A stretch of 64,000 nt of DNA from Frigoriglobus tundricola. GTDB lineage: Bacteria; Planctomycetota; Planctomycetia; Gemmatales; Gemmataceae. Positions 1 to 64,000 of the stretch are shown piece by piece (position 1 is the stretch's first letter; the number at the start of each line of letters is the position of its first letter). The notes beneath the pieces are model-generated. The model searched no databases. It had not been told where the DNA came from and was given only the letters and a program-made list of their open reading frames with translations. The stretch lies in contig NZ_CP053452.2 of NCBI RefSeq assembly GCF_013128195.2, positions 8,370,001 through 8,434,000 on the forward strand. The letters run 5' to 3'. A program made the position numbers and the translations under genes.

Positions 1-2
1 GC

Positions 3-443
3 TACAACCTGATGGCCCGCACGCTGCTCGGCACGCGCGTGCGGGACGTGGACTGTGCCCTGAAGGTGTTCCGGCGCGACGTGATCGGCGGGCTGCTTCC
101 GGAGTCGCGCGGGTTCTTCGTGAACACGGAAATGCTGACCCGCGCGCGACAACTCGGCCTGGAGGTCGTTGAGTTGCCCGTGACGCACCGCCCGCGGGCC
201 GCCGGGGCGAGTAAGGTGTCGCTCCGCGAGGTGCCGCGCACCGCCCGCACGCTTCTTACGTTCTGGTGGCGGGAAGTCGTGTGGGGGGCAGCGCCCGCGG
301 TCACTCCGACGGTGCTTCAGGGGCGGGTGGAGGTTCCTGCGCCCACTCCCGAAGCAACTCCTCAACAAGCTCCAATCCCTCTTCCTTCGTCCGCACGCGG
401 CCCTCAAGCTGCGCCTCCCGCACGGCGTCGAGCAGCCGCTTGA
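3..443 (+). CDS. GT2-family glycosyltransferase, C-terminal part (5' end outside window)
   Basis: The reading frame is already open at the window edge, so the start lies upstream. What remains reads like the end of a polyprenyl/dolichyl-phosphate sugar transferase: an RDVDCALKVFRRD stretch, then VNTEMLTRARQLGLEVVELPVTHRPR and a GASKVS segment, which is the usual end of the GT2 catalytic domain in this subfamily. These enzymes transfer sugars to lipid-phosphate carriers at the membrane. The last ~45 residues are Pro/Ala-rich and lie over the end of the convergent cca gene, an overlap of 143 bases, so the tail is probably a late extension. Family assignment is good; the substrate is unknown. 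Confidence 0.8.
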   Translation, partial: YNLMARTLLGTRVRDVDCALKVFRRDVIGGLLPESRGFFVNTEMLTRARQLGLEVVELPVTHRPRAAGASKVSLREVPRTARTLLTFWWREVVWGAAPAVTPTVLQGRVEVPAPTPEATPQQAPIPLPSSARGPQAAPPARRRAAA

Positions 444-1770
444 ACTGCGGACCGGGCTTCAGCCCCACCGCGATCAGGTGTTCGCCGGTGACGGCCGGGG
501 GCGGGTTCAGTTCCTCCGGCGGCATTTCGCGCAGCACGCGCTCGCAGAACTCGACGTGTTCGAGGCTCTTGCCGCTGGCCCGGGCGTCGGCGCGGTGGAG
601 CGCGAGCAGTTCGCCGATCCCGGGGTGAACCAGGATCGGCTTGAGCCGGCTCATCCGCATCGTCGGCGCGTCGGCGAGGTACTGGTGCTTATCGACGAGC
701 CAGCACAGCCGGGCCGTTTCGGTGTTGGACAGCTTCAATCGGTCCGCAATGCGTGAAGTCATCTCCGCGCCGACCCGCTCGTGCCCGTGGAACGTGTAGC
801 GATCGGCGGTGCGCCCGAACACGCGCGGCTTGCCGACGTCGTGCAGCACCGCCGCAAACGCGAGGGGGAAGGAGACGGAGGAAGCGTGGAGCGCGGAGTG
901 CGGAGCGCGGAGTGGAAGACCGAAGAACCCCGTTGGCTCCGGGCCTTCACTCCGCGTTCCGGGTTCCGCGTTCCGCGCTTCTCCGAGGCACTCCATCACG
1001 CGAACGATGTGGTCCCACAGCGTCCCGGTGGGCGCGGCCGGCAGCCCTTGCGGGAGGGTGAAGGTCGGCACCAGTTCCGGCAGAATCGGCCCGATCAGCT
1101 CCAACTCGCGCAGCAGCCGGAGCCCGCGTGCGCGGTTCGGGTGAACGAGCAACTTCCGCAGCTCCTCCGCGATGCGCTCGGCGGACACCACGCGAATCTC
1201 GGGGGCCATCCGCTCCGCGGCGGCGTGGGTGGCCGGGTCGATGGCGAGCGCGAACCGCGTCGCCATGCGGGCGGCGCGGAGGACGCGGAGCTTGTCCTCG
1301 GTGAAGCGCGCGACCGGGTCGCCGATGGCGCGGAGCACCTTCGCGTCGAGGTCGGCGCGGCCGCCGACGTAGTCGATCAGCTCGTTCTTGACCGGGTCGA
1401 AGAACATGCCGTTGACCGTGAAGTCGCGGCGCTTGGCGTCTTCTTCGGGCGTGGAGAACGTGACGGCGTCGGGGCGGCGGCCGTCGATGTACGCGCCGTC
1501 GGTGCGGAACGTGGCGACTTCGACGGTGAGCCACTCGCCGTCGTCGCCGCGCGGGCCGATGACCTGCACCACGCCGAAGTGCGCGCCGATCTCGTTGCGG
1601 CGGCGGAACAGCGGGCGGAGTTGCTCCGGGCGGGCGGACGTGGCGACGTCGTAGTCCTGCGGCGCCAGCCCGAGTAGTTCATCGCGCACACACCCGCCGG
1701 CCCAGAGTGCCGTGTACCCGGCGTTCTGGAGCGTGCGGACCACACCCAATGCGAACTCGCGCTCGGTCAT
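301..1770 (-). CDS. cca: CCA tRNA nucleotidyltransferase / poly(A) polymerase family
   Basis: 489-residue class II nucleotidyltransferase that builds or repairs the CCA end of tRNAs. Visible landmarks are the head-domain GGCVRDELLG motif (residues ~25-34), the catalytic DYDV pair, the RRDFTVNGMFFDP segment, the RVLRAARMATRF neck motif and an HD-type LHDVGKP motif. Length is ordinary for the family. Between the neck/body region and the HD motif there is an odd in-frame insertion, residues about 264-297, encoded by an imperfect palindrome described separately. Start is the ATG at 1770, directly before the conserved N-terminus. The gene is convergent with the glycosyltransferase fragment to its left. 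Confidence 0.93.
   Translation of the reverse strand: MTEREFALGVVRTLQNAGYTALWAGGCVRDELLGLAPQDYDVATSARPEQLRPLFRRRNEIGAHFGVVQVIGPRGDDGEWLTVEVATFRTDGAYIDGRRPDAVTFSTPEEDAKRRDFTVNGMFFDPVKNELIDYVGGRADLDAKVLRAIGDPVARFTEDKLRVLRAARMATRFALAIDPATHAAAERMAPEIRVVSAERIAEELRKLLVHPNRARGLRLLRELELIGPILPELVPTFTLPQGLPAAPTGTLWDHIVRVMECLGEARNAEPGTRSEGPEPTGFFGLPLRAPHSALHASSVSFPLAFAAVLHDVGKPRVFGRTADRYTFHGHERVGAEMTSRIADRLKLSNTETARLCWLVDKHQYLADAPTMRMSRLKPILVHPGIGELLALHRADARASGKSLEHVEFCERVLREMPPEELNPPPAVTGEHLIAVGLKPGPQFKRLLDAVREAQLEGRVRTKEEGLELVEELLREWAQEPPPAPEAPSE
881..981. repeat. Palindromic element inserted in frame inside cca
   Basis: The arms at 881-914 and 948-981 are inverted copies of each other, matching at 28 of 34 positions by eye, around a 33-base centre. 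Both arms are built of GCGGAGTG/GCGGAAC-like units. The element keeps the cca frame open and adds about 34 low-complexity residues that the CCA-enzyme family does not normally have. It behaves like the protein-coding palindromic elements known from Rickettsia, although the sequence is different. Confidence 0.75.
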
Positions 1771-1985
1771 ACGAGACAGGATAGTGGAAGTGTGGCGTGG
1801 GTTCGCCGGTCGGGTGGCTGAGTCTCGTCGCCGAAGCGAAGGGTGTTACGGGGGTAACACCTTCATCCTCACCATCACCGGGGCCGAGCGGTACAGTGGT
1901 GCGCACGTAACGATCTGCCGCAAAAGGAGTTGGCGCGATTCAATCTCCTCTGGGGAGCGACAAACGCGCGCCGAGCCGTGGGGCC

Positions 1986-2048
1986 AACATCTCGTCCCGC
2001 CCCTGGGTCGCGGGGGAAGGAGATGTTTGGGGACGAGACGCGCCGGCC
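1986..2048 (+). repeat. Dispersed palindromic repeat, copy A
   Basis: First of four copies of a ~60 bp repeat. The core begins AACATCTCGTCCC and continues through a CCCTGGGTCGCG centre to a GATGTTTGGGGACGAGACGCG end. In this copy the central GGGGACGAGATG arm is altered to GGGGGAAGGAGATG, so its hairpin is less perfect than that of copy B. Forward orientation. Confidence 0.8.
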
Positions 2049-2065
2049 ACCGGTGACACCTTGGG

Positions 2066-2331
2066 TCATTGTTTCTTCCGCACATCCATGAACGGCTGGA
2101 ACGTGTACGCTTCCGACGCGGCGTCGAACCAGTGATCAAGGATGTCGAGACCCTCCTGCTCGTTGACGAGACAGGTCACGTGATCCGGCCGGCACCCGGG
2201 AACCGCTACGACAACAACTTCGGCAGGTTCTGGCGTTGGTTGGTCAGCTTGCCCCGGTCCTCGCCCTGGCTGATCCGCTGGTTCCCCACTTGCGACTCGG
2301 TCATCTCAAAGCCCATCGTCCCCGGTTCCAT
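2066..2331 (-). pseudogene. Possible coding remnants, unknown family
   Basis: Two overlapping minus-strand frames look protein-like but neither is a normal gene. One (2206-2331) could encode a 41-residue peptide from an ATG at 2331 or a shorter one from 2304. The other ends at 2066 with a plausible C-terminus (...DILDHWFDAASEAYTF...MDVRKKQ) but has no start codon upstream of its open stretch. They may be pieces of a decayed gene. No family is recognised. Confidence 0.3.
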
Positions 2332-2640
2332 TCCAATTGCCGGCCCAGCCGTTCCACGAGCACGAATGCGATCCCGGGCCGGTTCCCCGCGCCCGACGAT
2401 CCGGCACCACCTGTGAGCCCACGGCCCGCTACCGGCTAATGGCAGTGGCGTCTTTGCCGCCGGTCAAGAGCGACGTCCAGAAGAGCATACCCCCCCATCG
2501 GTCGCGACGGCGGAAACTGAAGCGCAACCCGCTGGCCGCACCACGCTTCGCTGACGCTCCGACGTCTCGCGTCGCGTATGGATAACCGCCGGTGGGATCC
2601 GACCGAGAGACTCTCAGCGGCTCGGGTGGGGCTTGTAAAA

Positions 2641-2656
2641 TGTTCCACGTAGAACA
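2641..2656. promoter_or_regulatory. parS-like ParB-binding site
   Basis: The 16-mer TGTTCCACGTAGAACA differs at a single position from TGTTCCACGTGGAACA, a well-known form of the chromosomal parS palindrome, and at three positions from the Bacillus form. A 16-mer this close is not expected by chance in 64 kb. No parA or parB gene is in the window, so function is inferred only from the site. Confidence 0.5.
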
Positions 2657-2748
2657 TCGACAAGCGTTAGAGTGTTGTGCCGCGCTTCATCCCTCCAGTA
2701 GTATCACACCCGCCTGAACGTGCCGCATTCGCGCCGGATCGTGATGCC

Positions 2749-2811
2749 AACATCTCGTCCCGCCCCTGGGTCGCGTGGGGACGAGATGTTTGGGGACGAG
2801 ACGCGCCGGCC
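2749..2811 (+). repeat. Dispersed palindromic repeat, copy B
   Basis: The most regular copy. AACATCTCGTCCC is followed after a short centre by its exact inverse GGGACGAGATGTT (13-bp arms), then by a third related arm GGGGACGAGACG. Forward orientation, facing copy C across ~150 bases. Confidence 0.85.
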
Positions 2812-2960
2812 GGCTGTAAGTTGCACTCGTGGCGCCACCTGGGTCGAATGCAACCACCCTGACTTTGCAACTGTTTATTTTGTTAGCGATAATAAGAATA
2901 TTTTTGCCGTTTATGCGTGACGGAGTCCGGTTCGGGGACGAGCCAAGTGTGGTATGAGGT

Positions 2961-3018
2961 GGCGGCGCGTCTCGTCCCCAAACATCTCGTCCCCACGCGA
3001 CCCAGGGGCGGGACGAGA
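2961..3018 (-). repeat. Dispersed palindromic repeat, copy C (inverted)
   Basis: Inverted copy of the same repeat: GCGCGTCTCGTCCCC, then AACATCTCGTCCCC, then CCCAGGGGCGGGACGAG. It lies about 380 bases before the first cassette-like gene and has the same orientation as copy D beyond the far end of the array. Confidence 0.85.
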
Positions 3019-3394
3019 CGCACTCCGGACGACAAGAGAACGCGAACTCCCAAAGGGGCGGGGAATCGGTACGGGTTTGCCGCGGTGTGGTGTGCCGTCC
3101 GCGTGATGTTTAAGGAGTGGGCTGGCGATTCGGTCAATGAGTCGGTTGCGGATGCGGCTCAACCGCGCGGGGCTCGCATGGCTGTTGTTACCACGCCAAC
3201 ATGCGAGCCTCGCACGCTATCACGGAGCCAGAGCCGGTGTTAGAATGCGAAAGTCGCGAGGCGGTGGCGGTCGGCCCTCGCTGGCTAATCCCAGGTTCGG
3301 CGTAGAAACAGACAGCTGTTGCCCTGACATACCAATCCTGGCCTCACGGGGTGAGGATCGAATACGACGCGTGCCGTCACGACGAGGTGGACAA

Positions 3395-3901
3395 ATGCGA
3401 TGGGTGATGCCCGCACTGGCCTTGCTGGCCTCCGCGTTCCTCTGCCTGAGTGGATCGGGCTGCCGACGGATTGCCCTGGAACCGGCTGAACTCTGTATGA
3501 AGTTCGATCGCTTCGGGTGGCCGGTCTTTCAGGGGAAGGGCCTCCCTCGAGGCGAAACCAGTCAGTGGACGAGTACGCGCCGGGAGGATGGGTCGCGAGT
3601 TGGAGGCGTCGAGTTCGGGTACACCATCTCGCCGCGCGAGCCGGGGGCCGAGGCCCTCGCGTTCACGGGGACGGTGAAGCAACTGACCGGAACGCGGGCC
3701 GAGATCGACGGCGAGTTGGTCGTAACGGACCACGTCTGCTTCCGACTCGAAAGCGTCCGCGATGCACGGCTCACGGTCGGGGGGCACCCGCACGCCTTGC
3801 CCGCGTACCTGCCAGCGGGGCGGCATCGGATCGTAGTCCAGTGCGACATCGGATGCCTCATCGCCGAGACCAGGTCAGCAGTCGAGGCCGTCACGCGCTA
3901 G
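3395..3901 (+). CDS. Small exported lipoprotein-like protein, first gene of the array
   Basis: 168-residue protein of unknown family. It opens with MRWVMPALALLASAFLCLSGSGC, a hydrophobic signal segment ending in a Cys that could be a lipidation site (GSGC is a weak lipobox). The rest looks like a small beta-rich domain with several Cys residues. A GAGGTGG Shine-Dalgarno-like stretch at 3385-3391 decides the ATG at 3395 over upstream in-frame codons. The stop lies 28 bases before the first attC-like site. Function is not inferred. Confidence 0.7.
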   Translation: MRWVMPALALLASAFLCLSGSGCRRIALEPAELCMKFDRFGWPVFQGKGLPRGETSQWTSTRREDGSRVGGVEFGYTISPREPGAEALAFTGTVKQLTGTRAEIDGELVVTDHVCFRLESVRDARLTVGGHPHALPAYLPAGRHRIVVQCDIGCLIAETRSAVEAVTR

Positions 3902-3929
3902 GAACTGACTGGGGCAATGATCGGTCCGC

Positions 3930-4019
3930 GCCGAACCGGTCGCTGCACCGGACCGCTGCACATCAGTTGTTTCCAGAACCGATCGCGGTGTGCGCGGCCG
4001 GTGAGCTACATCGTTCGGC
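3930..4019 (+). repeat. attC-like site 1
   Basis: 90 bp, GCCGAAC ... GTTCGGC, with inner boxes CACCGG and CCGGTG each nine bases from the outer box. A further inner arm CCGCTGCACA pairs with TGTGCGCGG, leaving one extra A unpaired. Such extrahelical bases are a hallmark of folded attC sites. Confidence 0.75.
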
Positions 4020-4070
4020 GGCGGAAGACTCTTTTAACCGGCATCGCGGCAGCCGCAAAGCCGCAGTTCT

Positions 4071-4325
4071 ATGGGCAGCAGGGTCGAGGTGCGGGAAGGT
4101 GAGACGATTCGCGACGCACTCCAAAGGTTGCGCCGGCAGGTCCGCCAGCAGTTTTCCCGCTCGTGGTATACGTCACGGGTCGGCTACTACGAGAAGCCGA
4201 GCGTCCGCAAACGCAGGAAGCAGGGCACCGCGGCCATCAACAGTCGCAGCGGTCCGTACCTGAAGCCGCTGAAGATGAAGATGGGGTTGGTGTGGATTCA
4301 CAAGCGCAAGCGCCCGTGGCCCTGA
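4071..4325 (+). CDS. rpsU: 30S ribosomal protein S21 family protein (cassette copy)
   Basis: 84 residues. VEVREGETIRDALQRLRRQV followed by a YYEKPSVRKRRKQ stretch matches the S21 pattern of an acidic N-terminal repeat followed by YEKPxxxRKR and a basic tail. S21 binds the small ribosomal subunit near the 3' end of 16S rRNA and affects initiation. The tail (KPLKMKMGLVWIHKRKRPWP) differs from typical S21. The stop codon ends two bases before attC-like site 2, the tight fit expected of a cassette. It is probably an accessory paralogue, since a housekeeping rpsU normally sits elsewhere; this cannot be checked here. Confidence 0.8.
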   Translation: MGSRVEVREGETIRDALQRLRRQVRQQFSRSWYTSRVGYYEKPSVRKRRKQGTAAINSRSGPYLKPLKMKMGLVWIHKRKRPWP

Positions 4326-4327
4326 GC

Positions 4328-4429
4328 GCCGAACCGGTCGCTGCACCTGACCGCCAGCGCGTCTGCGCTTTTCAGCCTCACTTGTTCCACGGTCGGTGAC
4401 TGGTGTCCCGGCGGCAGGTGAGCTTTATG
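4328..4429 (+). repeat. attC-like site 2, 5' part, interrupted before TTCGGC
   Basis: GCCGAAC at 4328, inner boxes CACCTG and CAGGTG. Both inner boxes differ from the other sites in a compensating way, so the pairing is kept. After CAGGTG and AGCTTTATG the site stops; the missing TTCGGC followed by GGCGGAG resumes at 7096-7101 on the far side of the IS110-type element. Confidence 0.7.
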
Positions 4430-4433
4430 ACTA

Positions 4434-5598
4434 TTACCTCGGCAAGGAAGTTGCTCAAGGTGTAACATAAAAGGGGCCTCGTAGTGGCCCCGATCGGTCT
4501 CACCATCGTCCGCTGAGCGGCTGCGTCATGGCGATCACATTGCCGGATTCTCGTGGGCTGTCCGACGAAGTCCTGCAGGCGTTGCGCCTGCGCGCGTTGC
4601 ACGGGATCGAGTCCGGGTTCTCGCAAGCCGATGTGGCCCGGTTGCTGGGTGTCGCGGGTGAAACCGTGTCGCGCTGGTGGACGGCCTACACGGCGGGTGG
4701 GCTGCAGGCCCTGCCCCAGGAGCGCACCGGGCGACCGGTGGGAACCGGGCGCACCCTCTCCGACGAGCAAGGGGCCCACCTGCAACTACTGCTCGACACC
4801 AAGAGCCCGTCGGATCTGGGGATCGCCGCGCCCGTGTGGAACCGTCGCGCGGTTCGCGACCTGATCCTCAACGAGTACGGGCTCCGGGTGCCGATTCGCA
4901 CCGTGGGGGAATACTTGCGGCGCTGGGGCTATACGGCCAAGAAGCCGTCCCGCCACGCCCGCAAGCAAGATCCCGACGAGGTGCGTGAGTGGCTCGAGCA
5001 GACGTATCCGGCCATTGAAAAGCTGGCTCGGGCGGAACGGGCCACCATGTTCTGGTGCGATGAGACCGGGACGGCCGCCGACGCGTATCCCGGTTACGGG
5101 TACGCCCGCGAGGGCCAACGGGCGACGATCGAGGTTCCCGATCCGCACATCCGGATGAACATGGTCTCCGGGATCAGTAACACGGGCGATGTGCGGTTCC
5201 TGACGTATTCCGGCACGATGACGGCCGAGCGGTTCATCACGTTCCTGAAGCAGTTGCTGACGACCGTGCCGGGTACGATCTTCGTGATCGTGGACAACTT
5301 GCCCGCCCACGCCAAGGATGCGGTCGTCGCTTGGGTCCAACAGCATGAGGATCGGCTCGCCGTGTTTTATCTGCCCCGGTACAGTCCCGAATTGAACCCC
5401 GACGAGTATCTCAACAACGACCTGAAGGGGCAGGTGCATGACGCCGGCTTGCCCGACACGAGCAAAACCCTGCGCTCGCGAATCCAACGCTTCATGCACA
5501 AGCTCCTGATGCTACCCAAACATGTGATGAGCTACTTCCTCCATCCAAAAGTAAACTATTGCGCATCAGGTTAATGATAAAATTATTTGCCGGGGTAA
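4434..5598 (+). mobile_element. IS630-family insertion sequence, intact
   Basis: 1165 bp with terminal inverted repeats TTACCTCGGCAA (4434-4445) and TTGCCGGGGTAA (5587-5598), 11 of 12 matching, flanked by TA on both sides (4432-4433 and 5599-5600). TA duplication is the IS630 signature. It is inserted four bases inside the left end of the IS110-type element, so it arrived later. Confidence 0.9.
4528..5574 (+). CDS. IS630-family transposase
   Basis: 348 residues, apparently intact. The N-terminal third carries a helix-turn-helix (SQADVARLLGVAGETVSRWWTAY) and a second winged-helix segment (RTVGEYLRRWGYTAKKP). The catalytic DDE set is visible as WCDETG, then VDNLPAH, then SPELNPDEYLNNDLK. It cuts and pastes the element into TA dinucleotides. 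The gene fills most of the element between the inverted repeats. A GGGGCC-TCGTAGT-GGCCCC hairpin lies upstream, near 4472-4490. Confidence 0.93.
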   Translation: MAITLPDSRGLSDEVLQALRLRALHGIESGFSQADVARLLGVAGETVSRWWTAYTAGGLQALPQERTGRPVGTGRTLSDEQGAHLQLLLDTKSPSDLGIAAPVWNRRAVRDLILNEYGLRVPIRTVGEYLRRWGYTAKKPSRHARKQDPDEVREWLEQTYPAIEKLARAERATMFWCDETGTAADAYPGYGYAREGQRATIEVPDPHIRMNMVSGISNTGDVRFLTYSGTMTAERFITFLKQLLTTVPGTIFVIVDNLPAHAKDAVVAWVQQHEDRLAVFYLPRYSPELNPDEYLNNDLKGQVHDAGLPDTSKTLRSRIQRFMHKLLMLPKHVMSYFLHPKVNYCASG

Positions 5599-5600
5599 TA

Positions 5601-5959
5601 TGAAGCCGCGTACCGGTCAAGTCAAAAAGCCATTTGGTTTCTTCGGTGTTGTCGTGCCCGCACCGGCCCCCGCCCCCGCTGGGCCGCGTGTGGGCACGAC
5701 AACACCCACGACCCGGTTCCCACACCGGATCCCCGTCACTGCGATCATATGCACGCGTGAACCGCACTCGACTATCCGAGGTCACGGGCCTGCGCCCGGC
5801 CCCACCCATCCGAATCCGCCGCGCCGCCCATTCATTCGGCCGAGGTCGGTTCCCCGCCCCGCACAAAGCTCCGAGCTGACGCGGACAGGCCCACGTGTGT
5901 TCGACCGGCTCTCTCGGCTCACTCAGTGACAGCCAATTGTCACTCACCCACTCACCCAC
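5601..5959 (-). ncRNA. Long non-coding end of the IS110-type element; candidate bridge RNA
   Basis: About 360 bases between the transposase stop and the element end have no protein gene. They contain a strong hairpin, GGTGTTGTCGTGCCC with its exact inverse, near 5644-5706, and a GTGACA/TGTCAC hairpin at 5926-5943. IS110-family elements encode a structured guide (bridge) RNA in a non-coding end; in the IS1111 group this is the end downstream of the transposase, which fits here. The RNA itself, its boundaries and strand are inferred from position only. Confidence 0.35.
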
Positions 5960-7030
5960 TCACGCCGGTGCGGCCCCAGGGCCGGAGTTGGGTATCGGGT
6001 CGGCGCGCCACGTCTGACCGGTTCGCAGCATGGCCCAGCACCGCACCAACAGCTTCCGGGCCAGCGCCACGATGGCCGGGTTCTTGCGGCTCACCCCGCC
6101 CCCGGTGAGCCCCGCGTAATGCGCTCTCGCCCACGGGTTGTACCGCAACATGCACCACGCGCACTCCACCAACAGCTTCCGCAGGATCGCCGGGCCGCGC
6201 CGCGTGATCCGCCCCTTGCGGTCTGTAACCCCGCTCTGATACTGGGTCGGCACCGGGCCCGCATACGCCCCCACCTGCTTACCCGACGCGAACCGGTTCG
6301 GATCGACCAGGTGGGCCGCGATCGCCTCGGCCGTGCGGGGCCCCACGCCCGGGATCGAGAGCAACAACTGGGTGCCCGGGTCGGCGGCGCTCAACTGATC
6401 CAGCGCCCGCTCGGCCTCTTTGATCCGGTCCTCCAGATCCCGGTACTGGTCCACGGCCATTCGCAACATCCCGCGCCACAGCTCGTCGGGGCCGCATCCG
6501 GACAGTTCCTTGGCCTGGGCGTCGAGTACGTCCAACCCGTCGGCCGTCCACGCCTTGGCCCCGGTCGGCATGGCGACCGCATGGGTCGCGAACAGGGCCC
6601 GGATGCGGTTCTGGCACGCGACCCGTTGCCCCACCAACTCCTGACGGAACGCGATCAGCAGGCGCCGTTGCCGGGTCGTCGGGTCCGGCAGGGTGACCGT
6701 GGGCAACTGACCGATGGCCTCCAGCTCGGCCAGCCGCTTGGCGTCGTCGTGGTCCGTCTTCCGCTTGAGCCGGGTGAACGTCCACGCCTCGCCGGTCACG
6801 TTGGCCACCTTCACGGTATGCCCGGCCGCGACCGCCCGGTCGTGTACCCACCCGGCGTTGGAGCACGCCTCGATCACCACCGCGGCGCGGGGGTGCTTCG
6901 CCAGGACCTTGGCGAGTTCGTCGGGTGTGGTGTCGATGGTACGGAACGTGTGCGCACGGGTGGTGCGGGTGTATGCGCACACCACGCTCTTGTAACGCCC
7001 CAGGTCGATCGCAATAATCGTGTCGGACAT
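5960..7030 (-). CDS. IS110-family (DEDD) transposase/recombinase
   Basis: 356 residues with the two parts of the family. The N-terminal RuvC-like DEDD domain shows IAIDLGRYKS, VVIEACSNAGW and RKTDHDDAKRLAEL. The C-terminal transposase domain shows SIPGVGPRTAEAIAAHL, then GAYAGPVPTQYQSG and RKGRITRRGPAILRKLLVECAW, containing the expected serine region. No frameshift is seen. The ATG at 7030 is close to the element's right end. The enzyme works with a guide RNA to choose its target, which would explain insertion into a repeated site. Confidence 0.9.
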   Translation of the reverse strand: MSDTIIAIDLGRYKSVVCAYTRTTRAHTFRTIDTTPDELAKVLAKHPRAAVVIEACSNAGWVHDRAVAAGHTVKVANVTGEAWTFTRLKRKTDHDDAKRLAELEAIGQLPTVTLPDPTTRQRRLLIAFRQELVGQRVACQNRIRALFATHAVAMPTGAKAWTADGLDVLDAQAKELSGCGPDELWRGMLRMAVDQYRDLEDRIKEAERALDQLSAADPGTQLLLSIPGVGPRTAEAIAAHLVDPNRFASGKQVGAYAGPVPTQYQSGVTDRKGRITRRGPAILRKLLVECAWCMLRYNPWARAHYAGLTGGGVSRKNPAIVALARKLLVRCWAMLRTGQTWRADPIPNSGPGAAPA

Positions 7031-7095
7031 CGCAAGCCTCCGAAGCAGAGGGGCGACTACCCCTCACGCTAACACACGCGGCTTGCATGGATTCT

Positions 7096-7101
7096 TTCGG
7101 C
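7096..7101 (+). repeat. attC-like site 2, displaced 3' box
   Basis: TTCGGC followed by GGCGGAGAC, the same 3' end and trailing purine-rich stretch found in the other sites. Joined to 4429 it rebuilds G|TTCGGC. Confidence 0.6.
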
Positions 7102-7131
7102 GGCGGAGACCGGTGGCGGGTGGAGGTGAGG

Positions 7132-7557
7132 ATGGGCGAGGTCGGGGCGAACCCGGAGATCCTAGAACTCGTCGGACTCTGGTCCGCTGGGGCCGGGTAC
7201 TACGCCACGTTCTCCGACGAGTGGATGATCTTCCGCCCCGACGGCACGGGCCGGCTCGTCTTCCTCAACCCCTTCGACGACGACAGCCACCACTTCCGCT
7301 GGCGGGTCGTCGCTTCAGGGGTAATCGACCTGATCGGCTCCGGCAAGCGAGAGCCGCAGGGCAACGAACAAGCTGGCGGGAGCAACGAGTTCCATTTCAT
7401 AGGCGTCCGGTATAGTGTCGCGGAGGCCGAGCGTCCGCCCGGCACCGGTAACTGGATGCGGGAGTTACATCTCGACCTTACGGGGCCGTGGCCGGACGAT
7501 CTTGGCTTCGTCTCGAACGACTATCAGGCGGCGGAGGCGCGGCTTCGGAGTGGATAG
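7132..7557 (+). CDS. Unknown cassette protein
   Basis: 141 residues, no family recognised. A soluble protein rich in aromatic residues, with phrases such as LVGLWSAGAGYYATFSDEWMIFRPDGTGRL that resemble beta-strand-rich lipocalin-like folds, which is speculative. The ATG at 7132 is chosen because TGGAGGTGAGG lies just before it; an upstream in-frame ATG at 7087 falls inside the IS110-type element. The stop is 23 bases before attC-like site 3. If the IS were absent, this would be the cassette following site 2. Confidence 0.6.
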   Translation: MGEVGANPEILELVGLWSAGAGYYATFSDEWMIFRPDGTGRLVFLNPFDDDSHHFRWRVVASGVIDLIGSGKREPQGNEQAGGSNEFHFIGVRYSVAEAERPPGTGNWMRELHLDLTGPWPDDLGFVSNDYQAAEARLRSG

Positions 7558-7580
7558 CTCTCCGGCGCGGATAAATGCAC

Positions 7581-7670
7581 GCCGAACCTTGCGCTGCACT
7601 GGACCGCTGCACAGCGGTTGTTTCCTGACCGTGTCGCGAGGTGCGCGGCCGGTCAGCTGTATCGTTCGGC
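7581..7670 (+). repeat. attC-like site 3
   Basis: 90 bp, GCCGAAC to GTTCGGC. Inner boxes CACTGG and CCGGTC keep most of the pairing with one wobble. The centre repeats the CCGCTGCACA motif. Confidence 0.75.
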
Positions 7671-7682
7671 CACAAGAGGCTA

Positions 7683-9065
7683 GATCACGTTGGCTGAATT
7701 CGGCTGCCACCAAGGCAGAGGGTTTCCTGGTGTCACACGTTGAGCGGGCGGCCGGTGTACGTCCACTTGTAGGGCTTGGCTCGCGTCCGGTTGTGGTACG
7801 CGATGTACGCCAGGATCTTCTCCCGCAGGTCCGCCACCGATCGGAAGTTCCCACGGCGCACCACACGCCTCGCCAACACGCTGAACCAGATCTCCACTTG
7901 GTTCAGCCACGACGTGTGCTTGGGCACATACACGAACCGCACCCGATGACGGGGGTCCGTCAGGAACGCCTTCCGCGTCGCGACCGACTTCAGCACCCCG
8001 CTCTTCCCCTTCTGGCCCAGCGACTCGGCCGCCACCCCGCACAGCGACGCCACCCACAGCACCAACGTCGCCGAGGTGTGCGTCGTCAGGTTGTCCGCCA
8101 CGAAGATCCAACCCGCCTGCGGGTCCGTCGCCACCGTTCGCTCAATGTGGGTGGCGAAGTCCTTCTCGCCCCGCGTCGCCTGAACCGTCGGGGCGATCAC
8201 CTGACCCGTTGCGACCTCGAAGTTCCCGATCAAGCACTGCGTCCCATGCCGCTTGTACTCGAACTCAACTTTCTCGACCTGACCCGGCCGCATCGGCTTG
8301 GTCGGGGCGATCCGCTCCTTCGCCTGGACCCCCGTCATCTCGTCCACGCACACCGTGTGAACCCCGCTCTTCAACCCCGTTGGAGCAGCTTGGTAGCAGT
8401 CGCACACGTCCCGGACTTGTTGGGCGAATGCCTCGGGATCCTTGGGGTTCGCGTTCAGCCAATACCGACTCCGATGGGGCTGGAGTTCGGCACTTTTAAA
8501 AGGCGTCCGACGTGGCGGACGGAGATCGAGGGGACGATCCGGCGTGCCACCACTTCCTCGGCCAACGCGGTCGGGGTCCAGTGCGTCACGGGTCGGCCCG
8601 AATCCTCCGGCGGCTCACAGGCGACGGCGATGATCCGGGCGATCTGGTCGGGAGCAAAAGTCCCGGACAACCGGACCTGGGGTTATCACTCAGGACATCT
8701 TCGATTGCCCTCTCCAGGGTCGAGAGACCTTCGAGGCACTCGATGCGAACCAGGGTGTCGAAGGCGGCCGCCCAACGTCGTCGCCAAATCCCGACGGCGT
8801 GCCGCTCGCACCCGAGGTGGTTGGCGATCGGTCCGTTCTGCAGGCGGTCGAAGGCGAGCAAGATGATCTCGGCTCGCTGGGCCAACCCCCGCGGGCAGGA
8901 GCGAGACCGAACCCACCGTTGGAGGATCTCTTGCTGCCGCTCGGTGATGACCACCTTGGCTGCCTTCCCTGGCATGACCGGCTCCGCTCGGGTGTCAATC
9001 TGGGATACCCCGCGAGGGTGACGAAATTCCCGTCGTGATGGAAGGCCAATTCAGCCAGCGTGATC
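7683..9065 (-). mobile_element. IS630-family insertion sequence with defective transposase frame
   Basis: 1383 bp. The ends are GATCACGTTGGCTGAATT (from 7683) and its inverse ending at 9065, matching at 17 of 18 positions, with flanking TA at 7681-7682 and 9066-9067. It lies 10 bases after attC-like site 3 and just before the start of the next cassette gene. It is a different IS630 type from the copy at 4434. Confidence 0.88.
7733..8975 (-). pseudogene. IS630-family transposase in three frames (one likely programmed shift, one likely lesion)
   Basis: The N-terminal helix-turn-helix part begins at 8975 (ITERQQEILQRW...). It continues in a second frame ([18 protein letters not shown]...VRHVGRLLK) and then a third carrying the catalytic part: [16 protein letters not shown] and WLNQVEIWF, the DDE triad. 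The second change is a -1 shift at T TTA AAA (8494-8500), a classic slippery heptamer; after slipping, the frame reads [18 protein letters not shown] as expected. The first change, near 8670-8675, also needs -1 but has no slippery heptamer; loss of one G from a G run would explain it. The element is therefore probably inactive as read. Confidence 0.75.
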
Positions 9066-9072
9066 TAGTCGA

Positions 9073-9498
9073 ATGCCCAAAAAACCTGCGCCGAAGGAAC
9101 CGTCTCCACCCAGCGGGTTCCAGATCAACTCCATCACGCACAGCGGTCACAATTTCTCTTCGGATGCGAGCGAAGAGGTGCTTCGTTTGTTCCAAAAGAT
9201 GTGCCACTCCCGCGAAGAACTGCTGGAATTTCTCATCGCATATTCGACGAAGGAGCAGTTGCTCGGCATTTATGGTCGCCGGTCGTCCCTCGGCGAGCGC
9301 CTGAACGTGAGTTTCACCGACACGGACGGCGGGTCGTACACCCTATGTGTGCAGTTCGAGCCGACATATTTGCTCGACCGAGACTACCCAGCTGATGAGG
9401 AGTATCCGCACGGCTCATACGCTGAGATTGAAGTTCCCGATTGGGAGAGGGAAGATCTCCTTCGTTGGCAGGGTTCAGACGAGCGAGAATCACGTTGA
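9073..9498 (+). CDS. Unknown cassette protein
   Basis: 141 residues, acidic and soluble, no family recognised. A Pro-rich start (MPKKPAPKEPSPPSG) leads to a domain with DASEEVLRLFQKMCHSREELLEFLIAY and a Tyr/Asp-rich C-terminal part. The ATG at 9073 is only eight bases beyond the right end of the second IS630 element, so the insertion probably cut off the native leader between attC-like site 3 and the gene. No clear Shine-Dalgarno sequence remains. Confidence 0.6.
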   Translation: MPKKPAPKEPSPPSGFQINSITHSGHNFSSDASEEVLRLFQKMCHSREELLEFLIAYSTKEQLLGIYGRRSSLGERLNVSFTDTDGGSYTLCVQFEPTYLLDRDYPADEEYPHGSYAEIEVPDWEREDLLRWQGSDERESR

Positions 9499-9554
9499 GC
9501 GTCAGACCTGGGTCGCACGCGGTACATGACGCACGTGAGAACTGTTGTAGCAAA

Positions 9555-9635
9555 GCCCAGCCGCCCCAGGCGCTGTAAGTTGAGGCGTCAATAATTGAGG
9601 TGTTGCATCAACTAGCAGCGCCTGGCGTTATGGGC
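9555..9635. repeat. Long hairpin, second palindrome type
   Basis: Outer arms GCCCA / TGGGC; inner arms 9566-9583 and 9608-9625 match at 16 of 18 positions (CCAGGCGCTG..AGTTGA). The 3' end reads CGTTATGGGC, reminiscent of some attC R' boxes, but no matching AAC box is present on the 5' side. It lies between a cassette gene and attC-like site 4. A CCGTCT/AGACGG mini-hairpin follows at 9635-9649. Confidence 0.6.
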
Positions 9636-9655
9636 CGTCTGAAAGACGGAAGACC

Positions 9656-9768
9656 CGCGAACCAGGCGCTGCACCGGACCCGGCCATGTAAGTTGTTTCT
9701 CGGTGCTCACTGCGCGTCCGTGTGCGTGACTGGTAGCGCGGCCGGGCCGGTGAGCGGGATCGTTCGGC
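9656..9768 (+). repeat. attC-like site 4
   Basis: 113 bp with a longer centre. The 5' box is CGCGAAC (two changes), inner boxes CACCGG and CCGGTG are intact, and the 3' box GTTCGGC is exact. Confidence 0.65.
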
Positions 9769-9963
9769 ATACGAACTCTTCGGGCGGCGCCGTGAGCCAT
9801 ACGCGCTACAGGTACGGTAGTAGACGGCGCGAGAACGCGAGCGACCGGGGTTGATGCCTGGTCGCGTCGTTGAGCGGGTGGTGTTGCAACCTGTTGTGTT
9901 GGCCTGCGCAGCGAATGACGCTGTAGTGATTTAGACGGTGATCTCGCCCGCTGAGGGAACGCA

Positions 9964-10662
9964 ATGTTTCGCCACACGATCCTCGCTTTGCTGCTGGGCG
10001 TGACGTGCGCCGCGGCGTACGACGAGAAAGACCCAGTGAAGGAGAAACTGTTCGCGGCCAAAGTTGCTTACGACAAAGAGATGTCCGCGTTCCGCAAAGC
10101 GGCCGACGAGTGGCTCGACAAGCGTGAGGAGGCGGCACGTAAAGCGGGCGATAAGAAGGCGCTTGGCACGGTGAAGGCGGATCGCAAGGCGTTCGAGGAG
10201 GATGGGGCCCTTCCGAAGACCGCGCCAGTGGCTATTCAACAGATATCGGTGACGGCGCGGAAGACGTTGGAGACTGCCTATTCGCAGGCGGTCAAGGATT
10301 ACATCAAAGCGAAGAAGGACGAAGAGGCAACGGCAGTCGAGAAGGACTTCGCCACGTTCAAAACCGACGCGGCGAAGCGCGATCAAGCCGCCCGGGCCAG
10401 GGAGTTGCTGATTGGCAAGTGGGCTTGGGGAGACAACACAATGACTCTCTTTCAGAACGGCACGGTGTTGGAGTCCAACCCGAAGGGCGGCCTGGTGTCG
10501 AAGGGCAAGTGGAAAGTTGAGACGGACGGCCTGCTCGTCGAGTTGGAGAACGGGTACTCCTGCCGGGGTGTGTTGCGTGAGAACGGGAAACTCGTTGCGA
10601 CCTGCACTGCACCAACGGGTGCCCAGCATATAGTCGAGGCGACGAAAAAGAAGGAAAAATGA
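9964..10662 (+). CDS. Exported helical protein with C-terminal beta domain, unknown
   Basis: 232 residues. Residues 1-18 form a signal peptide (MFRHTILALLLGVTCAAA). Residues ~25-150 are Lys/Glu/Ala-rich helix, probably coiled coil. The C-terminal ~75 residues (LLIGKWAWGDNTMTLFQNGTVLESN...GKWKVETDGLLVELENGYSCRGVL) resemble a small lipocalin-like beta module often seen at the ends of planctomycete exported proteins. The start is the ATG following AGGGAACGCA. It is the cassette between sites 4 and 5, with 141 bases between stop and site 5. Confidence 0.7.
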   Translation: MFRHTILALLLGVTCAAAYDEKDPVKEKLFAAKVAYDKEMSAFRKAADEWLDKREEAARKAGDKKALGTVKADRKAFEEDGALPKTAPVAIQQISVTARKTLETAYSQAVKDYIKAKKDEEATAVEKDFATFKTDAAKRDQAARARELLIGKWAWGDNTMTLFQNGTVLESNPKGGLVSKGKWKVETDGLLVELENGYSCRGVLRENGKLVATCTAPTGAQHIVEATKKKEK

Positions 10663-10803
10663 AGGTGGGAACTGGTGCCGAGCGGCCTCTTGCGACAGAT
10701 GGGGATTCGGAGCAAAAACGGACCCAGACGCAGTCGAACAGGTATTTTTTGGTTGCTGGTTGGTGCGAGGTGCGGCGGTGTTGGGGTGCAGGTTTTGAAG
10801 TAC

Positions 10804-10892
10804 GCCGTACCCCGCGCTTCACCGGACCGCGGCCCATGTGTTGTATGGTGACCGATCGTGGCGTGCGCGGCCGGTGAGCTATTTCGTTCGGC
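10804..10892 (+). repeat. attC-like site 5
   Basis: 89 bp. The 5' box GCCGTAC has one change, inner CACCGG/CCGGTG are intact, and the 3' box GTTCGGC is exact and followed by GGCGGAGG. Confidence 0.7.
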
Positions 10893-10908
10893 GGCGGAGG
10901 GCTTCGGA

Positions 10909-11226
10909 GTGAGGAAGTTGTCGAGGACCGCCCGCCGGTACTGGCAGCCGCTGTTCTACCTCGCGTTCGTCAACTTCGCCGTCTTCTGGGTCGTCGCCGC
11001 CAAGATCGGCGGGGACGCGGTCAGCGGCCGGGCCGGGGACGGGCGGTATTTCCTCAGCGACCACGGGGTCCGCACCGAGGTCAGCCGGTCGGTGTACAAC
11101 TACAGTCTGGTCCACACCGTCAGCGTGTGGGCCACCCACGGGCTGGCGGTCGGTGGAGGACTGCTGCTGTATGCCCTCGGCCGTCTGTACGAGTCGCAGT
11201 CAGCCTCCGGAACCGGAGGCGACTAA
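10909..11226 (+). CDS. Small membrane protein, unknown
   Basis: 105 residues from a GTG at 10909. Two hydrophobic segments are visible, about residues 12-30 (YWQPLFYLAFVNFAVFWVVAA) and 70-92 (SVWATHGLAVGGGLLLYALG), with a polar loop between that probably faces outwards. The GGCGGAGG right behind attC-like site 5 serves as ribosome-binding site, which supports the GTG start. The stop lies five bases before site 6. No function is inferred. Confidence 0.65.
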   Translation: MRKLSRTARRYWQPLFYLAFVNFAVFWVVAAKIGGDAVSGRAGDGRYFLSDHGVRTEVSRSVYNYSLVHTVSVWATHGLAVGGGLLLYALGRLYESQSASGTGGD

Positions 11227-11231
11227 GGCAC

Positions 11232-11320
11232 GCCGACCACACGCCGCACCGGTCCGCTGCACATCGGTTGTTTCCCGAGCGTGCCGCGGAGTGCGGGGCC
11301 GGTGAGTTTGTACGTTCGGC
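11232..11320 (+). repeat. attC-like site 6
   Basis: 89 bp. The 5' box GCCGACC has one change; inner CACCGG/CCGGTG and 3' GTTCGGC are exact. The centre again has CCGCTGCACA, here opposite a weaker partner. Confidence 0.7.
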
Positions 11321-11336
11321 GAGCGGAGGCGACTGG

Positions 11337-11678
11337 ATGCCGCACGACCTACCGTTACTGCTGATCTGTGCCGTCCCGTCTGCGCTCGTTGGCCTCGGAA
11401 TCGGGGTGGCACTCCGCCGCTACCGTCCTCGGCTGTGCGAGCGGTACGCGGCGTGGTCCTCCGCCCTCCCGTGGTGGTTCTTCCTCGCCGGGGCGGCATT
11501 CTTTGTCTCGTTCGCCGGCTGGCAGGTGGTCCGCGGTCGGTTGTTGTTCGCCGCGGTGTTCGCCACAGGCGCGGCGTTGGATCTGGTGGCAACAGGTGTG
11601 GCCGTCGGCCGGCGCATGTCATCCGGGGGTGGGACCAAGACCGCCGAACCGGGCGCTGCTCCGGATCGCTGCACATAG
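11337..11678 (+). CDS. Small membrane protein, unknown
   Basis: 113 residues. Three hydrophobic stretches are visible (LPLLLICAVPSALVGLGIGVAL; SALPWWFFLAGAAFFVSFAGW; LLFAAVFATGAALDLVATGVAV), so it is probably an integral membrane protein. The ATG at 11337 follows GCGGAGGCG behind site 6. The last 12 codons run into attC-like site 7, as often happens in integron cassettes. Similar in style to the preceding gene but not clearly homologous. Confidence 0.62.
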   Translation: MPHDLPLLLICAVPSALVGLGIGVALRRYRPRLCERYAAWSSALPWWFFLAGAAFFVSFAGWQVVRGRLLFAAVFATGAALDLVATGVAVGRRMSSGGGTKTAEPGAAPDRCT

Positions 11679-11732
11679 CTTGTTGGGTGACCGGATCGCG
11701 GCGTGCGCGGCCGGTGAGCTATTTCGTACGGC
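11643..11732 (+). repeat. attC-like site 7
   Basis: 90 bp. The 5' box GCCGAAC is exact, the 3' box is GTACGGC (one change), and inner boxes CTCCGG/CCGGTG carry one mismatch. It overlaps the end of the upstream gene. Confidence 0.68.
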
Positions 11733-11757
11733 CGCGGTGGGCTTCAGGGGACCATTC

Positions 11758-12123
11758 ATGTCAGATCAACCTGCGCCAGAAACGGCCCTGCTCCGCGCGG
11801 CCTATGCGGCCTTCAACGCGCGCGACGTTGATGCCGCCCTCGCCACGATGAGCCCGAGCGTAACTTGGCCCAAGGCGTTCAAGGGCGGCTTCGTCCGGGG
11901 ACACGAGGAGGTCCGCGCCTACTGGACCGAGCAGTGGGCGGAGATCGACCCGCACGTCGAGCCGGTTTCCTTTCACCCCGAGGGCGCCGGGCGCGTTCTG
12001 GTCGGTGTGCATCAGGTCGTGCGCAGCCTGACCGGGGCCGTTCTGGGCGATGGGCACGTCGGTCACCGTTTCACCATTGAAGACGGGCTGATCCGGGCCA
12101 TGGAGGTTTGCCCGTTCCCGTAG
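11758..12123 (+). CDS. NTF2-like (SnoaL/DUF4440-type) protein
   Basis: 121 residues. The pattern ALLRAAYAAFNARDVDAALATMSPSVTWP, followed by GHEEVRAYWTEQWAEIDPHVEPVSF and a C-terminal HRFTIEDGLIRAMEVCPFP, is typical of the NTF2/SnoaL fold, a cone-shaped alpha+beta barrel found in isomerases, cyclases and ligand-binding proteins. Length fits a single domain. The substrate cannot be read from sequence. It is the cassette between sites 7 and 8; the ATG follows a G-rich stretch (TCAGGGGACC). Confidence 0.8.
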   Translation: MSDQPAPETALLRAAYAAFNARDVDAALATMSPSVTWPKAFKGGFVRGHEEVRAYWTEQWAEIDPHVEPVSFHPEGAGRVLVGVHQVVRSLTGAVLGDGHVGHRFTIEDGLIRAMEVCPFP

Positions 12124-12189
12124 CTGGGGCCCGGCGCTGAGCGAAACGCTGCGGTGTGTAGCGGGGAGCGGTTGGCCGTGGCGGCAGAG

Positions 12190-12275
12190 GCCGAGCCCGG
12201 CCCGGCCCCGGCCCGCCTGTCGGCTTTCTGCCCCCCCCGCTCCCCCGTTCGGTCCGGTGAGCGGGGCTGTTCGGC
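12190..12275 (+). repeat. attC-like site 8
   Basis: 86 bp. The 5' box GCCGAGC has one change and the 3' box GTTCGGC is exact and followed by GGCGGAGG. The inner 5' box is lost in a C/G-rich run, so this is the most degenerate fold of the set. Confidence 0.55.
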
Positions 12276-12291
12276 GGCGGAGGACGAGGGG

Positions 12292-12676
12292 ATGGACTTG
12301 CGAGGGGCGCTGGGCGGTGTTCGGGCCGCGTGGTCAGCGGACCACGTCTGCCGCGTGGCCCCGGCGTTCTTCGCCGAGTGCGGGTGGGCGCTGGAGGTCG
12401 CGGGAGGCTGGATCGAGGTGCCGCCGGGCGCCGAGCTTGTGGTCTTCAGCGCGGCGGTCATCGTGTCGGACCACAGGGCATTCGGCGACCACGTCGAGGC
12501 CATCGTGTACCTCGGCGTCGAGCGGTCGCCGCCGAACCTGTTCCCGGTACTATGGGGTGCTCCGGCTCTACCTGAACGCCGCGGGCCAGATGATCACGGA
12601 GGATCGGTACTCGCCGGCCGAGTGGTGGGGCGATAGCGCCGGACCTCGCGCGGCACCGGACCCGGCGGGCGAGTAA
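12292..12676 (+). pseudogene. Unknown cassette protein, apparent single-base deletion
   Basis: From the ATG at 12292, behind GGCGGAGGACGAGGGG, the frame reads as a normal small protein (FFAECGWALEVAGGWIEVPPGAELVVFSAAV...) up to about 12541. There the sensible continuation (RYYGVLRLYLNAAGQMITEDRYSPAEWW) switches to the next frame and ends at 12676, inside site 9. Without correction the protein would end at 12636 with an unlikely tail. One lost base near 12541-12545 would explain it, or a sequence error. No family is recognised. Confidence 0.55.
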
Positions 12677-12733
12677 GCAGTTACTAAGCCGCCGCTCCTC
12701 GCGCCCGCCGGCCGGTGAGCTGCTTCGTTCGGC
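12638..12733 (+). repeat. attC-like site 9
   Basis: 96 bp. The 5' box GCCGGAC has one change; inner CACCGG and CCGGTG and the 3' box GTTCGGC are exact. Confidence 0.65.
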
Positions 12734-12755
12734 CACAGAGGGGGATTGGCAGCGC

Positions 12756-13079
12756 ATGTGCCAGTGGACCGAGTACGCCCCGGCCAGCGGGTGGGCGGGG
12801 TTTGCCCGCAGCGACGCCCTGACCGGCGCCCTATGGGACCGGCTCCCGGTAGACGCGTGGGTGTACCTCAACTTGGTGTCCGACAGCTCGATGTGGGAGT
12901 CCCGGGCGGACGCCAGCGTGGTGAGCTGCCATTACGCCGGCGGCCGAGTGGTCCACCTCGCCGCCACGCCCGGCGCGGCGGCGGCGTTCGCTGCCGCGTT
13001 GGCCGCGGAGTTCGGGCTGGTGGTGAGCGCGGAGGGCGGGGCCGACTCACCCGCCGCCCCGAGCCCGACGGACGCGTAG
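12756..13079 (+). CDS. Unknown small cassette protein
   Basis: 107 residues with no recognised family. A compact, Ala/Trp-containing domain (WTEYAPASGWAGFARSDALTGALWDRLPVDAWVYLNLVSDSSMWESRADASVVSCH...) ends in a Pro/Ala-rich tail. No signal peptide or membrane segment. The ATG lies 22 bases after the 3' box of site 9, behind a GAGGGGG stretch. The stop is 71 bases before site 10. Confidence 0.6.
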   Translation: MCQWTEYAPASGWAGFARSDALTGALWDRLPVDAWVYLNLVSDSSMWESRADASVVSCHYAGGRVVHLAATPGAAAAFAAALAAEFGLVVSAEGGADSPAAPSPTDA

Positions 13080-13150
13080 GGTGGTCGTGACCTCCGCGGA
13101 GGTCACGCCGCGGGGCTTGTGGGCAGCCGGGTGGCGCGGAGGTGGCAGCG

Positions 13151-13263
13151 GCCGAACCGGGCGTCGCACCTGACACCGCCCTCTGAGCTATTTCGGATCG
13201 CCTCCCGTGCGTCGTTGTCGGTGGTTGGTTCCCCGGCGGTGCCGGTGAGGTTGTTCGTTCGGC
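13151..13263 (+). repeat. attC-like site 10
   Basis: 113 bp with a longer, diverged centre. Both outer boxes (GCCGAAC, GTTCGGC) are exact; inner boxes are CACCTG and CCGGTG (one mismatch). Confidence 0.68.
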
Positions 13264-13282
13264 GGCAGAGGTGCGGGTGCGA

Positions 13283-13728
13283 ATGGCCGACACGGACGAT
13301 GAGGACCTGACGGACGCTGGCGGCTGGGGCCGGTGTGAGGACTCCGGCCCGATGCTCGACGCCCTGATCGACCGCGCCGGCTGTTCGCCCTGCTGTGCTA
13401 CGAGTGCTGCCGCCGGATCGAGCACCTGCTCACCGACGACGAGTTCCGGGCGACCGTCCCTCTCGTCCTGGAGTGGGCCGAGGGCCGGCTGCCGGCCGGG
13501 GACCGGACGGCGGCGCGGGACCGGATCGTTTCGGCAGCTCATCTCGTGGTGGTGACGCCGGGGTGTCACTACCGCACCGGTGCCAAGCGGCTTTACGGGG
13601 GCGGCCCATCGCCACACCGCGGCAACCGTTTCATGGCGCGGGTGCGCCGCGCGCACAGGTCGGCGCCCGGTACCAAGCGAACACGCGCTCGCGCCCGACC
13701 ACGAGCCCCTTCAGGTCCGGCCGCGTGA
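13283..13728 (+). pseudogene. Frameshifted member of a Gemmata-type 'CCRRI' family
   Basis: The frame from the ATG at 13283 carries a motif like WxxCxDxxPMLDALIDRA. The continuation RRLFALLCYECCRRIEHLLTDDEFRATVPLVLEWAEGRL, familiar in style from a multicopy planctomycete family of unknown function, lies in another frame from about 13375. One indel near 13372-13380 separates them. The second part stays open to 13728, but its end looks degraded (Arg/Pro-rich). This is the last recognisable cassette gene. Confidence 0.55.
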
Positions 13729-14383
13729 CCCGCCGCCCTGGCGAGCGGGGTTCGCCCGTGCCGTTGGTGTCGGCCGCAGTCGAGCGTGAATACGCACACG
13801 CGGGCCGATGGCGCCTCCGCCCTGTGCTCCGGGCATCTCGTCCCCAAACCATCTCGTCCCCACGCGACCCAGGGGCGGAACGAGGTCGGCCCGGGCGACG
13901 TGCTGGCGAGTGGGAGAGGAAGGTCACCGCACCGAACGGGCTGGCCTGATTTGTAAATCGTTATTCAGATTCGATTTATGGAGAGTATCGGCCGGTTCTG
14001 TTCGGTCGTGTCGCTGTCAACCATCGCGACCAGCCCCGTTCGGGTGGCCGACTGTCTCCGACGGTCGCGGTGGCACCTCCGATGGCGTGATACGGTACTC
14101 GAAACGACCGTTGCGCGCCGTCGCGGTCTGCTGTCGGCGACCGCGCCCCACCCGAGAACAACGACAGACGATGAAAACGGAAGAAGAGGTCGCTGATTGC
14201 CCGGAGTTAAGCCAGGCGGGCGAGAAGTACCGGTTCTCACTCCGCCGGCCGGCCGGCGCAAAAAAGCGCCCCGGACGAGCTTTCGCCGGCTCGCCGGGGC
14301 TTGGTGTAACACGGTGTTACCCGTATCACGTGCCGTCTCAGGGAGTACCCACAGTTTCCGGTCGCCGGCGTTCAACCTCTTCA
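13729..14383. other. Interval without a supported gene
   Basis: Open frames here look random. Contents seen are palindromic repeat copy D, a perfect 15-bp palindrome GTAACACGGTGTTAC at 14306-14320, and the sequence trailing the permuted tRNA-like unit, including CGTGCCG near 14330, whose complement occurs in that unit's leader at 14494-14500. Confidence 0.5.
13833..13886 (-). repeat. Dispersed palindromic repeat, copy D (inverted, diverged)
   Basis: CATCTCGTCCCC, then CCATCTCGTCCCCACGCGAC, then CCAGGGGCGGAACGAGG. Same orientation as copy C, so C and D bracket the cassette-like array. Confidence 0.75.
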
Positions 14384-14463
14384 CCAACCGCCTTACCGTT
14401 AGGCGACCCCCGCGTGGGTTTGGGCGAAGCGCGGGGGAATGGATTCGAACCACTATGTGTTGG
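14384..14463 (-). tRNA. Circularly permuted tRNA-like gene (3' half before 5' half), unit 2
   Basis: Read on the minus strand from 14463: anticodon-stem 3' side CCAAC, variable ACAT, T-stem AGTGG, T-loop TTCGAAT, T-stem CCATT, acceptor CCCCCGC (ending 14431). Then a 17-base linker (14430-14414), then the 5' half from 14413: acceptor GCGGGGG, TC, D-stem GCC, loop TAACGGTAA, GGC, G, anticodon-stem GTTGG (ending 14384). Put in normal order, acceptor (7/7), D (3/3), anticodon (5/5) and T (5/5) stems all pair and the loops are canonical. The anticodon loop is split between flanks reading GCTCCAG before and TGAAGAG after the unit. TCC (Gly) is possible, but U33 is not assured. No CCA is encoded. 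Confidence 0.72.
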
Positions 14464-14538
14464 CTGGAGCCGGTCGTTCGATTGGGCACCTCGGCACGGT
14501 ACTGATGCTCGGCGTGACAATCTGATTCTGCGTGCGGG

Positions 14539-14606
14539 ACACCTGCCTCTACCGATTGGGCTATCCCGCCGGGGTCGAGAGTGGCGGGAGCAGGGCTCGA
14601 ACCTGC
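14539..14606 (-). tRNA. Circularly permuted tRNA-like gene, unit 1 (less complete)
   Basis: Minus strand from 14606: T-stem GCAGG, T-loop TTCGAGC, T-stem CCTGC, acceptor TCCCGCC (ending 14583), a linker of 12 bases starting with discriminator A, then from 14570 acceptor GGCGGGA, TA, D-stem GCC, loop CAATCGGTAGA, GGC, A, and GGTGT at 14543-14539. Acceptor 7/7, T-stem 5/5 and D-stem 3/3 pair. The anticodon stem is poor: GGTGT against GTGCC needs three wobbles, although CCCGC and GCGGG just outside could extend the helix. No anticodon can be named. Neither half has a partner on its other side. Confidence 0.55.
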
Positions 14607-14693
14607 ACTGGGGGCACCCGCGGTTCAGCCGGAGCCTGATGCTCAGCCTGCACGCCTGTGCGTAAGACATGATGCCGCATGCGGCCCGGAGGT

Positions 14694-16510
14694 TCAACCT
14701 TTGGCCGGCTTTTTCTCCTCGGGGTCCTTCACCTCGCTCGCCCTGAAGTCCACCCCGACGACCGCCGTTACCGGGACCTCCTTGCCGCGGAACTTGACCG
14801 GCGCCCGGCGGATCTGCACCCGCCACTGCAGCGCGTCCGGCGAGTCCTCGGCGGCGCGGATCAGCTTCTGGGCCTGTGAGTTGTAGTCGGTGAAGACCAC
14901 GTAATCGCGGGTCTCGCCGGGGCCGAGTGGCGTGTAATCGTTCGCCTGCTGCTGCTCGTACTGCTTCCGCACCGCCGCTCCCGGTGGCCAGGTGAGTGCT
15001 CCGCCCGGAAGGATCGTCGTCTTGTTCACCACCAGCCGCGTGATCGGCCGGTCGTCCCCGACGCTCCGCCGGGTGAACGCCGGGTCCATCGGGTAAATGC
15101 TCTGGTCGAAGTTGTTCTTCACCCGGAGGGTGAGAACGAGTGCGGCCGTCCGGGTGGCTTCGGTCCGGGGCTCGCCCTTCACCGGCTCGGTAACGACCGC
15201 CAAGCGGCGCTTCTCGACGCGGAGCGGGTGAACCTCCATCTGGCCGACCGTGATCTTCCCGCCCAGGCCGGCCCGCTGGTCGGGCGGGAGTTCGCCGTCC
15301 ACGGGGAACCGGTACAGCGCGACCTTCTTGCGCGTCGCCGGGTCGAACTCGCCGAAGTTGTCCGGGATCGTGGAGAGCGGGTGGCCGGGTTCGAGCTTTT
15401 CGCCGGCCTTGAAGAACAGCCCGTACAGCGCAACAGCGGTCGCCAGGAGCGCGTAAACGCTGACCGCAATCAGAGCGGTGGGGAGCTTCCCCTTCTCGGT
15501 TCCGAGCGGGGCGGGGGTCAATTTACTCGCCGGCTTCTCTTCGGACGCATCCGGCGCGCTGTCGCGCTTCTTCCGTTTGCGCGGGGGCTCCTCCGCGGGC
15601 AAGTCTGCGTGAACGGGTGCGGCCGGTTGTTGGCTCTCGGTCACCGCCGCCGGGGGCGCTTGGGTCGTCGCGAAGTCGGCGAACGGGTCACTGGCTGGCG
15701 CGGGGGCCGGCTCGACCGGCGCCGGCCGCGGAGCCGCGATCGGTTGCGACCCGGCCGGGAACAGCACGGGCACCTGGAGCGGTGAAGGGGCCGGCTGGGG
15801 GGCGGGCGGCTCGGGCTGTCGGGCGGCCGGTCCCGGGCTGGTGAACGGGTTCGTCGAACGGACCGCGGGTTCGGGGGCCGCGGGTTCGGGGGCCGCGGGT
15901 CGCGCGGGCGCCGGCGGCGCGACCGCCCGGACCTGAGCGCGCGCGCGGGCGCACTCAGGTCGGCAAAGGGGTTGTCCGGGGGCGGATCGGGCGCCGGGCT
16001 CGGTGCCGGGGCGGGTGGGCGCGCCGGGTTCGGGTCCGAAGGTGCGAACGCGAGCGGGTTCGCCGGTGCCGGTTCGGGCGCCACGGGCGGGGTCGTTGTC
16101 GCCGGCATGGTGGGCGGCGCGCTGACCGTCATCGTCGGGGGAACGAAGTCCGGTGCGACAATGGCGGGCCGCTTGCTCCCGCGGGAGCCGAACACTTCGT
16201 CTTCGGACTCGTCCGGTTCGCTCAAAATGCTGTCCGCCCCCTCTTTTCGCGCGGGCGTCTTGAACACCGGCAGGTCACTTTCCAGCGGGGGCGGGGCCGG
16301 CGCCTTCGTAACCAGGGTGGGCGGGGCGTCGGACTTGGGGGTCGGGAGCGGCGCGGGCGCGGCGGGCGTGGCCGACGGGCCGACGGTGGACGGCGCCAGC
16401 AGCACCTGTTTGCAGTGCGGGCACCGGACCTGCTTGCCGAGCAACTCGGCGGACACGCCCATGCGGCGGCCGCAGAACGGACACGGGAACGTGACAGGTG
16501 GTGAGGCCAT
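14694..16510 (-). pseudogene. Zinc-ribbon/membrane protein, frame broken in a GC repeat
   Basis: The N-terminal part begins MASPPVTFPCPFCGRRMG...LGKQVRCPHCKQVL, a CxxC...CxxC zinc ribbon, then a long Pro/Ala-rich linker with NPFADL and NPFTSP motifs. At about 15932-15945 lies a GCGCGCGCGC run, and the sensible reading moves to the next frame. The second part has one membrane segment (ALIAVSVYALLATAVALYGLFF) and a ~230-residue extracytoplasmic-type domain ending at 14694. Together they would make a ~600-residue protein of unknown role. A start at 16510 is chosen over 16552 because the zinc ribbon follows directly. Confidence 0.65.
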
Positions 16511-16626
16511 GTGTCGTGTCGGAAAGGGCGGATATCGGGTCGCCCGACGCAACGCGCGGGCCGGACTGAGCGAATGGTATACGCGAACCCGTTTGCAATC
16601 AAACCCACTCCGGCGTGCCCCGGTTT

Positions 16627-18063
16627 TCAGTAGTAGCTGCGCTCGAAATAGAGGCTGGCGCCGCCCAGGGCGCTGCCGCCGCGGGCGAACGTCTCGTCCA
16701 GCTTGTCAACCAGTGGCGCGCCGGCCTTGCCGCGCTTCAGGTCCGGGGCGTGCGTTTTGACGAACCGGACCCCGCCGGTCTGTGCCGCGGCGATGAGCGC
16801 GTCGCGCACGGCGGGAATGTTGTTCCCGCCGCCCGTGAGGACGAGTTCTTGCATCGACACCGACGGCAGCGCGGCGCAGAACTTCGTCACCTCGTCGGTC
16901 AACCGCTGGGTGAACTGGTCCAGGCACGCGCTGAGGGCCGGGCGGTCGGGTTCGCCGCCGATCACGCCGAGGCCCGCCACCCGGTACCCCTTGCTCTCGC
17001 CCGAATAGGTGCGCTGGAACGTCTGGAACTCTTTGTGCGGGGCGCTCTCCAGCCACGCTTTCTTGTCCGGCGGCAGCGCGGCGCGGACGCTCTGATCGAG
17101 ATCGCTGACCCCGAACGGCACGGAGCGCTGGGTCACGCCGAAGCCGGCCCCGTCGGCGGTTTCCACCGGGTTCCCGCCCGTGTCGATGAACAGCGCGGCG
17201 AGGTCGGTGGTGTACGCCCCCACGTCGATGACGAGCGCGCGGTACGTGGGGTAGTTGTGGTCGCCTTTCATGACCGTGATGAGCGGCCCCTTGTTGAACA
17301 TCTGCCCCAGGTTGACCCGGCCCGAACGGGTCAGGGCGTTGGCCGCCTTGGTCAGAATGCCGATCGCGTTCGCTTCCGGTTCGGCCACAAACGGCTGCTC
17401 GGCGTGCAGCGGCCAGCCGGCACGGTGCAGCGCCTCCCGGAGCAGTTTGCAGCTCGGGTGGCTCGCGAGATCGCTACTCGGGGCGACGGCGGGCACCGTG
17501 ACGCGGACCGGAAAGTCTTCGAACTTCAACCCGGACGCGGGGAGCCGGGCGCAGGCGTCCAGAACTTGCTTGCGGAGCCAGAGGAAGAAGTTGTAAACGA
17601 GTTTGACCGCGTTCGCCTGTCGGTGCCCCTCCAGAGACACGACGCGCTCACCCGGGCCGGCCACGAGGGTCCGCGCCGCTGCCGCCATCGAACGTAGCGC
17701 CGCGACCTGGGGCGACTGCACGCCGTACCGGGCCGCGAGCGTCACGAACTCCTCGGACTGGAGCAGCGCGTCGAGCGGCGACACGACCGGCTTGCCGGGT
17801 GCGCTGGTGGGAGCGGTGAACAGGTCTTTCTTGAAGTTCGTGTAGACGTCGATCCCGCCACCGGAACGCAGGTCCGCGGCGCGGTCGCCGAACTCGAGCC
17901 GCGGGTCCGCCCCGCGCCGGTCCACCGCGACCACGGTGGGGACCCAGAAGTCCACGTCCGCACCGGCGCAGGCGAGGAGCGCGCTGTCGGCCGTCGGGTC
18001 GCGGCGCAGCGCGACCTTGGTGTACGCGCTGCCGAAATCGACGCAGAACACCCGCTCGGCCAT
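16627..18063 (-). CDS. Actin/Hsp70-like ATPase
   Basis: 478 residues with the ASKHA-fold ATPase signatures: phosphate-1 motif VFCVDFGSAYTKVAL at the N-terminus, phosphate-2 motif VIDVGAYTTDLAAL about residue 280, and adenosine motif LVLTGGGNNIPAVRDAL near residue 420. It lacks the C-terminal substrate-binding domain of DnaK, so it is either a shortened Hsp70-like protein or an actin-like ATPase. The gene starts eight bases after the stop of the upstream coiled-coil protein gene, so the two form an operon and probably work together. Confidence 0.82.
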   Translation of the reverse strand: MAERVFCVDFGSAYTKVALRRDPTADSALLACAGADVDFWVPTVVAVDRRGADPRLEFGDRAADLRSGGGIDVYTNFKKDLFTAPTSAPGKPVVSPLDALLQSEEFVTLAARYGVQSPQVAALRSMAAAARTLVAGPGERVVSLEGHRQANAVKLVYNFFLWLRKQVLDACARLPASGLKFEDFPVRVTVPAVAPSSDLASHPSCKLLREALHRAGWPLHAEQPFVAEPEANAIGILTKAANALTRSGRVNLGQMFNKGPLITVMKGDHNYPTYRALVIDVGAYTTDLAALFIDTGGNPVETADGAGFGVTQRSVPFGVSDLDQSVRAALPPDKKAWLESAPHKEFQTFQRTYSGESKGYRVAGLGVIGGEPDRPALSACLDQFTQRLTDEVTKFCAALPSVSMQELVLTGGGNNIPAVRDALIAAAQTGGVRFVKTHAPDLKRGKAGAPLVDKLDETFARGGSALGGASLYFERSYY

Positions 18064-18071
18064 CGGTCACC

Positions 18072-19019
18072 TCACGCCTTTTCGACCACCGCCTTGAGTG
18101 CGACGTAATCCCGGTCCGCACCCTCGTTCAGCACCCAGCCCGGACGGACGATCGTGACCGCGTCGCCGGTGAACGCCGGCGCTTCGCACTGGTGGTAGCG
18201 GCCGTCGAACGCGACCCGCGCGCCGGGCTCGCCCCGCAGCTCCAGCCCGCGGATGTTCCACATGGCGGTTTCGAGGTACTCGAGCGCTTCGGCCTTCTTC
18301 CCGTCCCACGCGGTCCGCCACGACGCCGCGAACTGGTCCACGCTGTCGCGGCGGAAGCCCTTTTCTTCGTCGGTTATCGGCTCGCTGGCGGGTTCCCGCG
18401 TGTCTTCGTCTGCCGCTTCGGTCTTGGGTTGGTACACATGGAGCGCCAGTTCGGCCGGGCTCTGGCCCTCGACTTCCCACTCGCGGCGGAGCGCGGCGCG
18501 GCGGTTCGCGCGCCGCTCCTCGATCACTTCCCGCGCCCGCGCCAGTGCCTTCAGCATCTCGTCTTCGGCCGCTTTACGCCGCGCCGCGGCGACGGTCCGC
18601 GCCTCCTGCTCCGCCTTCTCGGCCGCGACGGCTTCTTCGAGCAGCGCGACCAGTTCGGGCGCCGCCAGTGGCGTCTTACCGATCACGGCCTGAATGAACT
18701 CGATCCGCGGCGCGAAGGGCAGGGCGGTGGCGACACTTTTCGCCAGCGGTCCGACTTTGTCCTCCGGGAGTTCGGAAGCAATGCGCTCGAACCCGGCCGG
18801 CGCGAGAGTCACGAACTCGACCTTGCCCTCCTTGCGAACCACCTTGAGGAGCGGCTGTTCGGCGTTCAGGCAGGTGGCGATTGCCTCCTTATTTGCGCCG
18901 CTCGCGCTGGGGAACAGCCCGCCGTCCTTGCCGATCAGTTTCACCTCACTGGTTGCCTCCGCCGCGTTCCGTAGCGCCAGCCGAACCAGATCGTCTGCCG
19001 AAACCTTTGCCTTCGCCAC
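18072..19019 (-). CDS. Coiled-coil protein, likely partner of the Hsp70-like ATPase
   Basis: 315 residues. The N-terminal ~120 residues form a mixed domain; residues ~125-190 are a strongly charged helix (EEAVAAEKAEQEARTVAAARRKAAEDEMLKALARAREVIEERRANRR) predicted as coiled coil; the rest is a smaller domain. No family is recognised with certainty. A role as nucleotide-exchange or adaptor factor for the downstream ATPase is suggested by operon structure and the GrpE-like helix, but is inference only. Confidence 0.68.
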   Translation of the reverse strand: MAKAKVSADDLVRLALRNAAEATSEVKLIGKDGGLFPSASGANKEAIATCLNAEQPLLKVVRKEGKVEFVTLAPAGFERIASELPEDKVGPLAKSVATALPFAPRIEFIQAVIGKTPLAAPELVALLEEAVAAEKAEQEARTVAAARRKAAEDEMLKALARAREVIEERRANRRAALRREWEVEGQSPAELALHVYQPKTEAADEDTREPASEPITDEEKGFRRDSVDQFAASWRTAWDGKKAEALEYLETAMWNIRGLELRGEPGARVAFDGRYHQCEAPAFTGDAVTIVRPGWVLNEGADRDYVALKAVVEKA

Positions 19020-19201
19020 GTCCTTGACCTCACTGTCGGGAATGTACCTGTCGGAATCGTCGCGTGAAACGCCGATCCGAAGTTACGCAGAACGCGCCGA
19101 ACCCGGGACCGGCACAATCGGTACGTCCGGTCCGAGCCGACGCGAAGGAGTGAGTATAGAGGTGCGCGGGCCGTGGGCGAAACTGACGGCCGCCGTTTGT
19201 C

Positions 19202-19789
19202 TCACAAGACGCCTTTTGTGGACGGCACCCCGCTGGCCCGGGGGTCCGGTTCCACGGCGGCCCGCAGCGCACGGGCGCAGGCCTTGAAGATCGCTTCGAC
19301 GATGTGGTGCGTGTTCCGCCCGTGGTGCAACACGACGTGCAGGTTGAACGCGCCGGCCGAACTCGCGGCCCGCCAGAACTCCTCCGCGAGTTGCGAGGAG
19401 AACGTCCCGAGCGTTTCGAGCGGTACATCGGCCCGCCACACGAGATACGGCCGCCCGCTCAGATCGACCGCCGCCGTGACGAGGGTGTCGTCCATCGGGA
19501 GGGTGCAGTCACCGAACCGCCGGACGCCCTGTTTGTCGCTGAGCGCCTGTCCGAGCGCCTTGCCGAAGCAGATGCCCACGTCTTCGACGGTGTGGTGGGC
19601 ATCAATGTGCAGGTCGCCGGCGCACGTCACTGCGAGATCGATGAGGCCGTGCTTGGCGATGTGCGTGAGCATGTGGTCGAAGAAGCCGACGCCGGTGGAC
19701 ACCTTGGGGGTGCCGGTGCCGTCCAGGTTCAGGGCGAGATCGATTTCGGTCTCGGCCGTCTTGCGCTCGATGCGTGCGGTGCGGGGCAT
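19202..19789 (-). CDS. hisB: Imidazoleglycerol-phosphate dehydratase
   Basis: 195 residues, the normal length for the monofunctional enzyme of histidine synthesis, which converts imidazole glycerol phosphate to imidazole acetol phosphate. The metal-binding His motifs are visible: GVGFFDHMLTHIAKH, DLHIDAHHTVEDVGI, and LHHGRNTHHIVEAIFKACARAL. No other his genes lie nearby, so the pathway is scattered as is usual in planctomycetes. ATG start at 19789, with the typical RTARIERKTAETEI opening. Confidence 0.96.
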   Translation of the reverse strand: MPRTARIERKTAETEIDLALNLDGTGTPKVSTGVGFFDHMLTHIAKHGLIDLAVTCAGDLHIDAHHTVEDVGICFGKALGQALSDKQGVRRFGDCTLPMDDTLVTAAVDLSGRPYLVWRADVPLETLGTFSSQLAEEFWRAASSAGAFNLHVVLHHGRNTHHIVEAIFKACARALRAAVEPDPRASGVPSTKGVL

Positions 19790-19852
19790 GTGTGAACTCG
19801 GGCTCTGTAGGTCGCGGTCTCGCGTGGTTCCGCACGCGAAGGTTCCAGTCTG

Positions 19853-19986
19853 TTGTAGGTCGCGGTCGAGGCGGCTTTGCGACGAGGCCCGACGGCGGAC
19901 CAGCTAAGCGGATCGGCGCAAGCGGGACACGCGCAGCGGAGGGTCGTCGGGCCTCGTCGCAAAGCCGCCTCGACCGCGACCTACAA
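19853..19986. repeat. Perfect 42-bp inverted repeat (MITE- or terminator-like)
   Basis: The arms at 19853-19894 and 19945-19986 are exact inverses over 42 bases (starting TTGTAGGTCGCGGTCGAGG) around a 50-base centre. A further TGTAGGTCGCGGTC copy lies at 19806-19819. It is just past the stop codon of the S9 peptidase gene and ahead of hisB, both on the minus strand. Transcribed, it would form a very stable hairpin; no U-tract follows, so a simple rho-independent terminator is not proven. Confidence 0.85.
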
Positions 19987-19994
19987 GATGCCCG

Positions 19995-22900
19995 TCACTT
20001 CCCCGTGCCGTTGAGCTTCTTCCACTGCTCCTTTTCCTTCTCGCGGTCCAGGTACGGGACGCCCTTCTCCATCCATTCGGGGGCCGGCTTGTCCTTCAGG
20101 TGGTGCTCGAAGAACTGGAACATCCGCATCGCAAAGTCGCGGGCCGGCGCCTTCTTCGCCAGGTTGTGCGGCTCGCCGTTGTAGTTCAACAGATACGCTT
20201 CCTTGCCGAGGCGCCGCAGCGCGAGGAAGTACTCGATGCCCTGGTACCACGGAACGGCGTCGTCCTGGTCGTTGTGGATCATCAGGAGCGGCGTCTGTAC
20301 GCGGTCGGCCGCGAAGACGGGCGAGTTCTCGATGAACTTCATCGGGGCTTCCCAGAGCGTCGCGCCGATGCGGCTCTGCGTCTTCTCGTACTGGAACTGG
20401 CGCGGCAGGCCGGTGCCCCAGCGGATGCCGTCGTAGGCGCTCACCATGTTCGCCACCGGCGCGCCCGCCACCGCGGCCCGGAACCGGTTCGTCTGCGTCA
20501 CCATGTACGCGATCTGGTAGCCGCCCCACGACTGGCCGTTGATGCCGATGGCCCTCTCGTTCACGTACCCCTTGTCGACAACCGCTTGTACGGCCGGGAG
20601 CACGCACTTCAGCGCGCTCTGGCCGGGCTGACCGATCTTGTACGCGATGTCCGGCATCAGCACGAGGTAGCCGTTGCTCGCGTAAAACGTCGGGTTGATG
20701 ACCTGCCCGCGGACCACGTTCGGGACGCGGAACTGGTGCAGCGAGTCCGACAGCCGCTCGTAGATGTACACGACCATCGGGTACTTCTTCGTCGGGTCGA
20801 AGTTCTCCGGCTTGATGAGCACGCCCGAGAGCTTGTCGCCGTCCGTGCTGCTGAACTGGATGAGCACGGCCGTGCCCCAGTTGTAGTCCTTCACCTTCGG
20901 GTTGATGTCCGTCACGCGCCTCAGCTCGTGGAAGTCCGGCGTGGTCACGTAGTAGTCCGGGTACTGCGAGAAGGTCTGCACCGTGAGCAGGTACACGTCC
21001 GCGTCCTTCGCTTTCGTCGGAGCGCCGTAGGCCCGCGCGCCCATGAGTAGGAGTTTCGGTGCCGCGCCGGGCTCCAGACGGTAGAAGCCGGTGTCGTGCG
21101 TGGCGCGGTTGTGGGCACCGAGCAGGAGCGGCTTGGCGAGGTCGATACCGCGCTCGACGGTGCGCTCCTCGGGGCTGCGCGGGCGGAGCAGCGTGAACCG
21201 GATGCCCTGCGTGCGCCCGGTCTTCGTGAGGTTTTCGGCGCCGGACCCGTCGGCCGCGAGCTTCCAGATGTCGAACCGGTCGCTGACCAGAACGAACTGG
21301 CCGTCGGTCGTCCACTGCCCGGTGCCATAAGGACCCGGCTCGCTCGGCGAATCGTGGTCCTCGTCGAAGAACTTGACGGGCAGCTTGGACGTCAGGTTGG
21401 TTTTCTTGCCGTCCGGCACGGAGAACGTGACCCAGTCCTTGCCGTCGAAGCCCAGGAGGAACTTGCCGTTCGGTGAGAGGTTGACTCCAAAACCCGCCGC
21501 AGTGAGAACGAGCTTCTTTTCGCCCGTGCGGATGTTCACGAGCGCGTGATCGCTCGGAACCGGCGACGCGTACCCGGTCATGTGTCGGTACTTGCTGTCG
21601 TCGGTCGCGATCGCCCAGTCGCCCGTGGCCGGCTGCTGAACGGTGAGGGCGTCGTCGGACAGGTGGCGGAACTCCTTGGTGTCGAGCAGCACGACCGCGC
21701 CGTAGGTCTTGTTCCGGTCCGCCGCGGCGCGGATCTTTTGCATCGGCTGGATGGCCGCGTCCTTCCAGTGCCAGATGTCGAGTTGAATGTCGTCCGTCAC
21801 GACCGCGGAAGACGCGGCGGGTCGCTCCGGCGCGGTCGAGACGAACACTTTCGTTCCGTCCTGGGAGAAGCTGAGGCCGGTCGTCTGGAGCGCCCAGCCC
21901 TTTTTCAAGCCGAGCGTGGCCGGGCTGAACACCTCCGCGAGCGCGGACGCGTGGGTGAACGGAGCATTGACCGAGACCGCTGTTGCGACGAGGCCGCCGA
22001 ACCCCGCACTGGCCGCACCGAGCGGAACGCGGGCGGCCTGTGCGGGCTCGGACCTCGCGACCCGGTCCCACACGAACACCCGCCACCGCGGGGGTACGGG
22101 CGGACCGGCGGGCGCGGCTACGGTCGTACCCACTGGCGTGCCGGCGGGACGCGGGGGCGGCGCGACCGTGTCCGATGGCACCGTGCTGTCGTCGTAGAAG
22201 AACGCGAGCTTGCCCTGCTTTTCGTCCCAGGTGAGCCCGCTGTACCGACCCGGTCCGGCCTTCAGGGGCACCGCCGCCGTCCCGAACCGCGGGTTCAGCG
22301 CGTACACGCCGTTCTTCTCTTCGTTCTTCGCTGCTACCACATAAACGAGCGTCTTTTCATCGTTCGACAGGCTGAACTCGGTCACGTTCGCGATGGTGCG
22401 GTCCACGGTGCTCGTGAGGTCGCGAATGTACAGGTCGGACCCGGTCTTATCGGGAGTCGCCGGGCCGTCTTTGGTCGCGCCCTTGCCCGGTCCTTTCCCG
22501 GTTCCCTTACCGGGTCCTTTGCCCGGTGCCGCGGTCGTGTCCGTTTTGTTGGTCTCCGGTGCCGGTGCCGGTTTGCGGAAGATGAGGAACCCGGCGCCTT
22601 CACCGGCGACCTGGAAGGTGCCGACGCCCGAAATCTTTTCCGACTCGGTTCCGGTCGCGAGATCGACGATCGCGAGCGCCGGCTTCGGCATCTCGTCGGC
22701 TTTGAGTTTGTCGGCTTTCGCCTTGTCCACTTCCGCTTTCGTCGGCGCGAGCGGGAGCAGCACCCGCCTGCCGTCGGGCGTAAACTTGGGGGCGGCGGCC
22801 AGCGCGCCCACGGCCCCGCGCGGGAAGCGGTACTCCTTTCCGGACGCCACGTTCCGTACCACGGCTTCCCCATCGACGTTTTCGGCACCAATGAGGTACG

Positions 22901-23126
22901 CGACGTACTTGCCGTCGTGCGAGAGCGTCACGGCACTCGTGGTGCGCCAGATGTCGTAGTCCGCATAGGTGAGAACCTTCTTCTTGTGGGGGGAACCCCC
23001 CACGGGTTCCCCCGAACCCCCTCCTGTCGTTTCGGCGGGTTGTGCGGACACCTGGCTTACGGAAGCCGCCATCAGCCCGAAAAGGGCGAGCGCGGCGACC
23101 GCACGCGGCAGCGCGGGGCGGAGCAT
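19995..23126 (-). CDS. Exported S9-family (prolyl oligopeptidase/DPP-like) peptidase
   Basis: 1043 residues with an N-terminal signal peptide (ALPRAVAALALFGLMAASVSQVSA). The long middle part has beta-propeller-like repeats. The C-terminal ~260 residues are an alpha/beta-hydrolase peptidase domain: nucleophile motif GQSWGG with Ser at about 866, Asp in HNDQDDAVPW near 955, and His in NGEPHNL near 987. It probably cuts peptides after proline or other residues outside the cytoplasm. Just after the signal peptide, a Gly/Pro-rich stretch (TTGGGSGEPVGGSPHKKK) is encoded by a small palindrome. Middle linkers are Pro/Gly/Lys-rich and probably variable. Confidence 0.88.
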   Translation of the reverse strand: MLRPALPRAVAALALFGLMAASVSQVSAQPAETTGGGSGEPVGGSPHKKKVLTYADYDIWRTTSAVTLSHDGKYVAYLIGAENVDGEAVVRNVASGKEYRFPRGAVGALAAAPKFTPDGRRVLLPLAPTKAEVDKAKADKLKADEMPKPALAIVDLATGTESEKISGVGTFQVAGEGAGFLIFRKPAPAPETNKTDTTAAPGKGPGKGTGKGPGKGATKDGPATPDKTGSDLYIRDLTSTVDRTIANVTEFSLSNDEKTLVYVVAAKNEEKNGVYALNPRFGTAAVPLKAGPGRYSGLTWDEKQGKLAFFYDDSTVPSDTVAPPPRPAGTPVGTTVAAPAGPPVPPRWRVFVWDRVARSEPAQAARVPLGAASAGFGGLVATAVSVNAPFTHASALAEVFSPATLGLKKGWALQTTGLSFSQDGTKVFVSTAPERPAASSAVVTDDIQLDIWHWKDAAIQPMQKIRAAADRNKTYGAVVLLDTKEFRHLSDDALTVQQPATGDWAIATDDSKYRHMTGYASPVPSDHALVNIRTGEKKLVLTAAGFGVNLSPNGKFLLGFDGKDWVTFSVPDGKKTNLTSKLPVKFFDEDHDSPSEPGPYGTGQWTTDGQFVLVSDRFDIWKLAADGSGAENLTKTGRTQGIRFTLLRPRSPEERTVERGIDLAKPLLLGAHNRATHDTGFYRLEPGAAPKLLLMGARAYGAPTKAKDADVYLLTVQTFSQYPDYYVTTPDFHELRRVTDINPKVKDYNWGTAVLIQFSSTDGDKLSGVLIKPENFDPTKKYPMVVYIYERLSDSLHQFRVPNVVRGQVINPTFYASNGYLVLMPDIAYKIGQPGQSALKCVLPAVQAVVDKGYVNERAIGINGQSWGGYQIAYMVTQTNRFRAAVAGAPVANMVSAYDGIRWGTGLPRQFQYEKTQSRIGATLWEAPMKFIENSPVFAADRVQTPLLMIHNDQDDAVPWYQGIEYFLALRRLGKEAYLLNYNGEPHNLAKKAPARDFAMRMFQFFEHHLKDKPAPEWMEKGVPYLDREKEKEQWKKLNGTGK
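22986..23023. repeat. Short G/C palindromes inside the peptidase gene
   Basis: GTGGGGGG AA CCCCCCAC at 22986-23003, followed by GGGTTC CCCC GAACCC. They encode the glycine/proline-rich stretch after the signal peptide and look like an inserted palindromic element kept in frame. Confidence 0.5.
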
Positions 23127-23378
23127 CGTGGGTACACCTCTGGGGGCGAAACGGAGCGGTAGGATAAGGTTTAACGCGTGTAGGACGTGCGGTTCCAGAA
23201 GATTTTCCGATCCCGGCCGAATTACCCAGACGCCAGGGACGGTCCAATCCGCAAGATAGCTTCACGCGGCACGGGCGTCTGTATTATGGCTGTGGTGGCG
23301 AGTCTCGCCCGCGCGGGCGGCGAGCGGTGCTGCCAACTCGTCGCCCGCGCGGGCGAGATGCGCCTTCGTGGAACTGGC

Positions 23379-24353
<975 letters not shown>

Positions 24354-24750
24354 CCGAAAGGGAAATACAAATCCCAAACGGTTCGGGAATTCGTTCCGGG
24401 TTTTGTGGTCTTTGATTGTGAGTTGCCACTTGTGATCTGGGTGCAAGTGGCCGGTTGAGATCTGTTGCGAAGAGCGAAGATTTCACCACAAAGACACAAA
24501 GGTCAACTCAAAGGACCACAAAGAAAGCGGAAAATTGAGACCCGGGGGACCAGTTCCCGAGAACATGAAGGGAACAACGAAAAACGGGGCCTCGTGTCCG
24601 GCTCGTTGGCCCGGTCGTCCCGGTCGCACCCGTCTCCCTTTGGACTTCGTTCTATGTGGGCCTTTGTCTTTGTGGTGAAATCTTCGGCCCTGCGGTCGCC
24701 GAGCCCGACCGGTTACACCCTCGTGATTCGAGTTCCCGCCGGAGGCGGCC
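24354..24750. repeat. Intergenic inverted repeat of the TTCACCACAAAGACAC family
   Basis: No gene is seen. The arms at 24476-24502 and 24661-24685 are inverted copies (GAAGATTTCACCACAAAGAC...AAGG), differing by a two-base gap, around ~158 bases of unrelated sequence. The same family recurs at 49176-49332. Placed between the MoxR gene and lgt. Confidence 0.75.
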
Positions 24751-26124
24751 ATGCAGCAGGTTCTGTTCACGATCCCGTTCTTTCGGGGCTCGTTCCAGCC
24801 CGACGGCATCCCGATGTACGGGTTCGGGGCGATGCTGTTCCTGTGCTTCGTCTCGGTGACGCTGTGGGGGTCGCGGCGCGCGCGGCGCACGGCCGACATG
24901 CCGCCCGAGCGGTTCCAGGACATGGTGATCTGGCTGTTCGTGACCGGGATCATCGGCGCCCGCCTCCTGTACATGCTCCAGTACACGAACACGTTCCCGG
25001 ATCGTTCGATCCTCGGGCTGGTGGGCGCGTTCTTCAAGATCTGGGAAGGCGGGATCATCTTTTACGGATCGGCGCTCGGCGGCGTAATCGGTTACGGCCT
25101 CTTCTACTGGTTCATCCTCCGCAAACTGCACATCGACGGCTGGCGCCTGGCCGATGCCGTCGCGCCCCTGCTGGCGCTGGGGCTGGCGATCGGCCGCATC
25201 GGCTGCTACCTGAACGGCTGCTGCTGGGGACAGGTCGCGTGCGAGGAGTGCCGGGTGGTGCCGCTGGGCGCGGCGCACTTCCCGCTCCTGCCGGCGCACG
25301 CGCGGAAGTCGCTCGTTTACGATGACTTTCTCCAGACGACGACCGGGTTCGCGACCGAACCGCGACCGATGTTCGGACCCTACGAAGACCCGCGCACCCG
25401 CGTGAAAGCCGTGGAAGTGGGGTCGCCAGCCGATCGGGCCGGCGTGAAGCCCGGCGACCTCGTGGCGAAAGTGAACGGTGCCCCGAACGCGATCTACGTC
25501 GATTTATCGGGGTCTGAAGAGAAGGTAGACGCCGCCATTGCGGCGGTGAAGGGCTACACGGGAGCGCCGAGGGTTCTGGAGCCGATCCGAAACGTGGCCG
25601 GCGTGCGGAAGCGGCTCGAGTTCGACGAACTGCCCGCGTACCTGGAGGCCCGGTCGGTTCTGCGCGGGTCCGGGGTGGACGTGTCCGTTTCCGACCGCCT
25701 GGAGGACACCGTGCGCGACTGGCCGCGGGGCAAGTCGAAGCTCGCCCTCGCGGTCGAGCGGGAGGGAACCGCGGTGCCGGTGGACCTCGCCCCGTTCGTG
25801 CCGGAAACGGTGGGTTTGTACCCGACGCAGCTCTACGAGACGGTGAGCATGGTGCTGCTCATTCTGCTCCTGTTGGCCTACTACCCGTACCGCCGGCACG
25901 ACGGGCAGTTGATGGTGCTGCTCATGGTGGGGTACGCGATCCACCGGTTCATCAACGAGTCGCTCCGGATCGAGCCGTCCGTGGGGCAGGGGCTCACGCT
26001 CTCGCAGTGGGGGAGCGTGGTGATCCTCGTCGCCGCCATCGGGATCGAACTCTACTTGCGGTGGACGATGCCGTCGCGGTGGGGGCGCGGAACGTCTGTG
26101 CCGGCGGTGCCGGCCGCTCAGTAG
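24751..26124 (+). CDS. lgt: Prolipoprotein diacylglyceryl transferase with inserted PDZ-like domain
   Basis: 457 residues against ~270 for ordinary Lgt. The inner-membrane enzyme core is clear: WEGGIIFYGSALGGVIG (~98-114), GRIGCYLNGCCWG (~148-160) and, far downstream, YPTQLYE (~357-363), with several membrane segments. Between the second and third motifs lies an extra ~150 residues containing a PDZ-type VKAVEVGSPADRAGVKPGDLVAKVNG (218-243). The insertion falls in an extracytoplasmic loop where Lgt meets its substrate. Lgt transfers diacylglycerol from phosphatidylglycerol to lipobox cysteines; many exported lipoproteins in this window would be clients. Confidence 0.9.
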   Translation: MQQVLFTIPFFRGSFQPDGIPMYGFGAMLFLCFVSVTLWGSRRARRTADMPPERFQDMVIWLFVTGIIGARLLYMLQYTNTFPDRSILGLVGAFFKIWEGGIIFYGSALGGVIGYGLFYWFILRKLHIDGWRLADAVAPLLALGLAIGRIGCYLNGCCWGQVACEECRVVPLGAAHFPLLPAHARKSLVYDDFLQTTTGFATEPRPMFGPYEDPRTRVKAVEVGSPADRAGVKPGDLVAKVNGAPNAIYVDLSGSEEKVDAAIAAVKGYTGAPRVLEPIRNVAGVRKRLEFDELPAYLEARSVLRGSGVDVSVSDRLEDTVRDWPRGKSKLALAVEREGTAVPVDLAPFVPETVGLYPTQLYETVSMVLLILLLLAYYPYRRHDGQLMVLLMVGYAIHRFINESLRIEPSVGQGLTLSQWGSVVILVAAIGIELYLRWTMPSRWGRGTSVPAVPAAQ

Positions 26125-26203
26125 GGCCGCTGGGCCGGGCGGGCGCATCGCGTTGCATAGTGCCGCTCGGATCGCGGCACGGGTCCGAGCCGAGGGCGCA
26201 CTC

Positions 26204-26626
26204 GTGGCCACTTCACCCGCCGGGTCCTCCGGCACGCCGCTGTGGAAGAAGCTCGGGTTCCGCCCCGGCACGACCGTTCTCACGTTGAACGCGCCGGCGA
26301 ACTACGCGGCGCTGTTCCCCGACCCGCCCGCGGGCGTCTCCTTCGCCGACAAGGTCGAACCGCCGCTCGGGTTCGTGCACCTGTTCGTGACCGCTCGGGC
26401 CGACCTCGCGGCGCGGCTCCCGACACTTATCGCGGCCCTCGCACCGGACGGCGTCGTCTGGGTGTCGTGGCCCAAGAAGGCCGCGAACGTGCCGACGGAC
26501 GTGACTGATAACACGGTCCGCGAGGTGGCACTGCCGCTCGGCCTCGTGGACGTGAAGGTGTGTGCCGTCGATGCGACGTGGGCCGGGCTGAAACTCGTCG
26601 TCCGCGTCGCGAACCGGAAGAAGTAG
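26204..26626 (+). CDS. DUF3052-family protein
   Basis: 140 residues from a GTG at 26204. The pattern SPAGSSGTPLWKKLGFRPGTTVLTLNAP followed by FVHLFVTARADLAARLPTLIAALAPDGVVWVSWPKK and DVTDNTVREVALPLGLVDVKVCAVDATWAGLKLVVR is characteristic of DUF3052, a small cytoplasmic family of unknown function. The GTG gives the usual short N-terminus; an in-frame ATG at 26153 would add unlikely residues. Confidence 0.85.
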   Translation: MATSPAGSSGTPLWKKLGFRPGTTVLTLNAPANYAALFPDPPAGVSFADKVEPPLGFVHLFVTARADLAARLPTLIAALAPDGVVWVSWPKKAANVPTDVTDNTVREVALPLGLVDVKVCAVDATWAGLKLVVRVANRKK

Positions 26627-26635
26627 CCGCGCGGC

Positions 26636-27007
26636 TCACTTGACCGCTGTCGGATCGAAGTGCGGGTTCTGAATCAGCCCGACCTGATTGCCGAACGGGT
26701 CCGCCACGGTCGCGGCCAAAATCCCCTCGCCCACGTCCTGCACCGCGCCCACCACGGTCGCACCCAGACCAACGAAACGGGTCACTTCGGCGGCGATGTC
26801 CGCGGTGCCCCACAGCACCAGCGTTCCGCCCGGTCCCGGCTCGCCCTCCGGGTGGAGCCCGAGTTCGAACCCGCCCACCTGGAACCCGACATAGAACGGC
26901 TGGTCGAAGTACGGCGGTCCGCCCACCACCTGAGTGTACCAGGCCTTTGCGGCGTCGAGTTGGTCCGGGCGGACGCGGAAAATGCACGTGCGGAGGCCGA
27001 GGATCAT
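26636..27007 (-). CDS. VOC (glyoxalase/bleomycin-resistance fold) protein
   Basis: 123 residues, one vicinal-oxygen-chelate module pair: RTCIFRVRPDQLDAAKAWYTQVVGGPPYFDQPFYVGFQVGGFELGLHPE, then GATVVGAVQDVGEGILAATVADPFGNQVGLIQNPHF. The DPFGNxxGLI ending is typical. Substrate unknown. It is convergent with the DUF3052 gene, with nine bases between stop codons. Confidence 0.88.
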   Translation of the reverse strand: MILGLRTCIFRVRPDQLDAAKAWYTQVVGGPPYFDQPFYVGFQVGGFELGLHPEGEPGPGGTLVLWGTADIAAEVTRFVGLGATVVGAVQDVGEGILAATVADPFGNQVGLIQNPHFDPTAVK

Positions 27008-27154
27008 GAGCGTTCCCCAATTGAAAGCAGAACAGGGATAGTATTCGTAGGTTCAGGTGTAGTTTCTTGAGTCCCTCGGGCAATTGCGCATCTGAAATTT
27101 TGTTCAGTTTCCCGGAGGTGAGGTGGCCAATGCCCGCCGGGACGCCGAGTGGGT

Positions 27155-27550
27155 TTACGGGAACTGCTCGAACGCGGGCTTTTCGAACCGGTTATCGAAG
27201 TACGGGTTCTGCCCGCGGCACCAGCACAGGAAGCTCGACAGCGCGTACGCCGGCAGGAAGAACGGCCCCCACTGCCGGTACTGGCGGACGTGAACGTGTT
27301 CGTGGTTGCGGGTCCAATCGAGGCACCATCGGTCCTGGCCGAGAATCACGTGGCCGAGGGTCATCGCGCTGGCCCCGCGGGCGATGCGGCGCAGGAACCA
27401 GCGGGCGAACCCGCCGTGAATTTCCATCGCGCCGCGCTCGAACCGCACCCCGCCGCCGGAGACGAGCGTGGGGGGCACGAAGCACGCGCCCAGGAGCGTG
27501 TTCGGCAGCGTCCAGGTGAAACCCAGCGGGTAGACGAAATAGCGGATCAC
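27155..27550 (-). CDS. Conserved hypothetical protein with HEHVHVRQ motif
   Basis: 131 residues from a GTG at 27550 preceded by GAGG. It begins VIRYFVYPLGFTWTLPNTLLG, then an AMTLGHVILGQDRWCLDWTRNHEHVHVRQYRQWGPFFLPAY segment and a C-terminal CRGQNPYFDNRFEKPAFEQ. The HExxH-like HEHVH with neighbouring hydrophobic segments suggests a small membrane-associated metal-binding protein, possibly protease-like; this is inference. The frame stays open upstream to 27811, but the extension has no protein character. Confidence 0.68.
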   Translation of the reverse strand: MIRYFVYPLGFTWTLPNTLLGACFVPPTLVSGGGVRFERGAMEIHGGFARWFLRRIARGASAMTLGHVILGQDRWCLDWTRNHEHVHVRQYRQWGPFFLPAYALSSFLCWCRGQNPYFDNRFEKPAFEQFP

Positions 27551-27861
27551 GGTTACCTCGTGCCTCGCGTACGGCTGCTCAGTTGCAATGACCAGGCCCG
27601 GAACCCCGGCGCTCGCGGCGGGTGCGCCATCCGAGAATAATCTGACGCCTTTCCTGTCCAAAATCGTCCGAAGTTCAACGATAAATGTGTTACACCGCCC
27701 GCGGCTGCCGAAACGACGACCCGGGCCGAACGCATTCACCGGACCCGTTGTGGTGACGCGCCAATTTCGAAACGTGGCGCGAAGTGTGATCGCTTCGTGT
27801 GGAACCAACAAAAACTGTCCTAGAGTTGCTTGACTCTCTCCTCCGCCCCGCGCGGCTTCAC

Positions 27862-29112
27862 ATGCCCCCGCCCGCCACCCTCGCCGACTTCCTCGGTCTG
27901 ATCCGGAAGAGCGGCCTGATCGATGACCGGCTCCTCGCGGACGACGCCCTCGACCTCCCGTCCGATCCGGCCGCTTGCGCCGCCGCGCTCGTCGCGGCGA
28001 AGCGGCTGACCGCGTTCCAGGCCGAGCAGCTCCTCGCGGGTCAGGTGCGCGGGCTGGTGCTGGGGGCCTACCGGGTCCTGCGCCCGCTCGGGCAGGGCGG
28101 GATGGGCGTGGTCTACCTGGCGGAACACGCGGACCTCGCCCGCCGCGTCGCCATCAAGGTGCTCGGCGACGAACAGGCGAAAGAAGAACTGGCCCTGGAG
28201 CGGTTCTTCCGCGAGGCGCGCGCCGTCGCGGCCCTCGATCACCCGAACATCGTCCGGCTCCACGACATCGGCCGGGCCGGCGGCACGCACTTCCTGGTCA
28301 TGGAGTTCGTCGACGGAACCGATCTCCAGGCGCTGCTCGAGCGGACCGGCCCGCTCCCCCATGTCCAGGCGGCCGGGTACATCGCCCAGGCCGCGGCCGG
28401 GCTCCAGCACGCGCACGAAATGGGGTTCATCCACCGCGACATCAAGCCGGCCAACCTGATCGTTTCCAAGAGCGGCGTCGTCAAAGTCCTCGACATGGGA
28501 CTGGCCCGCTCCGTGACCAACCCGAGGGACGCGCTGACCAGCCAGCTCGGCGACAACGGCATCACCGGAACCGTCGATTTTCTCTCCCCGGAACAGGCGC
28601 GGAGCGGCAGCCTCGACGCCCGGACCGACATTTATAGTCTGGGCGCCGCGTTCTACACCCTGCTGGCCGGGCGCCCGCCCTACGGGGGGTCGACGGGCCA
28701 GAAGCTCGCCCGGCACCAGATGGCAGTGCCCCCGGACGTGCGTGTCGTCCGGCCCGAGGTGCCGGTCGAACTGAGCGCGGTCATCGCTCGCATGATGGCG
28801 AAGCACCCCGGCGACCGGTTCCCATCGGCTCGTGACGTGATCGCCGCGCTCGCACCGTGGGCACCGAGCACGGCCCCCACCGACCCGTTCCGGTCCGGCG
28901 GGGTCGCGCCTCCGCGCACCGGAACACCGGTCGGGCCGGGCCGGTTCCGGCGCGCACTCGATACGCGGCTGGCATGGGGCGCGCTGGGGTGTGCGGGTGC
29001 ACTCGTCTTTGCCGGTCTGCAGTATGCCGGTTTCGGGCGCTACAAACCCGACACCGTGCCCGCACCCGCTCCCGCGTCGGAGCCGGGCGGGGGAGCGTCC
29101 GCGCCCCGCTGA
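27862..29112 (+). CDS. Ser/Thr protein kinase, membrane-anchored
   Basis: 416 residues from the ATG at 27862; a GTG at 27799 in the same frame would add 21. The N-terminal segment (ATLADFLGLIRKSGLIDDRLL...RLTAFQAEQLLAG) is the short leader found on many Gemmata kinases. The catalytic domain shows LGQGGMGVVYLAEH, the ATP-binding Lys in RRVAIKVL, HRDIKPAN, DMG in place of DFG, and SPEQARSG. A single membrane segment (WGALGCAGALVFAGLQYAGF) lies near the C-terminus, followed by a short Pro-rich tail, so the kinase domain is cytoplasmic. Confidence 0.92.
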   Translation: MPPPATLADFLGLIRKSGLIDDRLLADDALDLPSDPAACAAALVAAKRLTAFQAEQLLAGQVRGLVLGAYRVLRPLGQGGMGVVYLAEHADLARRVAIKVLGDEQAKEELALERFFREARAVAALDHPNIVRLHDIGRAGGTHFLVMEFVDGTDLQALLERTGPLPHVQAAGYIAQAAAGLQHAHEMGFIHRDIKPANLIVSKSGVVKVLDMGLARSVTNPRDALTSQLGDNGITGTVDFLSPEQARSGSLDARTDIYSLGAAFYTLLAGRPPYGGSTGQKLARHQMAVPPDVRVVRPEVPVELSAVIARMMAKHPGDRFPSARDVIAALAPWAPSTAPTDPFRSGGVAPPRTGTPVGPGRFRRALDTRLAWGALGCAGALVFAGLQYAGFGRYKPDTVPAPAPASEPGGGASAPR

Positions 29113-29187
29113 GTGGTGGCACCTCGACTCTTCTCGAAGCGACCCCTGCGGTCGCTGGACCTGCGCGGGGCCGTGTGTAGCGCCTCG

Positions 29188-30015
29188 TTACTTCTTGTCT
29201 TTCTCTTTTACGACCCAGTAGTGGAGGACGTAGTCGTCGCCGTCGGCGCCGCGGACGGTGAGGGTTTTCTCCGGCTTCCAATCGCCCAGGCGGAACCGGT
29301 GCGACACGACGCGGGTGCCCGGTTTGAGCAACTTCTGGAGCACCGGCGCCATCCGGGCGCCCAGGTCGTCGCCGATGTAAATCAGCACGACACTGGCCTC
29401 GGCGCAGATCGCCATGTCCTTCTCGTTGAGGATGTCCCCCTCCTTGATGACGACCTTCTCCGAGACGCCCTCGGTCTTGGCTTTATCTTGCGCCTTTTTG
29501 ACCATCTGCGGGTCGATGTCGATGCCGATCCCCTTCTTGGCCCCGAGCTTCTTGACCGGGCGGATCAGCATGACGGCGTCGCCGCACCCCGGATCGAAGA
29601 TCACGTCGTCCTTCCCGATCTTCGCGAGCTTGGCCATCTCGTCCACGATGTCGTCGGGCGTCGGCACCCAGCGGACGACGATCTTGTCGAGCTTCTTGTC
29701 CTCGGTCGTCAGGTCGAGCTTCACCGCGTCGCCGGCCTTGACCGTGACCTCGCGCGGCCGGGTGATCTTCGTGTAGTTGTTCGGCTCGATCAGCGCTTCG
29801 ACCTTGAACGTGTACTCCTTACCCGCTTCCAGGGCCGGCGTGGTGAACGTCCAGGTCCCCTCGCTCTCCTTGACCTCCACGCCGTCGACCTTCACGATCG
29901 TATCCTTGTGGCCGCGCTCCGGGGCCTTGATTGTGATCGTGGCCGCCTTCTTGTCCTGGCCGCAGGCCGACCCGATCAGGGCGACCGCGACCAACCCGAC
30001 ACACAGCGCTCGCAT
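29188..30015 (-). CDS. Exported protein: TIGR03000-like domain plus methyltransferase-like domain
   Basis: 275 residues. A signal peptide ends near Cys18 (VGLVAVALIGSAC, possibly lipidated). Residues ~25-105 read ATITIKAPERGHKDTIVKVDGVEV...RTFTTP-type...LEAGKEYTFKVEA, the style of the planctomycete TIGR03000 beta domain. Residues ~110-275 look like a class I methyltransferase: DDVIFDPGCGDAVMLI (SAM motif I), KGIGIDIDPQMVKKAQDKA, VVIKEGDILN. An exported SAM-dependent enzyme would be unusual because SAM is cytoplasmic. Confidence 0.78.
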   Translation of the reverse strand: MRALCVGLVAVALIGSACGQDKKAATITIKAPERGHKDTIVKVDGVEVKESEGTWTFTTPALEAGKEYTFKVEALIEPNNYTKITRPREVTVKAGDAVKLDLTTEDKKLDKIVVRWVPTPDDIVDEMAKLAKIGKDDVIFDPGCGDAVMLIRPVKKLGAKKGIGIDIDPQMVKKAQDKAKTEGVSEKVVIKEGDILNEKDMAICAEASVVLIYIGDDLGARMAPVLQKLLKPGTRVVSHRFRLGDWKPEKTLTVRGADGDDYVLHYWVVKEKDKK

Positions 30016-30125
30016 GGATCACGCTCCTCTGGGGACCGACACGACAGTGTCACACCTTCGGCCTTGATAGCGTTTACGGGTTCCGGTTCCAGGGGCCGTG
30101 TCGAGCGTGCCCCGAAACGCCGTAT

Positions 30126-31397
30126 TCACGGCTGCTTGTGGAGTGCGCCGGCCTTCATCACGAGCTTCACTTTACGGAGCGCCCGGATGTCGGTTGTGGG
30201 GTCCCCCTCGACGGCGATCAGGTCCGCGAGCCGATCGGCCCTCACGGTGCCGATCGTGGCGTCCAGGTGGAGCGCCTTCGCCGCGACGCTCGTGGCCGCT
30301 TTGAGGGCCCGGACCGGTGTCAGGCCGTAGTCCACGAGCAGCTCCAGCTCCCTCGCGCCGTCGCCGTGCGCGAACACCCCGATGTCGCTGCCGTTCACGA
30401 TGACCACGCCGGAATCGATTGCGGCTTTGAAGCTCTCCCGCTTCGATTTCAGCTCCTGCGTTTCGGGGCGGCCGGGTTGCCATCCGCCGAAGTACCGGGC
30501 GTAGGCTTCCGCCGCCGCGAGCGTCGGGCAGTAGCCGACGTTGTGCTTGGCCATCAGGCGGAACACCTCGACGTCGCCGCCGTCGCCGTGTTCGATCGTC
30601 TCGACGCCCGCGAGGGCCGCCCGCGTCATGCCCTCCTTCGACTGGGCGTGGGCGACGACCGGTACGCCCGCGTCCTTGGCGGTCGAAACGATCAGCTTCA
30701 GCTCCTCGAGCGAGAACGTGGGGCGCGGCTTTCGGTCCGGGCCGTGCGCGAGGTCCGCGTAGACCTTGATCCAGTCGGCCCCGCCGCGGACCTGCTCGCG
30801 GACGACCGTGCGGAGCCGGTCGCCGTCGGCCTCGTCGGCGCCCTGCGGGATGCGCCACTCGGGCGCGAACTTCCGCGGCGCGTAGGTGCCCGTGGCCACG
30901 ATCGCCCTCGTCGTGACGAGCAAGCGCGGGCCGGGAACGATGCCCTTATCGATGGCCGATTTGATGCCGACGTCCGCGAAGCCCGCGCCTTCGGTGCCCA
31001 GGTCGCGGAGCGTGGTGAAGCCGCTCAGGAGATCGGCCTTGGCGTGCACCGTGGCCCGGCAGACGCGCTCGGCGAGCGGCTCCTTGAGCACCTGATCGTC
31101 CCACTTCGCCTTGTCGTAAGGGTAGAGCAGGAGGTGCGAGTGCGCATCGATCAGCCCCGGCAGCAGCGTGGTGCCGGGGAGCGCGATGACCTTTGCGTCC
31201 TGGGGCGCTGCGACGGTGTCCGCGGGTCCCGCCGCGACGATCTTCTCGCCCCGCACGAGGACCACCCAGCCGGCGTGCGGCGCCGCGCTAACGCCGTCGT
31301 AAACGCGGTCCGGTTTCAGGAGAACCGCCGGATCGGGTTGGGCCGAGGCGGGTGCAGCGAAAAGCAGAACGGCCAGCGCGACGAGGTGGTGTTGCAT
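30126..31397 (-). CDS. Exported amidohydrolase (imidazolonepropionase/prolidase-like)
   Basis: 423 residues with a signal peptide (HHLVALAVLLFAAPASA). The metal-dependent hydrolase landmarks are LLPGLIDAHSHLLL (HxH), a central AHAQSKEGMTRAALAGVETIEHGDG segment, and NGSDIGVFAHG near the C-terminus with the metal-binding Asp, followed by PVRALKAATSVAAKALHLDATIGTVRADRLADLIAVEGDPTTDI, the usual C-terminal beta domain. It may hydrolyse dipeptides or cyclic amides outside the cytoplasm; the exact substrate is unknown. Confidence 0.88.
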   Translation of the reverse strand: MQHHLVALAVLLFAAPASAQPDPAVLLKPDRVYDGVSAAPHAGWVVLVRGEKIVAAGPADTVAAPQDAKVIALPGTTLLPGLIDAHSHLLLYPYDKAKWDDQVLKEPLAERVCRATVHAKADLLSGFTTLRDLGTEGAGFADVGIKSAIDKGIVPGPRLLVTTRAIVATGTYAPRKFAPEWRIPQGADEADGDRLRTVVREQVRGGADWIKVYADLAHGPDRKPRPTFSLEELKLIVSTAKDAGVPVVAHAQSKEGMTRAALAGVETIEHGDGGDVEVFRLMAKHNVGYCPTLAAAEAYARYFGGWQPGRPETQELKSKRESFKAAIDSGVVIVNGSDIGVFAHGDGARELELLVDYGLTPVRALKAATSVAAKALHLDATIGTVRADRLADLIAVEGDPTTDIRALRKVKLVMKAGALHKQP

Positions 31398-31463
31398 GAT
31401 TCTTATGAACCCTCTGGAAAGTGGGCGCGCTGCCGACCCGCGACTTGTTAATCTGTGGGGTCC

Positions 31464-32705
31464 TCAGCGCTCGATCAAGTTCCAATCCACAGCGCCCTTA
31501 TCAATGGTCGGCAGTTCAAAGGGCATCGCTTCGAGGTACTTCGGGGCGGCGCCCGTGTTGAACACCACCACGCGCTCGTCGGGTTTCACTTCGCCCGCCG
31601 CAGCCATGCGCTCCAGCACGTCGAAGCACACCGCCGTCTCCGGGCAGATGCTGATGCCCTCCGCGGAGCTGGCCCGCTGCATCCAGCCGGCGATCTTCGC
31701 TTCCGCCCCGACGGCGGCCGTCCCGCCGCTCGCGCGGATGGCGTCAAGGATCATGAAGTCGCCGACCGCGACCGGCACCCGGAGCCCGCTCGCGACGGTC
31801 CGCGCGTTCGGGAACAGCTCGGCGAACCGCTCGCCCTTCGCGAACGCGGTCGCGATCGGAGCGCAGCCCTCGGCCTGACAGGAGATGAGCCGCGGGTAGC
31901 GGAGCCCGCCCCCGGCCGGTCCTTCTGCACGCAGCCACCCCAGTTCGGCCAGTTCCGCGAACGCCTTCCACATGCCGATCAGCCCGGTGCCGCCGCCGGT
32001 CGGGTAGAAGATCACGTCCGGCAGGTGCCAGTGCATCTGCTCGGCGACCTCGAGGCCCATCGTCTTCTTGCCCTCGAGCCGGTACGGCTCCTTCAGCGTG
32101 GACAGATCGAACCAGCCCATGCGCTCGGCGCCGTCCTTCACGATCTTGCCGCAGTCGTTGATGAGGCCGTTGACGCGAAACGCTTTCGCGCCGTACAGTT
32201 GCGCCTCGAACTGGTTCACGACGGGCGTGTCGTGCGGCATGAAGACGAAGCACTCCAGGCCCGCGCGGGCGGCGTAAGCCGCGGCGGCCCCGCCGGCGTT
32301 ACCGGCGGTCGGCAGCGCGACCCGCTTCACCCCGAGCCACCGGGCCATGCTCACCGCCGCGGCCATCCCGCGGCTCTTGAAGCTGCCCGTCGGCAACTGG
32401 GACTCGTCCTTCACGAACAGGTTCGAGAGCCCGAGCTGGTTCCCGAGTCGCGCACAGTGGAGCAGGGGCGTCATCCCCTCGCCGAGCGAGACCGGCTCCT
32501 GATCGAGCGGGAGCGGCAACAGTTCGCGGTAGCGCCAGAGCGAGGGGGCGCGGGCGGCGATCGCCGCGGGCGCGACCGCGGCCCGGACCTCGTCGAGGTG
32601 GTACCGCACCCAGATGGGGCGGCCGGTGTGCGTGTTCGCGAGCCGACCGAACGGCAGGACCGTGCCGTCGATAGCGGCTTCCAGGTGCGAGACGTAGTGG
32701 TTCAT
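31464..32705 (-). CDS. thrC: Threonine synthase (PLP enzyme)
   Basis: 413 residues. Fold-type II PLP enzyme with the cofactor Lys110 in LPTGSFKSRG, the PTAGNAGGAAAAYAARAG phosphate-side loop, an FYPTGGGTGLIGMWKAF phosphate-binding loop, and CPETAV near the C-terminus. The N-terminal SLGEGMTPLLHCARLG stretch is typical of threonine synthase, which converts O-phosphohomoserine to threonine. Related dehydratases are possible but less likely. Divergent from the downstream histidine-kinase gene. Confidence 0.9.
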   Translation of the reverse strand: MNHYVSHLEAAIDGTVLPFGRLANTHTGRPIWVRYHLDEVRAAVAPAAIAARAPSLWRYRELLPLPLDQEPVSLGEGMTPLLHCARLGNQLGLSNLFVKDESQLPTGSFKSRGMAAAVSMARWLGVKRVALPTAGNAGGAAAAYAARAGLECFVFMPHDTPVVNQFEAQLYGAKAFRVNGLINDCGKIVKDGAERMGWFDLSTLKEPYRLEGKKTMGLEVAEQMHWHLPDVIFYPTGGGTGLIGMWKAFAELAELGWLRAEGPAGGGLRYPRLISCQAEGCAPIATAFAKGERFAELFPNARTVASGLRVPVAVGDFMILDAIRASGGTAAVGAEAKIAGWMQRASSAEGISICPETAVCFDVLERMAAAGEVKPDERVVVFNTGAAPKYLEAMPFELPTIDKGAVDWNLIER

Positions 32706-33054
32706 GGGGTTGGTATACGCGAACGCCGCGCGCGGGCGAACGCGCGGAGCCGGTACCGAAAATGTCGCTCTGGGGCAAACGTCCGCCGGTTGGATTCGAC
32801 AGAGGTGTATCGAAAAGAGCGGCGGACCAAGTATCGAAGAAGGTCGTTCGAGCGGTATTCACTTTGCCGCACGTTCCGACCCGCAGTAGTATTGCGCTGA
32901 CCCCGGTGCGGCGCCCGGCTGCGCGGCCGCCCGCACCGGATTACCCGCTGTCGCGCTCGGGGCGTCCGTCGGCACCGCGATTCGGTCTCGCGGTCGGACC
33001 CGCCCCGGCCGCTCGCGCGCGAGCCACTTCTCCCGCACCGCGACCGAGGGCTCT
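32706..33054. promoter_or_regulatory. Divergent intergenic region between thrC and the hybrid kinase
   Basis: 349 bases with no protein-like frame. They must hold the promoters of thrC (leftward) and the hybrid kinase (rightward), but no clear sigma-70 boxes, operators or hairpins stand out. Confidence 0.4.
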
Positions 33055-36000
33055 GTGATCGACCCGCAACACCCGCCCGGCGCGCGAACCCGACCGGCCC
33101 CCGCCCGGCCCGCGCCGGTGCGCATTGCCGCCATTTATCTCCTCTCGTCTCTCGCTTGGATCTGGCTCTCCGACCTCGTGTTGAGCGCCGCGTTGTCGGG
33201 GCCGAGGTGGCGTTCTGGGTCGGGGCCGTGAAGGGCACCGCCTTCGTCCTGGCCTCCGCCGCCGCGCTGTTCTGGTTGGTCCGGCGGGAGGTCCGCGCCC
33301 TCACACACGCCCTCGGGCTGCTCCGGGCGGTGGTGGACGGGACGACGGACGCGGTGTTCGTGAAGGACCGCGACGGCAAGTACCTGATGGTGAACGAGGC
33401 GGCCGCCCGGTTCGTGGGCCGGCCCGTCGCCGACGTGCTGGGCCGGTCCGACGCCGACCTGTTCGACCCGGCCGGCGCGCGCGCACGCGCGCGCGTGCGA
33501 CCGGCGGGTGATGGAATCGGGCCGAACGGAGACCACGGAGGACGAGCTGATCGCCGCCGGCACCCCGCACTTATCTGGCCACCCGCGCGCCCGGCGCGGG
33601 ACGCCGGCGGGGCCGTCACCGGGGTGGTCGGCATCGCGCGCGACATCACCGACCGCAAGCGCGCCGAGTCCGAACGCGCGGCCCACCTCCGGTACTTCGA
33701 GAGCATGGACCGCGTCAACCGGGCGCTGTACGTGTCGAACGATCTCGAGCGGACGATGGGCGCCGTTCTCGACGTGGTGCTCGCGGAGTTCGGGTGCGAC
33801 CGGGCGCTGCTGGTGTACCCGTGCGACCCGGCCGCGCCGACCTGGACCGCGCCGATCGAGCGGACCCGGCCCGAGTACCCGGCGCCCGGCGCCCGGGGGC
33901 TCGAGGTGCCGGTCACGCCGGAGATCGTGCGGACGTTCACGACCGTGCTCGGGGCGCGCGGCCCGGTGCGGTTCGGCCCCGGGGGGGACCACCCGCTGCC
34001 CGCGACGGCCGCGGAGCGGTTCGGCGTCCGGTCCCAGCTCGCGATGGCCGTTTACCCGCTGATGGGCGCGCCGTGGATGTTCGGGCTGCACCAGTGTACT
34101 CACGCCCGCGTCTGGGAGCCGGGGGAGGAGCGCCTGTTCCGGGAGATCGGCCGGCGCCTGGCCGACACCCTGACCAGCCTGATCGCGTTCCGGGACCTGC
34201 GGACCAGCGAAGAACGGTACCGCGCGCTCGTCGAACTGTCCCCCGACGCGATCGTCGTCGTTCGCGGCGGGCGGATCGCGTTCGCGAACGCCGCGGCCGC
34301 GCGCATGGTCCGCGGCGCCGATCCGGCCGCCCTCATCGGCCTGATCGTGAACGACCACATCCACCCGGACGACCTGCCGGTCAGTCGGGCGCGACAGGAA
34401 ACGGTCCTCCGCGAGGGGCGGACCGTCCCCCCGCATGAGTTCCGCATGCGCGCCCTCGACGGCGCGTACATCGATGCCGAGGTGTGCGGCGGGCCGTGCG
34501 TCGTGGACGGGGCGCCCGGGATCCAGTTCTTCGCCCGGGACGTGACCGAGCGGCGGCGGGCGGCCGCCCTCCTCGCGCACCAGAACCGGGTCCTGGAGCG
34601 GATCGCGACCGGCGCCCCGCTCGCGGGGACCCTCGACGAGATCGTTCGGTTCGTCGAGGCGGAGTTCCCCGGCCTGGTCTGTTCGATCCTGCTGCTGGAC
34701 CGCGGCGGCCGGCACCTGCGGATCGGGGCGGCCCCGAACCTCCCGCAGGAGTACAACGCGGTCGTTGACGGGTTCGTCATCGGCCCGTGCGGCGGGTCCT
34801 GTGGGACCGCGGCCTACACGCGCGAGCCGGTGCACGTGGCGGACATCGCCACCGACCCGCTCTGGGCCGAGTACAAACAACACGCACTGGTACACGGGTT
34901 GAGGGCGTGCTGGTCCACGCCGATCTTCGGCGCCGCGCGCGGGGCCGCGCCCCGCGCCGTCCTCGGCACCTTTGCCGTTTACGCCCGCGCGCCCGGCGCC
35001 CCGGACCCGCGGCTCGCGCCCCTCATCGGCCGGGCCGAGCACCTGGCCAGCGTCGCGATCGAGCGCGAGCACGCGGACCGCGACCTGCGCGAGAGCGAGG
35101 AGCGGTTCCGGGCGGCGATGGTGGGCAGCCTGGACGCGGTCTACTTCCTCACCGCCGTTCGCGACCCGGGCGGCCGGATCACCGACTTCGTGTTCTCGGA
35201 CGTGAACCCGAAGGGCGAGGCGCTGATCGGGTTCCCGCGGGCCGCGCTCATCGGGAAGCCGCTCTGCGAGGTGCGGCCCGAAACGCGAACGGACGGGTTC
35301 TTCGACAAATACGTCCGCGTGGTCGAGACCCGCACGCCGCTCGAGGAGGAGTTCTCGAGCGCGGCCGGGTTCGTGGGCTGGCTGCACCACCAGGTCGTTC
35401 CGCTCGGCGACGGGGTCGTCATCACGAGCTGTGACGTCACCGAGCGGAAGCGGGCCGAGGCGGCGCTGCGGGCGAGCCAGCGCCAGTTCGCGCAACTGGT
35501 CGCGAACGTGGAAGGGATCGTGTGGGAGGCCGACGCCGGCACCTTCCGGTTCACCTTCGTCAGCGAGCGGGCCGAGCGGCTCCTCGGCTACCCCACGGCG
35601 CAGTGGACCACTGAGCCCCGGTTCTGGGTGGACCACATTCACCCCGACGACCGCGACTGGGTGGTCGATTTCTGCCTCGGGGCCACCGCGGAGCGGCGCA
35701 ACCACGATTTCGAGTACCGGTTCATCGCCGCCGACGGGCGCACCGTGTGGCTCCGGGACATCGTGAGCGTGATCGCGGACGGCGACCGGGCGACGAAGCT
35801 CCACGGCCTCATGGTGGACGTCACCGCGCAGAAGCGGGCCGAGCAGGCGCTCCGCGACAGCGAGGAGCGGTTCCGCACGTTCGTCGATCACGCCACCGAC
35901 GCCTTCTTCCTCCAGGGGCCGGACCAGCGGGTCCTGGACGTGAACCGTCAGGCGTGTGTCAGCCTCGGCTGTGAGCGCGAGGAGCTGATCGGCCAGACGC

Positions 36001-37754
36001 CCGCGGACTTCGACCCCGATGTGACCGCGGCGCTTGTGGAGCAGCAACGGACCCGCCTGGGGGTCGGGGAGACGATTACGTTCGACGCGCGCCACCGCCG
36101 GAAGGACGGGACCACGTTCCCGGTCGAGGTGCGCTTGCGCCCGTTCGAGACGCAGGGCAAGCGGTTCTACCTGGCGCTCGCGCGGGACGTCACCGAGCGG
36201 AAGCGGGCCGAGGCGGAGCTGCGGGAGAGCGAGGAGCGGCTCCGGCTGTTCATCGATCACGTCGCGGCCCCGATCGCCATGTTCGACCGCGACCTGCGGT
36301 ACGTCCACGTGAGCCGGCGGTGGCGGACCGACTACCGGCTCGGCGACCGCGCCCTTGCCGGGCTGAGCCACTACGAGGTGTTCCCGGAACTGCCCGAGCG
36401 GTGGAAGGAGACCTACCGGCGGTGCCTGGCCGGGGCCGTGGAGCGGTGCGAGGAGGACCGGTTCGAGCGCGCCGACGGGACCGTGCAGTGGCTCCGGTGG
36501 GAGATCCGGCCGTGGCACCGGGCGGACGGCGCGGTCGGCGGGGTCGTCATGTTCGCCGAGGACATCACGGCCCGCAAGCGGATGGAGGCCCAGCTCCACC
36601 AGGCGCAGAAGATGGAGGCCGTGGGCCGGCTCGCCGGGGGCATCGCCCACGACTTCAACAACCTGCTGACCGTCATCAACGGGTTCTGCGACCTGACGCT
36701 CCGCGAGATGGCGGGCGACGACCCGCACCGGGGGGCGCTCACGGAAGTGCGCAGCGCCGGCGAGCGGGCCGCGCGGCTCACCCAGCAGCTCCTCGCGTAC
36801 AGCCGGAAGGCGATGATCGAGCCGAAGGTGATCGACCTCAACGTGCTGGTGAGCGAGTCCGTCGAACTGCTCCGGCGGCTCATCGGGGAGGACATCGTGG
36901 TCGCGAGCGACCTGCAACCGGCCCCCGCCCGCATCCGGGCGGACCGCGGGCAGATCGAACAGGTGGTAATGAACCTCGTCGTCAACGCCCGCGACGCGAT
37001 GCCCACCGGCGGGCGCGTCACGGTCGAAACCCGGACCGTTACCATCGGGCCGGACCACCTGCCCGACGACCCGGACCTCAACCCGGGCCGCTACGTGCGG
37101 CTCACCGTCGCCGACACGGGGGCCGGTATGCCGGAGGAGGTGCTGGCGCACGTCTTCGAGCCGTTCTTCACGACCAAGGGGGTCGGGAAGGGGACCGGCC
37201 TGGGGCTGGCGGTCGTCCAGGGGGCCGTGAAGCAGAGCGGCGGCCACATCGGGGTCTCGAGCGCGGTCGGGGTTGGGACCACGTTCACGCTCCTCTTCCC
37301 GGCCGTCGCGGACCCGGCCGCGTCGGTACGGGCCGGACCGGAGCGGTCGGTGCGGGGCGCCGAGACCATTCTTCTGGCGGAGGACGAGGGCGCGGTCCGC
37401 ACGATCGCGCGCCTCGCCCTGGAGAGCTACGGGTACACCGTACTGGCCGTCGGGGGCGGGGCCGACGCGCTCGCCACCGCGGCGGCGCACGCGGGCGAAA
37501 TCGCCCTGCTCGTGACCGACGTGGTGATGCCCGGGATGAACGGCCGGCAACTCGCTGAGGAGCTGCGCCGCCGCCAGCCGGGGCTGCGCGTGCTGTTCAT
37601 GAGCGGGTACACGGACGACGTCGTCGTCCGCCACGGCCTCGTCACGCCTGTGGACGCGTTCATTCAGAAGCCCTTCAGCCCGGAGGCGATGGCGCGGAAG
37701 GTGCGGGAGATGCTCGACCGGCAGAGGGAGCCCGTCGCGGCGGACGGAAACTGA
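33055..37754 (+). CDS. Hybrid sensor histidine kinase with many PAS/GAF domains; several frame changes near the 5' end
   Basis: About 1560 residues. A membrane segment (RIAAIYLLSSLAWIWLSDLVL) is encoded in a different frame (GTG at 33055) from the next one (FWVGAVKGTAFVLASAAALFWLVRR), so one indel is needed near 33195. The first PAS domain needs three more changes between ~33477 and ~33600: the sensible text RVMESGRTETTEDELIAAGTP and RTYLATRAP sits in two other frames. From ~33600 the single frame is clean: GAF, several PAS/PAC repeats ending DVTERKRAE, HisKA (GRLAGGIAHDFNNLLTVING, His phosphosite), HATPase (NLVVNARDAM, DTGAGM, GKGTGLGLAVV) and a receiver (LAEDE, VTDVVMPGMNG, KPFSP). It autophosphorylates and passes phosphate to its own receiver; the signal is unknown. 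Confidence 0.82.
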
Positions 37755-37970
37755 CGCGAAGCGAAACCGACTTGGGGGCGGGTGCCCGAATCCGTTCGCG
37801 CTGCTTTCGGGCGTTGCTCACCCCAAACTTGACGGTAATCGAATGATTGGTCCGACGAAAGACGTGGTGCGACGGGCGGCTGTTTGGAAACGGTGTCGCG
37901 AACAGTAACGAAAACCGGCGCGGGGTCCGCGCCGGCCCCAGACACTTCGAACCGTGCCTGACGATCGACA

Positions 37971-38141
37971 CTACTTCTTGGTGGCGTGCGGCTTCTCAGT
38001 GTCGTGCGGCTTCTCGGTTTCGTGCTTCTTCTCGGGCGAGCCGGTCTTCTTGTCGTCCTTGTGGGGGGCGGAGGTCGACGTCGCGCTCCCGCAACCGGTG
38101 AGTCCCGCCAGAACGGCAGCCAGGAGAACCAAACGCAGCAT
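37971..38141 (-). CDS. Small His/Lys-rich lipoprotein
   Basis: 56 residues. MLRLVLLAAVLAGLTGC is a clear lipoprotein signal with LTGC lipobox. The mature part is short, charged and repetitive: HKDDKKTGSPEKK followed by three HxTEKPH-like repeats (HETEKP, HDTEKP, HATKK). It is probably anchored in a membrane facing outward; the His-rich repeats might bind metal, which is a guess. A GAGTCAGACT leader precedes the ATG without a strong Shine-Dalgarno sequence. Confidence 0.65.
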   Translation of the reverse strand: MLRLVLLAAVLAGLTGCGSATSTSAPHKDDKKTGSPEKKHETEKPHDTEKPHATKK

Positions 38142-38790
38142 AGTCTGACTCCAAAGGGGTCATGGTACAACCGAGCGACACAGCGTTAGCTCGGTAGATC
38201 GGGGGAGCCGTCGCGGCCCGTTCGGTTGATCGGACCGGACGGGGCGAACTCGCTCAACGAGACCGTCGAGCGTCGGGCTCCCAGAAAGCGGTGTGAGCGA
38301 CCCTCGTGCTAGTAATTCTTTATCCCGCCGCACGTTCGTAGTCGCGCTTCACGCGACCAAGAAGCGACGAGAAGAACACATCGCGTGCCGGTCGGCACGG
38401 TCGATGTCGCCCTCGGGATCACGGGGCGCGGGGGTGGAGTGAAAAAGTTCCCGCGGGCGACACAGGAAACAGCCGCTCTCCGCCCGCCGGGCGTAGCGCT
38501 CGTAGGTTTCCCGAGGCCGGGGAAAACGAGGACACCATTTCGTCTGGTGCAGATGATAGGACTCCCGGCGCCGGAGTCACGACCGAAAAAACGGTTGGTG
38601 TCTGCTCGGAGCGGCCCGTCACCGGTGCTTCAAAGCGGGCACTCGGTTTCGACACGGGTCCCCTTGCGCTTCTTCCGATCGGAACCGCGGCGCGGCTCGT
38701 TGCGATACCCATCGGCAACGCGAACGCGCCCCATTTTGCCGTGCCGTGGCGTATACTCTGGCTGCGTCGCGGTTCGTTCCCGAGGTCGCC
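38142..38790. other. Intergenic region, no gene supported
   Basis: About 650 bases between the small lipoprotein gene and the thioredoxin-fold lipoprotein gene. Frames crossing it look random. A TATACT hexamer at 38752-38757, 34 bases before the next start codon, could be a -10 element, but no well-spaced -35 box is seen. Confidence 0.4.
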
Positions 38791-39435
38791 ATGCGCTGCC
38801 ACCTGAGTGCCGGACTGTTCGCCGTTCTCTGCGCCCTCGCCGGGTGCACCGCGCCCCCGGAACTCGGCGCCCCGTCCGGCGGCCCGGACCTTCAGCAGGT
38901 CGCGAGCCGCTTCCTCGCGGACCCCCAGTCGAACCGGAAAACGACCGGCGATCAGGTCCCACTCAAGTTCATCGACACCGCGGGCGCCGAGGTGGATCTG
39001 GCGTCGTTCCGCGGCCGGTCGAACGTCGTGCTGGTGGTGGTGAAGGGGTTGCCGAAGTTCCCCGGCGGGAAGTTCTGCCCCGGGTGCCTCGCGCAGGTCA
39101 ACTCGCTCACCGCGAACTACGACGAGTTCAAGAAGCGCGACGCAACGATCCTGATGGTCTTTCCCGGCCCGAAAGACGCGCTGCCGCAGTTCCTCGCGGA
39201 CGCCAAGGTGGACGGGACCGCCGGGAACCCGAAGGTGCCGTTCGCGCTGCTCCTGGACACGGACCTGGAGGCGGTCAAGGCGCTGGGGATCACCGGCGAC
39301 CTGGCCAAGCCCTCGACGTACATCCTCGACAAGAAGGGGAACGCCGTGTTCGCCTTCGTCGGGGAAACGACGACGGACCGGCCGTCGGTTCAGGCGCTGC
39401 TGACGCAACTCGATAAACTGAATGCCAGGAAGTGA
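38791..39435 (+). CDS. Peroxiredoxin/AhpC-TSA-like lipoprotein
   Basis: 214 residues from the ATG at 38791. Signal MRCHLSAGLFAVLCALAGC with ALAGC lipobox. The thioredoxin fold is seen in FIDTAGAEVDLASFRGRSNVVLVVVKGLPKFPGGKFCPGCLAQVNSLTANYDEFKKRDATILMVFPG, where the redox site is FCPGC (CxxC) rather than a single peroxidatic Cys, followed by LLLDTDLEAVKALGITG...PSTYILDKKGNAVFAFVGE. Probably a periplasmic thiol reductase or peroxidase. The upstream kinase-type genes are unrelated. Confidence 0.85.
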   Translation: MRCHLSAGLFAVLCALAGCTAPPELGAPSGGPDLQQVASRFLADPQSNRKTTGDQVPLKFIDTAGAEVDLASFRGRSNVVLVVVKGLPKFPGGKFCPGCLAQVNSLTANYDEFKKRDATILMVFPGPKDALPQFLADAKVDGTAGNPKVPFALLLDTDLEAVKALGITGDLAKPSTYILDKKGNAVFAFVGETTTDRPSVQALLTQLDKLNARK

Positions 39436-39471
39436 TACCGGACCCCGTGGCCCCGCGGTACGCTGTCGCGC

Positions 39472-41379
39472 ATGGTTCAAGAGTGGTACATCGACGCCGG
39501 GGGCCGGTCCGAAGGCCCCCTCTCCGCGAGCGAACTGCGGGAGCGCGCCGCGGCCGGCCGGCTCGGGCCCACGGACCGCGTGAGCGCGGACCGCGTGGAG
39601 TGGGTGTTCGCGGGCAGCGTTCCCGGGCTCGCGTTCCCGGCCCGCCAGCCGGGCCGGCCCCTTCTCGAAACCGTCGTCTCGGGGTCCGTCCACCTCAGCG
39701 ATTCGGCCGCGGCCGTAGCGGCGCCCGTGTCCGATGCCCCGCCGTGCATCCCGGGCTACGAGGTCCGGGGCGTGCTCGGCACCGGCGCGTGCGGCGTCGT
39801 GTACCGGGCCTGGCACGAGAGCCTCAAACGCGTCGTGGCCCTCAAAACGGTGCGGCTCGCCCAGAACACCTCGCCGGACGTGGTCGAACGGTTCGAGCAG
39901 GAGGCGCGGGCGCTGGCGGGCCTCCAGCACCCGAACATCGTCGCCGTGTACGACCGCGGGCACGCGGACGGCCGCGCGTACTTCGCGATGGAGCTGCTCG
40001 ACGGCGAGGACCTCGGCGCGCGGATCGACCGGGCCGGTCCGCTCGACGAGCGGACGGCGTGGCTCGTCGCCCGACAGACCGCGGCCGCGCTGGCGCACGC
40101 CGCCAAGCACGGCGTCACGCACCGCGACGTGAAGCCCGCCAACCTGTTCCTCGTGCCCGCACCGACCGGGTTCCCGTTCCCGCCCGACGTGCCGATGGTG
40201 AAGGTGACCGACTTCGGGCTCGCGCTGACCAGCGGGCCGGACGACATCGACCAGCGCCAGACCGCCGCCGGGGTGCTGCTCGGCACCCCGATCTACATGG
40301 CCCCGGAACAGTTCGTCGGCAGTAACGTGGGACCGAAGGCGGACGTCTACAGTCTCGGCGCGACCGTTTCCCACGCCCTCTCGGGGCGCCCGCCGTTCGA
40401 CGGGCGGACCGTCTGGGAGGTGATGAAGAAGAAATCCGAACCCGCGCCCCGGCTCGGCCCGACGGTCTCCCGGGAGACGGCCGATCTGGTGGCCGCCATG
40501 CTGGCCACGGACGCGGCCGGGCGACCGGAGTACGTCGATCTGATCGCACGCATCGACGCGCTGCCGTGCCTGGACGGGGCGTTCAGCGCCGCGGGGTTGC
40601 CCGCCACGAGCGGCCGGACGCCGGTTGCGCCCGCCCCGGTGGTTTCGGAGCCGTTACCCCCCGCGCCGGCCGTGGTGCCGGGGCGCAAGCGGTGGGTGCA
40701 CTGGGCCACCTTCATCGGTTTGGGTGCGGTCGTCGGTGGCGCGGTGCTGGTCGGCATTGTCGGCCGACCGACCAACTCGAACGTGCCCGACGGAACGTGG
40801 TCGGAAGAGCGCCCCGGCGCCTACGCCACCGGCGCGCAGCACCTGTTGTACACGAGCGGGGAACTCACCGGCTGGCGGTCCGGCGGCGGGTTGTGGCAAA
40901 TCGAGGAGGACGACGCCATCGAAAAGACGCCGGTGATCGCCGGGTTCGGAACCGCGGTGCGCCCGTTCGATCCGGCCCCGAACTTTCGCGTCACCCTCAC
41001 CCTCGACCCGCACACGGCCACCGCCGTCGAACTCCAGATCGCCACGACCAGCGGACCGCCCGCGACCCAGTGGGTGGTGCGGCTCGACCGGCCGGTCGGC
41101 TGCTCCTTCGGCAAGCGGGTGGGGGCGGGGGCGTTCGAGCGCGCCGGCGAAGTGGTTCCAATACCGACCGCCCCGGCGCTCGCCCAGGAGGGCCGGCGGC
41201 CGTACCTGGAAGTGAAGTACGAACGGGCCGGCGGAACGCTCGCGGCCTGGTTCCGCGGTCAGGCGCTGGGCCAGACCTCCGCCGCCGGCCTGACCACGAA
41301 CGAACTCCGCGTGCAAACGATCGGCGGTTCGGTCCGCATCGACTACGCCGCTCTCGAAGAACTGATCGAGCAGAAGTGA
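39472..41379 (+). CDS. Ser/Thr protein kinase with N-terminal GYF_2 domain
   Basis: 635 residues. Residues ~1-55 (EWYIDAGGRSEGPLSASELRERAAAGRLGPTDRVSADRVEWVFAGSV) form a GYF_2/DUF4339-type module that usually binds proline-rich peptides. The kinase domain follows: GTGACGVVYRAWHE, ALKTV with the ATP Lys, HRDVKPANL, DFGLAL, APEQFVG. A membrane segment (WATFIGLGAVVGGAVLVGIVG) near residue 410 leads to a C-terminal ~200-residue beta-rich extracytoplasmic domain of concanavalin/DUF1080 style. The start ATG is set by the GYF domain. Confidence 0.9.
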   Translation: MVQEWYIDAGGRSEGPLSASELRERAAAGRLGPTDRVSADRVEWVFAGSVPGLAFPARQPGRPLLETVVSGSVHLSDSAAAVAAPVSDAPPCIPGYEVRGVLGTGACGVVYRAWHESLKRVVALKTVRLAQNTSPDVVERFEQEARALAGLQHPNIVAVYDRGHADGRAYFAMELLDGEDLGARIDRAGPLDERTAWLVARQTAAALAHAAKHGVTHRDVKPANLFLVPAPTGFPFPPDVPMVKVTDFGLALTSGPDDIDQRQTAAGVLLGTPIYMAPEQFVGSNVGPKADVYSLGATVSHALSGRPPFDGRTVWEVMKKKSEPAPRLGPTVSRETADLVAAMLATDAAGRPEYVDLIARIDALPCLDGAFSAAGLPATSGRTPVAPAPVVSEPLPPAPAVVPGRKRWVHWATFIGLGAVVGGAVLVGIVGRPTNSNVPDGTWSEERPGAYATGAQHLLYTSGELTGWRSGGGLWQIEEDDAIEKTPVIAGFGTAVRPFDPAPNFRVTLTLDPHTATAVELQIATTSGPPATQWVVRLDRPVGCSFGKRVGAGAFERAGEVVPIPTAPALAQEGRRPYLEVKYERAGGTLAAWFRGQALGQTSAAGLTTNELRVQTIGGSVRIDYAALEELIEQK

Positions 41380-41382
41380 CCG

Positions 41383-41733
41383 CTACGGCCGCGTCTCGAA
41401 TACGACCGTCACGCCCCATGTGCCCGCGGCCCCGATCTCGAGCGTGTACGTTCCGGCGCGCGGGATGGCCCCCAGGCCCAGCCCGCCGTTGGGGAGCGGC
41501 GCGAGTGTGGTCGCGTCGGTGCCGTCGGGGTGGAGCACCCGCATCACGAACGGTCCCTTTTCGGCTGCGATCCGCACCGAAGCGTCGCCCGTCACCACGA
41601 ACGGTTCCGTGACCCGGTCGCCGGTCCCCCAGAACGTGAGCATGGTCGTACCCGCGAGAAACGGCGTCGGCCACGGGACCGCGTGTTCCGGTCCGTTCAG
41701 CGGCGTGAGGCGCGCGGTCGAGTGCTCACTCAT
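41383..41733 (-). CDS. Small beta-rich protein, unknown
   Basis: 116 residues from the ATG at 41733, preceded by AGGAGAACCGGA. A likely beta-sandwich: TTMLTFWGTGDRVTEPFVVTGDASVRIAAEKGPFVMRVLHPDGTDATTLAPLPNGGLGLGAIPRAGTYTLEIGAAGTWGVTVVFE. The pattern resembles small extracellular or pre-peptidase-type beta domains but lacks a signal peptide. The stop is four bases from that of the convergent kinase gene. Confidence 0.6.
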   Translation of the reverse strand: MSEHSTARLTPLNGPEHAVPWPTPFLAGTTMLTFWGTGDRVTEPFVVTGDASVRIAAEKGPFVMRVLHPDGTDATTLAPLPNGGLGLGAIPRAGTYTLEIGAAGTWGVTVVFETRP

Positions 41734-42006
41734 TCCGGTTCTCCTTTTTCCTGTTCCGAGCCCCCGAGCGCGTCCGGGTCCGTCGCGCGGTGCCGGTTCC
41801 ACCGGGCTACGGTAACCGGTGCGTCCCGATCGTCACAAGAAGGGTTCGTTCCTCCACAGCGGACTATGAACGGGTGAAGAAGGTACTCTGATGGACAGAA
41901 GTTTGTTATCTGGTCGGGCGAGCGATTTCCCCAAATTCTGTTGCAGCAAGAGGATTGGGGCGAGAAGATAATTCAGTTGTGATCGGCCAGCCCGCTTGTA
42001 TCACGC

Positions 42007-44118
42007 ATGCAAGAGACACCCAGCACGGTGGGCACACCGCCCCAACAGCTCCTCGATGAGTTGCTCACGCGCTTTGAGACGGGACTGAGGAGCGACGGGC
42101 CGCCCCGGCTCGAGGACGTCGTACGGTCCGTGCCCGAAACGTACCGCCCCGACGTATTCCGGTACCTCCTACCCGTCGAGTTGGAACACCACATCCGGGT
42201 CCAGCGACCCCTGGACCTGAACGAGGCCCGGGATCGTTTTGGGCCGCTCGGGCCGTGGACCGCTCCGATCCTCGGCGAGTTCCTGGGTCACACGATCAGT
42301 TGGACCGCGTCGGGGGCGGGATCGCCCGCCCCCGGCCCCGCGCCGGCCGCCGTGTCCATCGGACAGTACGAGCTGCTCTCGGAACTGGGGAGCGGGGGGT
42401 TCGGCAAGGTGTTCAAGGCGCGGCACTCGCAGCTCAAGCGCTTGGTCGCGCTGAAGGTCCTTATCCCGCACCGTGCCCTGGCCCCCGGTGGCGTCGAACG
42501 CTTCCTCCGGGAGATGGAGGTGCTCGGCCGCCTCAACCACCCGCACATCGCGCAGGCCAGCGATGCGGGCGAGTGCGACGGGTACTACTTCCTGGCAATG
42601 GAGTACGTCGAGGGGGTCGATCTCGGGCACCTCCTGAAAACGGTGACGCGGCTGCACGTGCCGGACGCGTGCGCCCTGGCCCGTCAGGCGGCGGCGGCGC
42701 TCGTGTTCATCGACGGGCGCGGAACGGTCCACCGGGACCTGAAGCCGAGCAACCTCCTCCTCGGGCGGGACGGGGTGGTGCGCGTCCTGGACCTCGGCCT
42801 GGCGAAACTGCGCGACCTGCCGCCGTGGGAACACCTGACGGAAACCGGGGCGGTGATGGGCACCCCCGAATACATGTCCCCCGAGCAGACGCGCGAGAGC
42901 CGGGACGTCACCGTCCGGTCGGACGTCTACAGCCTCGGCTGCACGCTGTACGCCCTGCTCGCGGGGGCGCCGCCGTTCACACGCGGGGAGTCCGTCTATG
43001 ATCTGCTGCGGGCGCACAACGAGTCCCCGCCGCCCGCCCTCGGGGCCGTGCGGGGCGACGTGCCGCCCGAACTGGAGCGGCTGATCGGCCGGATGCTCGA
43101 GAAGCCGCCCGCGCAGCGCCCCGCACCGGACGAAGTGGCTCGGGCTTTGGAGCCCTTCTGTGAGGGCGCCGATCTGAAGCGGCTGGTTGCGGAATGCGGG
43201 GCCCGACAGGAGCTGCCGGTCCATCTGCCAACGGCCCACACCCGACTCGTCTTCGCCCCCGCTCCGACCGGCACGTTAGCCGCCCCGCAACCCCCGACGC
43301 GGTCGGTATCCGCCCCGGCGCAGCGGGCCGTCCGGTGGCGGAAGCGTTTGGTGATCGGGGCGCCGGTCCTCGCCATTGTTCTTGGTGGGGGGGTGTGGAC
43401 CGTGGTGCCCCGCCCGTGGGAACCGGGTGACGGCACGGCCGTGGCGCCGAACCCTCCCGCGCCGCCCGCCGCACCCGAACCGCCGCCCCGTACGTTTAAG
43501 GTCGACGAGTGGACGGAACTGCTCGACCGGCCGCCGGTGAAGCGCATCTGGCCGGAGAACGATCCGCGCTCTCATTTTCAATACGACCCGGCCAACCGAC
43601 AGCTCTCTCTGAACTGCGTGGACTTCGGGGCACTCGAGCTGGGACACGTGGGGGCCGCGGCGTTCGATATGGACGCGGTCATATTTCAGAACGGCTGGAA
43701 TTCCGGACGGGTGGGAATCTCCTTCCGAGGTCGGCTCGCGCCCGCGGCCCCCCCGGCGTTCTCGTGGCAGGGGGACGTCTTGTACCTGCGCTCGCTCGGG
43801 GTCCCGCCCGAACGTGCGACCCTTGCCCGCGGCGAACTCAAGCGGCACGCGGCGACCGGGGCGGCGATGGTCATACCGTGGCGGGTCTACGATGTCCCGC
43901 CCCCGCGGGGCGGGGACCACCGCCTGTCGTGTACCGTCACCCCCGGTGGCGTCACCGAGGTCCGGTGGAACGGCGAACTGGCCGTGCCGCCGAAGACTTC
44001 ACCCCCCGACCCGCACGAGCCGGCCGAGGGCGGGGTCGGGATCGTCGTTCACGATAGTCACGCACTGTTCCGGTCCGTCCGCGTTCGGGTTCACAAGCCC
44101 TCAGGAGATCGCCCGTGA
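42007..44118 (+). CDS. Ser/Thr protein kinase with C-terminal extracytoplasmic domain
   Basis: 703 residues. The N-terminal ~110 residues (LLDELLTRFETGLRSDGPPRLEDVVRSVPETYRPDVFRYLLPVELEHH) are the leader seen on a Gemmata kinase group. Catalytic motifs are LGSGGFGKVFKARH, ALKVLI, HRDLKPSNLL, DLGLAKL and SPEQTRESR. A membrane segment (LVIGAPVLAIVLGGGVWTVV) near residue 450 is followed by a ~220-residue DUF1080-like domain. Its last codons overlap the next gene by four bases (ATGA), so it heads an operon with the Gly/Ser-rich protein and the two-domain glycosyltransferase. Confidence 0.9.
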   Translation: MQETPSTVGTPPQQLLDELLTRFETGLRSDGPPRLEDVVRSVPETYRPDVFRYLLPVELEHHIRVQRPLDLNEARDRFGPLGPWTAPILGEFLGHTISWTASGAGSPAPGPAPAAVSIGQYELLSELGSGGFGKVFKARHSQLKRLVALKVLIPHRALAPGGVERFLREMEVLGRLNHPHIAQASDAGECDGYYFLAMEYVEGVDLGHLLKTVTRLHVPDACALARQAAAALVFIDGRGTVHRDLKPSNLLLGRDGVVRVLDLGLAKLRDLPPWEHLTETGAVMGTPEYMSPEQTRESRDVTVRSDVYSLGCTLYALLAGAPPFTRGESVYDLLRAHNESPPPALGAVRGDVPPELERLIGRMLEKPPAQRPAPDEVARALEPFCEGADLKRLVAECGARQELPVHLPTAHTRLVFAPAPTGTLAAPQPPTRSVSAPAQRAVRWRKRLVIGAPVLAIVLGGGVWTVVPRPWEPGDGTAVAPNPPAPPAAPEPPPRTFKVDEWTELLDRPPVKRIWPENDPRSHFQYDPANRQLSLNCVDFGALELGHVGAAAFDMDAVIFQNGWNSGRVGISFRGRLAPAAPPAFSWQGDVLYLRSLGVPPERATLARGELKRHAATGAAMVIPWRVYDVPPPRGGDHRLSCTVTPGGVTEVRWNGELAVPPKTSPPDPHEPAEGGVGIVVHDSHALFRSVRVRVHKPSGDRP

Positions 44119-45053
44119 GTAAGCAACCGGTCGTCACCATCAAGCTAGAAGTGCAGATACACATGGACGGGACAACGCCCACCGTCATTGTGGACACTGA
44201 CGCGATCGACCAGCGGCACCCGTTTCTCACACCCGTCCTCCAGTGCCCGGATTCGGGCACGAGGATTCCGGTCACCCCGGCCAGCACGGGCGCGACGACG
44301 GGCAGCATCACAGCTTGGGCGCTCTTCCAAACGACCGCGCCCGACGACGTCCGGGCACAGGTTCTCCCCGCGTCGACCGACGTGAGGAGCCTCCAACCGT
44401 CAACGACTACGCCCACCGGTACGGTTGAGGGTACGCCGAGCGACGGCGGGCTGTTGTGGACGTGGGGCGCGGGGAATATGCTCCCGGGTGCCGCCTTTTC
44501 GACACATACGGGCACAGCGAACTGGTTCGTGGTCTGGGCGCAGTCGAAATGCAACGGGAGCGGGAGCGGCAGCATGAGCGGGAGCGGGAGCATGACCGAG
44601 ACCTGGATCCCGTCCCCCTTCAGTTTCACCGGAGTTCCCCTGGGAACATCCGGTGCGACCGGTTGTTCGGGTTCCGGTTCCGGGTCGGCGACACGAGCGC
44701 CCGCGCAGCCCGGTGCCAAGACCTATCCCGCCCTTTGGCTGGTCGTCTCGTGCGGGTTCGAGGTGTCTCCGCTCGTTCTGTTCAATGCGAACTGGGCGCT
44801 CCGAGCGGTGCCCGGCACCGCTCACCCGACCTGGGACAACGCCGCGGACGGGCGCGCGGTCCCTCACATCCAGCTCAAACTTTGCCCGCAGAACGGGTGG
44901 GAACTCGGGTTCCGTTACAACGACACGCGGGTCGAGTACGTGCTCCCGTTCCGGGCGAACCCCTTCGGTCCTCTCGTCTTTGCCGATCGGTGTGCTTCGG
45001 TGGAGGGGCTGGGACCGGTTGTGTTGCCCAAGATCCTCGTTTCGGCCGTCTGA
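44115..45053 (+). CDS. Unknown Gly/Ser-linker protein, operon partner of the kinase
   Basis: 312 residues, no family recognised, no signal peptide. An N-terminal beta-rich part (VVTIKLEVQIHMDGTTPTVIVDTDAID) is joined through two short Gly/Ser/Met runs (SGSGSMSGSGSM and CSGSGSGSATRAPAQ) to a C-terminal domain with Cys and Trp residues (LWLVVSCGFEVSPLVLFNANWALRAV...). The ATGA overlap with the kinase gene indicates translational coupling, and three bases separate it from the glycosyltransferase gene. It may be a kinase substrate, but nothing in the sequence proves this. Confidence 0.65.
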   Translation: MSKQPVVTIKLEVQIHMDGTTPTVIVDTDAIDQRHPFLTPVLQCPDSGTRIPVTPASTGATTGSITAWALFQTTAPDDVRAQVLPASTDVRSLQPSTTTPTGTVEGTPSDGGLLWTWGAGNMLPGAAFSTHTGTANWFVVWAQSKCNGSGSGSMSGSGSMTETWIPSPFSFTGVPLGTSGATGCSGSGSGSATRAPAQPGAKTYPALWLVVSCGFEVSPLVLFNANWALRAVPGTAHPTWDNAADGRAVPHIQLKLCPQNGWELGFRYNDTRVEYVLPFRANPFGPLVFADRCASVEGLGPVVLPKILVSAV

Positions 45054-45056
45054 CCG

Positions 45057-46850
45057 ATGTCCCATCACTTCCCCGAGTGCCGGCACCGCCGGGAGCCCCG
45101 CGCCCGCTGGTCGGCCATGTGCCGGTCGCCGAAGGTGGCCGGCCTGCGCATGGTGACGCCGGACGTGTGCCGGTCGTGCCCGTTCGTGGACCACCACCAC
45201 CCCGGCGACGGGACCGGGGCGGACGAAACCGTCCGTCCGGACATGGCCCTCGAACCGCTGATCGAGTTGATCAGCGGTCCCGCCCGCGCCTGGCCGCCCG
45301 GGTGGGGCGACTGGGACGTCACGCACCGGGCCCACCGGGTCGCGGCCGACCGGTTCCTGGCCGAGTCGCAGGAGTACCCCGCCGGCCGCTTTTGCGGTCG
45401 CGGGATCGTCATCGTGGGCGGCGGGGCCACCTACTTCGCGTCACTCTATGTGACCGTGCGGGCGATCCGGCACGTCGGCTGCCGGCTCCCGATCCAGGTG
45501 TGGTACCTGGGGCGGGAGGACGAGCTACCGGCCCCGCGACGGGCCGTTCTCGAACGCTACGGCGTCGCGTGCGTCGATGCGGACGCGGTCCGCGCGCGGT
45601 TCCCGTGTCGGATTCTCAACGGCTGGGAACTGAAAGCCTTCGCGGTGCTGCACGCGGGGTTCGAGGAGGTGCTGTCGCTCGACGCCGACTGTTACCCGGT
45701 GCGCGACCCCTCGTACCTGTTCGACGAGCCCGGCTACCGCGCGACCGGCGCGGTCTTCTGGCCGGATCTCCCGTTCGGGCCGACCCCCGACTGGGCCGCG
45801 TTCGGTGTCGCCCCGACCGGCCGGCGCACGCTGGAGACCGGGCAGTTCCTGCTCGACAAGCGGCGGGTGTGGCCCGCCCTGCGGCTGGCGTGGTGGTACA
45901 ACGACCACAGCGACTGGAGCTACCTGCACGGGTACGGCGACAAGAGCACGTTCGAGGTCGCGTGGGCGCGGTGCGGGTTGCCGCACGCCATGTACACCGA
46001 AGCCGTGAAGTGGGAATCGGACTGTTTTCATCACATCGGTCCCGAGGGGGCCGTGCTGTTTCTCCACAGGTGCCGCGACAAGTTCCGGTTGGGTGAGCCG
46101 GCCTACATGACGCCCCAGAACTTTACCTCCAACCGCTTTCACCCGGACCTGCTAATGGAGACCGAGTGCTTCGGCTGGCTCCGGGAACTCGGTCGGGACC
46201 TCGACCCGACCGGCGCGGGCGTCGCCCCGTCGGTCCCGCGGATCGGGGCCCTTCTGTACACGTGCCCCGACCGGCGCGCGGTGTGCGAGGGGACGCTCGG
46301 CCGGTGGAGGGGCACCGACTGGGGCGCGGACCCGGTCGTGCTGATCGACACCGGTACGGGGCCGGCCTCGACCGACCGACTCGCGGCGCACGCCCGGCAC
46401 ATGCTGACGCGGGCGCTCGAGACGGAAGCGGACTACTACCTACTTCTGGAAGACGACCTGATCTTCAACCTGCACCTGCGGCACAACCTCACGAACTGGG
46501 CGCCCGTTCGCGACCGAACGCTCTGGGCGGGGTCGCTGTTCAACCCTTCACTCCGGGTCGCAGGAACGAACCCGTCGGAGCTCTGGGGCGCGCGGTCCTG
46601 TGTTTGCGCGCGGGGGCACTTCTTCGGGGCACAGGCGATCGTCGTGTCGCGCGGGGCCGTGGTTGAAGCGCTCCGGGAATGGGACGCGACGCCCGGACCG
46701 TACGACTTGAGGCTCGCCGCGATTGTCGAGCGGCACGCCCCGGGCGTCGTCATCCACTCGCCCAGTCTCGTTCAGCACGTCGGCGCCCGGAGCACCTGGG
46801 GCGGGGAACCGATCCGGGCAACGAATTTCGATCCCTTCTTCCGGGCGTGA
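45057..46850 (+). CDS. Two-domain glycosyltransferase (GT-A plus GT25-like)
   Basis: 597 residues. The N-terminal 60 residues are Cys/His-rich (FPECRHRREPR...CRSPKVAGLRMVTPDVCRSCPFVDHHHPG), possibly metal binding. Residues ~110-380 resemble an alpha-mannosyltransferase-like GT-A domain: ILNGWELKAFAVLHAGFEEVLSLDADCYPVRDPSYLF, with the DxD in LDADCYP, and ETGQFLLDK. The C-terminal ~200 residues contain LLLEDDLIFNLHLRHNL and GAQAIVVSRGAV, the style of GT25/LPS sugar transferases. Two glycosylation steps may thus be coupled. Third gene of the kinase operon. Confidence 0.78.
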   Translation: MSHHFPECRHRREPRARWSAMCRSPKVAGLRMVTPDVCRSCPFVDHHHPGDGTGADETVRPDMALEPLIELISGPARAWPPGWGDWDVTHRAHRVAADRFLAESQEYPAGRFCGRGIVIVGGGATYFASLYVTVRAIRHVGCRLPIQVWYLGREDELPAPRRAVLERYGVACVDADAVRARFPCRILNGWELKAFAVLHAGFEEVLSLDADCYPVRDPSYLFDEPGYRATGAVFWPDLPFGPTPDWAAFGVAPTGRRTLETGQFLLDKRRVWPALRLAWWYNDHSDWSYLHGYGDKSTFEVAWARCGLPHAMYTEAVKWESDCFHHIGPEGAVLFLHRCRDKFRLGEPAYMTPQNFTSNRFHPDLLMETECFGWLRELGRDLDPTGAGVAPSVPRIGALLYTCPDRRAVCEGTLGRWRGTDWGADPVVLIDTGTGPASTDRLAAHARHMLTRALETEADYYLLLEDDLIFNLHLRHNLTNWAPVRDRTLWAGSLFNPSLRVAGTNPSELWGARSCVCARGHFFGAQAIVVSRGAVVEALREWDATPGPYDLRLAAIVERHAPGVVIHSPSLVQHVGARSTWGGEPIRATNFDPFFRA

Positions 46851-47028
46851 GCACGACTGTCGGTTCTCACTTCGTGGGGGGACCCGAGAGCCCGGCACCA
46901 AACCCGGCAGAATTCGAGGAGTCGGTTGCGGCGGCGTGTCGATAAACTCCCGGGTCTTGTTCCGATCCTTTGCGTGTACCGAGCGGAACGGAACCCGCGG
47001 GGCGGTTCGCCCCCAAGGAGTTCAGGCC

Positions 47029-47220
47029 ATGACGATCGGAAGCGTCGGGGCGTCGGCGTTGCAACCCCTCCCCTCAATGAATTCGACCTCCGGTGCGTCG
47101 AAGGCGCCCGTCAGCGTGCCCACGGCGACCGGCCACGCGCCCGCCGCGGCCCTGGTGAAGGAGAACGAGGCGGAGAAGGAGAACACCGGCGTCGGCAAGC
47201 AGGTCAACGTGTTGGCGTGA
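47029..47220 (+). CDS. Small Ala/Ser/Thr-rich protein
   Basis: 63 residues behind a strong AAGGAG at 47014-47019. Composition is Ala/Ser/Pro in the first two-thirds, then a charged KENEAEKENTGVGKQVNVLA end. No domain, signal peptide or membrane segment. It might be a small structural or regulatory protein; unknown. Confidence 0.55.
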   Translation: MTIGSVGASALQPLPSMNSTSGASKAPVSVPTATGHAPAAALVKENEAEKENTGVGKQVNVLA

Positions 47221-47264
47221 GCGCGACGGGCGACCGGGGCGCCGAAGCGCCCCGGGGTCCGACG

Positions 47265-48986
47265 TCACCACAGTGTCCGGCGCGTTCTCGCGAGCAGGTC
47301 CGCCGGGGGCGGCGGCGTGGTCGGGTGGAACTTCACCCGGTACAGCACGCGCCGGTACTCGGGACCCGGTTCGAGGCGGGTGTGTTCGCTCTCGACGAGC
47401 GGTTCCAGGGTGCCCACCTCGGCCAGGAGCGGGGCGTCCAGGCGCCGGGCCAGCACGAACGCCTCTCCTCCGGCCGCTTTTTCCTTCGCCTCCCAGGGGT
47501 CGCGGACGAGCACCCCGCTCCGCGGCGTGTGGTACAGCACCCAGAAGGTCTCCAGCGGTCGGACCCAGTCATAGTGAACCATCAGCGGCGCCCCGTCCGG
47601 AACCGCCGCGGCGGCCCGCTGGAGCATGTCGGCGTCCGCTTCATACGAGTCGCGGACGGCGGCCCGTCCGGTCGTCCAGCCGGAGTACGTCACCGCCAGG
47701 ACGAGAAGCACCCCCGTGAACGCCGCCCGCGGGTTCGGGTGCGTGACCGCCCGCGCCAGTACGAACGCCAGCACCGGCAGCGCCGCGGCGGTCGCGACCA
47801 CCACGGACCGGGGCACGTCGTACTTGATCCGGCAGTTGAGCAGCACGACCCCCGCAACGGCGGCCAGGACCGTTGTCGGCCACGGGCTCTGGGCCCAGGC
47901 CGGCATCCGTTCGCGCCCGAATCGCCACACCGCGGCCGCTCCGTCGGCGGCGAGGATCGCCCACGGGGCCATGCACTGGAGCAGGTAGTGGTGGTGCTTG
48001 CCGTCGGAGAGTGAGAACACCAGCGGGGGCAGGACCGCCCAGCACCACAGGAACCGCTCCGGCCCCGGCGCGGCGAACGCGGCCCGCCGGGACCGCCACA
48101 GGCCGATGAGGGCCGGGAGCGTCCAGGGCATCAGCACGTACGGCACGTTCAGCGCGTAGTACCACCACGGTTCGCGCAGGTAGCCCCCGTTCAACCGGTT
48201 CAGGTAGTGGTCCCGCCAGAGGTCGCGGATCTCGGGGTGCCGGATCACGACCGCCGCCGGCCACGCCACCGCCACGGCGAGCGCGGCCAACCAGCCCCAG
48301 ACCCAAACGTACCGCCGCACCTGTCCCCACGAGCGGGTCCAGAGCAGGTACCCGGCGATCGGTAAACCGGCCATCACGGTCCCGAACACGACCCCCTTCG
48401 CGAGGTTCGTCGCGCCCAGGAGGAGGAAGAACGCGAGCACCGCCCAGGGCCTCCGGCCGACCGGCGAACCGGACCCGGCCGGTCCGTCCGGCTCCGGCCC
48501 GAACTCTTGCCGGACGAACAGCGCGATCGTCGCGGTGACGATGAGGCAGAGGAAGATGTCGGCTTCCGGGTTGCTCGCGTACGCGTACATCTCGTGCATG
48601 GTCGCGAACACGCCGCCGGCGACCAGACCCGCGGCGCGGCCGTAGAAGCACGAGGCGATCATCGCCACGAGGAGCACGGTCGGCACGGCGACCAGCACCG
48701 CGCCGATGCGGGCGACGCAGTCGCACTCGGAGGTGCCCGCGAGTTGGTAGACCGTGCAGATCAGCCAGTCGGGGAAGGGCGGGCGCTCGAGCCACGGTTC
48801 GCCGCCCACCTTGGGCACGATCCAGTCGCCGTCGGCGAGCATCTCGCGGCTGTTCTCGGCGAGGACCGACTCGTGACCGGTGAGCCGCTTGGCGGTGAAC
48901 GCACAACTGAGGAACAGCGCCAGGCAGAACGCGGCCAAGAGCAGGTAGTCCGCGGCGCGCAGGCGCTCTGGGGAAGGTGGTGTCAC
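47265..48986 (-). CDS. PMT/ArnT-type integral-membrane glycosyltransferase
   Basis: 573 residues, GT-C fold. The start resembles the PMT/ArnT group: a first membrane helix, then LTGHESVLAENSREMLADGDWIVPKVGGEPWLERPPFPDWLI, which carries the acidic catalytic loop and the [KR]PP-type segment (ERPP). About ten more hydrophobic helices follow, then a ~120-residue soluble tail. It transfers a sugar from a polyprenyl-phosphate donor at the outer face of the inner membrane. The exact substrate is unknown. Confidence 0.88.
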   Translation of the reverse strand: MTPPSPERLRAADYLLLAAFCLALFLSCAFTAKRLTGHESVLAENSREMLADGDWIVPKVGGEPWLERPPFPDWLICTVYQLAGTSECDCVARIGAVLVAVPTVLLVAMIASCFYGRAAGLVAGGVFATMHEMYAYASNPEADIFLCLIVTATIALFVRQEFGPEPDGPAGSGSPVGRRPWAVLAFFLLLGATNLAKGVVFGTVMAGLPIAGYLLWTRSWGQVRRYVWVWGWLAALAVAVAWPAAVVIRHPEIRDLWRDHYLNRLNGGYLREPWWYYALNVPYVLMPWTLPALIGLWRSRRAAFAAPGPERFLWCWAVLPPLVFSLSDGKHHHYLLQCMAPWAILAADGAAAVWRFGRERMPAWAQSPWPTTVLAAVAGVVLLNCRIKYDVPRSVVVATAAALPVLAFVLARAVTHPNPRAAFTGVLLVLAVTYSGWTTGRAAVRDSYEADADMLQRAAAAVPDGAPLMVHYDWVRPLETFWVLYHTPRSGVLVRDPWEAKEKAAGGEAFVLARRLDAPLLAEVGTLEPLVESEHTRLEPGPEYRRVLYRVKFHPTTPPPPADLLARTRRTLW

Positions 48987-49442
48987 GGTAGCTCCCGAAA
49001 GGCGATCGCTTTCGCGGCTTCATACCGGACGGTGCGAACGGGTCAACGCCGATCACAAAACGCGTCGCTGCGGTGCAGGACCGTGTTCGACCACGGGGGC
49101 GAGACCCGGACCTGCGCCAACCGATGGCACCGGGCCGCGGCTGAACACTCTGGATTCTTGCGGACCGCTGAGAGGAAAAGAGGGGTTCACCACAGAGACA
49201 CAAAGGGCACAGAGAGAGGAAGAAGGCTGAGAGCAAGAAAAGGCTCTCTCAACGTCCATCTCGGCTTCGGTCTTCCTCGGCCTTGATCTTCTCTCTGTGC
49301 CCTCTGTGTCTTTGTGGTGAACCCCTCTTTTTCTTTAGGCTTTGGGACCGAGCGCCCGACCAGTTGCGCCTGGTCCATTTTCCCGTTGCGGTTCAGCGAG
49401 TTCGTGACGATGGGCGTGCGTCATGGGTCGAACGGCCCGGGG
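48987..49442. other. Intergenic region with inverted repeat
   Basis: No supported gene. It holds the 49176-49332 palindrome and otherwise ordinary sequence between two minus-strand genes. Confidence 0.5.
49176..49332. repeat. Inverted repeat of the TTCACCACAGAGACAC family
   Basis: The arms at 49176-49220 and 49289-49332 are near-perfect inverses (AAAAGAGGGGTTCACCACA, then AGACACA, AGGGCACAGAGAGA) with a few purine-purine differences, around ~68 bases. Same family as the one at 24476-24685 and familiar from many bacterial genomes. Confidence 0.85.
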
Positions 49443-52400
49443 CTACTGAGGGGCCGCGACCGGTCCCACGAAAGTAGCGGCGACCGGTCGGGCGTCCCAG
49501 ACGCGGGCCGTTTTGTCCCGGCTCCCCGTCACGATCCTGAGCCCGTCCTGACTAAAGGCCACGGACGAAACTTGATCCGTGTGACCCTTGAGGCTGAGCA
49601 GCTCGGCGCCGGTCTTTGCGTCCCAGATCTTCACGGTCTTGTCGTGGCTGCCGGTCACGATGCGCGATCCGTCCGGGGCGAACGCGGCGCCGCTGACCCA
49701 GTTCGTGTGGCCTTCGAGCTTCAGGAGTTCTTTTCCGCTGGTCGCGTCCCACATCCGCGCGGTTCCGTCCTCGCCCCCGGTGACGATTCGCGAGCCGTCC
49801 GCGCTGAACATCGCGGAGATGACCCACCCCGTATGGCCATCGAGCTTCAGCAGTTCCTTCCCGGTACCGGCGTCCCACACTTTCGCCGTTTTGTCCTCGC
49901 TGCCGGTCACGATCCGTGAGCCGTCTCCGCAAAACGCCCCGGAGATGACCCAACCCGTGTGCCCTTCGAGCTTGAGGAGTTCCGCCCCGGTCCGCGCGTC
50001 CCAGACGCGAGCCGTCTTGTCCCGGCCGGTCGTCAGGATGCGGGCGCCGTCCGGGCGGAACGAGACGGAGGTCACTTCCCCGGTGTGGCCGGTGAGTGCG
50101 TGAAGCTCTTTCCCGGTCCGTGCGTCCCGGGTCCGCGCCCCCTCCCGGCTGCCGGTCGCGAGTGTGTGACCGTCCGGGCTGAGTGCGGCCGTTAGCACGC
50201 CGTATTTGTCCCCGCGGAAGGTGAGGACTTCGGCCCCGGTCCGTGCGTCCCAGAGTTTCACCGAACGATCCAAACTGGCCGTCAGAACCTGTGTGCCGTC
50301 CCGGCTGAAGGCGGCCGCGGTGACACTTGACGAGTGGCCCGAGCGGTAGACCAGCGCGCCGGTCGCGGTTTCGTGCGGAGCCAGGACCAGGGCATCGGCC
50401 CCGGTCCGCGCGTCCCACACCTTGGCCGTGTGGTCCTCGCTCCCGGTCACGATGCGCAGCCCGTCGGCGCTGAAGCTCACCGCATTGACGGGGTCCGTGT
50501 GCCCCTTGAGGGCGAACAGTTCCCGTCCGGTCCGCGCGTCCCAGACCTTGGCCGTTTGGTCGGCGCTCCCGGTGACGATCCGGGCGCCGTCCGGGCTGAA
50601 GCCCGCCGACCGCACCCCGTTGGTGTGCCCGCGCAGAACGAGCCGCTCTTTTCCGGTGCCCGCGTCCCAGACGCGGGCCGTCCCGTCGGGGGTGGCGGTG
50701 ACGATTCGGGTGCCGTCGGGGCTGAGCGCCGCCAGGACCGCGCCGGGCGCGCTCGGGGCGCGCCCGACGGCGGTCTCGTTCGGCGGGACCACGAGCCGCT
50801 CCTTCCCGGTGTTCGCGTCCCAGACCCGCGCCGTGCCGTCCCGGCTCCCGGTGACGATCCGCGACCCGTCGTCTTGGAACGCGACCGACAGCACGGCGCC
50901 GCTGTGCCCTTCGAGTTTGAAGAGGTCCTTGCCGGTGTTCGCGTCCCAGACGCGCGCAGTTCCGTCCCAACTGCCGGTCACGATGCGCGCGCCGTCGGCA
51001 CGGAACGCCGCCGCTGTCACCCCGTCGGTGTGCCCTTCGAGCTTGAGGAGTTCCTGGCCGGTGACCGCGTCCCACACCTTCGCGAGCTTATCGGCGCCGG
51101 CGGTCACGATCCGCAAGCCGTCCGGGCGGAACGCGGCCGAGACCGGTCGCTTGTCGCACACCTCCCGCTTGAGGAGTTCCTTTCCCGTCGCCGCGTCCCA
51201 GACGCGCATGGTGCCGTCGTAGCTGCCGGTGACGATCCGGGCGCCGTCCGCGCTCAGGGCGGCCGAGGTCAATTCGCCCGTGTGGCCGCGGGCCGTCACG
51301 AGGGAGGCGCTGCACAGCCGGTTGAGGTGGTGCCATTCCCACCCCCGGAGGTCCTCGGGCGTGGCCCCGAGGAGCTTCCGGGCCGATGCCACGTTGTCGT
51401 CGTGCCACTGGTCGTAGGCCACCTCGGCGATGCGCCCGTACTGGTGGACCTTCAGCTTCTTGAGGGCCTCGGCTTCGCGGGCCAGGGCGTTCTCGGCGGC
51501 GCCCTTCTGGTGCAGCGCCTCGTCCCGCGCCGCCGCGGCCGCCCCCTGAAGTTGGACGGCCTCGACCCGCGCCCGGTCCGCGAGGTCCTTTTGCCGAACG
51601 GCTTCTCGCGTTTCGGTGTGCAGCTCGTCGCGGGCGCTCTCGGCTTCTTTCTGGGATCGCTTGGCGGTCTGCCAGAGCGCCGCCAGTCCGGCGCCGAACG
51701 CGGCCAGCACGAACGCGCTCGCGAGCGCCCCGGCCAGCGCGTACTGCACGCGGCGCGCTTGTGGGCGCTCCGCGGCCTCGACCTCCGCGGCCGCGCGCTC
51801 GGCCTCGGAGCGGACGCGCTGGAGTTCCGCTTGCTTCGCCCGCGTTTCGGCCGCTAACAGGTGCGCGGTCACCGCCCGCGCCACCTCGCCCGCGTCGCGC
51901 GGGCGCGCCGCGCGGTCGCGGGCCAGGCAGCGCTTGCACAGCGCAACGAGTTCGGGGTCGGCCCCGCCCGCGTCGAGTCGCCGGAACGCGTCGCCCGTCT
52001 CCCCGTTGATCGCGAGGGCGCGGACCGTTTCGGGGTCCGGCGACGCGTAGGGCGCGTCGCCGGTCAGGATCGCGCACAGCACGGCGCCCAGGCCGAACAC
52101 GTCCGCGCGCTCGTCCACCTGGTCGATCGCCCCGCTGGCCTGCTCCGGCGAGATGTACGCGGGCGTCCCGAGGATGCTCCCCTCCTGGGTCGCGAGCGCG
52201 TCGTCCGGGACGCCGGCCGGTGCGGGTGCCGGCACCACCGGTCCTTCGCCGCCGCCCGTCTCCGGAAGGGGCTCCGGCGGCGCCCCGGAGAGGATCTTCG
52301 CCAGCCCCCAATCCATGACCTGGACTTCACCGAACGCCCCGATCATCACATTGGCCGGCTTCAGGTCCCGGTGAACGACCTTGCGGGCGTGCGCGTAGGC

Positions 52401-52928
52401 GACCGCCTGGCACACCTGCCCGAACGCCGGCACGAACCGGGCGGGGTCGTTCGGGGTGCGGTCGAGCAGGTCGGCCAGGGTGTCGCCCTTGATGAGTTTC
52501 ATCGCCAGAAACGGGCGCCCGTCGGGCAGGGTGCCGATGTGGTGGACCGGCGGGATGGCCGGGTGTTGCAACTGACCGGTGATCCGGGCCTCGTCGAGGA
52601 ACCGGCGGGCGGCGGCCGAGTCGGCGGAGAAGCGGTCCCGGAGTAGCTTGATGGCCACGTCCCGATCGAGCGCGAGTTCGCGGGCGCGGTACACGACGCC
52701 CATCCCGCCGCGGGCGATTTCGGCCTCGATCGTGTAGCCGGGAATGACCCAGTGCGGGTGTAGGTCGGCGGACACGTCGCCGGGCCGGAGCAGCGGGATC
52801 AACGGGTGGGCGACCGTCGGTGGTTGGGGGGCCGCGACGGTCGGCGGTACGGGTTTCGCCTTCGGCGACCGGGCGGGGCTCGGCGGAAGTGCGAACTCGG
52901 TGGGCGGGCCGGACTCGTTGTCGGGCAT
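49443..52928 (-). CDS. Ser/Thr protein kinase fused to WD40 repeats
   Basis: 1161 residues from the ATG at 52928. A Pro-rich start is followed by the kinase domain (IARGGMGVVYRARE, VAIKLL, HRDLKPANVMIG, MDWGLAKI in place of DFG, SPEQASG), a Leu/Ala-rich membrane segment (ALAGALASAFVLAAFGAGLAALW) near residue 400, a long charged coiled-coil stretch, and then about 14 WD40 repeats with the pattern GHTxxVxSxxFSPDGxRIVTGSxDxTAKVWDAxTG. The WD40 propellers should lie outside the cytoplasm and sense or scaffold. Repeats are very alike, suggesting recent expansion. The frame stays open upstream, but only the N-terminus from 52928 is kinase-like. Confidence 0.93.
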   Translation of the reverse strand: MPDNESGPPTEFALPPSPARSPKAKPVPPTVAAPQPPTVAHPLIPLLRPGDVSADLHPHWVIPGYTIEAEIARGGMGVVYRARELALDRDVAIKLLRDRFSADSAAARRFLDEARITGQLQHPAIPPVHHIGTLPDGRPFLAMKLIKGDTLADLLDRTPNDPARFVPAFGQVCQAVAYAHARKVVHRDLKPANVMIGAFGEVQVMDWGLAKILSGAPPEPLPETGGGEGPVVPAPAPAGVPDDALATQEGSILGTPAYISPEQASGAIDQVDERADVFGLGAVLCAILTGDAPYASPDPETVRALAINGETGDAFRRLDAGGADPELVALCKRCLARDRAARPRDAGEVARAVTAHLLAAETRAKQAELQRVRSEAERAAAEVEAAERPQARRVQYALAGALASAFVLAAFGAGLAALWQTAKRSQKEAESARDELHTETREAVRQKDLADRARVEAVQLQGAAAAARDEALHQKGAAENALAREAEALKKLKVHQYGRIAEVAYDQWHDDNVASARKLLGATPEDLRGWEWHHLNRLCSASLVTARGHTGELTSAALSADGARIVTGSYDGTMRVWDAATGKELLKREVCDKRPVSAAFRPDGLRIVTAGADKLAKVWDAVTGQELLKLEGHTDGVTAAAFRADGARIVTGSWDGTARVWDANTGKDLFKLEGHSGAVLSVAFQDDGSRIVTGSRDGTARVWDANTGKERLVVPPNETAVGRAPSAPGAVLAALSPDGTRIVTATPDGTARVWDAGTGKERLVLRGHTNGVRSAGFSPDGARIVTGSADQTAKVWDARTGRELFALKGHTDPVNAVSFSADGLRIVTGSEDHTAKVWDARTGADALVLAPHETATGALVYRSGHSSSVTAAAFSRDGTQVLTASLDRSVKLWDARTGAEVLTFRGDKYGVLTAALSPDGHTLATGSREGARTRDARTGKELHALTGHTGEVTSVSFRPDGARILTTGRDKTARVWDARTGAELLKLEGHTGWVISGAFCGDGSRIVTGSEDKTAKVWDAGTGKELLKLDGHTGWVISAMFSADGSRIVTGGEDGTARMWDATSGKELLKLEGHTNWVSGAAFAPDGSRIVTGSHDKTVKIWDAKTGAELLSLKGHTDQVSSVAFSQDGLRIVTGSRDKTARVWDARPVAATFVGPVAAPQ

Positions 52929-53102
52929 CAGCGCTCTCCGGCTGGGAAGTGTTAGTGTACCCGGATGGACGCGTTCGGGGAACCGGCGGGCGAGCGCCTT
53001 CGTCTTGACGCTCCCATCGCCGTTCGTCATACAACGGTCATTCAGGTGGGGTCGGTCCGTAAACCGTTGGTTCGCCCCGAGTGGCCCGAGGGAGGAGAGG
53101 CC

Positions 53103-54164
53103 ATGCGTTTTCGCCACACCGGTGCGCCCGTTCTGCTCGTCGCCGCGTCCGTCTGCGCGTGCCAGAAAGCGGACCCGCGACCCGGCCCGGAAGTGCCCGT
53201 TCCGGTCGCGGCCGTGGCGCCGGCCGCGCCAAAAGGTCCGGACGTCTCGGCCGACTACCGCGGATTGGAGGACTGCTGGCGCACGTGTGGCAGTTCGGCC
53301 CAGTACATCACGGCGACCGGGGGCGCGAGGGTGACGGTGTGGAAGGCGGCGGCGGAGCAGGGCTCCGCGGAGGGGATGATCCTGTACGCCCGGTGCCTGC
53401 AAGAGGGCGCCGGTGTGGCGAAGGACCTGCCGGCCGCGGTCGCGTGGTACCGCAGGGCCGTTGACCTCGGGAGCGCGGCCGCCGTGCGGGGGCTGGCCCT
53501 GTGTCACCTCCAGGGGGACGGCGTGGTGAAAGACACGTCCGAGGGCGTGAGGTGGCTCCGCAAAGCCGCCGCACTGGGCAGCGGGGACGCGATGTGCGAC
53601 CTGGGCGGGTGCTACCACGCCGGCATCGGCGTGGCCCGGGACGACGACGAAGCGGCGCGGTGGGCGCACAAGGGCGCCGATCTCGGCTGCGCCGCCGCCA
53701 TGCGCAACCTCGGGATCTGCTACATTAAGGGCCAGGGCGTGGCGAAGGATCCGGCCGAGGGGCAGAAGTGGCTCCGCAAGAGCGCCGAGCTGGGGAACAC
53801 GGAAGCGATGTGCGTTCTGGGCCTGTGCCACATCAACGGCGAGGGCGTGGCGAAGGACCCGGGTGAGGCCGTGAAGTGGTTCCGCAAAGCGGCCGAGGGC
53901 GGGAACGCCCAGGCGATGTGCAGCCTCGCACTGTGCCTCCTGCAGGGCGCGGGGGTGACGAGAGACGCGGTCGCCGGGGTCACGTGGTACCGCCGGGCCG
54001 CGGACCTCGGGCACGCCGGGGCGATGTACGACCTGGGGCTGTGCTATTTCGACGGCGAGGGCGTGCCGCGTGACGCGGCGGAGTCGGTGAAGTGGTTCCT
54101 GAAAGCCGCCCAACTCGGGGACGCGCAAGCCAAGGCGTTCCTGGCACAACTCCGCACGCCGTGA
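53103..54164 (+). CDS. Sel1-repeat lipoprotein
   Basis: 353 residues from the ATG at 53103, preceded by GAGGGAGGAGAGGCC, a very strong ribosome-binding site. Signal sequence ending in a Cys (PVLLVAASVCAC). About seven Sel1 repeats of 36 residues follow, with the AMCxLGxCYxxGxGVAKDxxEAVKWFRKAAELGN pattern. Sel1 repeats form alpha-helical solenoids that bind partner proteins. Divergent from the kinase-WD40 gene. Confidence 0.92.
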   Translation: MRFRHTGAPVLLVAASVCACQKADPRPGPEVPVPVAAVAPAAPKGPDVSADYRGLEDCWRTCGSSAQYITATGGARVTVWKAAAEQGSAEGMILYARCLQEGAGVAKDLPAAVAWYRRAVDLGSAAAVRGLALCHLQGDGVVKDTSEGVRWLRKAAALGSGDAMCDLGGCYHAGIGVARDDDEAARWAHKGADLGCAAAMRNLGICYIKGQGVAKDPAEGQKWLRKSAELGNTEAMCVLGLCHINGEGVAKDPGEAVKWFRKAAEGGNAQAMCSLALCLLQGAGVTRDAVAGVTWYRRAADLGHAGAMYDLGLCYFDGEGVPRDAAESVKWFLKAAQLGDAQAKAFLAQLRTP

Positions 54165-54260
54165 GCCGCCGTCGGTCGCTCCGTGCTCCCGGTTTCCGTC
54201 GAACCAAGACGCCCCCCGGTGAGCGCGGTTGGCTACGGTGTCGGCGTCCTTCGGGCCGAG

Positions 54261-55265
54261 CTATGCGCGAACGTACCGCTTTGGGATTTCTGCGCCGGCG
54301 ACGTAGGAAAGTCGCCCGATCTTGCACATCTGATACACGTTGATGCGGAAGTCCGGGCACGTACTCACGAGACAGTACGCGTCCGTCGGGGTGAAGCCGT
54401 AATCGGTGATGAGCCAGTCCATCAAGTTGAACGTTGCGGTTTCGACTGCGACCTCCAGCGGCTTATCCGCGAACACGGAGACGAGCGAGCCGTGCTCCTC
54501 GGCGGAATCCATCCCGGGAGCCCCGCGCCCGGCCTTTTCGATCCGCATCCATGGAATGCGCTTCTGTTTCACCAGGTCCAGTCTGACGCGCACGGTCGCC
54601 TTCGTCTCGGCCGCGGTGCCGGTGAACTCGGTGTCGCCCTGACTGGCGTGAACGTCGCCCAGGCTGAACAGCGCGCCGGGGTGGTACACCGGGAGGTAAA
54701 TCCGGTTGCCCACTGCCGCGTCGCGAACGTCCAGGTTGCCGCCCCACGGCCCCTGCCCGTCCAGGCTCGTGGCGACTTCCCGGTCCGGGCACACGCCGAG
54801 CGTTCCGACGAACGGCGTGATCGGCCACCGGATCGAGTCGCTGAAGTGCAGGGTGCCGTCGCGGGTGGTTCCGCTCGCTCCGTAAGTGTGCTTGAAGATC
54901 TTCGTGGTGTAGTCGCCGGAGAGTTCCGGCCAGCGGGTCGATTCCCCGAGCGGCCCGCGCCGCGGGCCGATCGCGGTCCACGAGTAATCGTCCACGACGA
55001 TGTCGTCGAGCGTGACGACGAGCACGTCGCCGCGTTCCGCGCCGTTGAGGTACACCGGTCCCCCGATCGGGTTGGCCGTCGGTGGAGTGCGGTCGAACCC
55101 GGGGCGCCGCCCGGGAATCGCCTTGTCTTCGGGCGTCTTGAAATAGCCGGTGCTGGCGTCAAACGTTTCGATCTCGAAGGGCTCGCCGCACTCGACCCGC
55201 AGGAGCGGTTCGTCCCGCCAATCGAACGCGTACTTCCGCGATTGCTCGCGCGTGATCCGTTGCAC
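54261..55265 (-). CDS. Acetamidase/formamidase family protein
   Basis: 334 residues. Recognised by NPIGGPVYLNGAERGDVLVVTLDDI, GTLGVCPD, PWGGNLDVRDAAVGNRIYLPVYHPGALFSLGDVHASQGDTE, and the C-terminal TDYGFTPTDAYCLVSTCPDFRINVYQM. These are the typical FmdA/AmdA stretches including the GDVHAxQGDGE-type motif. The enzyme would cleave short amides to acid plus ammonia in the cytoplasm. The start is the ATG at 55265 (QRITREQSRKYAFDWRDEP). Confidence 0.9.
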   Translation of the reverse strand: MQRITREQSRKYAFDWRDEPLLRVECGEPFEIETFDASTGYFKTPEDKAIPGRRPGFDRTPPTANPIGGPVYLNGAERGDVLVVTLDDIVVDDYSWTAIGPRRGPLGESTRWPELSGDYTTKIFKHTYGASGTTRDGTLHFSDSIRWPITPFVGTLGVCPDREVATSLDGQGPWGGNLDVRDAAVGNRIYLPVYHPGALFSLGDVHASQGDTEFTGTAAETKATVRVRLDLVKQKRIPWMRIEKAGRGAPGMDSAEEHGSLVSVFADKPLEVAVETATFNLMDWLITDYGFTPTDAYCLVSTCPDFRINVYQMCKIGRLSYVAGAEIPKRYVRA

Positions 55266-55275
55266 AGTAGTCTCC

Positions 55276-56472
55276 TTAGTGGCGCAAACTCGCCAGAAAC
55301 TGCTGAAGATCGGAACCGGTGTATTTGCGTCCGTTGAAGCTTAGAGACTCTAGTTTGGTGAGATTCGCAAGTGCGGCGAGCGAGCTCTCGTTGCGGAGTG
55401 TAACGAGGTCGAGGTCGAGAACCCGGAGTTGACTCAGTGAACCGATACGGAGGATCGCTGGATCGCCCAATCCAGCACCGGCACCGCACGGACGAAGTGT
55501 AAGATGCCGGAGGTGGGTCAATCGCTCGAGCCCGATGACGCTCTCATCTCCGAACGGAACCATCTTTCCCCAGTATTCCAAATGCTCCAGAGTTGTGCAG
55601 TTCATCAGCGGGACGAGCGACGAAGTGTTCGCAGGGCCAAGAAGGACTTTCTTCAGCTGCGGGAGACCGGACAGGTGTTGAAGGCCGACGACCGTCTCGT
55701 GCCCCTCGCTGATTTCGATCTCCTCCAGTTCTGGCAAGTAAGATAGCAACCGGAGTTCCGCGTCGATTGTGGCCTTTTGGCTCAGCACAGCCTTCTTGGC
55801 CGGTTGAGACGGCCGAAGTGTCCGGTTGTGCCATCCGAGACCACGTAAGTAACGGATGGCAGCCAGTCGCTGTTGTTCTGGGGCGAGCAGTGTGACGTTA
55901 TTAATGCGGCGTTCTTGGAACTCTGCCCACCCGGCGCTATCAATGTCTGCTCCGTGAAGTTCAACGTGCGTCCAGCACGGAAGCGGATCGAGCAGCGCCA
56001 GCCAGGATGGATCGAACGGACAGTCATTGACGCAGAAGGCATCGAGCCACGGCAGCCTGGCTATGTCACACAGCACATCGGGGCCGAGTGCGGACTGGTA
56101 GATCTCGATTTCTCGAAGGCCCGGAAGGCAACGGATGATTGCAAAATCCGCCGCGTCCGCAATTCCTCCGATCCCCAGTTTCTCTGGGAATCCCCGGAGG
56201 AACTCCACACACATTCCCTCTTTTTCGAACGGTGCAAAATGAGCGGTAAACTCATCCTTGTGACCCCTCAGAATTTCGCGCTGCCTATTCAATAATTGTT
56301 GGTATTCGTCTGTTTCTTTATTATCATGTTTGTAAAGTTCGGTTTGGACGCGAATGAACTCCGCCCGCTCCGGCCGGCCGTGTTCGTCGAGCCAGTCGGC
56401 GTAGACGAGGCGGGGCGTGTCTTCGTCCGGTTCGGCGTGGATCGCGCACAGCAGCGCGGCTTCGTCGCTCAT
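55276..56472 (-). CDS. TIGR02996-domain leucine-rich-repeat protein
   Basis: 398 residues. Residues ~1-45 (MSDEAALLCAIHAEPDEDTPRLVYADWLDEHGRPERAEFIRVQTEL) match the TIGR02996 repeat-companion domain, common in planctomycetes. The remainder is an LRR-like solenoid (LPGLREIEIYQSALG, LPQLKKVLLGP, CTTLEHLEYWG, LTHLRHLTLRPCG, LSQLRVLDLDLVTLRN, LTKLESLSFNG). Cytoplasmic, no signal. Base use is less GC-rich than its neighbours. The 10 bases to the amidase gene suggest co-transcription. Confidence 0.9.
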   Translation of the reverse strand: MSDEAALLCAIHAEPDEDTPRLVYADWLDEHGRPERAEFIRVQTELYKHDNKETDEYQQLLNRQREILRGHKDEFTAHFAPFEKEGMCVEFLRGFPEKLGIGGIADAADFAIIRCLPGLREIEIYQSALGPDVLCDIARLPWLDAFCVNDCPFDPSWLALLDPLPCWTHVELHGADIDSAGWAEFQERRINNVTLLAPEQQRLAAIRYLRGLGWHNRTLRPSQPAKKAVLSQKATIDAELRLLSYLPELEEIEISEGHETVVGLQHLSGLPQLKKVLLGPANTSSLVPLMNCTTLEHLEYWGKMVPFGDESVIGLERLTHLRHLTLRPCGAGAGLGDPAILRIGSLSQLRVLDLDLVTLRNESSLAALANLTKLESLSFNGRKYTGSDLQQFLASLRH

Positions 56473-56602
56473 CGCTCACTCCGTTTGCGCCGTCATAGCT
56501 TACTCGCCTGTGCTACGATCCGCCTCAACAGATTCGCGCAACAACGACAACGGGCGGAAGTGGTCGCCACTCCGCCCGTTGCGAATGTTTTCACCGGTCC
56601 CG

Positions 56603-58492
56603 TTATGGTGCGGCCTTCTTCACTTCGGCGTTGTTGAGCAGGTACTTTTGGCGCTGTTCCGCGAACGCCCGGAGGTTCATCCCCTGCGGACCGCGCCCGA
56701 AGCCGCCACCCGGAGCGGTCACCAGCGGCGCGTCATCGGTGTTCTTCTTGAAGTCTGCGAACGAGTCGAGCTTGCGAGTGTCGGCCTCCACGTCCTTCTC
56801 CACCAGCTTGCGGTACTGCGTGACGACCGGACCGAGCTTCTTCCAGTCGAGCGCGTCCTGGGCGATCGTTTTCACGTGGGCGAGGTACTTCGCCTTCAGT
56901 GCCGGGACCGCCAGGATCTTGCTCCGGAGCGGCTTGCTCGTGTCGTTCAGCCCGACGAGCGGGTCGAGTTCGACACCGAGCCCGCCGCCCGGGCCGCCGA
57001 ATCCGCCACCCGGAGGACCGAACCCACCGGGGGGGCCGAACCCTCCGGGCGGAGGGCCGAACCCGCCACCCGGTCCGCCGGGGCCGCGGTCCTTCATCTC
57101 TTGGAGCGACTTTTTCTGCTCCGCGGTCAGCACCTTTTCGAGCTTCTGATCCACTTCCTTTTGAATGTCGGCGAGTTGCTTTTTCTGTTCGTCGGTGAGC
57201 TGGAGCATCATCTGGACGGGCGGTGGGATCAGGTCCCCCGGCGCCGGCCCCGGGACGCCGAACCCGCCCCCCGGCCCGCCCATGCCGCCCATTCCGGGGC
57301 CGCTCGCGGGACGGAACGCCTCGTTCATGTCGTGCGGGATGACGTGGAACCGGCCCTTGTCGTCCAGGTACAGGCTGTAGTCGCTGGAGCGAATCCAGTA
57401 GCCGTCGCAGTTGATGAGCGTCGCATCGAGCGCGAGGAACCACAAGACGCTGTCGATGTCGAGGATCGGCTTGAGGGCCGCTTCGAGCTGGTCCGCGGGC
57501 GTCTGGTTCAGCACCTTGCACAGGTTGATGAGCGCCTTCCATGCCGCCTCGTTGTCCTGGCCCTTCATCTCGAAGGCGCGCTTGTACGCCGCCACGTCCT
57601 CCCCGAAGTACTCCAGCCCGCCGCGCCCGCCGGGGCTGCCGCGCACCTTCCACCGCGTGCCCTTGGTGGTCTTGAAGTGCTCGGCGAGGAACACCTTGTC
57701 GAACTGCTGAACGTTCGGGTACACGCCCCAGTACTCGCCGTTGATCACCACCTTCACGAAGTTGGCCTTCGGCGTCGGGGTGTACCGGTTGGCGATGTGT
57801 GAGTACAGCACGGTACTCATGAGCGCCGGGTCCTCGTGGCCGTTGAGCAGGTTCAGCGTCTTGTAGCCGTAGAGCCGCTGTTTGTCGTCGGCCGTGCCGA
57901 ACGACAGGTTCAGCGACCGCTTCGAACCGGCCGGGACCATCCCGTATGACGACATGCCCCGGAACCGGACGCCCACGTTCGGGTACTTCTTCCCGTCCAC
58001 GGTCACGGTTGCGGGAACGTCCACGTCGGTGCCGTGGAAGTCCTGAAGCTCCGCCTCCCAGTCGGCGCTCTCGAAGTCGATGAAGACGGTGCGGAGGACC
58101 GCCGGGTCGTAGAGTTTCGCCTCCGGGTAGTTCGCCACCTCGGCGGGCGTCACCTTCGGGCCGGGCTTGCCGCCCTCGCCGCCCTTCATCCCGAAGCCGC
58201 CCATCGGGCCGCCGAACCCGAACCCGCCGCCCTTTTTCGCGGCCGCCCGCGCGGCCCTTCGCTCCTCGGCGTTGAGCCAGCCGTCCTTGTTCGTATCGAA
58301 CTCGTCGAGGATCTTGCGGGTCTCTCCACCCGGCGGACCGAACCCGCCGGGGCCGAATCCACCGGGGCCGAACCCGCCCTTACCGCCCTTGCCGCCTTTG
58401 TCCGGCGGCTGGCTCCAGGCGGACGGGGCGCAGCACGCCACCAGCGCCGCGGCGAACACGCCCGCGGTCACAGCGAATACCTTTTGGTGCAT
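56603..58492 (-). CDS. CotH-kinase-like exported protein with EF-hand
   Basis: 629 residues from the ATG at 58492. Signal peptide (VFAVTAGVFAAALVACCAPSAWS). A Gly/Pro/Phe repeat region (GGFGPGGFGPPGG) precedes an EF-hand-like Ca site (DTNKDGWLNAEE). Then comes the CotH fold: GVRFRGMSSYG, KRSLNLSF, YGYKTLNLLNGHEDPALMSTVLYSHIANR, YWGVYPNVQQFDKVFLAEHF and YSLYLDDKGRFHVIPHDMNEAF with the HDMNE metal motif. A second Gly/Pro-rich stretch and a helical tail follow. CotH proteins are atypical protein kinases. Groups with DUF4956 and VTC genes downstream of it here. Confidence 0.9.
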   Translation of the reverse strand: MHQKVFAVTAGVFAAALVACCAPSAWSQPPDKGGKGGKGGFGPGGFGPGGFGPPGGETRKILDEFDTNKDGWLNAEERRAARAAAKKGGGFGFGGPMGGFGMKGGEGGKPGPKVTPAEVANYPEAKLYDPAVLRTVFIDFESADWEAELQDFHGTDVDVPATVTVDGKKYPNVGVRFRGMSSYGMVPAGSKRSLNLSFGTADDKQRLYGYKTLNLLNGHEDPALMSTVLYSHIANRYTPTPKANFVKVVINGEYWGVYPNVQQFDKVFLAEHFKTTKGTRWKVRGSPGGRGGLEYFGEDVAAYKRAFEMKGQDNEAAWKALINLCKVLNQTPADQLEAALKPILDIDSVLWFLALDATLINCDGYWIRSSDYSLYLDDKGRFHVIPHDMNEAFRPASGPGMGGMGGPGGGFGVPGPAPGDLIPPPVQMMLQLTDEQKKQLADIQKEVDQKLEKVLTAEQKKSLQEMKDRGPGGPGGGFGPPPGGFGPPGGFGPPGGGFGGPGGGLGVELDPLVGLNDTSKPLRSKILAVPALKAKYLAHVKTIAQDALDWKKLGPVVTQYRKLVEKDVEADTRKLDSFADFKKNTDDAPLVTAPGGGFGRGPQGMNLRAFAEQRQKYLLNNAEVKKAAP

Positions 58493-58565
58493 GGGGGATG
58501 GAACCTTTCGGTGATGAAACGCGAACACGGGCCGCCCGGTGGCGGCCGCGTGCGCACGCCACCGA

Positions 58566-59327
58566 TCAGTTCTTTTCGCCGTCGGGGTCGGCCTTCCACT
58601 CGACCCCTTGAACGCCATCGGCGCGGTTGAGTTCGCCCACGAGTGCCAGTGCGGTCACGCCGGGGCGGAGCCGGATGGCGTAGGTGAGGTCGAGGGCCGT
58701 TCCCTGCCGCGCCGTCGCGACGGCCGTGCTCCGGACGTCGTCGGCGTGCTTCTCGAGGATCATCGCGACGCCGGTCGCCAGCTCGGCCCCGGTCCCGACG
58801 CGGACGACGAGTGTGGTCCGCGGGCCGCGCGAGCGGGTCCGTTTATCGCCGCTGCGGCCCCACCACGACAGGAGCCCCGCGACCAGGCCGACGATCGGGA
58901 TGCCCATTGCCGCGACGGAGTAGGCCCCGGCCCCGGCGGCCATGCCCACGACCACGGCGAAGATCACGAACGCGGTGTCGCGCGTGTCCTCGACCACGGT
59001 GCGGAACCGGACGATCGAGAGCGCCCCCACGAGGGCGAAGGCCCGGGCGATGTTCGAGCCGATGACCATGCTCACCATGCCCAGCAGGATGGAGAGCAGG
59101 ACCATCGTGGCGACGAACGACGCGGCCTCCGACCGCTTCTTCCGCTGCGTGAGGAAGTACGCCAGCCCGGCGGCGAGCCCGAACGCCGTCGCCAGCCCGA
59201 GCCGGAGCAGGATGTCGTCCCAAACCGGGCCGGTCGCCTCGAACGCGGTGGCCCCCGAAAACGGCGACGCGTCGGTCGCTTGCGTGTCGCCCGCGTGGCG
59301 CACCGCCTCGCCCGCGTGCTTAGACAT
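58566..59327 (-). CDS. DUF4956 membrane protein
   Basis: 253 residues from the ATG at 59327. Membrane helices near residues ~40-160 (LLRLGLATAFGLAAGLAYFL; ASFVATMVLLSILLGMVSMVIG; AFALVGALSIVRFRTVVEDTRDTAFVIFAVVVGMAAGAG) include the diagnostic GALSIVRFRTxxxDxRDTAFVIFAV. The C-terminus is soluble (TTLVVRVGTGAELATGVAMILEKH...). DUF4956 proteins commonly travel with VTC polyphosphate polymerases. The start overlaps the end of the VTC gene by eight bases. Confidence 0.92.
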   Translation of the reverse strand: MSKHAGEAVRHAGDTQATDASPFSGATAFEATGPVWDDILLRLGLATAFGLAAGLAYFLTQRKKRSEAASFVATMVLLSILLGMVSMVIGSNIARAFALVGALSIVRFRTVVEDTRDTAFVIFAVVVGMAAGAGAYSVAAMGIPIVGLVAGLLSWWGRSGDKRTRSRGPRTTLVVRVGTGAELATGVAMILEKHADDVRSTAVATARQGTALDLTYAIRLRPGVTALALVGELNRADGVQGVEWKADPDGEKN

Positions 59328-60180
59328 CAGCGGCCTCCCGGTCCCGGGCCTGCGCACCCGCGCTCTCGGCAGGAGCGGCCACCGGAACCAGGCCGGTCGA
59401 CAGGACAAAGTTCCGGTACTTCGAGAACCGCGCGGGCACCAGGTTCAGGTCCGCAACGATGCCCTTGAGCAGCGCCGGCATCGCGGTCCGGAACTTGAAC
59501 TCGCAGACCACCCGGTCGGTCAGCACCGGCGCGCCCGTGCCGACCGCCTCCAGCGCCCATTGGTCCGCCAGCACGCCGCGAATGTTCCGGTCGAAGGTCA
59601 CGCGCACCGTCCCGCCGTCGGCGGTCCCCAGGTACGCGACCCGCTCGTAAGCGACGCGGCAGATCGGCCGCAACTGCTTCTCGATCAACTGACTGTGGAA
59701 CCACTCGCCGGCCCACTCGCCGTTGAGCGCCGCGGCCGCCAGGTCGGCCACCTCCCGCGCGTCGATTTTGCTCCGGTGCTTGCGCACCTTGTCACCGTTC
59801 TTCGACTTCCGCTCCACGAACACCGGTCCGGCCGCGCCGTACCGCCGCACGCGGAACTTGTCGCGGTCGTAGCCGTCCGTGCGGTGGAACACGTCGAACG
59901 TCGGCGTGTCGGTGTAGACGCTCGTCGTCTGGTACGCGTTGCCCCGCGCGGGGTCGGCGTACGGGTCGAGCGCGAGGTGACCGGCCACGCGGCCGACGAT
60001 CTCGCGGACCTGATCCTCCCCGAGCAGGAACTTGACCTCGTACGCGGTCGCGCTACCGGCCTCGGTGTCCGGGCCGAACAGCGACGGTGATTCCAGAACG
60101 GACGCGGGCTCGCGTGGGGTCGCTGAAGAGCCACTCGTAACCGCTCCCGTCATGGAATCGAACAGGTCCGACATCCTCAC
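59320..60180 (-). CDS. VTC-domain polyphosphate polymerase family protein
   Basis: 286 residues. VTC (vacuolar transport chaperone) CYTH-like tunnel domain: AYEVKFLLGEDQVREIVGRV at the N-terminal start, YQTTSVYTDTPTFDVFHR, FRVRRYGAAGPVFVERKSKNGDKVRKHRSKI, ADQWALEAVGTGAPVLTDRVVCEFKF, and MPALLKGIVADLNLVPARFSKYRNFV. The basic Lys/Arg and acidic residues that line the polyphosphate tunnel are present. It probably makes or handles polyphosphate. First gene of the VTC-DUF4956-CotH set. Confidence 0.92.
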   Translation of the reverse strand: MRMSDLFDSMTGAVTSGSSATPREPASVLESPSLFGPDTEAGSATAYEVKFLLGEDQVREIVGRVAGHLALDPYADPARGNAYQTTSVYTDTPTFDVFHRTDGYDRDKFRVRRYGAAGPVFVERKSKNGDKVRKHRSKIDAREVADLAAAALNGEWAGEWFHSQLIEKQLRPICRVAYERVAYLGTADGGTVRVTFDRNIRGVLADQWALEAVGTGAPVLTDRVVCEFKFRTAMPALLKGIVADLNLVPARFSKYRNFVLSTGLVPVAAPAESAGAQARDREAADV

Positions 60181-60719
60181 CGCTCCTTCACCCGTTTTTC
60201 ACACGGGGAGTTAGAGTACCAAACGTCACCGCTCGCCCGGCCGCGACAGGACGGACGGCGGAACTCTCTTAACTGGGGTGTCGCTCCATGCCGGCAGCGA
60301 CGGCGGAAGAGGGGGACCGATCCACAGTTGAGCCAACAACCTTGAAGAATACCCGAAACACACCCATCGAGTCTACCGCTCCATCGGGTGGCGGAAGAAA
60401 GTTTTTCACCGGTGGTTACAAACTGGTCACGGGCGAAAGTCGAAGGCGGGCAACGGGAAAGGTCTCCTTCACCGGGGGCTCATCGTTTGTTTATAATGAT
60501 GCTTGAATGTCGGTATGCAAATTTTGTCTCGTCGTAACGTGATGATGCCAGTGTTTGGTCCGTGCTGCGGGTCCATGTGCTTTCGTTAAGAAGCACCGGG
60601 CGCTGAAGCATAGCCCAAAGTCCTCACCTGAACCGATGATTCGAGGTTGAGAAACTACGGTCTCATTCACTCGCCTCTCTCGCGTGCTTCGTCGAATTTA
60701 AAGGCCCGGTGTTTCGAAC
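60181..60719. other. Interval without a supported gene
   Basis: One short plus-strand frame (60288-60506, 72 residues, Lys/Thr/Gly-rich) could be a gene but has no supporting pattern. A TATAAT hexamer at 60493-60498 with TTCACC 19 bases upstream could be a promoter, but no product downstream is recognised. Confidence 0.4.
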
Positions 60720-61787
60720 CCTACATCGTACGTGCCGGGTTCCTTAAGTGGGCCGTGGTGCCCCCGCCTCTTGAGATGACTTTTGAGAAAATCGGGCTGC
60801 CGCACAAGGCCAATTTGATCGACCGCCCGACCGGGCACGTCGGCAGATCGAGGGATCGAGGGGAGGGAGTCTCTACCACCCGCTTCAGGAACTGCGTCCG
60901 GTTGCTGGCGATCTCGGGGCCGTTGTCCAGTTCGATGTGCAGGCGTTTCACACCGGGGTGGACCGCTTTTTCCGCTCCGTCCACCACTGGTCCAGCTCAT
61001 CGACGAGGAAGTCGCTGGCCTCCCGCGAGTGGCCGAACAGGAGCCACGGCTGGTGGATCGGCCCCGCCCCGCGGTTCAACTCGAGTACCCCGAACGGCAC
61101 CAGGATGGCCTCCGGAGCCATGTCACGGTCGAGCGCCTTCACCGCCCCATCGCTCCGCGCCTCGCCGCCGCGGGGAGAAGTCGCCGACTTTCACTTTCGC
61201 CTGGGTATCGAAGGAGATCCTCAATGTGTCCGGGTCGGCCGCCGAGTCGATCCGGGACTCCTGGACTTGGGCGAAGATGGCGTCGGTCTGGGGCACCTTT
61301 TTTGCGGCCGGGCTTTGAGTACCCGGCGCCACTCGTAGCCGAGGCGGTCAAGGACGTCGCCGATGGTCTGACGGGTGGGCGCCTTCCCGTTCAATTCTGG
61401 GATGGCCAGGAGGGCCTCGCGGACGGCCGTGGCGGTGATCCGGGTGAAGGCGAACGGGGTCTGGAATTTGGGGTCGGCCTGGGCGTGCGGATCGACCAGC
61501 CGGCGGATGTGCTCCTCCAACGCCGGGTGCTATTGCTCCGTGGTCGGCCGCCCCCGCGACACGAAATCCTCGACGCAGCGGATGCCGGAGCGGAGTTCGT
61601 TACGGCCGGTGTCGACGGCGTCGCGTCCCCACCCACGCCCTCACCCGAATGTGGTTTCGGCGAGGCGGGCCGAACTGCGGCAGTACGCGTGGGCCGTGTC
61701 GGCCTGGATCTGCCGCCGCTTGTGCCCGGTGAGCAAGGTCGCCGCCAGCAGAATCGCCCGCCGCGCGTCGTCCGTGAGATCCGCCAT
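60720..61787 (-). pseudogene. Decayed ISAzo13-family transposase
   Basis: Pieces of one transposase are scattered over several minus-strand frames, in the right order: ADLTDDARRAILLAATLLTGHKRRQIQAD (from 61787), then FAFTRITATAVREALLAIPELNGKAPTRQTIGDVLDRLGYEWRRV, then SFDTQAKVKVGDFSPRRRG, KALDRDMAPEAILVPFGVLELNRG, FGHSREASDFLVDELDQWWTE, and LHIELDNGPEIASNRTQFLKRVVE. The D..D pattern (SFDT, ELDNGPE) is that of DDE transposases of this group. At least three frame changes and a broken C-terminus mean it is non-functional. Confidence 0.75.
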
Positions 61788-62440
61788 GACCGCTTCCTCC
61801 GTGAGGCGCGCCTTGGAGCTGATAGGATGCTGGTAGATCACCATCCCGCGACGGCCCAATTCCGTCACCCCTCGCTCCCGAGCGAGATCCCGGCCGATCC
61901 GCGCGGCGAGACGGAGCGACACCCGGCGCAAGCCGCTCTTCTCGGGTGGGAGCCCATTCGGCTCATTCCTTTGACCCCCCGCGACGGTACCGCACATTCG
62001 GCCAGGAAGTGGGCACACCTGTTCCTTGCAGGCCGTGCAGCGGAAACGTCCCTGACGAAACCGGCGGTGCGGGGCCACTGTACTGACTGTTCGACGGCGC
62101 CCAACGCGGGGAACTATCGGTCCCTGTGAAGAGTGGCACTGCCACTTCGCCGACTGTGTACTTCACCGTGCCCGTAGCGCGCTCATGTCCGGCGCAGGCC
62201 GCCACGGCAGCCGCGCACAACTCATTAAAGCGGCAGCGAGTCGTCGGGCACGAACCTGTTACCGGAAAGCGTGGCAAGGGAAGGTTCGCAGCGAGCCGTC
62301 ATCGATTTCCTGTTGGGGGGGAGTGATGAAAAATCGGATGCGGTGAGTGGGAATTCTCATTTATTTTCTCACAGCGCGGCGGTTTTCATCAGAGGTCGTT
62401 ACTGAAGCGGAGGAGAGTTGCCTCAAGCCGAGGGCACAGC
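61788..62440. other. Interval without a supported gene
   Basis: Frames here do not read as proteins. A weak CACTTC-type sequence follows the transposase remnant, which may mark the old end of the element; terminal repeats are not recognisable. Confidence 0.4.
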
Positions 62441-62701
62441 ATGAATTTCCGCGCGACCTGTTGGCACTGTCAAACCGGTTTTCCGTTCGATCTGGAACAG
62501 ACACCCGTCCAGCGAGGACCGGCGAAGCGCCCTCATCTGGGGAAGATCATCGCCTTCTACCCGACCTGTCCCCGGTGCCAGGCGACAGTCGAAGTGACTC
62601 AGGCCGTTCTGACTGTCCGCATGCTGACTCTCGAGACGTCGGACGGTCTTGATGCGACACCCAGTAAGTCGAACCTGGCGCGCGCGGAACGAACGACGTG
62701 A
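62441..62701 (+). CDS. Small zinc-ribbon protein
   Basis: 86 residues. MNFRATCWHCQTGFPFDLEQTPVQ...GKIIAFYPTCPRCQATVEVTQAVL has two CxxC knuckles (CWHC and CPRC), a typical single zinc ribbon. The tail is polar. Unknown function; such proteins often bind nucleic acid or partner enzymes. No strong ribosome-binding site, but the ATG directly precedes the first knuckle. Confidence 0.65.
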   Translation: MNFRATCWHCQTGFPFDLEQTPVQRGPAKRPHLGKIIAFYPTCPRCQATVEVTQAVLTVRMLTLETSDGLDATPSKSNLARAERTT

Positions 62702-62802
62702 CTCCAGCGAGGTCGGCACTCCGACATCGCTCGCGTAGGGTGTCAGACTTTTGGGGTCCGTGGGGGCGATCGCGACTGTGAATGGGAACGGAGCCGTGCG
62801 CA

Positions 62803-63333
62803 TTAATTGGCGCCGAACCGGGTTCGCGTCCGAAACGCCTGAGCGGGTGCGGGGGTCGCGGCCCGGCTCTCGAGTTCGACCCGGCGAGCGGATAGCGCGG
62901 TCGCTCGGGACGTGTCCCCGCGCTCCCGCGCTGCGTCCGCCAGTTGGTCGATCTTTTGGAGGAGGTAGACGGCGATCACCTCACGATCGGTCGCCGTCGG
63001 GGAGACCAGTGCGAAGCTCTGATAAGAGCGTCGGACCGAGAGGAACCATTCGGGTGCGGCCCGAGCGAGGGGTTCGATGGCACCGATCGCCTCATACAGG
63101 GTGAGACGACCCTCGCCCAAGCGGGCCGCAACGTCCTCGGTCACTGCGGCGCGCAGCCGGCTCGATTCACCCTGCTCCTCGAGGTCGAGCCGCCGGTCGT
63201 TCGAGTCCCGAAGCGCTGCTTCGCCCGTCCGATTCCGACTATCGATCGCGAACCACCTCGCAGGCCGTTGAACGACCCCCGTGAATACTAGCGCTGTGGT
63301 GATGAGGACGATCGAGACGATCGTGAAACGCAT
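62803..63333 (-). CDS. Small membrane-anchored/exported protein, unknown
   Basis: 176 residues. An N-terminal hydrophobic segment (FTIVSIVLITTALVFTGVV) acts as signal or anchor. The rest is charged and mostly helical (RDSNDRRLDLEEQGESSRLRAAVTEDVAARLGEGRLTLYEAIGAIEPLARAAPEWFLSVRRSY...LLQKIDQLADAARERGDTSRATALSARRVELESRA). The style resembles planctomycete regulators of the sigma/anti-sigma gene neighbourhoods, but no family can be named. Confidence 0.65.
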   Translation of the reverse strand: MRFTIVSIVLITTALVFTGVVQRPARWFAIDSRNRTGEAALRDSNDRRLDLEEQGESSRLRAAVTEDVAARLGEGRLTLYEAIGAIEPLARAAPEWFLSVRRSYQSFALVSPTATDREVIAVYLLQKIDQLADAARERGDTSRATALSARRVELESRAATPAPAQAFRTRTRFGAN

Positions 63334-64000
63334 CGTTCGTTCTCCGTCGGTCGTGACCGGGCGTTGTGGCCGGGCGAGCGTACTGTAAGGTAACGCTCCG
63401 ACGCGACAAACCGACGTGAGAACGCGATGGGTGCGCGGTCGCGACCGGTGCCGATTCTCATGAATCGACGCCGCTTTCTGTTGCCCGCTGCCCGATCGTT
63501 ATGAATCAACTCGTTTGAACTGATCCGCCGCCGCGGCACGTATGCCGGTGAAATCACTGTGGTTCGCCGTTCGGGACGCCTCCGGCGTGAGGGTTGCGGC
63601 ACTCGACCGGAGCCGGATCGCTGGGAACGGGATGGTAACTGCCGACCAGTTGGCACTACGTGCTCCGGATATCACCCGCGGGGAAAAGAGGGTCGGGACG
63701 GGGTGCTCAACGAGATCCGCGGGCTTTCATTATTTGGGCACGGGCGGGAAATGAAGTATCCTCTCGGCCCGCTCGTTGGGGCAAATGCCAAGAAGTTCGA
63801 AATTAGCATGTCTGAACTGTGGAGCGCTGGCAGGCTACTGTCAGAATGATCATACCTCGAATCCAGCAGGATGCATCGAACGATGCTCTGCGCCATGGGT
63901 TCGAGCACGACCTACCGTTTGCATTCCTGATAACCAAGAGGAACGGGTGCGGGTGCTTGACCCGTGCGGTGGCCAACGGTCGCCGCCGTCAGCTCCGATG
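63334..64000. other. Window end without a supported gene
   Basis: Open frames of up to 122 residues exist on both strands but have random composition. Nothing recognisable is seen. Confidence 0.4.

What the first reader, a model, noticed from the sequence alone, without database searches (positions are those of the whole stretch)
14384..14463. Circularly permuted tRNA-like gene with complete stem pairing
On the minus strand a tRNA 3' half (anticodon-stem CCAAC, T-arm, acceptor CCCCCGC) comes before its own 5' half (acceptor GCGGGGG, D-arm, anticodon-stem GTTGG), separated by 17 bases. All four stems pair perfectly (7, 3, 5 and 5 bp), the T-loop and D-loop are canonical, and no normal partner half exists on either outer side. 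Permuted tRNA genes are known in some algae and archaea; I know of none in bacteria, although permuted tmRNA genes are. The flanks can pair further (CGTGCCG at 14494-14500, on the minus strand, with CGGCACG near 14330). How a bacterium would join the anticodon loop is unclear: U33 is not obviously supplied by either half. It may therefore be a functional precursor needing special processing, or a relic.
Basis: partly seen in the sequence, partly recalled or inferred. Interest (0 to 1): 0.9.

Follow-up and report, generated by a model that had tools for sequence, protein, structure and literature searches.

The report
Twin tRNA-mimic RNA paired with DUF7873
The oddity is one half of a conserved ~400-base RNA that carries two tRNA bodies built "inside out" and travels with one uncharacterised protein through bacteria and their viruses; it seems to mimic tRNA rather than make one, and it looks like a new RNA class.

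Summary
A permuted-tRNA scan finds exactly these two units in the 64-kb window; 60 dinucleotide shuffles average 0.017. The layout is conserved in 13 genomes of the genus, with covariation.

It is not an ordinary tRNA gene: no anticodon loop is supplied, and each "anticodon" end runs into an RNA core. Of 59 genomes searched (own included), 16 hold the full-length RNA, and exactly those 16 carry DUF7873 (PF25283). The RNA lies near DUF7873 in 12 of 12 phage or plasmid regions examined and 78 of 80 viral-contig loci, nearly always just downstream. No Rfam family matches it at gathering score.

The closest known RNA is YrlA, a Ro60-bound Y RNA with one such domain. This RNA fails YrlA membership: below threshold, two domains, and present in six genomes where no Ro60-type protein was detected.

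Best reading: a new RNP-type tRNA mimic with DUF7873 as partner. Its function is unproven.

The parts
14260..14661 (-). Whole predicted RNA, about 400 nt, from the conserved 5' block GCACAGGCGTG to the end of the terminator T-run
   Evidence: 13-genome alignment; ends inferred, no transcript data
14651..14656 (-). Closing helix of domain A, 5' strand GGCGTG
   Evidence: pairs with 14511-14516, invariant in 13 genomes
14511..14516 (-). Closing helix of domain A, 3' strand CACGCC
14590..14606 (-). Domain A T-arm GCAGG-TTCGAGC-CCTGC
14583..14589 (-). Domain A acceptor 3' strand TCCCGCC
   Evidence: covaries with 14564-14570
14564..14570 (-). Domain A acceptor 5' strand GGCGGGA
14545..14561 (-). 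Domain A D-arm GCCCAATCGGTAGAGGC
14492..14497 (-). Closing helix of domain B, 5' strand GTGCCG
14330..14335 (-). Closing helix of domain B, 3' strand CGGCAC
14459..14463 (-). Domain B anticodon-stem 3' strand CCAAC
   Evidence: covaries with 14384-14388 (helix 4)
14438..14454 (-). Domain B T-arm AGTGG-TTCGAAT-CCATT
   Evidence: helix 5
14431..14437 (-). Domain B acceptor 3' strand CCCCCGC
   Evidence: helix 6
14414..14430 (-). Domain B linker joining the two acceptor strands (17 nt)
14407..14413 (-). Domain B acceptor 5' strand GCGGGGG
   Evidence: helix 6
14390..14404 (-). Domain B D-arm GCCT-AACGGTA-AGGC
   Evidence: helix 7
14384..14388 (-). Domain B anticodon-stem 5' strand GTTGG
   Evidence: helix 4
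14260..14300 (-). Terminator-like GC hairpin and T-run
   Evidence: seen by eye and conserved in the alignment; the terminator scan did not list it
14669..14697 (-). Promoter-like TTGAAC, 17 nt, CATCAT
   Evidence: seen by eye, conserved in most aligned genomes; not found by the promoter scan

Best explanation
The feature is half of a structured non-coding RNA of about 400 nt with two tRNA-like domains. Each domain is a tRNA body (acceptor stem, T-arm, D-arm, and in B a clear anticodon stem) grafted by its anticodon end onto a conserved RNA core, so that the acceptor ends are joined by a loop and the tRNA looks circularly permuted in the gene. The RNA works in trans with the DUF7873 protein. 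Shown here: the architecture, its conservation and covariation, the exact co-occurrence with DUF7873 in 59 genomes, and nearness to that gene in phages and other bacteria. Inferred: that RNA and protein form one particle, and that the tRNA bodies act by mimicry, recruiting or occupying tRNA-binding proteins, much as the single tRNA-like domain of YrlA does in the Ro60 particle. It is not a source of decoding tRNA.
For: Two units where none is expected by chance. Covariation: domain B 97.9% of cells paired against 88.1% in shuffles and at most 44.2% when slid; 55 doubly changed cells against 17.2, 0 of 500 shuffles. Domain A 99.7% paired against 94.3%, 27 doubly changed cells against 10.1, 0 of 500. 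A sequence-only alignment of 40 diverse members folds the same way with many pair types. Co-occurrence: full-length R2 matches of 87.6 bits or more in 16 of 59 genomes, next best genome 54.1; DUF7873 in the same 16 of 59 and no other; within the genus 13 of 19 have both and 6 neither. The RNA lies within about 0.6 kb downstream of DUF7873 in 8 of the 16 and elsewhere in 8, so it is not merely a 3' UTR (coordinates). Independent sampling: 12 of 12 phage or plasmid regions examined, of 77 found; 78 of 80 viral-contig loci, of 425 found, or 71 of 72 clusters at 95% identity. Permuted units downstream of the gene in 72 of 80 loci, upstream in 12 of 80, in 5 of 400 shuffles.
Against: No transcript, binding or phenotype data. 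DUF7873 (model pLDDT 93.4) has no convincing fold match, so RNA binding is unproven. The G004 copy of DUF7873 has one internal stop and the G013 copy is split into two matches, yet both genomes keep the RNA. Two near-identical viral loci (L238, L239) show no RNA within 3 kb. Co-occurrence is not corrected for shared ancestry. For domain A the number of pairs with a double change (5) is no higher than in shuffles (245 of 500 reach it) and its further pair types (8) are fewer than in shuffles (mean 11.2). In the regex scan only 51 of 80 loci give two units or more, and a Rhizobium phage member seems by eye to have only unit B tRNA-like. RNA start and end are inferred; the promoter scan found nothing.
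Confidence: 0.82

Rival explanations
1. It is a divergent pair of YrlA Y RNAs whose partner is a Ro60-type protein; DUF7873 is an accessory.
For: Domain A aligns to the YrlA model end to end at 19.9 bits, E 0.27, orthologues up to 30.8 bits; YrlA-like RNAs stand next to TROVE genes in the same family; the own genome has a divergent Ro60-fold protein beside another YrlA-like pair.
Against: No TROVE match in the own genome; 6 of the 16 RNA carriers (G001, G004, G006, G011, G018, G050; G018 is only 65% complete) have neither TROVE nor the divergent protein; scores far below the 69-bit threshold; DUF7873, not Ro60, tracks the RNA.
Confidence: 0.08
2. DUF7873 and the RNA form a toxin-antitoxin-like or phage conflict pair in which the RNA neutralises the protein.
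For: Gene and RNA are neighbours in mobile elements, phages and chromosomes and absent or present together in 59 genomes.
Against: In 8 of 16 genomes the two are unlinked; no weighty match to a defence model (one at E 0.014); no toxin fold recognised.
Confidence: 0.08
3. It is a leader or attenuator of the downstream CCA tRNA nucleotidyltransferase gene, with the tRNA bodies sensing that enzyme.
For: In 7 of 14 relative loci a homologue of that gene follows the RNA on the same strand, and in several the start codon follows the T-run by roughly 8-20 nt (by eye).
Against: In the other 7 of 14 it does not; in the window it is 12.5 kb away; phage members are followed by other genes.
Confidence: 0.05
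4. It is a true circularly permuted tRNA gene, processed to a decoding tRNA.
For: Rotated halves with a supplied loop score as a tRNA; many phage members encode NCCA after the acceptor strand (20 of 51).
Against: No anticodon loop in either half; anticodon ends run into conserved core; 88 ordinary tRNA-model matches in the genome; no BHB seen by eye.
Confidence: 0.03

Closest known systems
YrlA, bacterial Y RNA bound by Rsr/Ro60 (Rfam RF02553)
   Same: A tRNA-like module in permuted order (T-arm, acceptor hairpin, D-arm) whose anticodon end joins another RNA stem; an RNA that works with a protein (PMC8394870 and PMC7790460, passages; alignment).
   Different: Two domains instead of one, about 400 nt instead of 90-150 nt, a different core, DUF7873 instead of Ro60 as the protein that tracks it, and scores far below the family threshold.
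Circularly permuted tRNA genes of algae and Thermofilum (PMC3978253, passages)
   Same: The 3' half precedes the 5' half in the gene.
   Different: No anticodon loop, no BHB seen, the tRNA body appears to stay part of a larger RNA, found in bacteria and phages.
Permuted (two-piece) tmRNA (recalled)
   Same: Acceptor ends face each other across an intervening segment; RNA with a tRNA domain.
   Different: A proper D-arm, two tRNA domains, no Rfam tmRNA match on this RNA at gathering score; a tag reading frame was not sought.
Large phage-associated RNAs such as GOLLD, ROOL, HEARO (from search listings and recall)
   Same: Long structured RNAs found in phages.
   Different: No gathering-score match of these on this RNA; HEARO matched only elsewhere in one phage locus.

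Membership tests
YrlA (RF02553) | Score at or above the Rfam gathering threshold (69 bits) | tested here: not met
   window best 19.9 bits; best orthologue 30.8
YrlA (RF02553) | Permuted tRNA-like domain: T-arm, acceptor hairpin, D-arm | tested here: met
YrlA (RF02553) | Ro60/Rsr partner encoded wherever the RNA occurs | tested here: not met
   no TROVE match in the own genome; 6 of 16 carriers show neither TROVE nor the divergent Ro60-fold protein
YrlA (RF02553) | Basal stem with Ro-binding motif | tested here: inconclusive
   a closing helix with an asymmetric internal loop exists; the binding motif itself is recalled and was not tested
Circularly permuted tRNA gene | 3' half precedes 5' half | tested here: met
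Circularly permuted tRNA gene | Halves supply an anticodon loop when joined | tested here: not met
   anticodon-stem ends continue into core sequence without a 7-nt loop
Circularly permuted tRNA gene | BHB motif at the junction | tested here: inconclusive
   none seen by eye; no BHB program was run
Circularly permuted tRNA gene | Splicing endonuclease and circular intermediate | not tested
   gene not searched; the intermediate needs RNA data
tmRNA | Match to Rfam tmRNA models | tested here: not met
   none on this RNA at gathering score
DUF7873-linked twin tRNA-like RNA (class proposed here) | Two permuted tRNA-like domains in tandem with conserved core | tested here: met
DUF7873-linked twin tRNA-like RNA (class proposed here) | DUF7873 encoded in the same genome | tested here: met
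   G000:C1:9120553-9121323, unlinked to the window RNA

The most novel reading that the evidence does not exclude
A previously undescribed ribonucleoprotein, spread between bacteria and phages, in which DUF7873 holds an RNA that presents two tRNA bodies side by side. It could dock on a machine with two tRNA sites (the ribosome, or paired tRNA-processing enzymes), or shield phage and host tRNAs as a double decoy against tRNA-cutting defences. Acceptor ends that encode NCCA in many members would let RNase P and the CCA-adding enzyme open, complete and perhaps charge them.
Probability: 0.35. Interest if true: 0.95.

Novelty: categorically new. Interest (0 to 1): 0.88.

Why it matters
It would be a structured RNA class absent from Rfam 15, tied to a protein family of unknown function (PF25283) whose predicted fold has no convincing match in the PDB. 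The tRNA body is used twice in one RNA. Members were seen in planctomycetes, actinobacterial plasmid records, and phages of actinobacteria, cyanobacteria, Rhizobium and Klebsiella, several of them inside phage tRNA arrays. It gives DUF7873 a concrete, testable role (an RNA partner) and opens the question of what needs two tRNA mimics at once. tRNA gene finders miss it because the tRNA is permuted. It is marked categorically new because the YrlA membership test fails; if it proves to descend from YrlA it would be a new variant of that kind.

Tried and rejected
A YrlA/Ro60 assignment was my first working model. It fell because the own genome has no TROVE match and because six carriers show no Ro60-type protein. 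The other YrlA-like pair of the own genome (L052:3019-3288) does lie beside a divergent Ro60-fold gene; it is a different RNA.

A permuted group I intron-exon arrangement was considered from memory; no intron family appeared at gathering score in the window or up to E 5 in the 1.1-kb region, and the spacers are short.

A cca-gene attenuator was considered; an antiterminator pairing looked possible in one genome by eye but not in others, and I computed no test.

The promoter scan found nothing and the terminator scan did not list the terminator on this strand. For DUF7873: no PHROG except one at E 0.0018 of unknown function for the Rhizobium phage protein, one PADLOC match at E 0.014, no NCBIfam match, no PDB sequence match better than E 0.11, no Foldseek match at E <= 0.001, VIA-align rows up to Z 7.2 (TolC), read as a shared long-helix arrangement. 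The miRNA-family hits (E down to 8e-5, all below gathering score) are read as inverted-repeat chance. Short model matches inside tRNA arrays (in L090, L096, L138 and G000:C1:2861670) were read as artefacts. The DNA search also listed G035 (31 bases) and G058 (40 bases); model R2 finds nothing there, so I do not count them.

Literature: DUF7873 has no paper in the held library. Searches for permuted tRNA, YrlA, Y RNA, tRNA-like structured RNA, tRNA mimic, GOLLD/ROOL and Ro60 (listings) show nothing that I recognise as this RNA; most subscription papers are not held. Read as passages only: PMC7790460, PMC8394870, PMC10085705, PMC7824862, PMC3978253. PMC7824862 mentions TROVE with a tRNA-like partner in jumbo phages, not this RNA.

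Full report
CHECK. The sequence at 14384-14463 (minus strand) is as described: a tRNA 3' half followed, after 17 nt, by its own 5' half. Stems are 7, 4, 5 and 5 bp. ARAGORN reports no tRNA in the window and no Rfam family reaches its threshold there. A simple scan for a permuted unit (T-arm, acceptor, linker, acceptor, D-arm) finds exactly two units on both strands of 64 kb, at 14454 and at 14606; 60 dinucleotide shuffles average 0.017 units and never reach two. Rotated, with an arbitrary loop and CCA that I supplied, unit B is called a tRNA; none of 200 within-half shuffles is.

ANATOMY. A conserved 5' block begins near 14661 and a terminator-like hairpin with six T ends at 14260, so I infer one RNA of about 400 nt. 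A promoter-like TTGAAC-17-CATCAT precedes it, but the promoter scan did not find it, and the terminator scan did not list the hairpin. No transcript data were available.

CONSERVATION. A DNA search lists 17 of 59 genomes, own included; two of these (G035, G058) are matches of 31 and 40 bases that I do not count. Thirteen genomes of the genus align over both units, core and terminator. RNAalifold, unconstrained, returns the permuted cloverleaf within its closing helix for B (44 pairs, 15 with double compensation), and acceptor, T- and D-arms within a closing helix for A (28 pairs, 5 with double compensation). With controls: B 97.9% of cells paired, 55 doubly changed cells against 17.2 in shuffles (0 of 500), slid versions at most 44.2% paired; A 99.7% paired, 27 doubly changed cells against 10.1 (0 of 500). 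For A, the number of pairs with a double change (5) is reached by 245 of 500 shuffles and its further pair types (8) are fewer than the shuffle mean (11.2), so its support rests on paired cells and covariation score. The tRNA bodies differ between genomes while the core stays alike; in phages L233 and L235 unit A has a D-arm like that of tRNA-Leu (my reading; the likeness is recalled).

FIRST HYPOTHESIS. A relaxed Rfam scan aligned unit A to YrlA at 19.9 bits, E 0.27; orthologues reach 30.8 bits. YrlA-like RNAs do occur beside TROVE genes in this family (L053 68.1 bits, L054 60.4). The own genome has no TROVE match. It has another YrlA-like pair next to a 541-aa protein (L052) whose family profile matches Ro60 in the PDB (E 1.6e-6) and whose model (of the homologue L079, pLDDT 84.9) has Ro60 and Rsr as best Foldseek hits (best E 1.6e-12, TM about 0.55-0.64). 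But six genomes with the window RNA (G001, G004, G006, G011, G018, G050; G018 only 65% complete) show neither protein (the first five). Ro60 is therefore not the constant partner.

THE PARTNER. The gene directly upstream of the RNA in 7 of 15 loci compared encodes DUF7873 (PF25283, E 4.9e-94 and 1.7e-102 for the two tested). Searched in all 59 genomes, own included, it is present in 16. A covariance model built from diverse members (R2) gives a full-length match of 87.6 bits or more in exactly the same 16 genomes; the next best genome has 54.1 bits, a YrlA-like RNA beside a TROVE gene (run with stricter filters that can lose weak matches). Within the genus 13 of 19 have both and 6 have neither; identical sets would arise once in 27132 if genomes were independent, which they are not. 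In 8 of the 16 the RNA lies within about 0.6 kb downstream of DUF7873; in the other 8, own genome included, it is elsewhere, which argues that the RNA acts in trans. Against: the G004 copy has one internal stop and the G013 copy is split into two matches.

BEYOND PLANCTOMYCETES. DUF7873 matches 73 phage records and 4 plasmid records. I fetched 12 of these 77: the 4 plasmid records and 8 phages, chosen for variety. All 12 hold the RNA by model R1 or R2 (R1 alone, at E <= 1, missed two of the 12, L234 and L235): Streptomyces, Nonomuraea, and phages of Gordonia, Rhodococcus, Arthrobacter, Pseudanabaena, Rhizobium, Klebsiella and Microcoleus. In 11 of 12 the match starts within 0.4 kb downstream of the gene (in Gordonia phage Ziko small annotated CDS lie between and across it); in the Microcoleus phage it is about 1.8 kb downstream. 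In viral contigs 425 relatives were found and the best 80 kept: 78 of 80 have a match at E <= 0.001, 77 of them on the strand of the gene and starting within about 0.8 kb downstream (my reading of the table), L296 on the other strand, none in the near-identical L238 and L239. At 95% identity these are 72 clusters, one without RNA. The sequence scan finds at least one permuted unit downstream in 72 of 80, at least two in 51 of 80, upstream in 12 of 80 (several loci have real tRNAs there; ARAGORN was run on 40 of the 80) and in 5 of 400 mononucleotide shuffles. Forty diverse members aligned by sequence alone give a common fold: helix P1, tRNA-like A, helix P2 with conserved AUCGA and UUAAACG, a covarying helix P3, tRNA-like B. 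At gathering threshold 16 such loci give only tRNA, tmRNA, tRNA-Sec and HEARO matches, none on this RNA.

MECHANISM. Shown: a conserved RNA with two tRNA bodies grafted by their anticodon ends to a common core, tied to DUF7873 by co-occurrence and nearness. Inferred: an RNP in which the tRNA bodies bind tRNA-handling proteins. YrlA is the precedent: its tRNA-like domain is a substrate of tRNA-modifying enzymes and binds PNPase in the Ro60 particle (PMC8394870, passages), and it has been suggested as a competitive inhibitor of an anticodon nuclease (PMC7790460, passages). In 20 of 51 loci with two or more units the first acceptor strand is followed by NCCA, which would permit opening by RNase P and CCA completion; in many members the linker is only 6-10 nt and may simply be a hairpin loop. 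In the window no CCA follows. DUF7873 is predicted with high confidence (pLDDT 93.4) but matches no known fold convincingly.

NEIGHBOURHOOD. In 7 of 14 relative loci the gene downstream of the RNA is a homologue of CCA tRNA nucleotidyltransferase (Pfam run on one of them and on the window's own gene). In the window that gene lies at 301-1770, 12.5 kb away, with transposase-like ORFs between (read by eye). A regulatory role there is possible but cannot be the general function, since other genes follow the RNA elsewhere.

VERDICT. Real, conserved, not an ordinary tRNA gene, and most likely an undescribed RNA class with a protein partner of unknown function. The novelty claim rests on Rfam 15 and on the literature searches named; most subscription papers are not held, so a description there could have been missed.

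Noticed in passing
L052:872-2497 (minus) = G000:C1:7703374-7704996; homologues L079-L158: A family of Ro60-fold vWA proteins that Pfam TROVE misses, found in planctomycetes, cyanobacteria, Sulfidibacter and others, with permuted tRNA-like RNA matches upstream in many of the 48 loci scanned; some of those matches lie in tRNA arrays.
   Followed up: partly
L057:1957-2031 and L058:2719-2793: ARAGORN calls ordinary tRNAs (Gly, Asn) that overlap YrlA-like matches: tandem permuted units can be misread as normal tRNA genes.
   Followed up: no
L229:2072-2600 (Gordonia phage Phendrix): A tmRNA match (89 bits) inside the phage tRNA array near DUF7873; no tmRNA is among the annotated features of that stretch.
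   Followed up: no
window 301-1770 and 4528-7030: CCA nucleotidyltransferase gene separated from the RNA by 12.5 kb that includes transposase-like ORFs; in 7 of 14 relative loci the homologue follows the RNA.
   Followed up: partly
G000:C1:2860519-2862788 and 3076771-3077724: Two clusters of tRNA-model matches in the own chromosome; neighbouring tRNAs in the first give false permuted-tRNA matches.
   Followed up: no
L234:4762-5217 (Rhizobium phage RHph_TM21B): A member in which, by eye, only unit B is tRNA-like; unit A seems replaced by a plain hairpin.
   Followed up: no
L235:5013-5096 (Klebsiella phage Centimanus): The record annotates a tRNA-Stop(tta) across part of the twin RNA, probably a misreading of it.
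   Followed up: no
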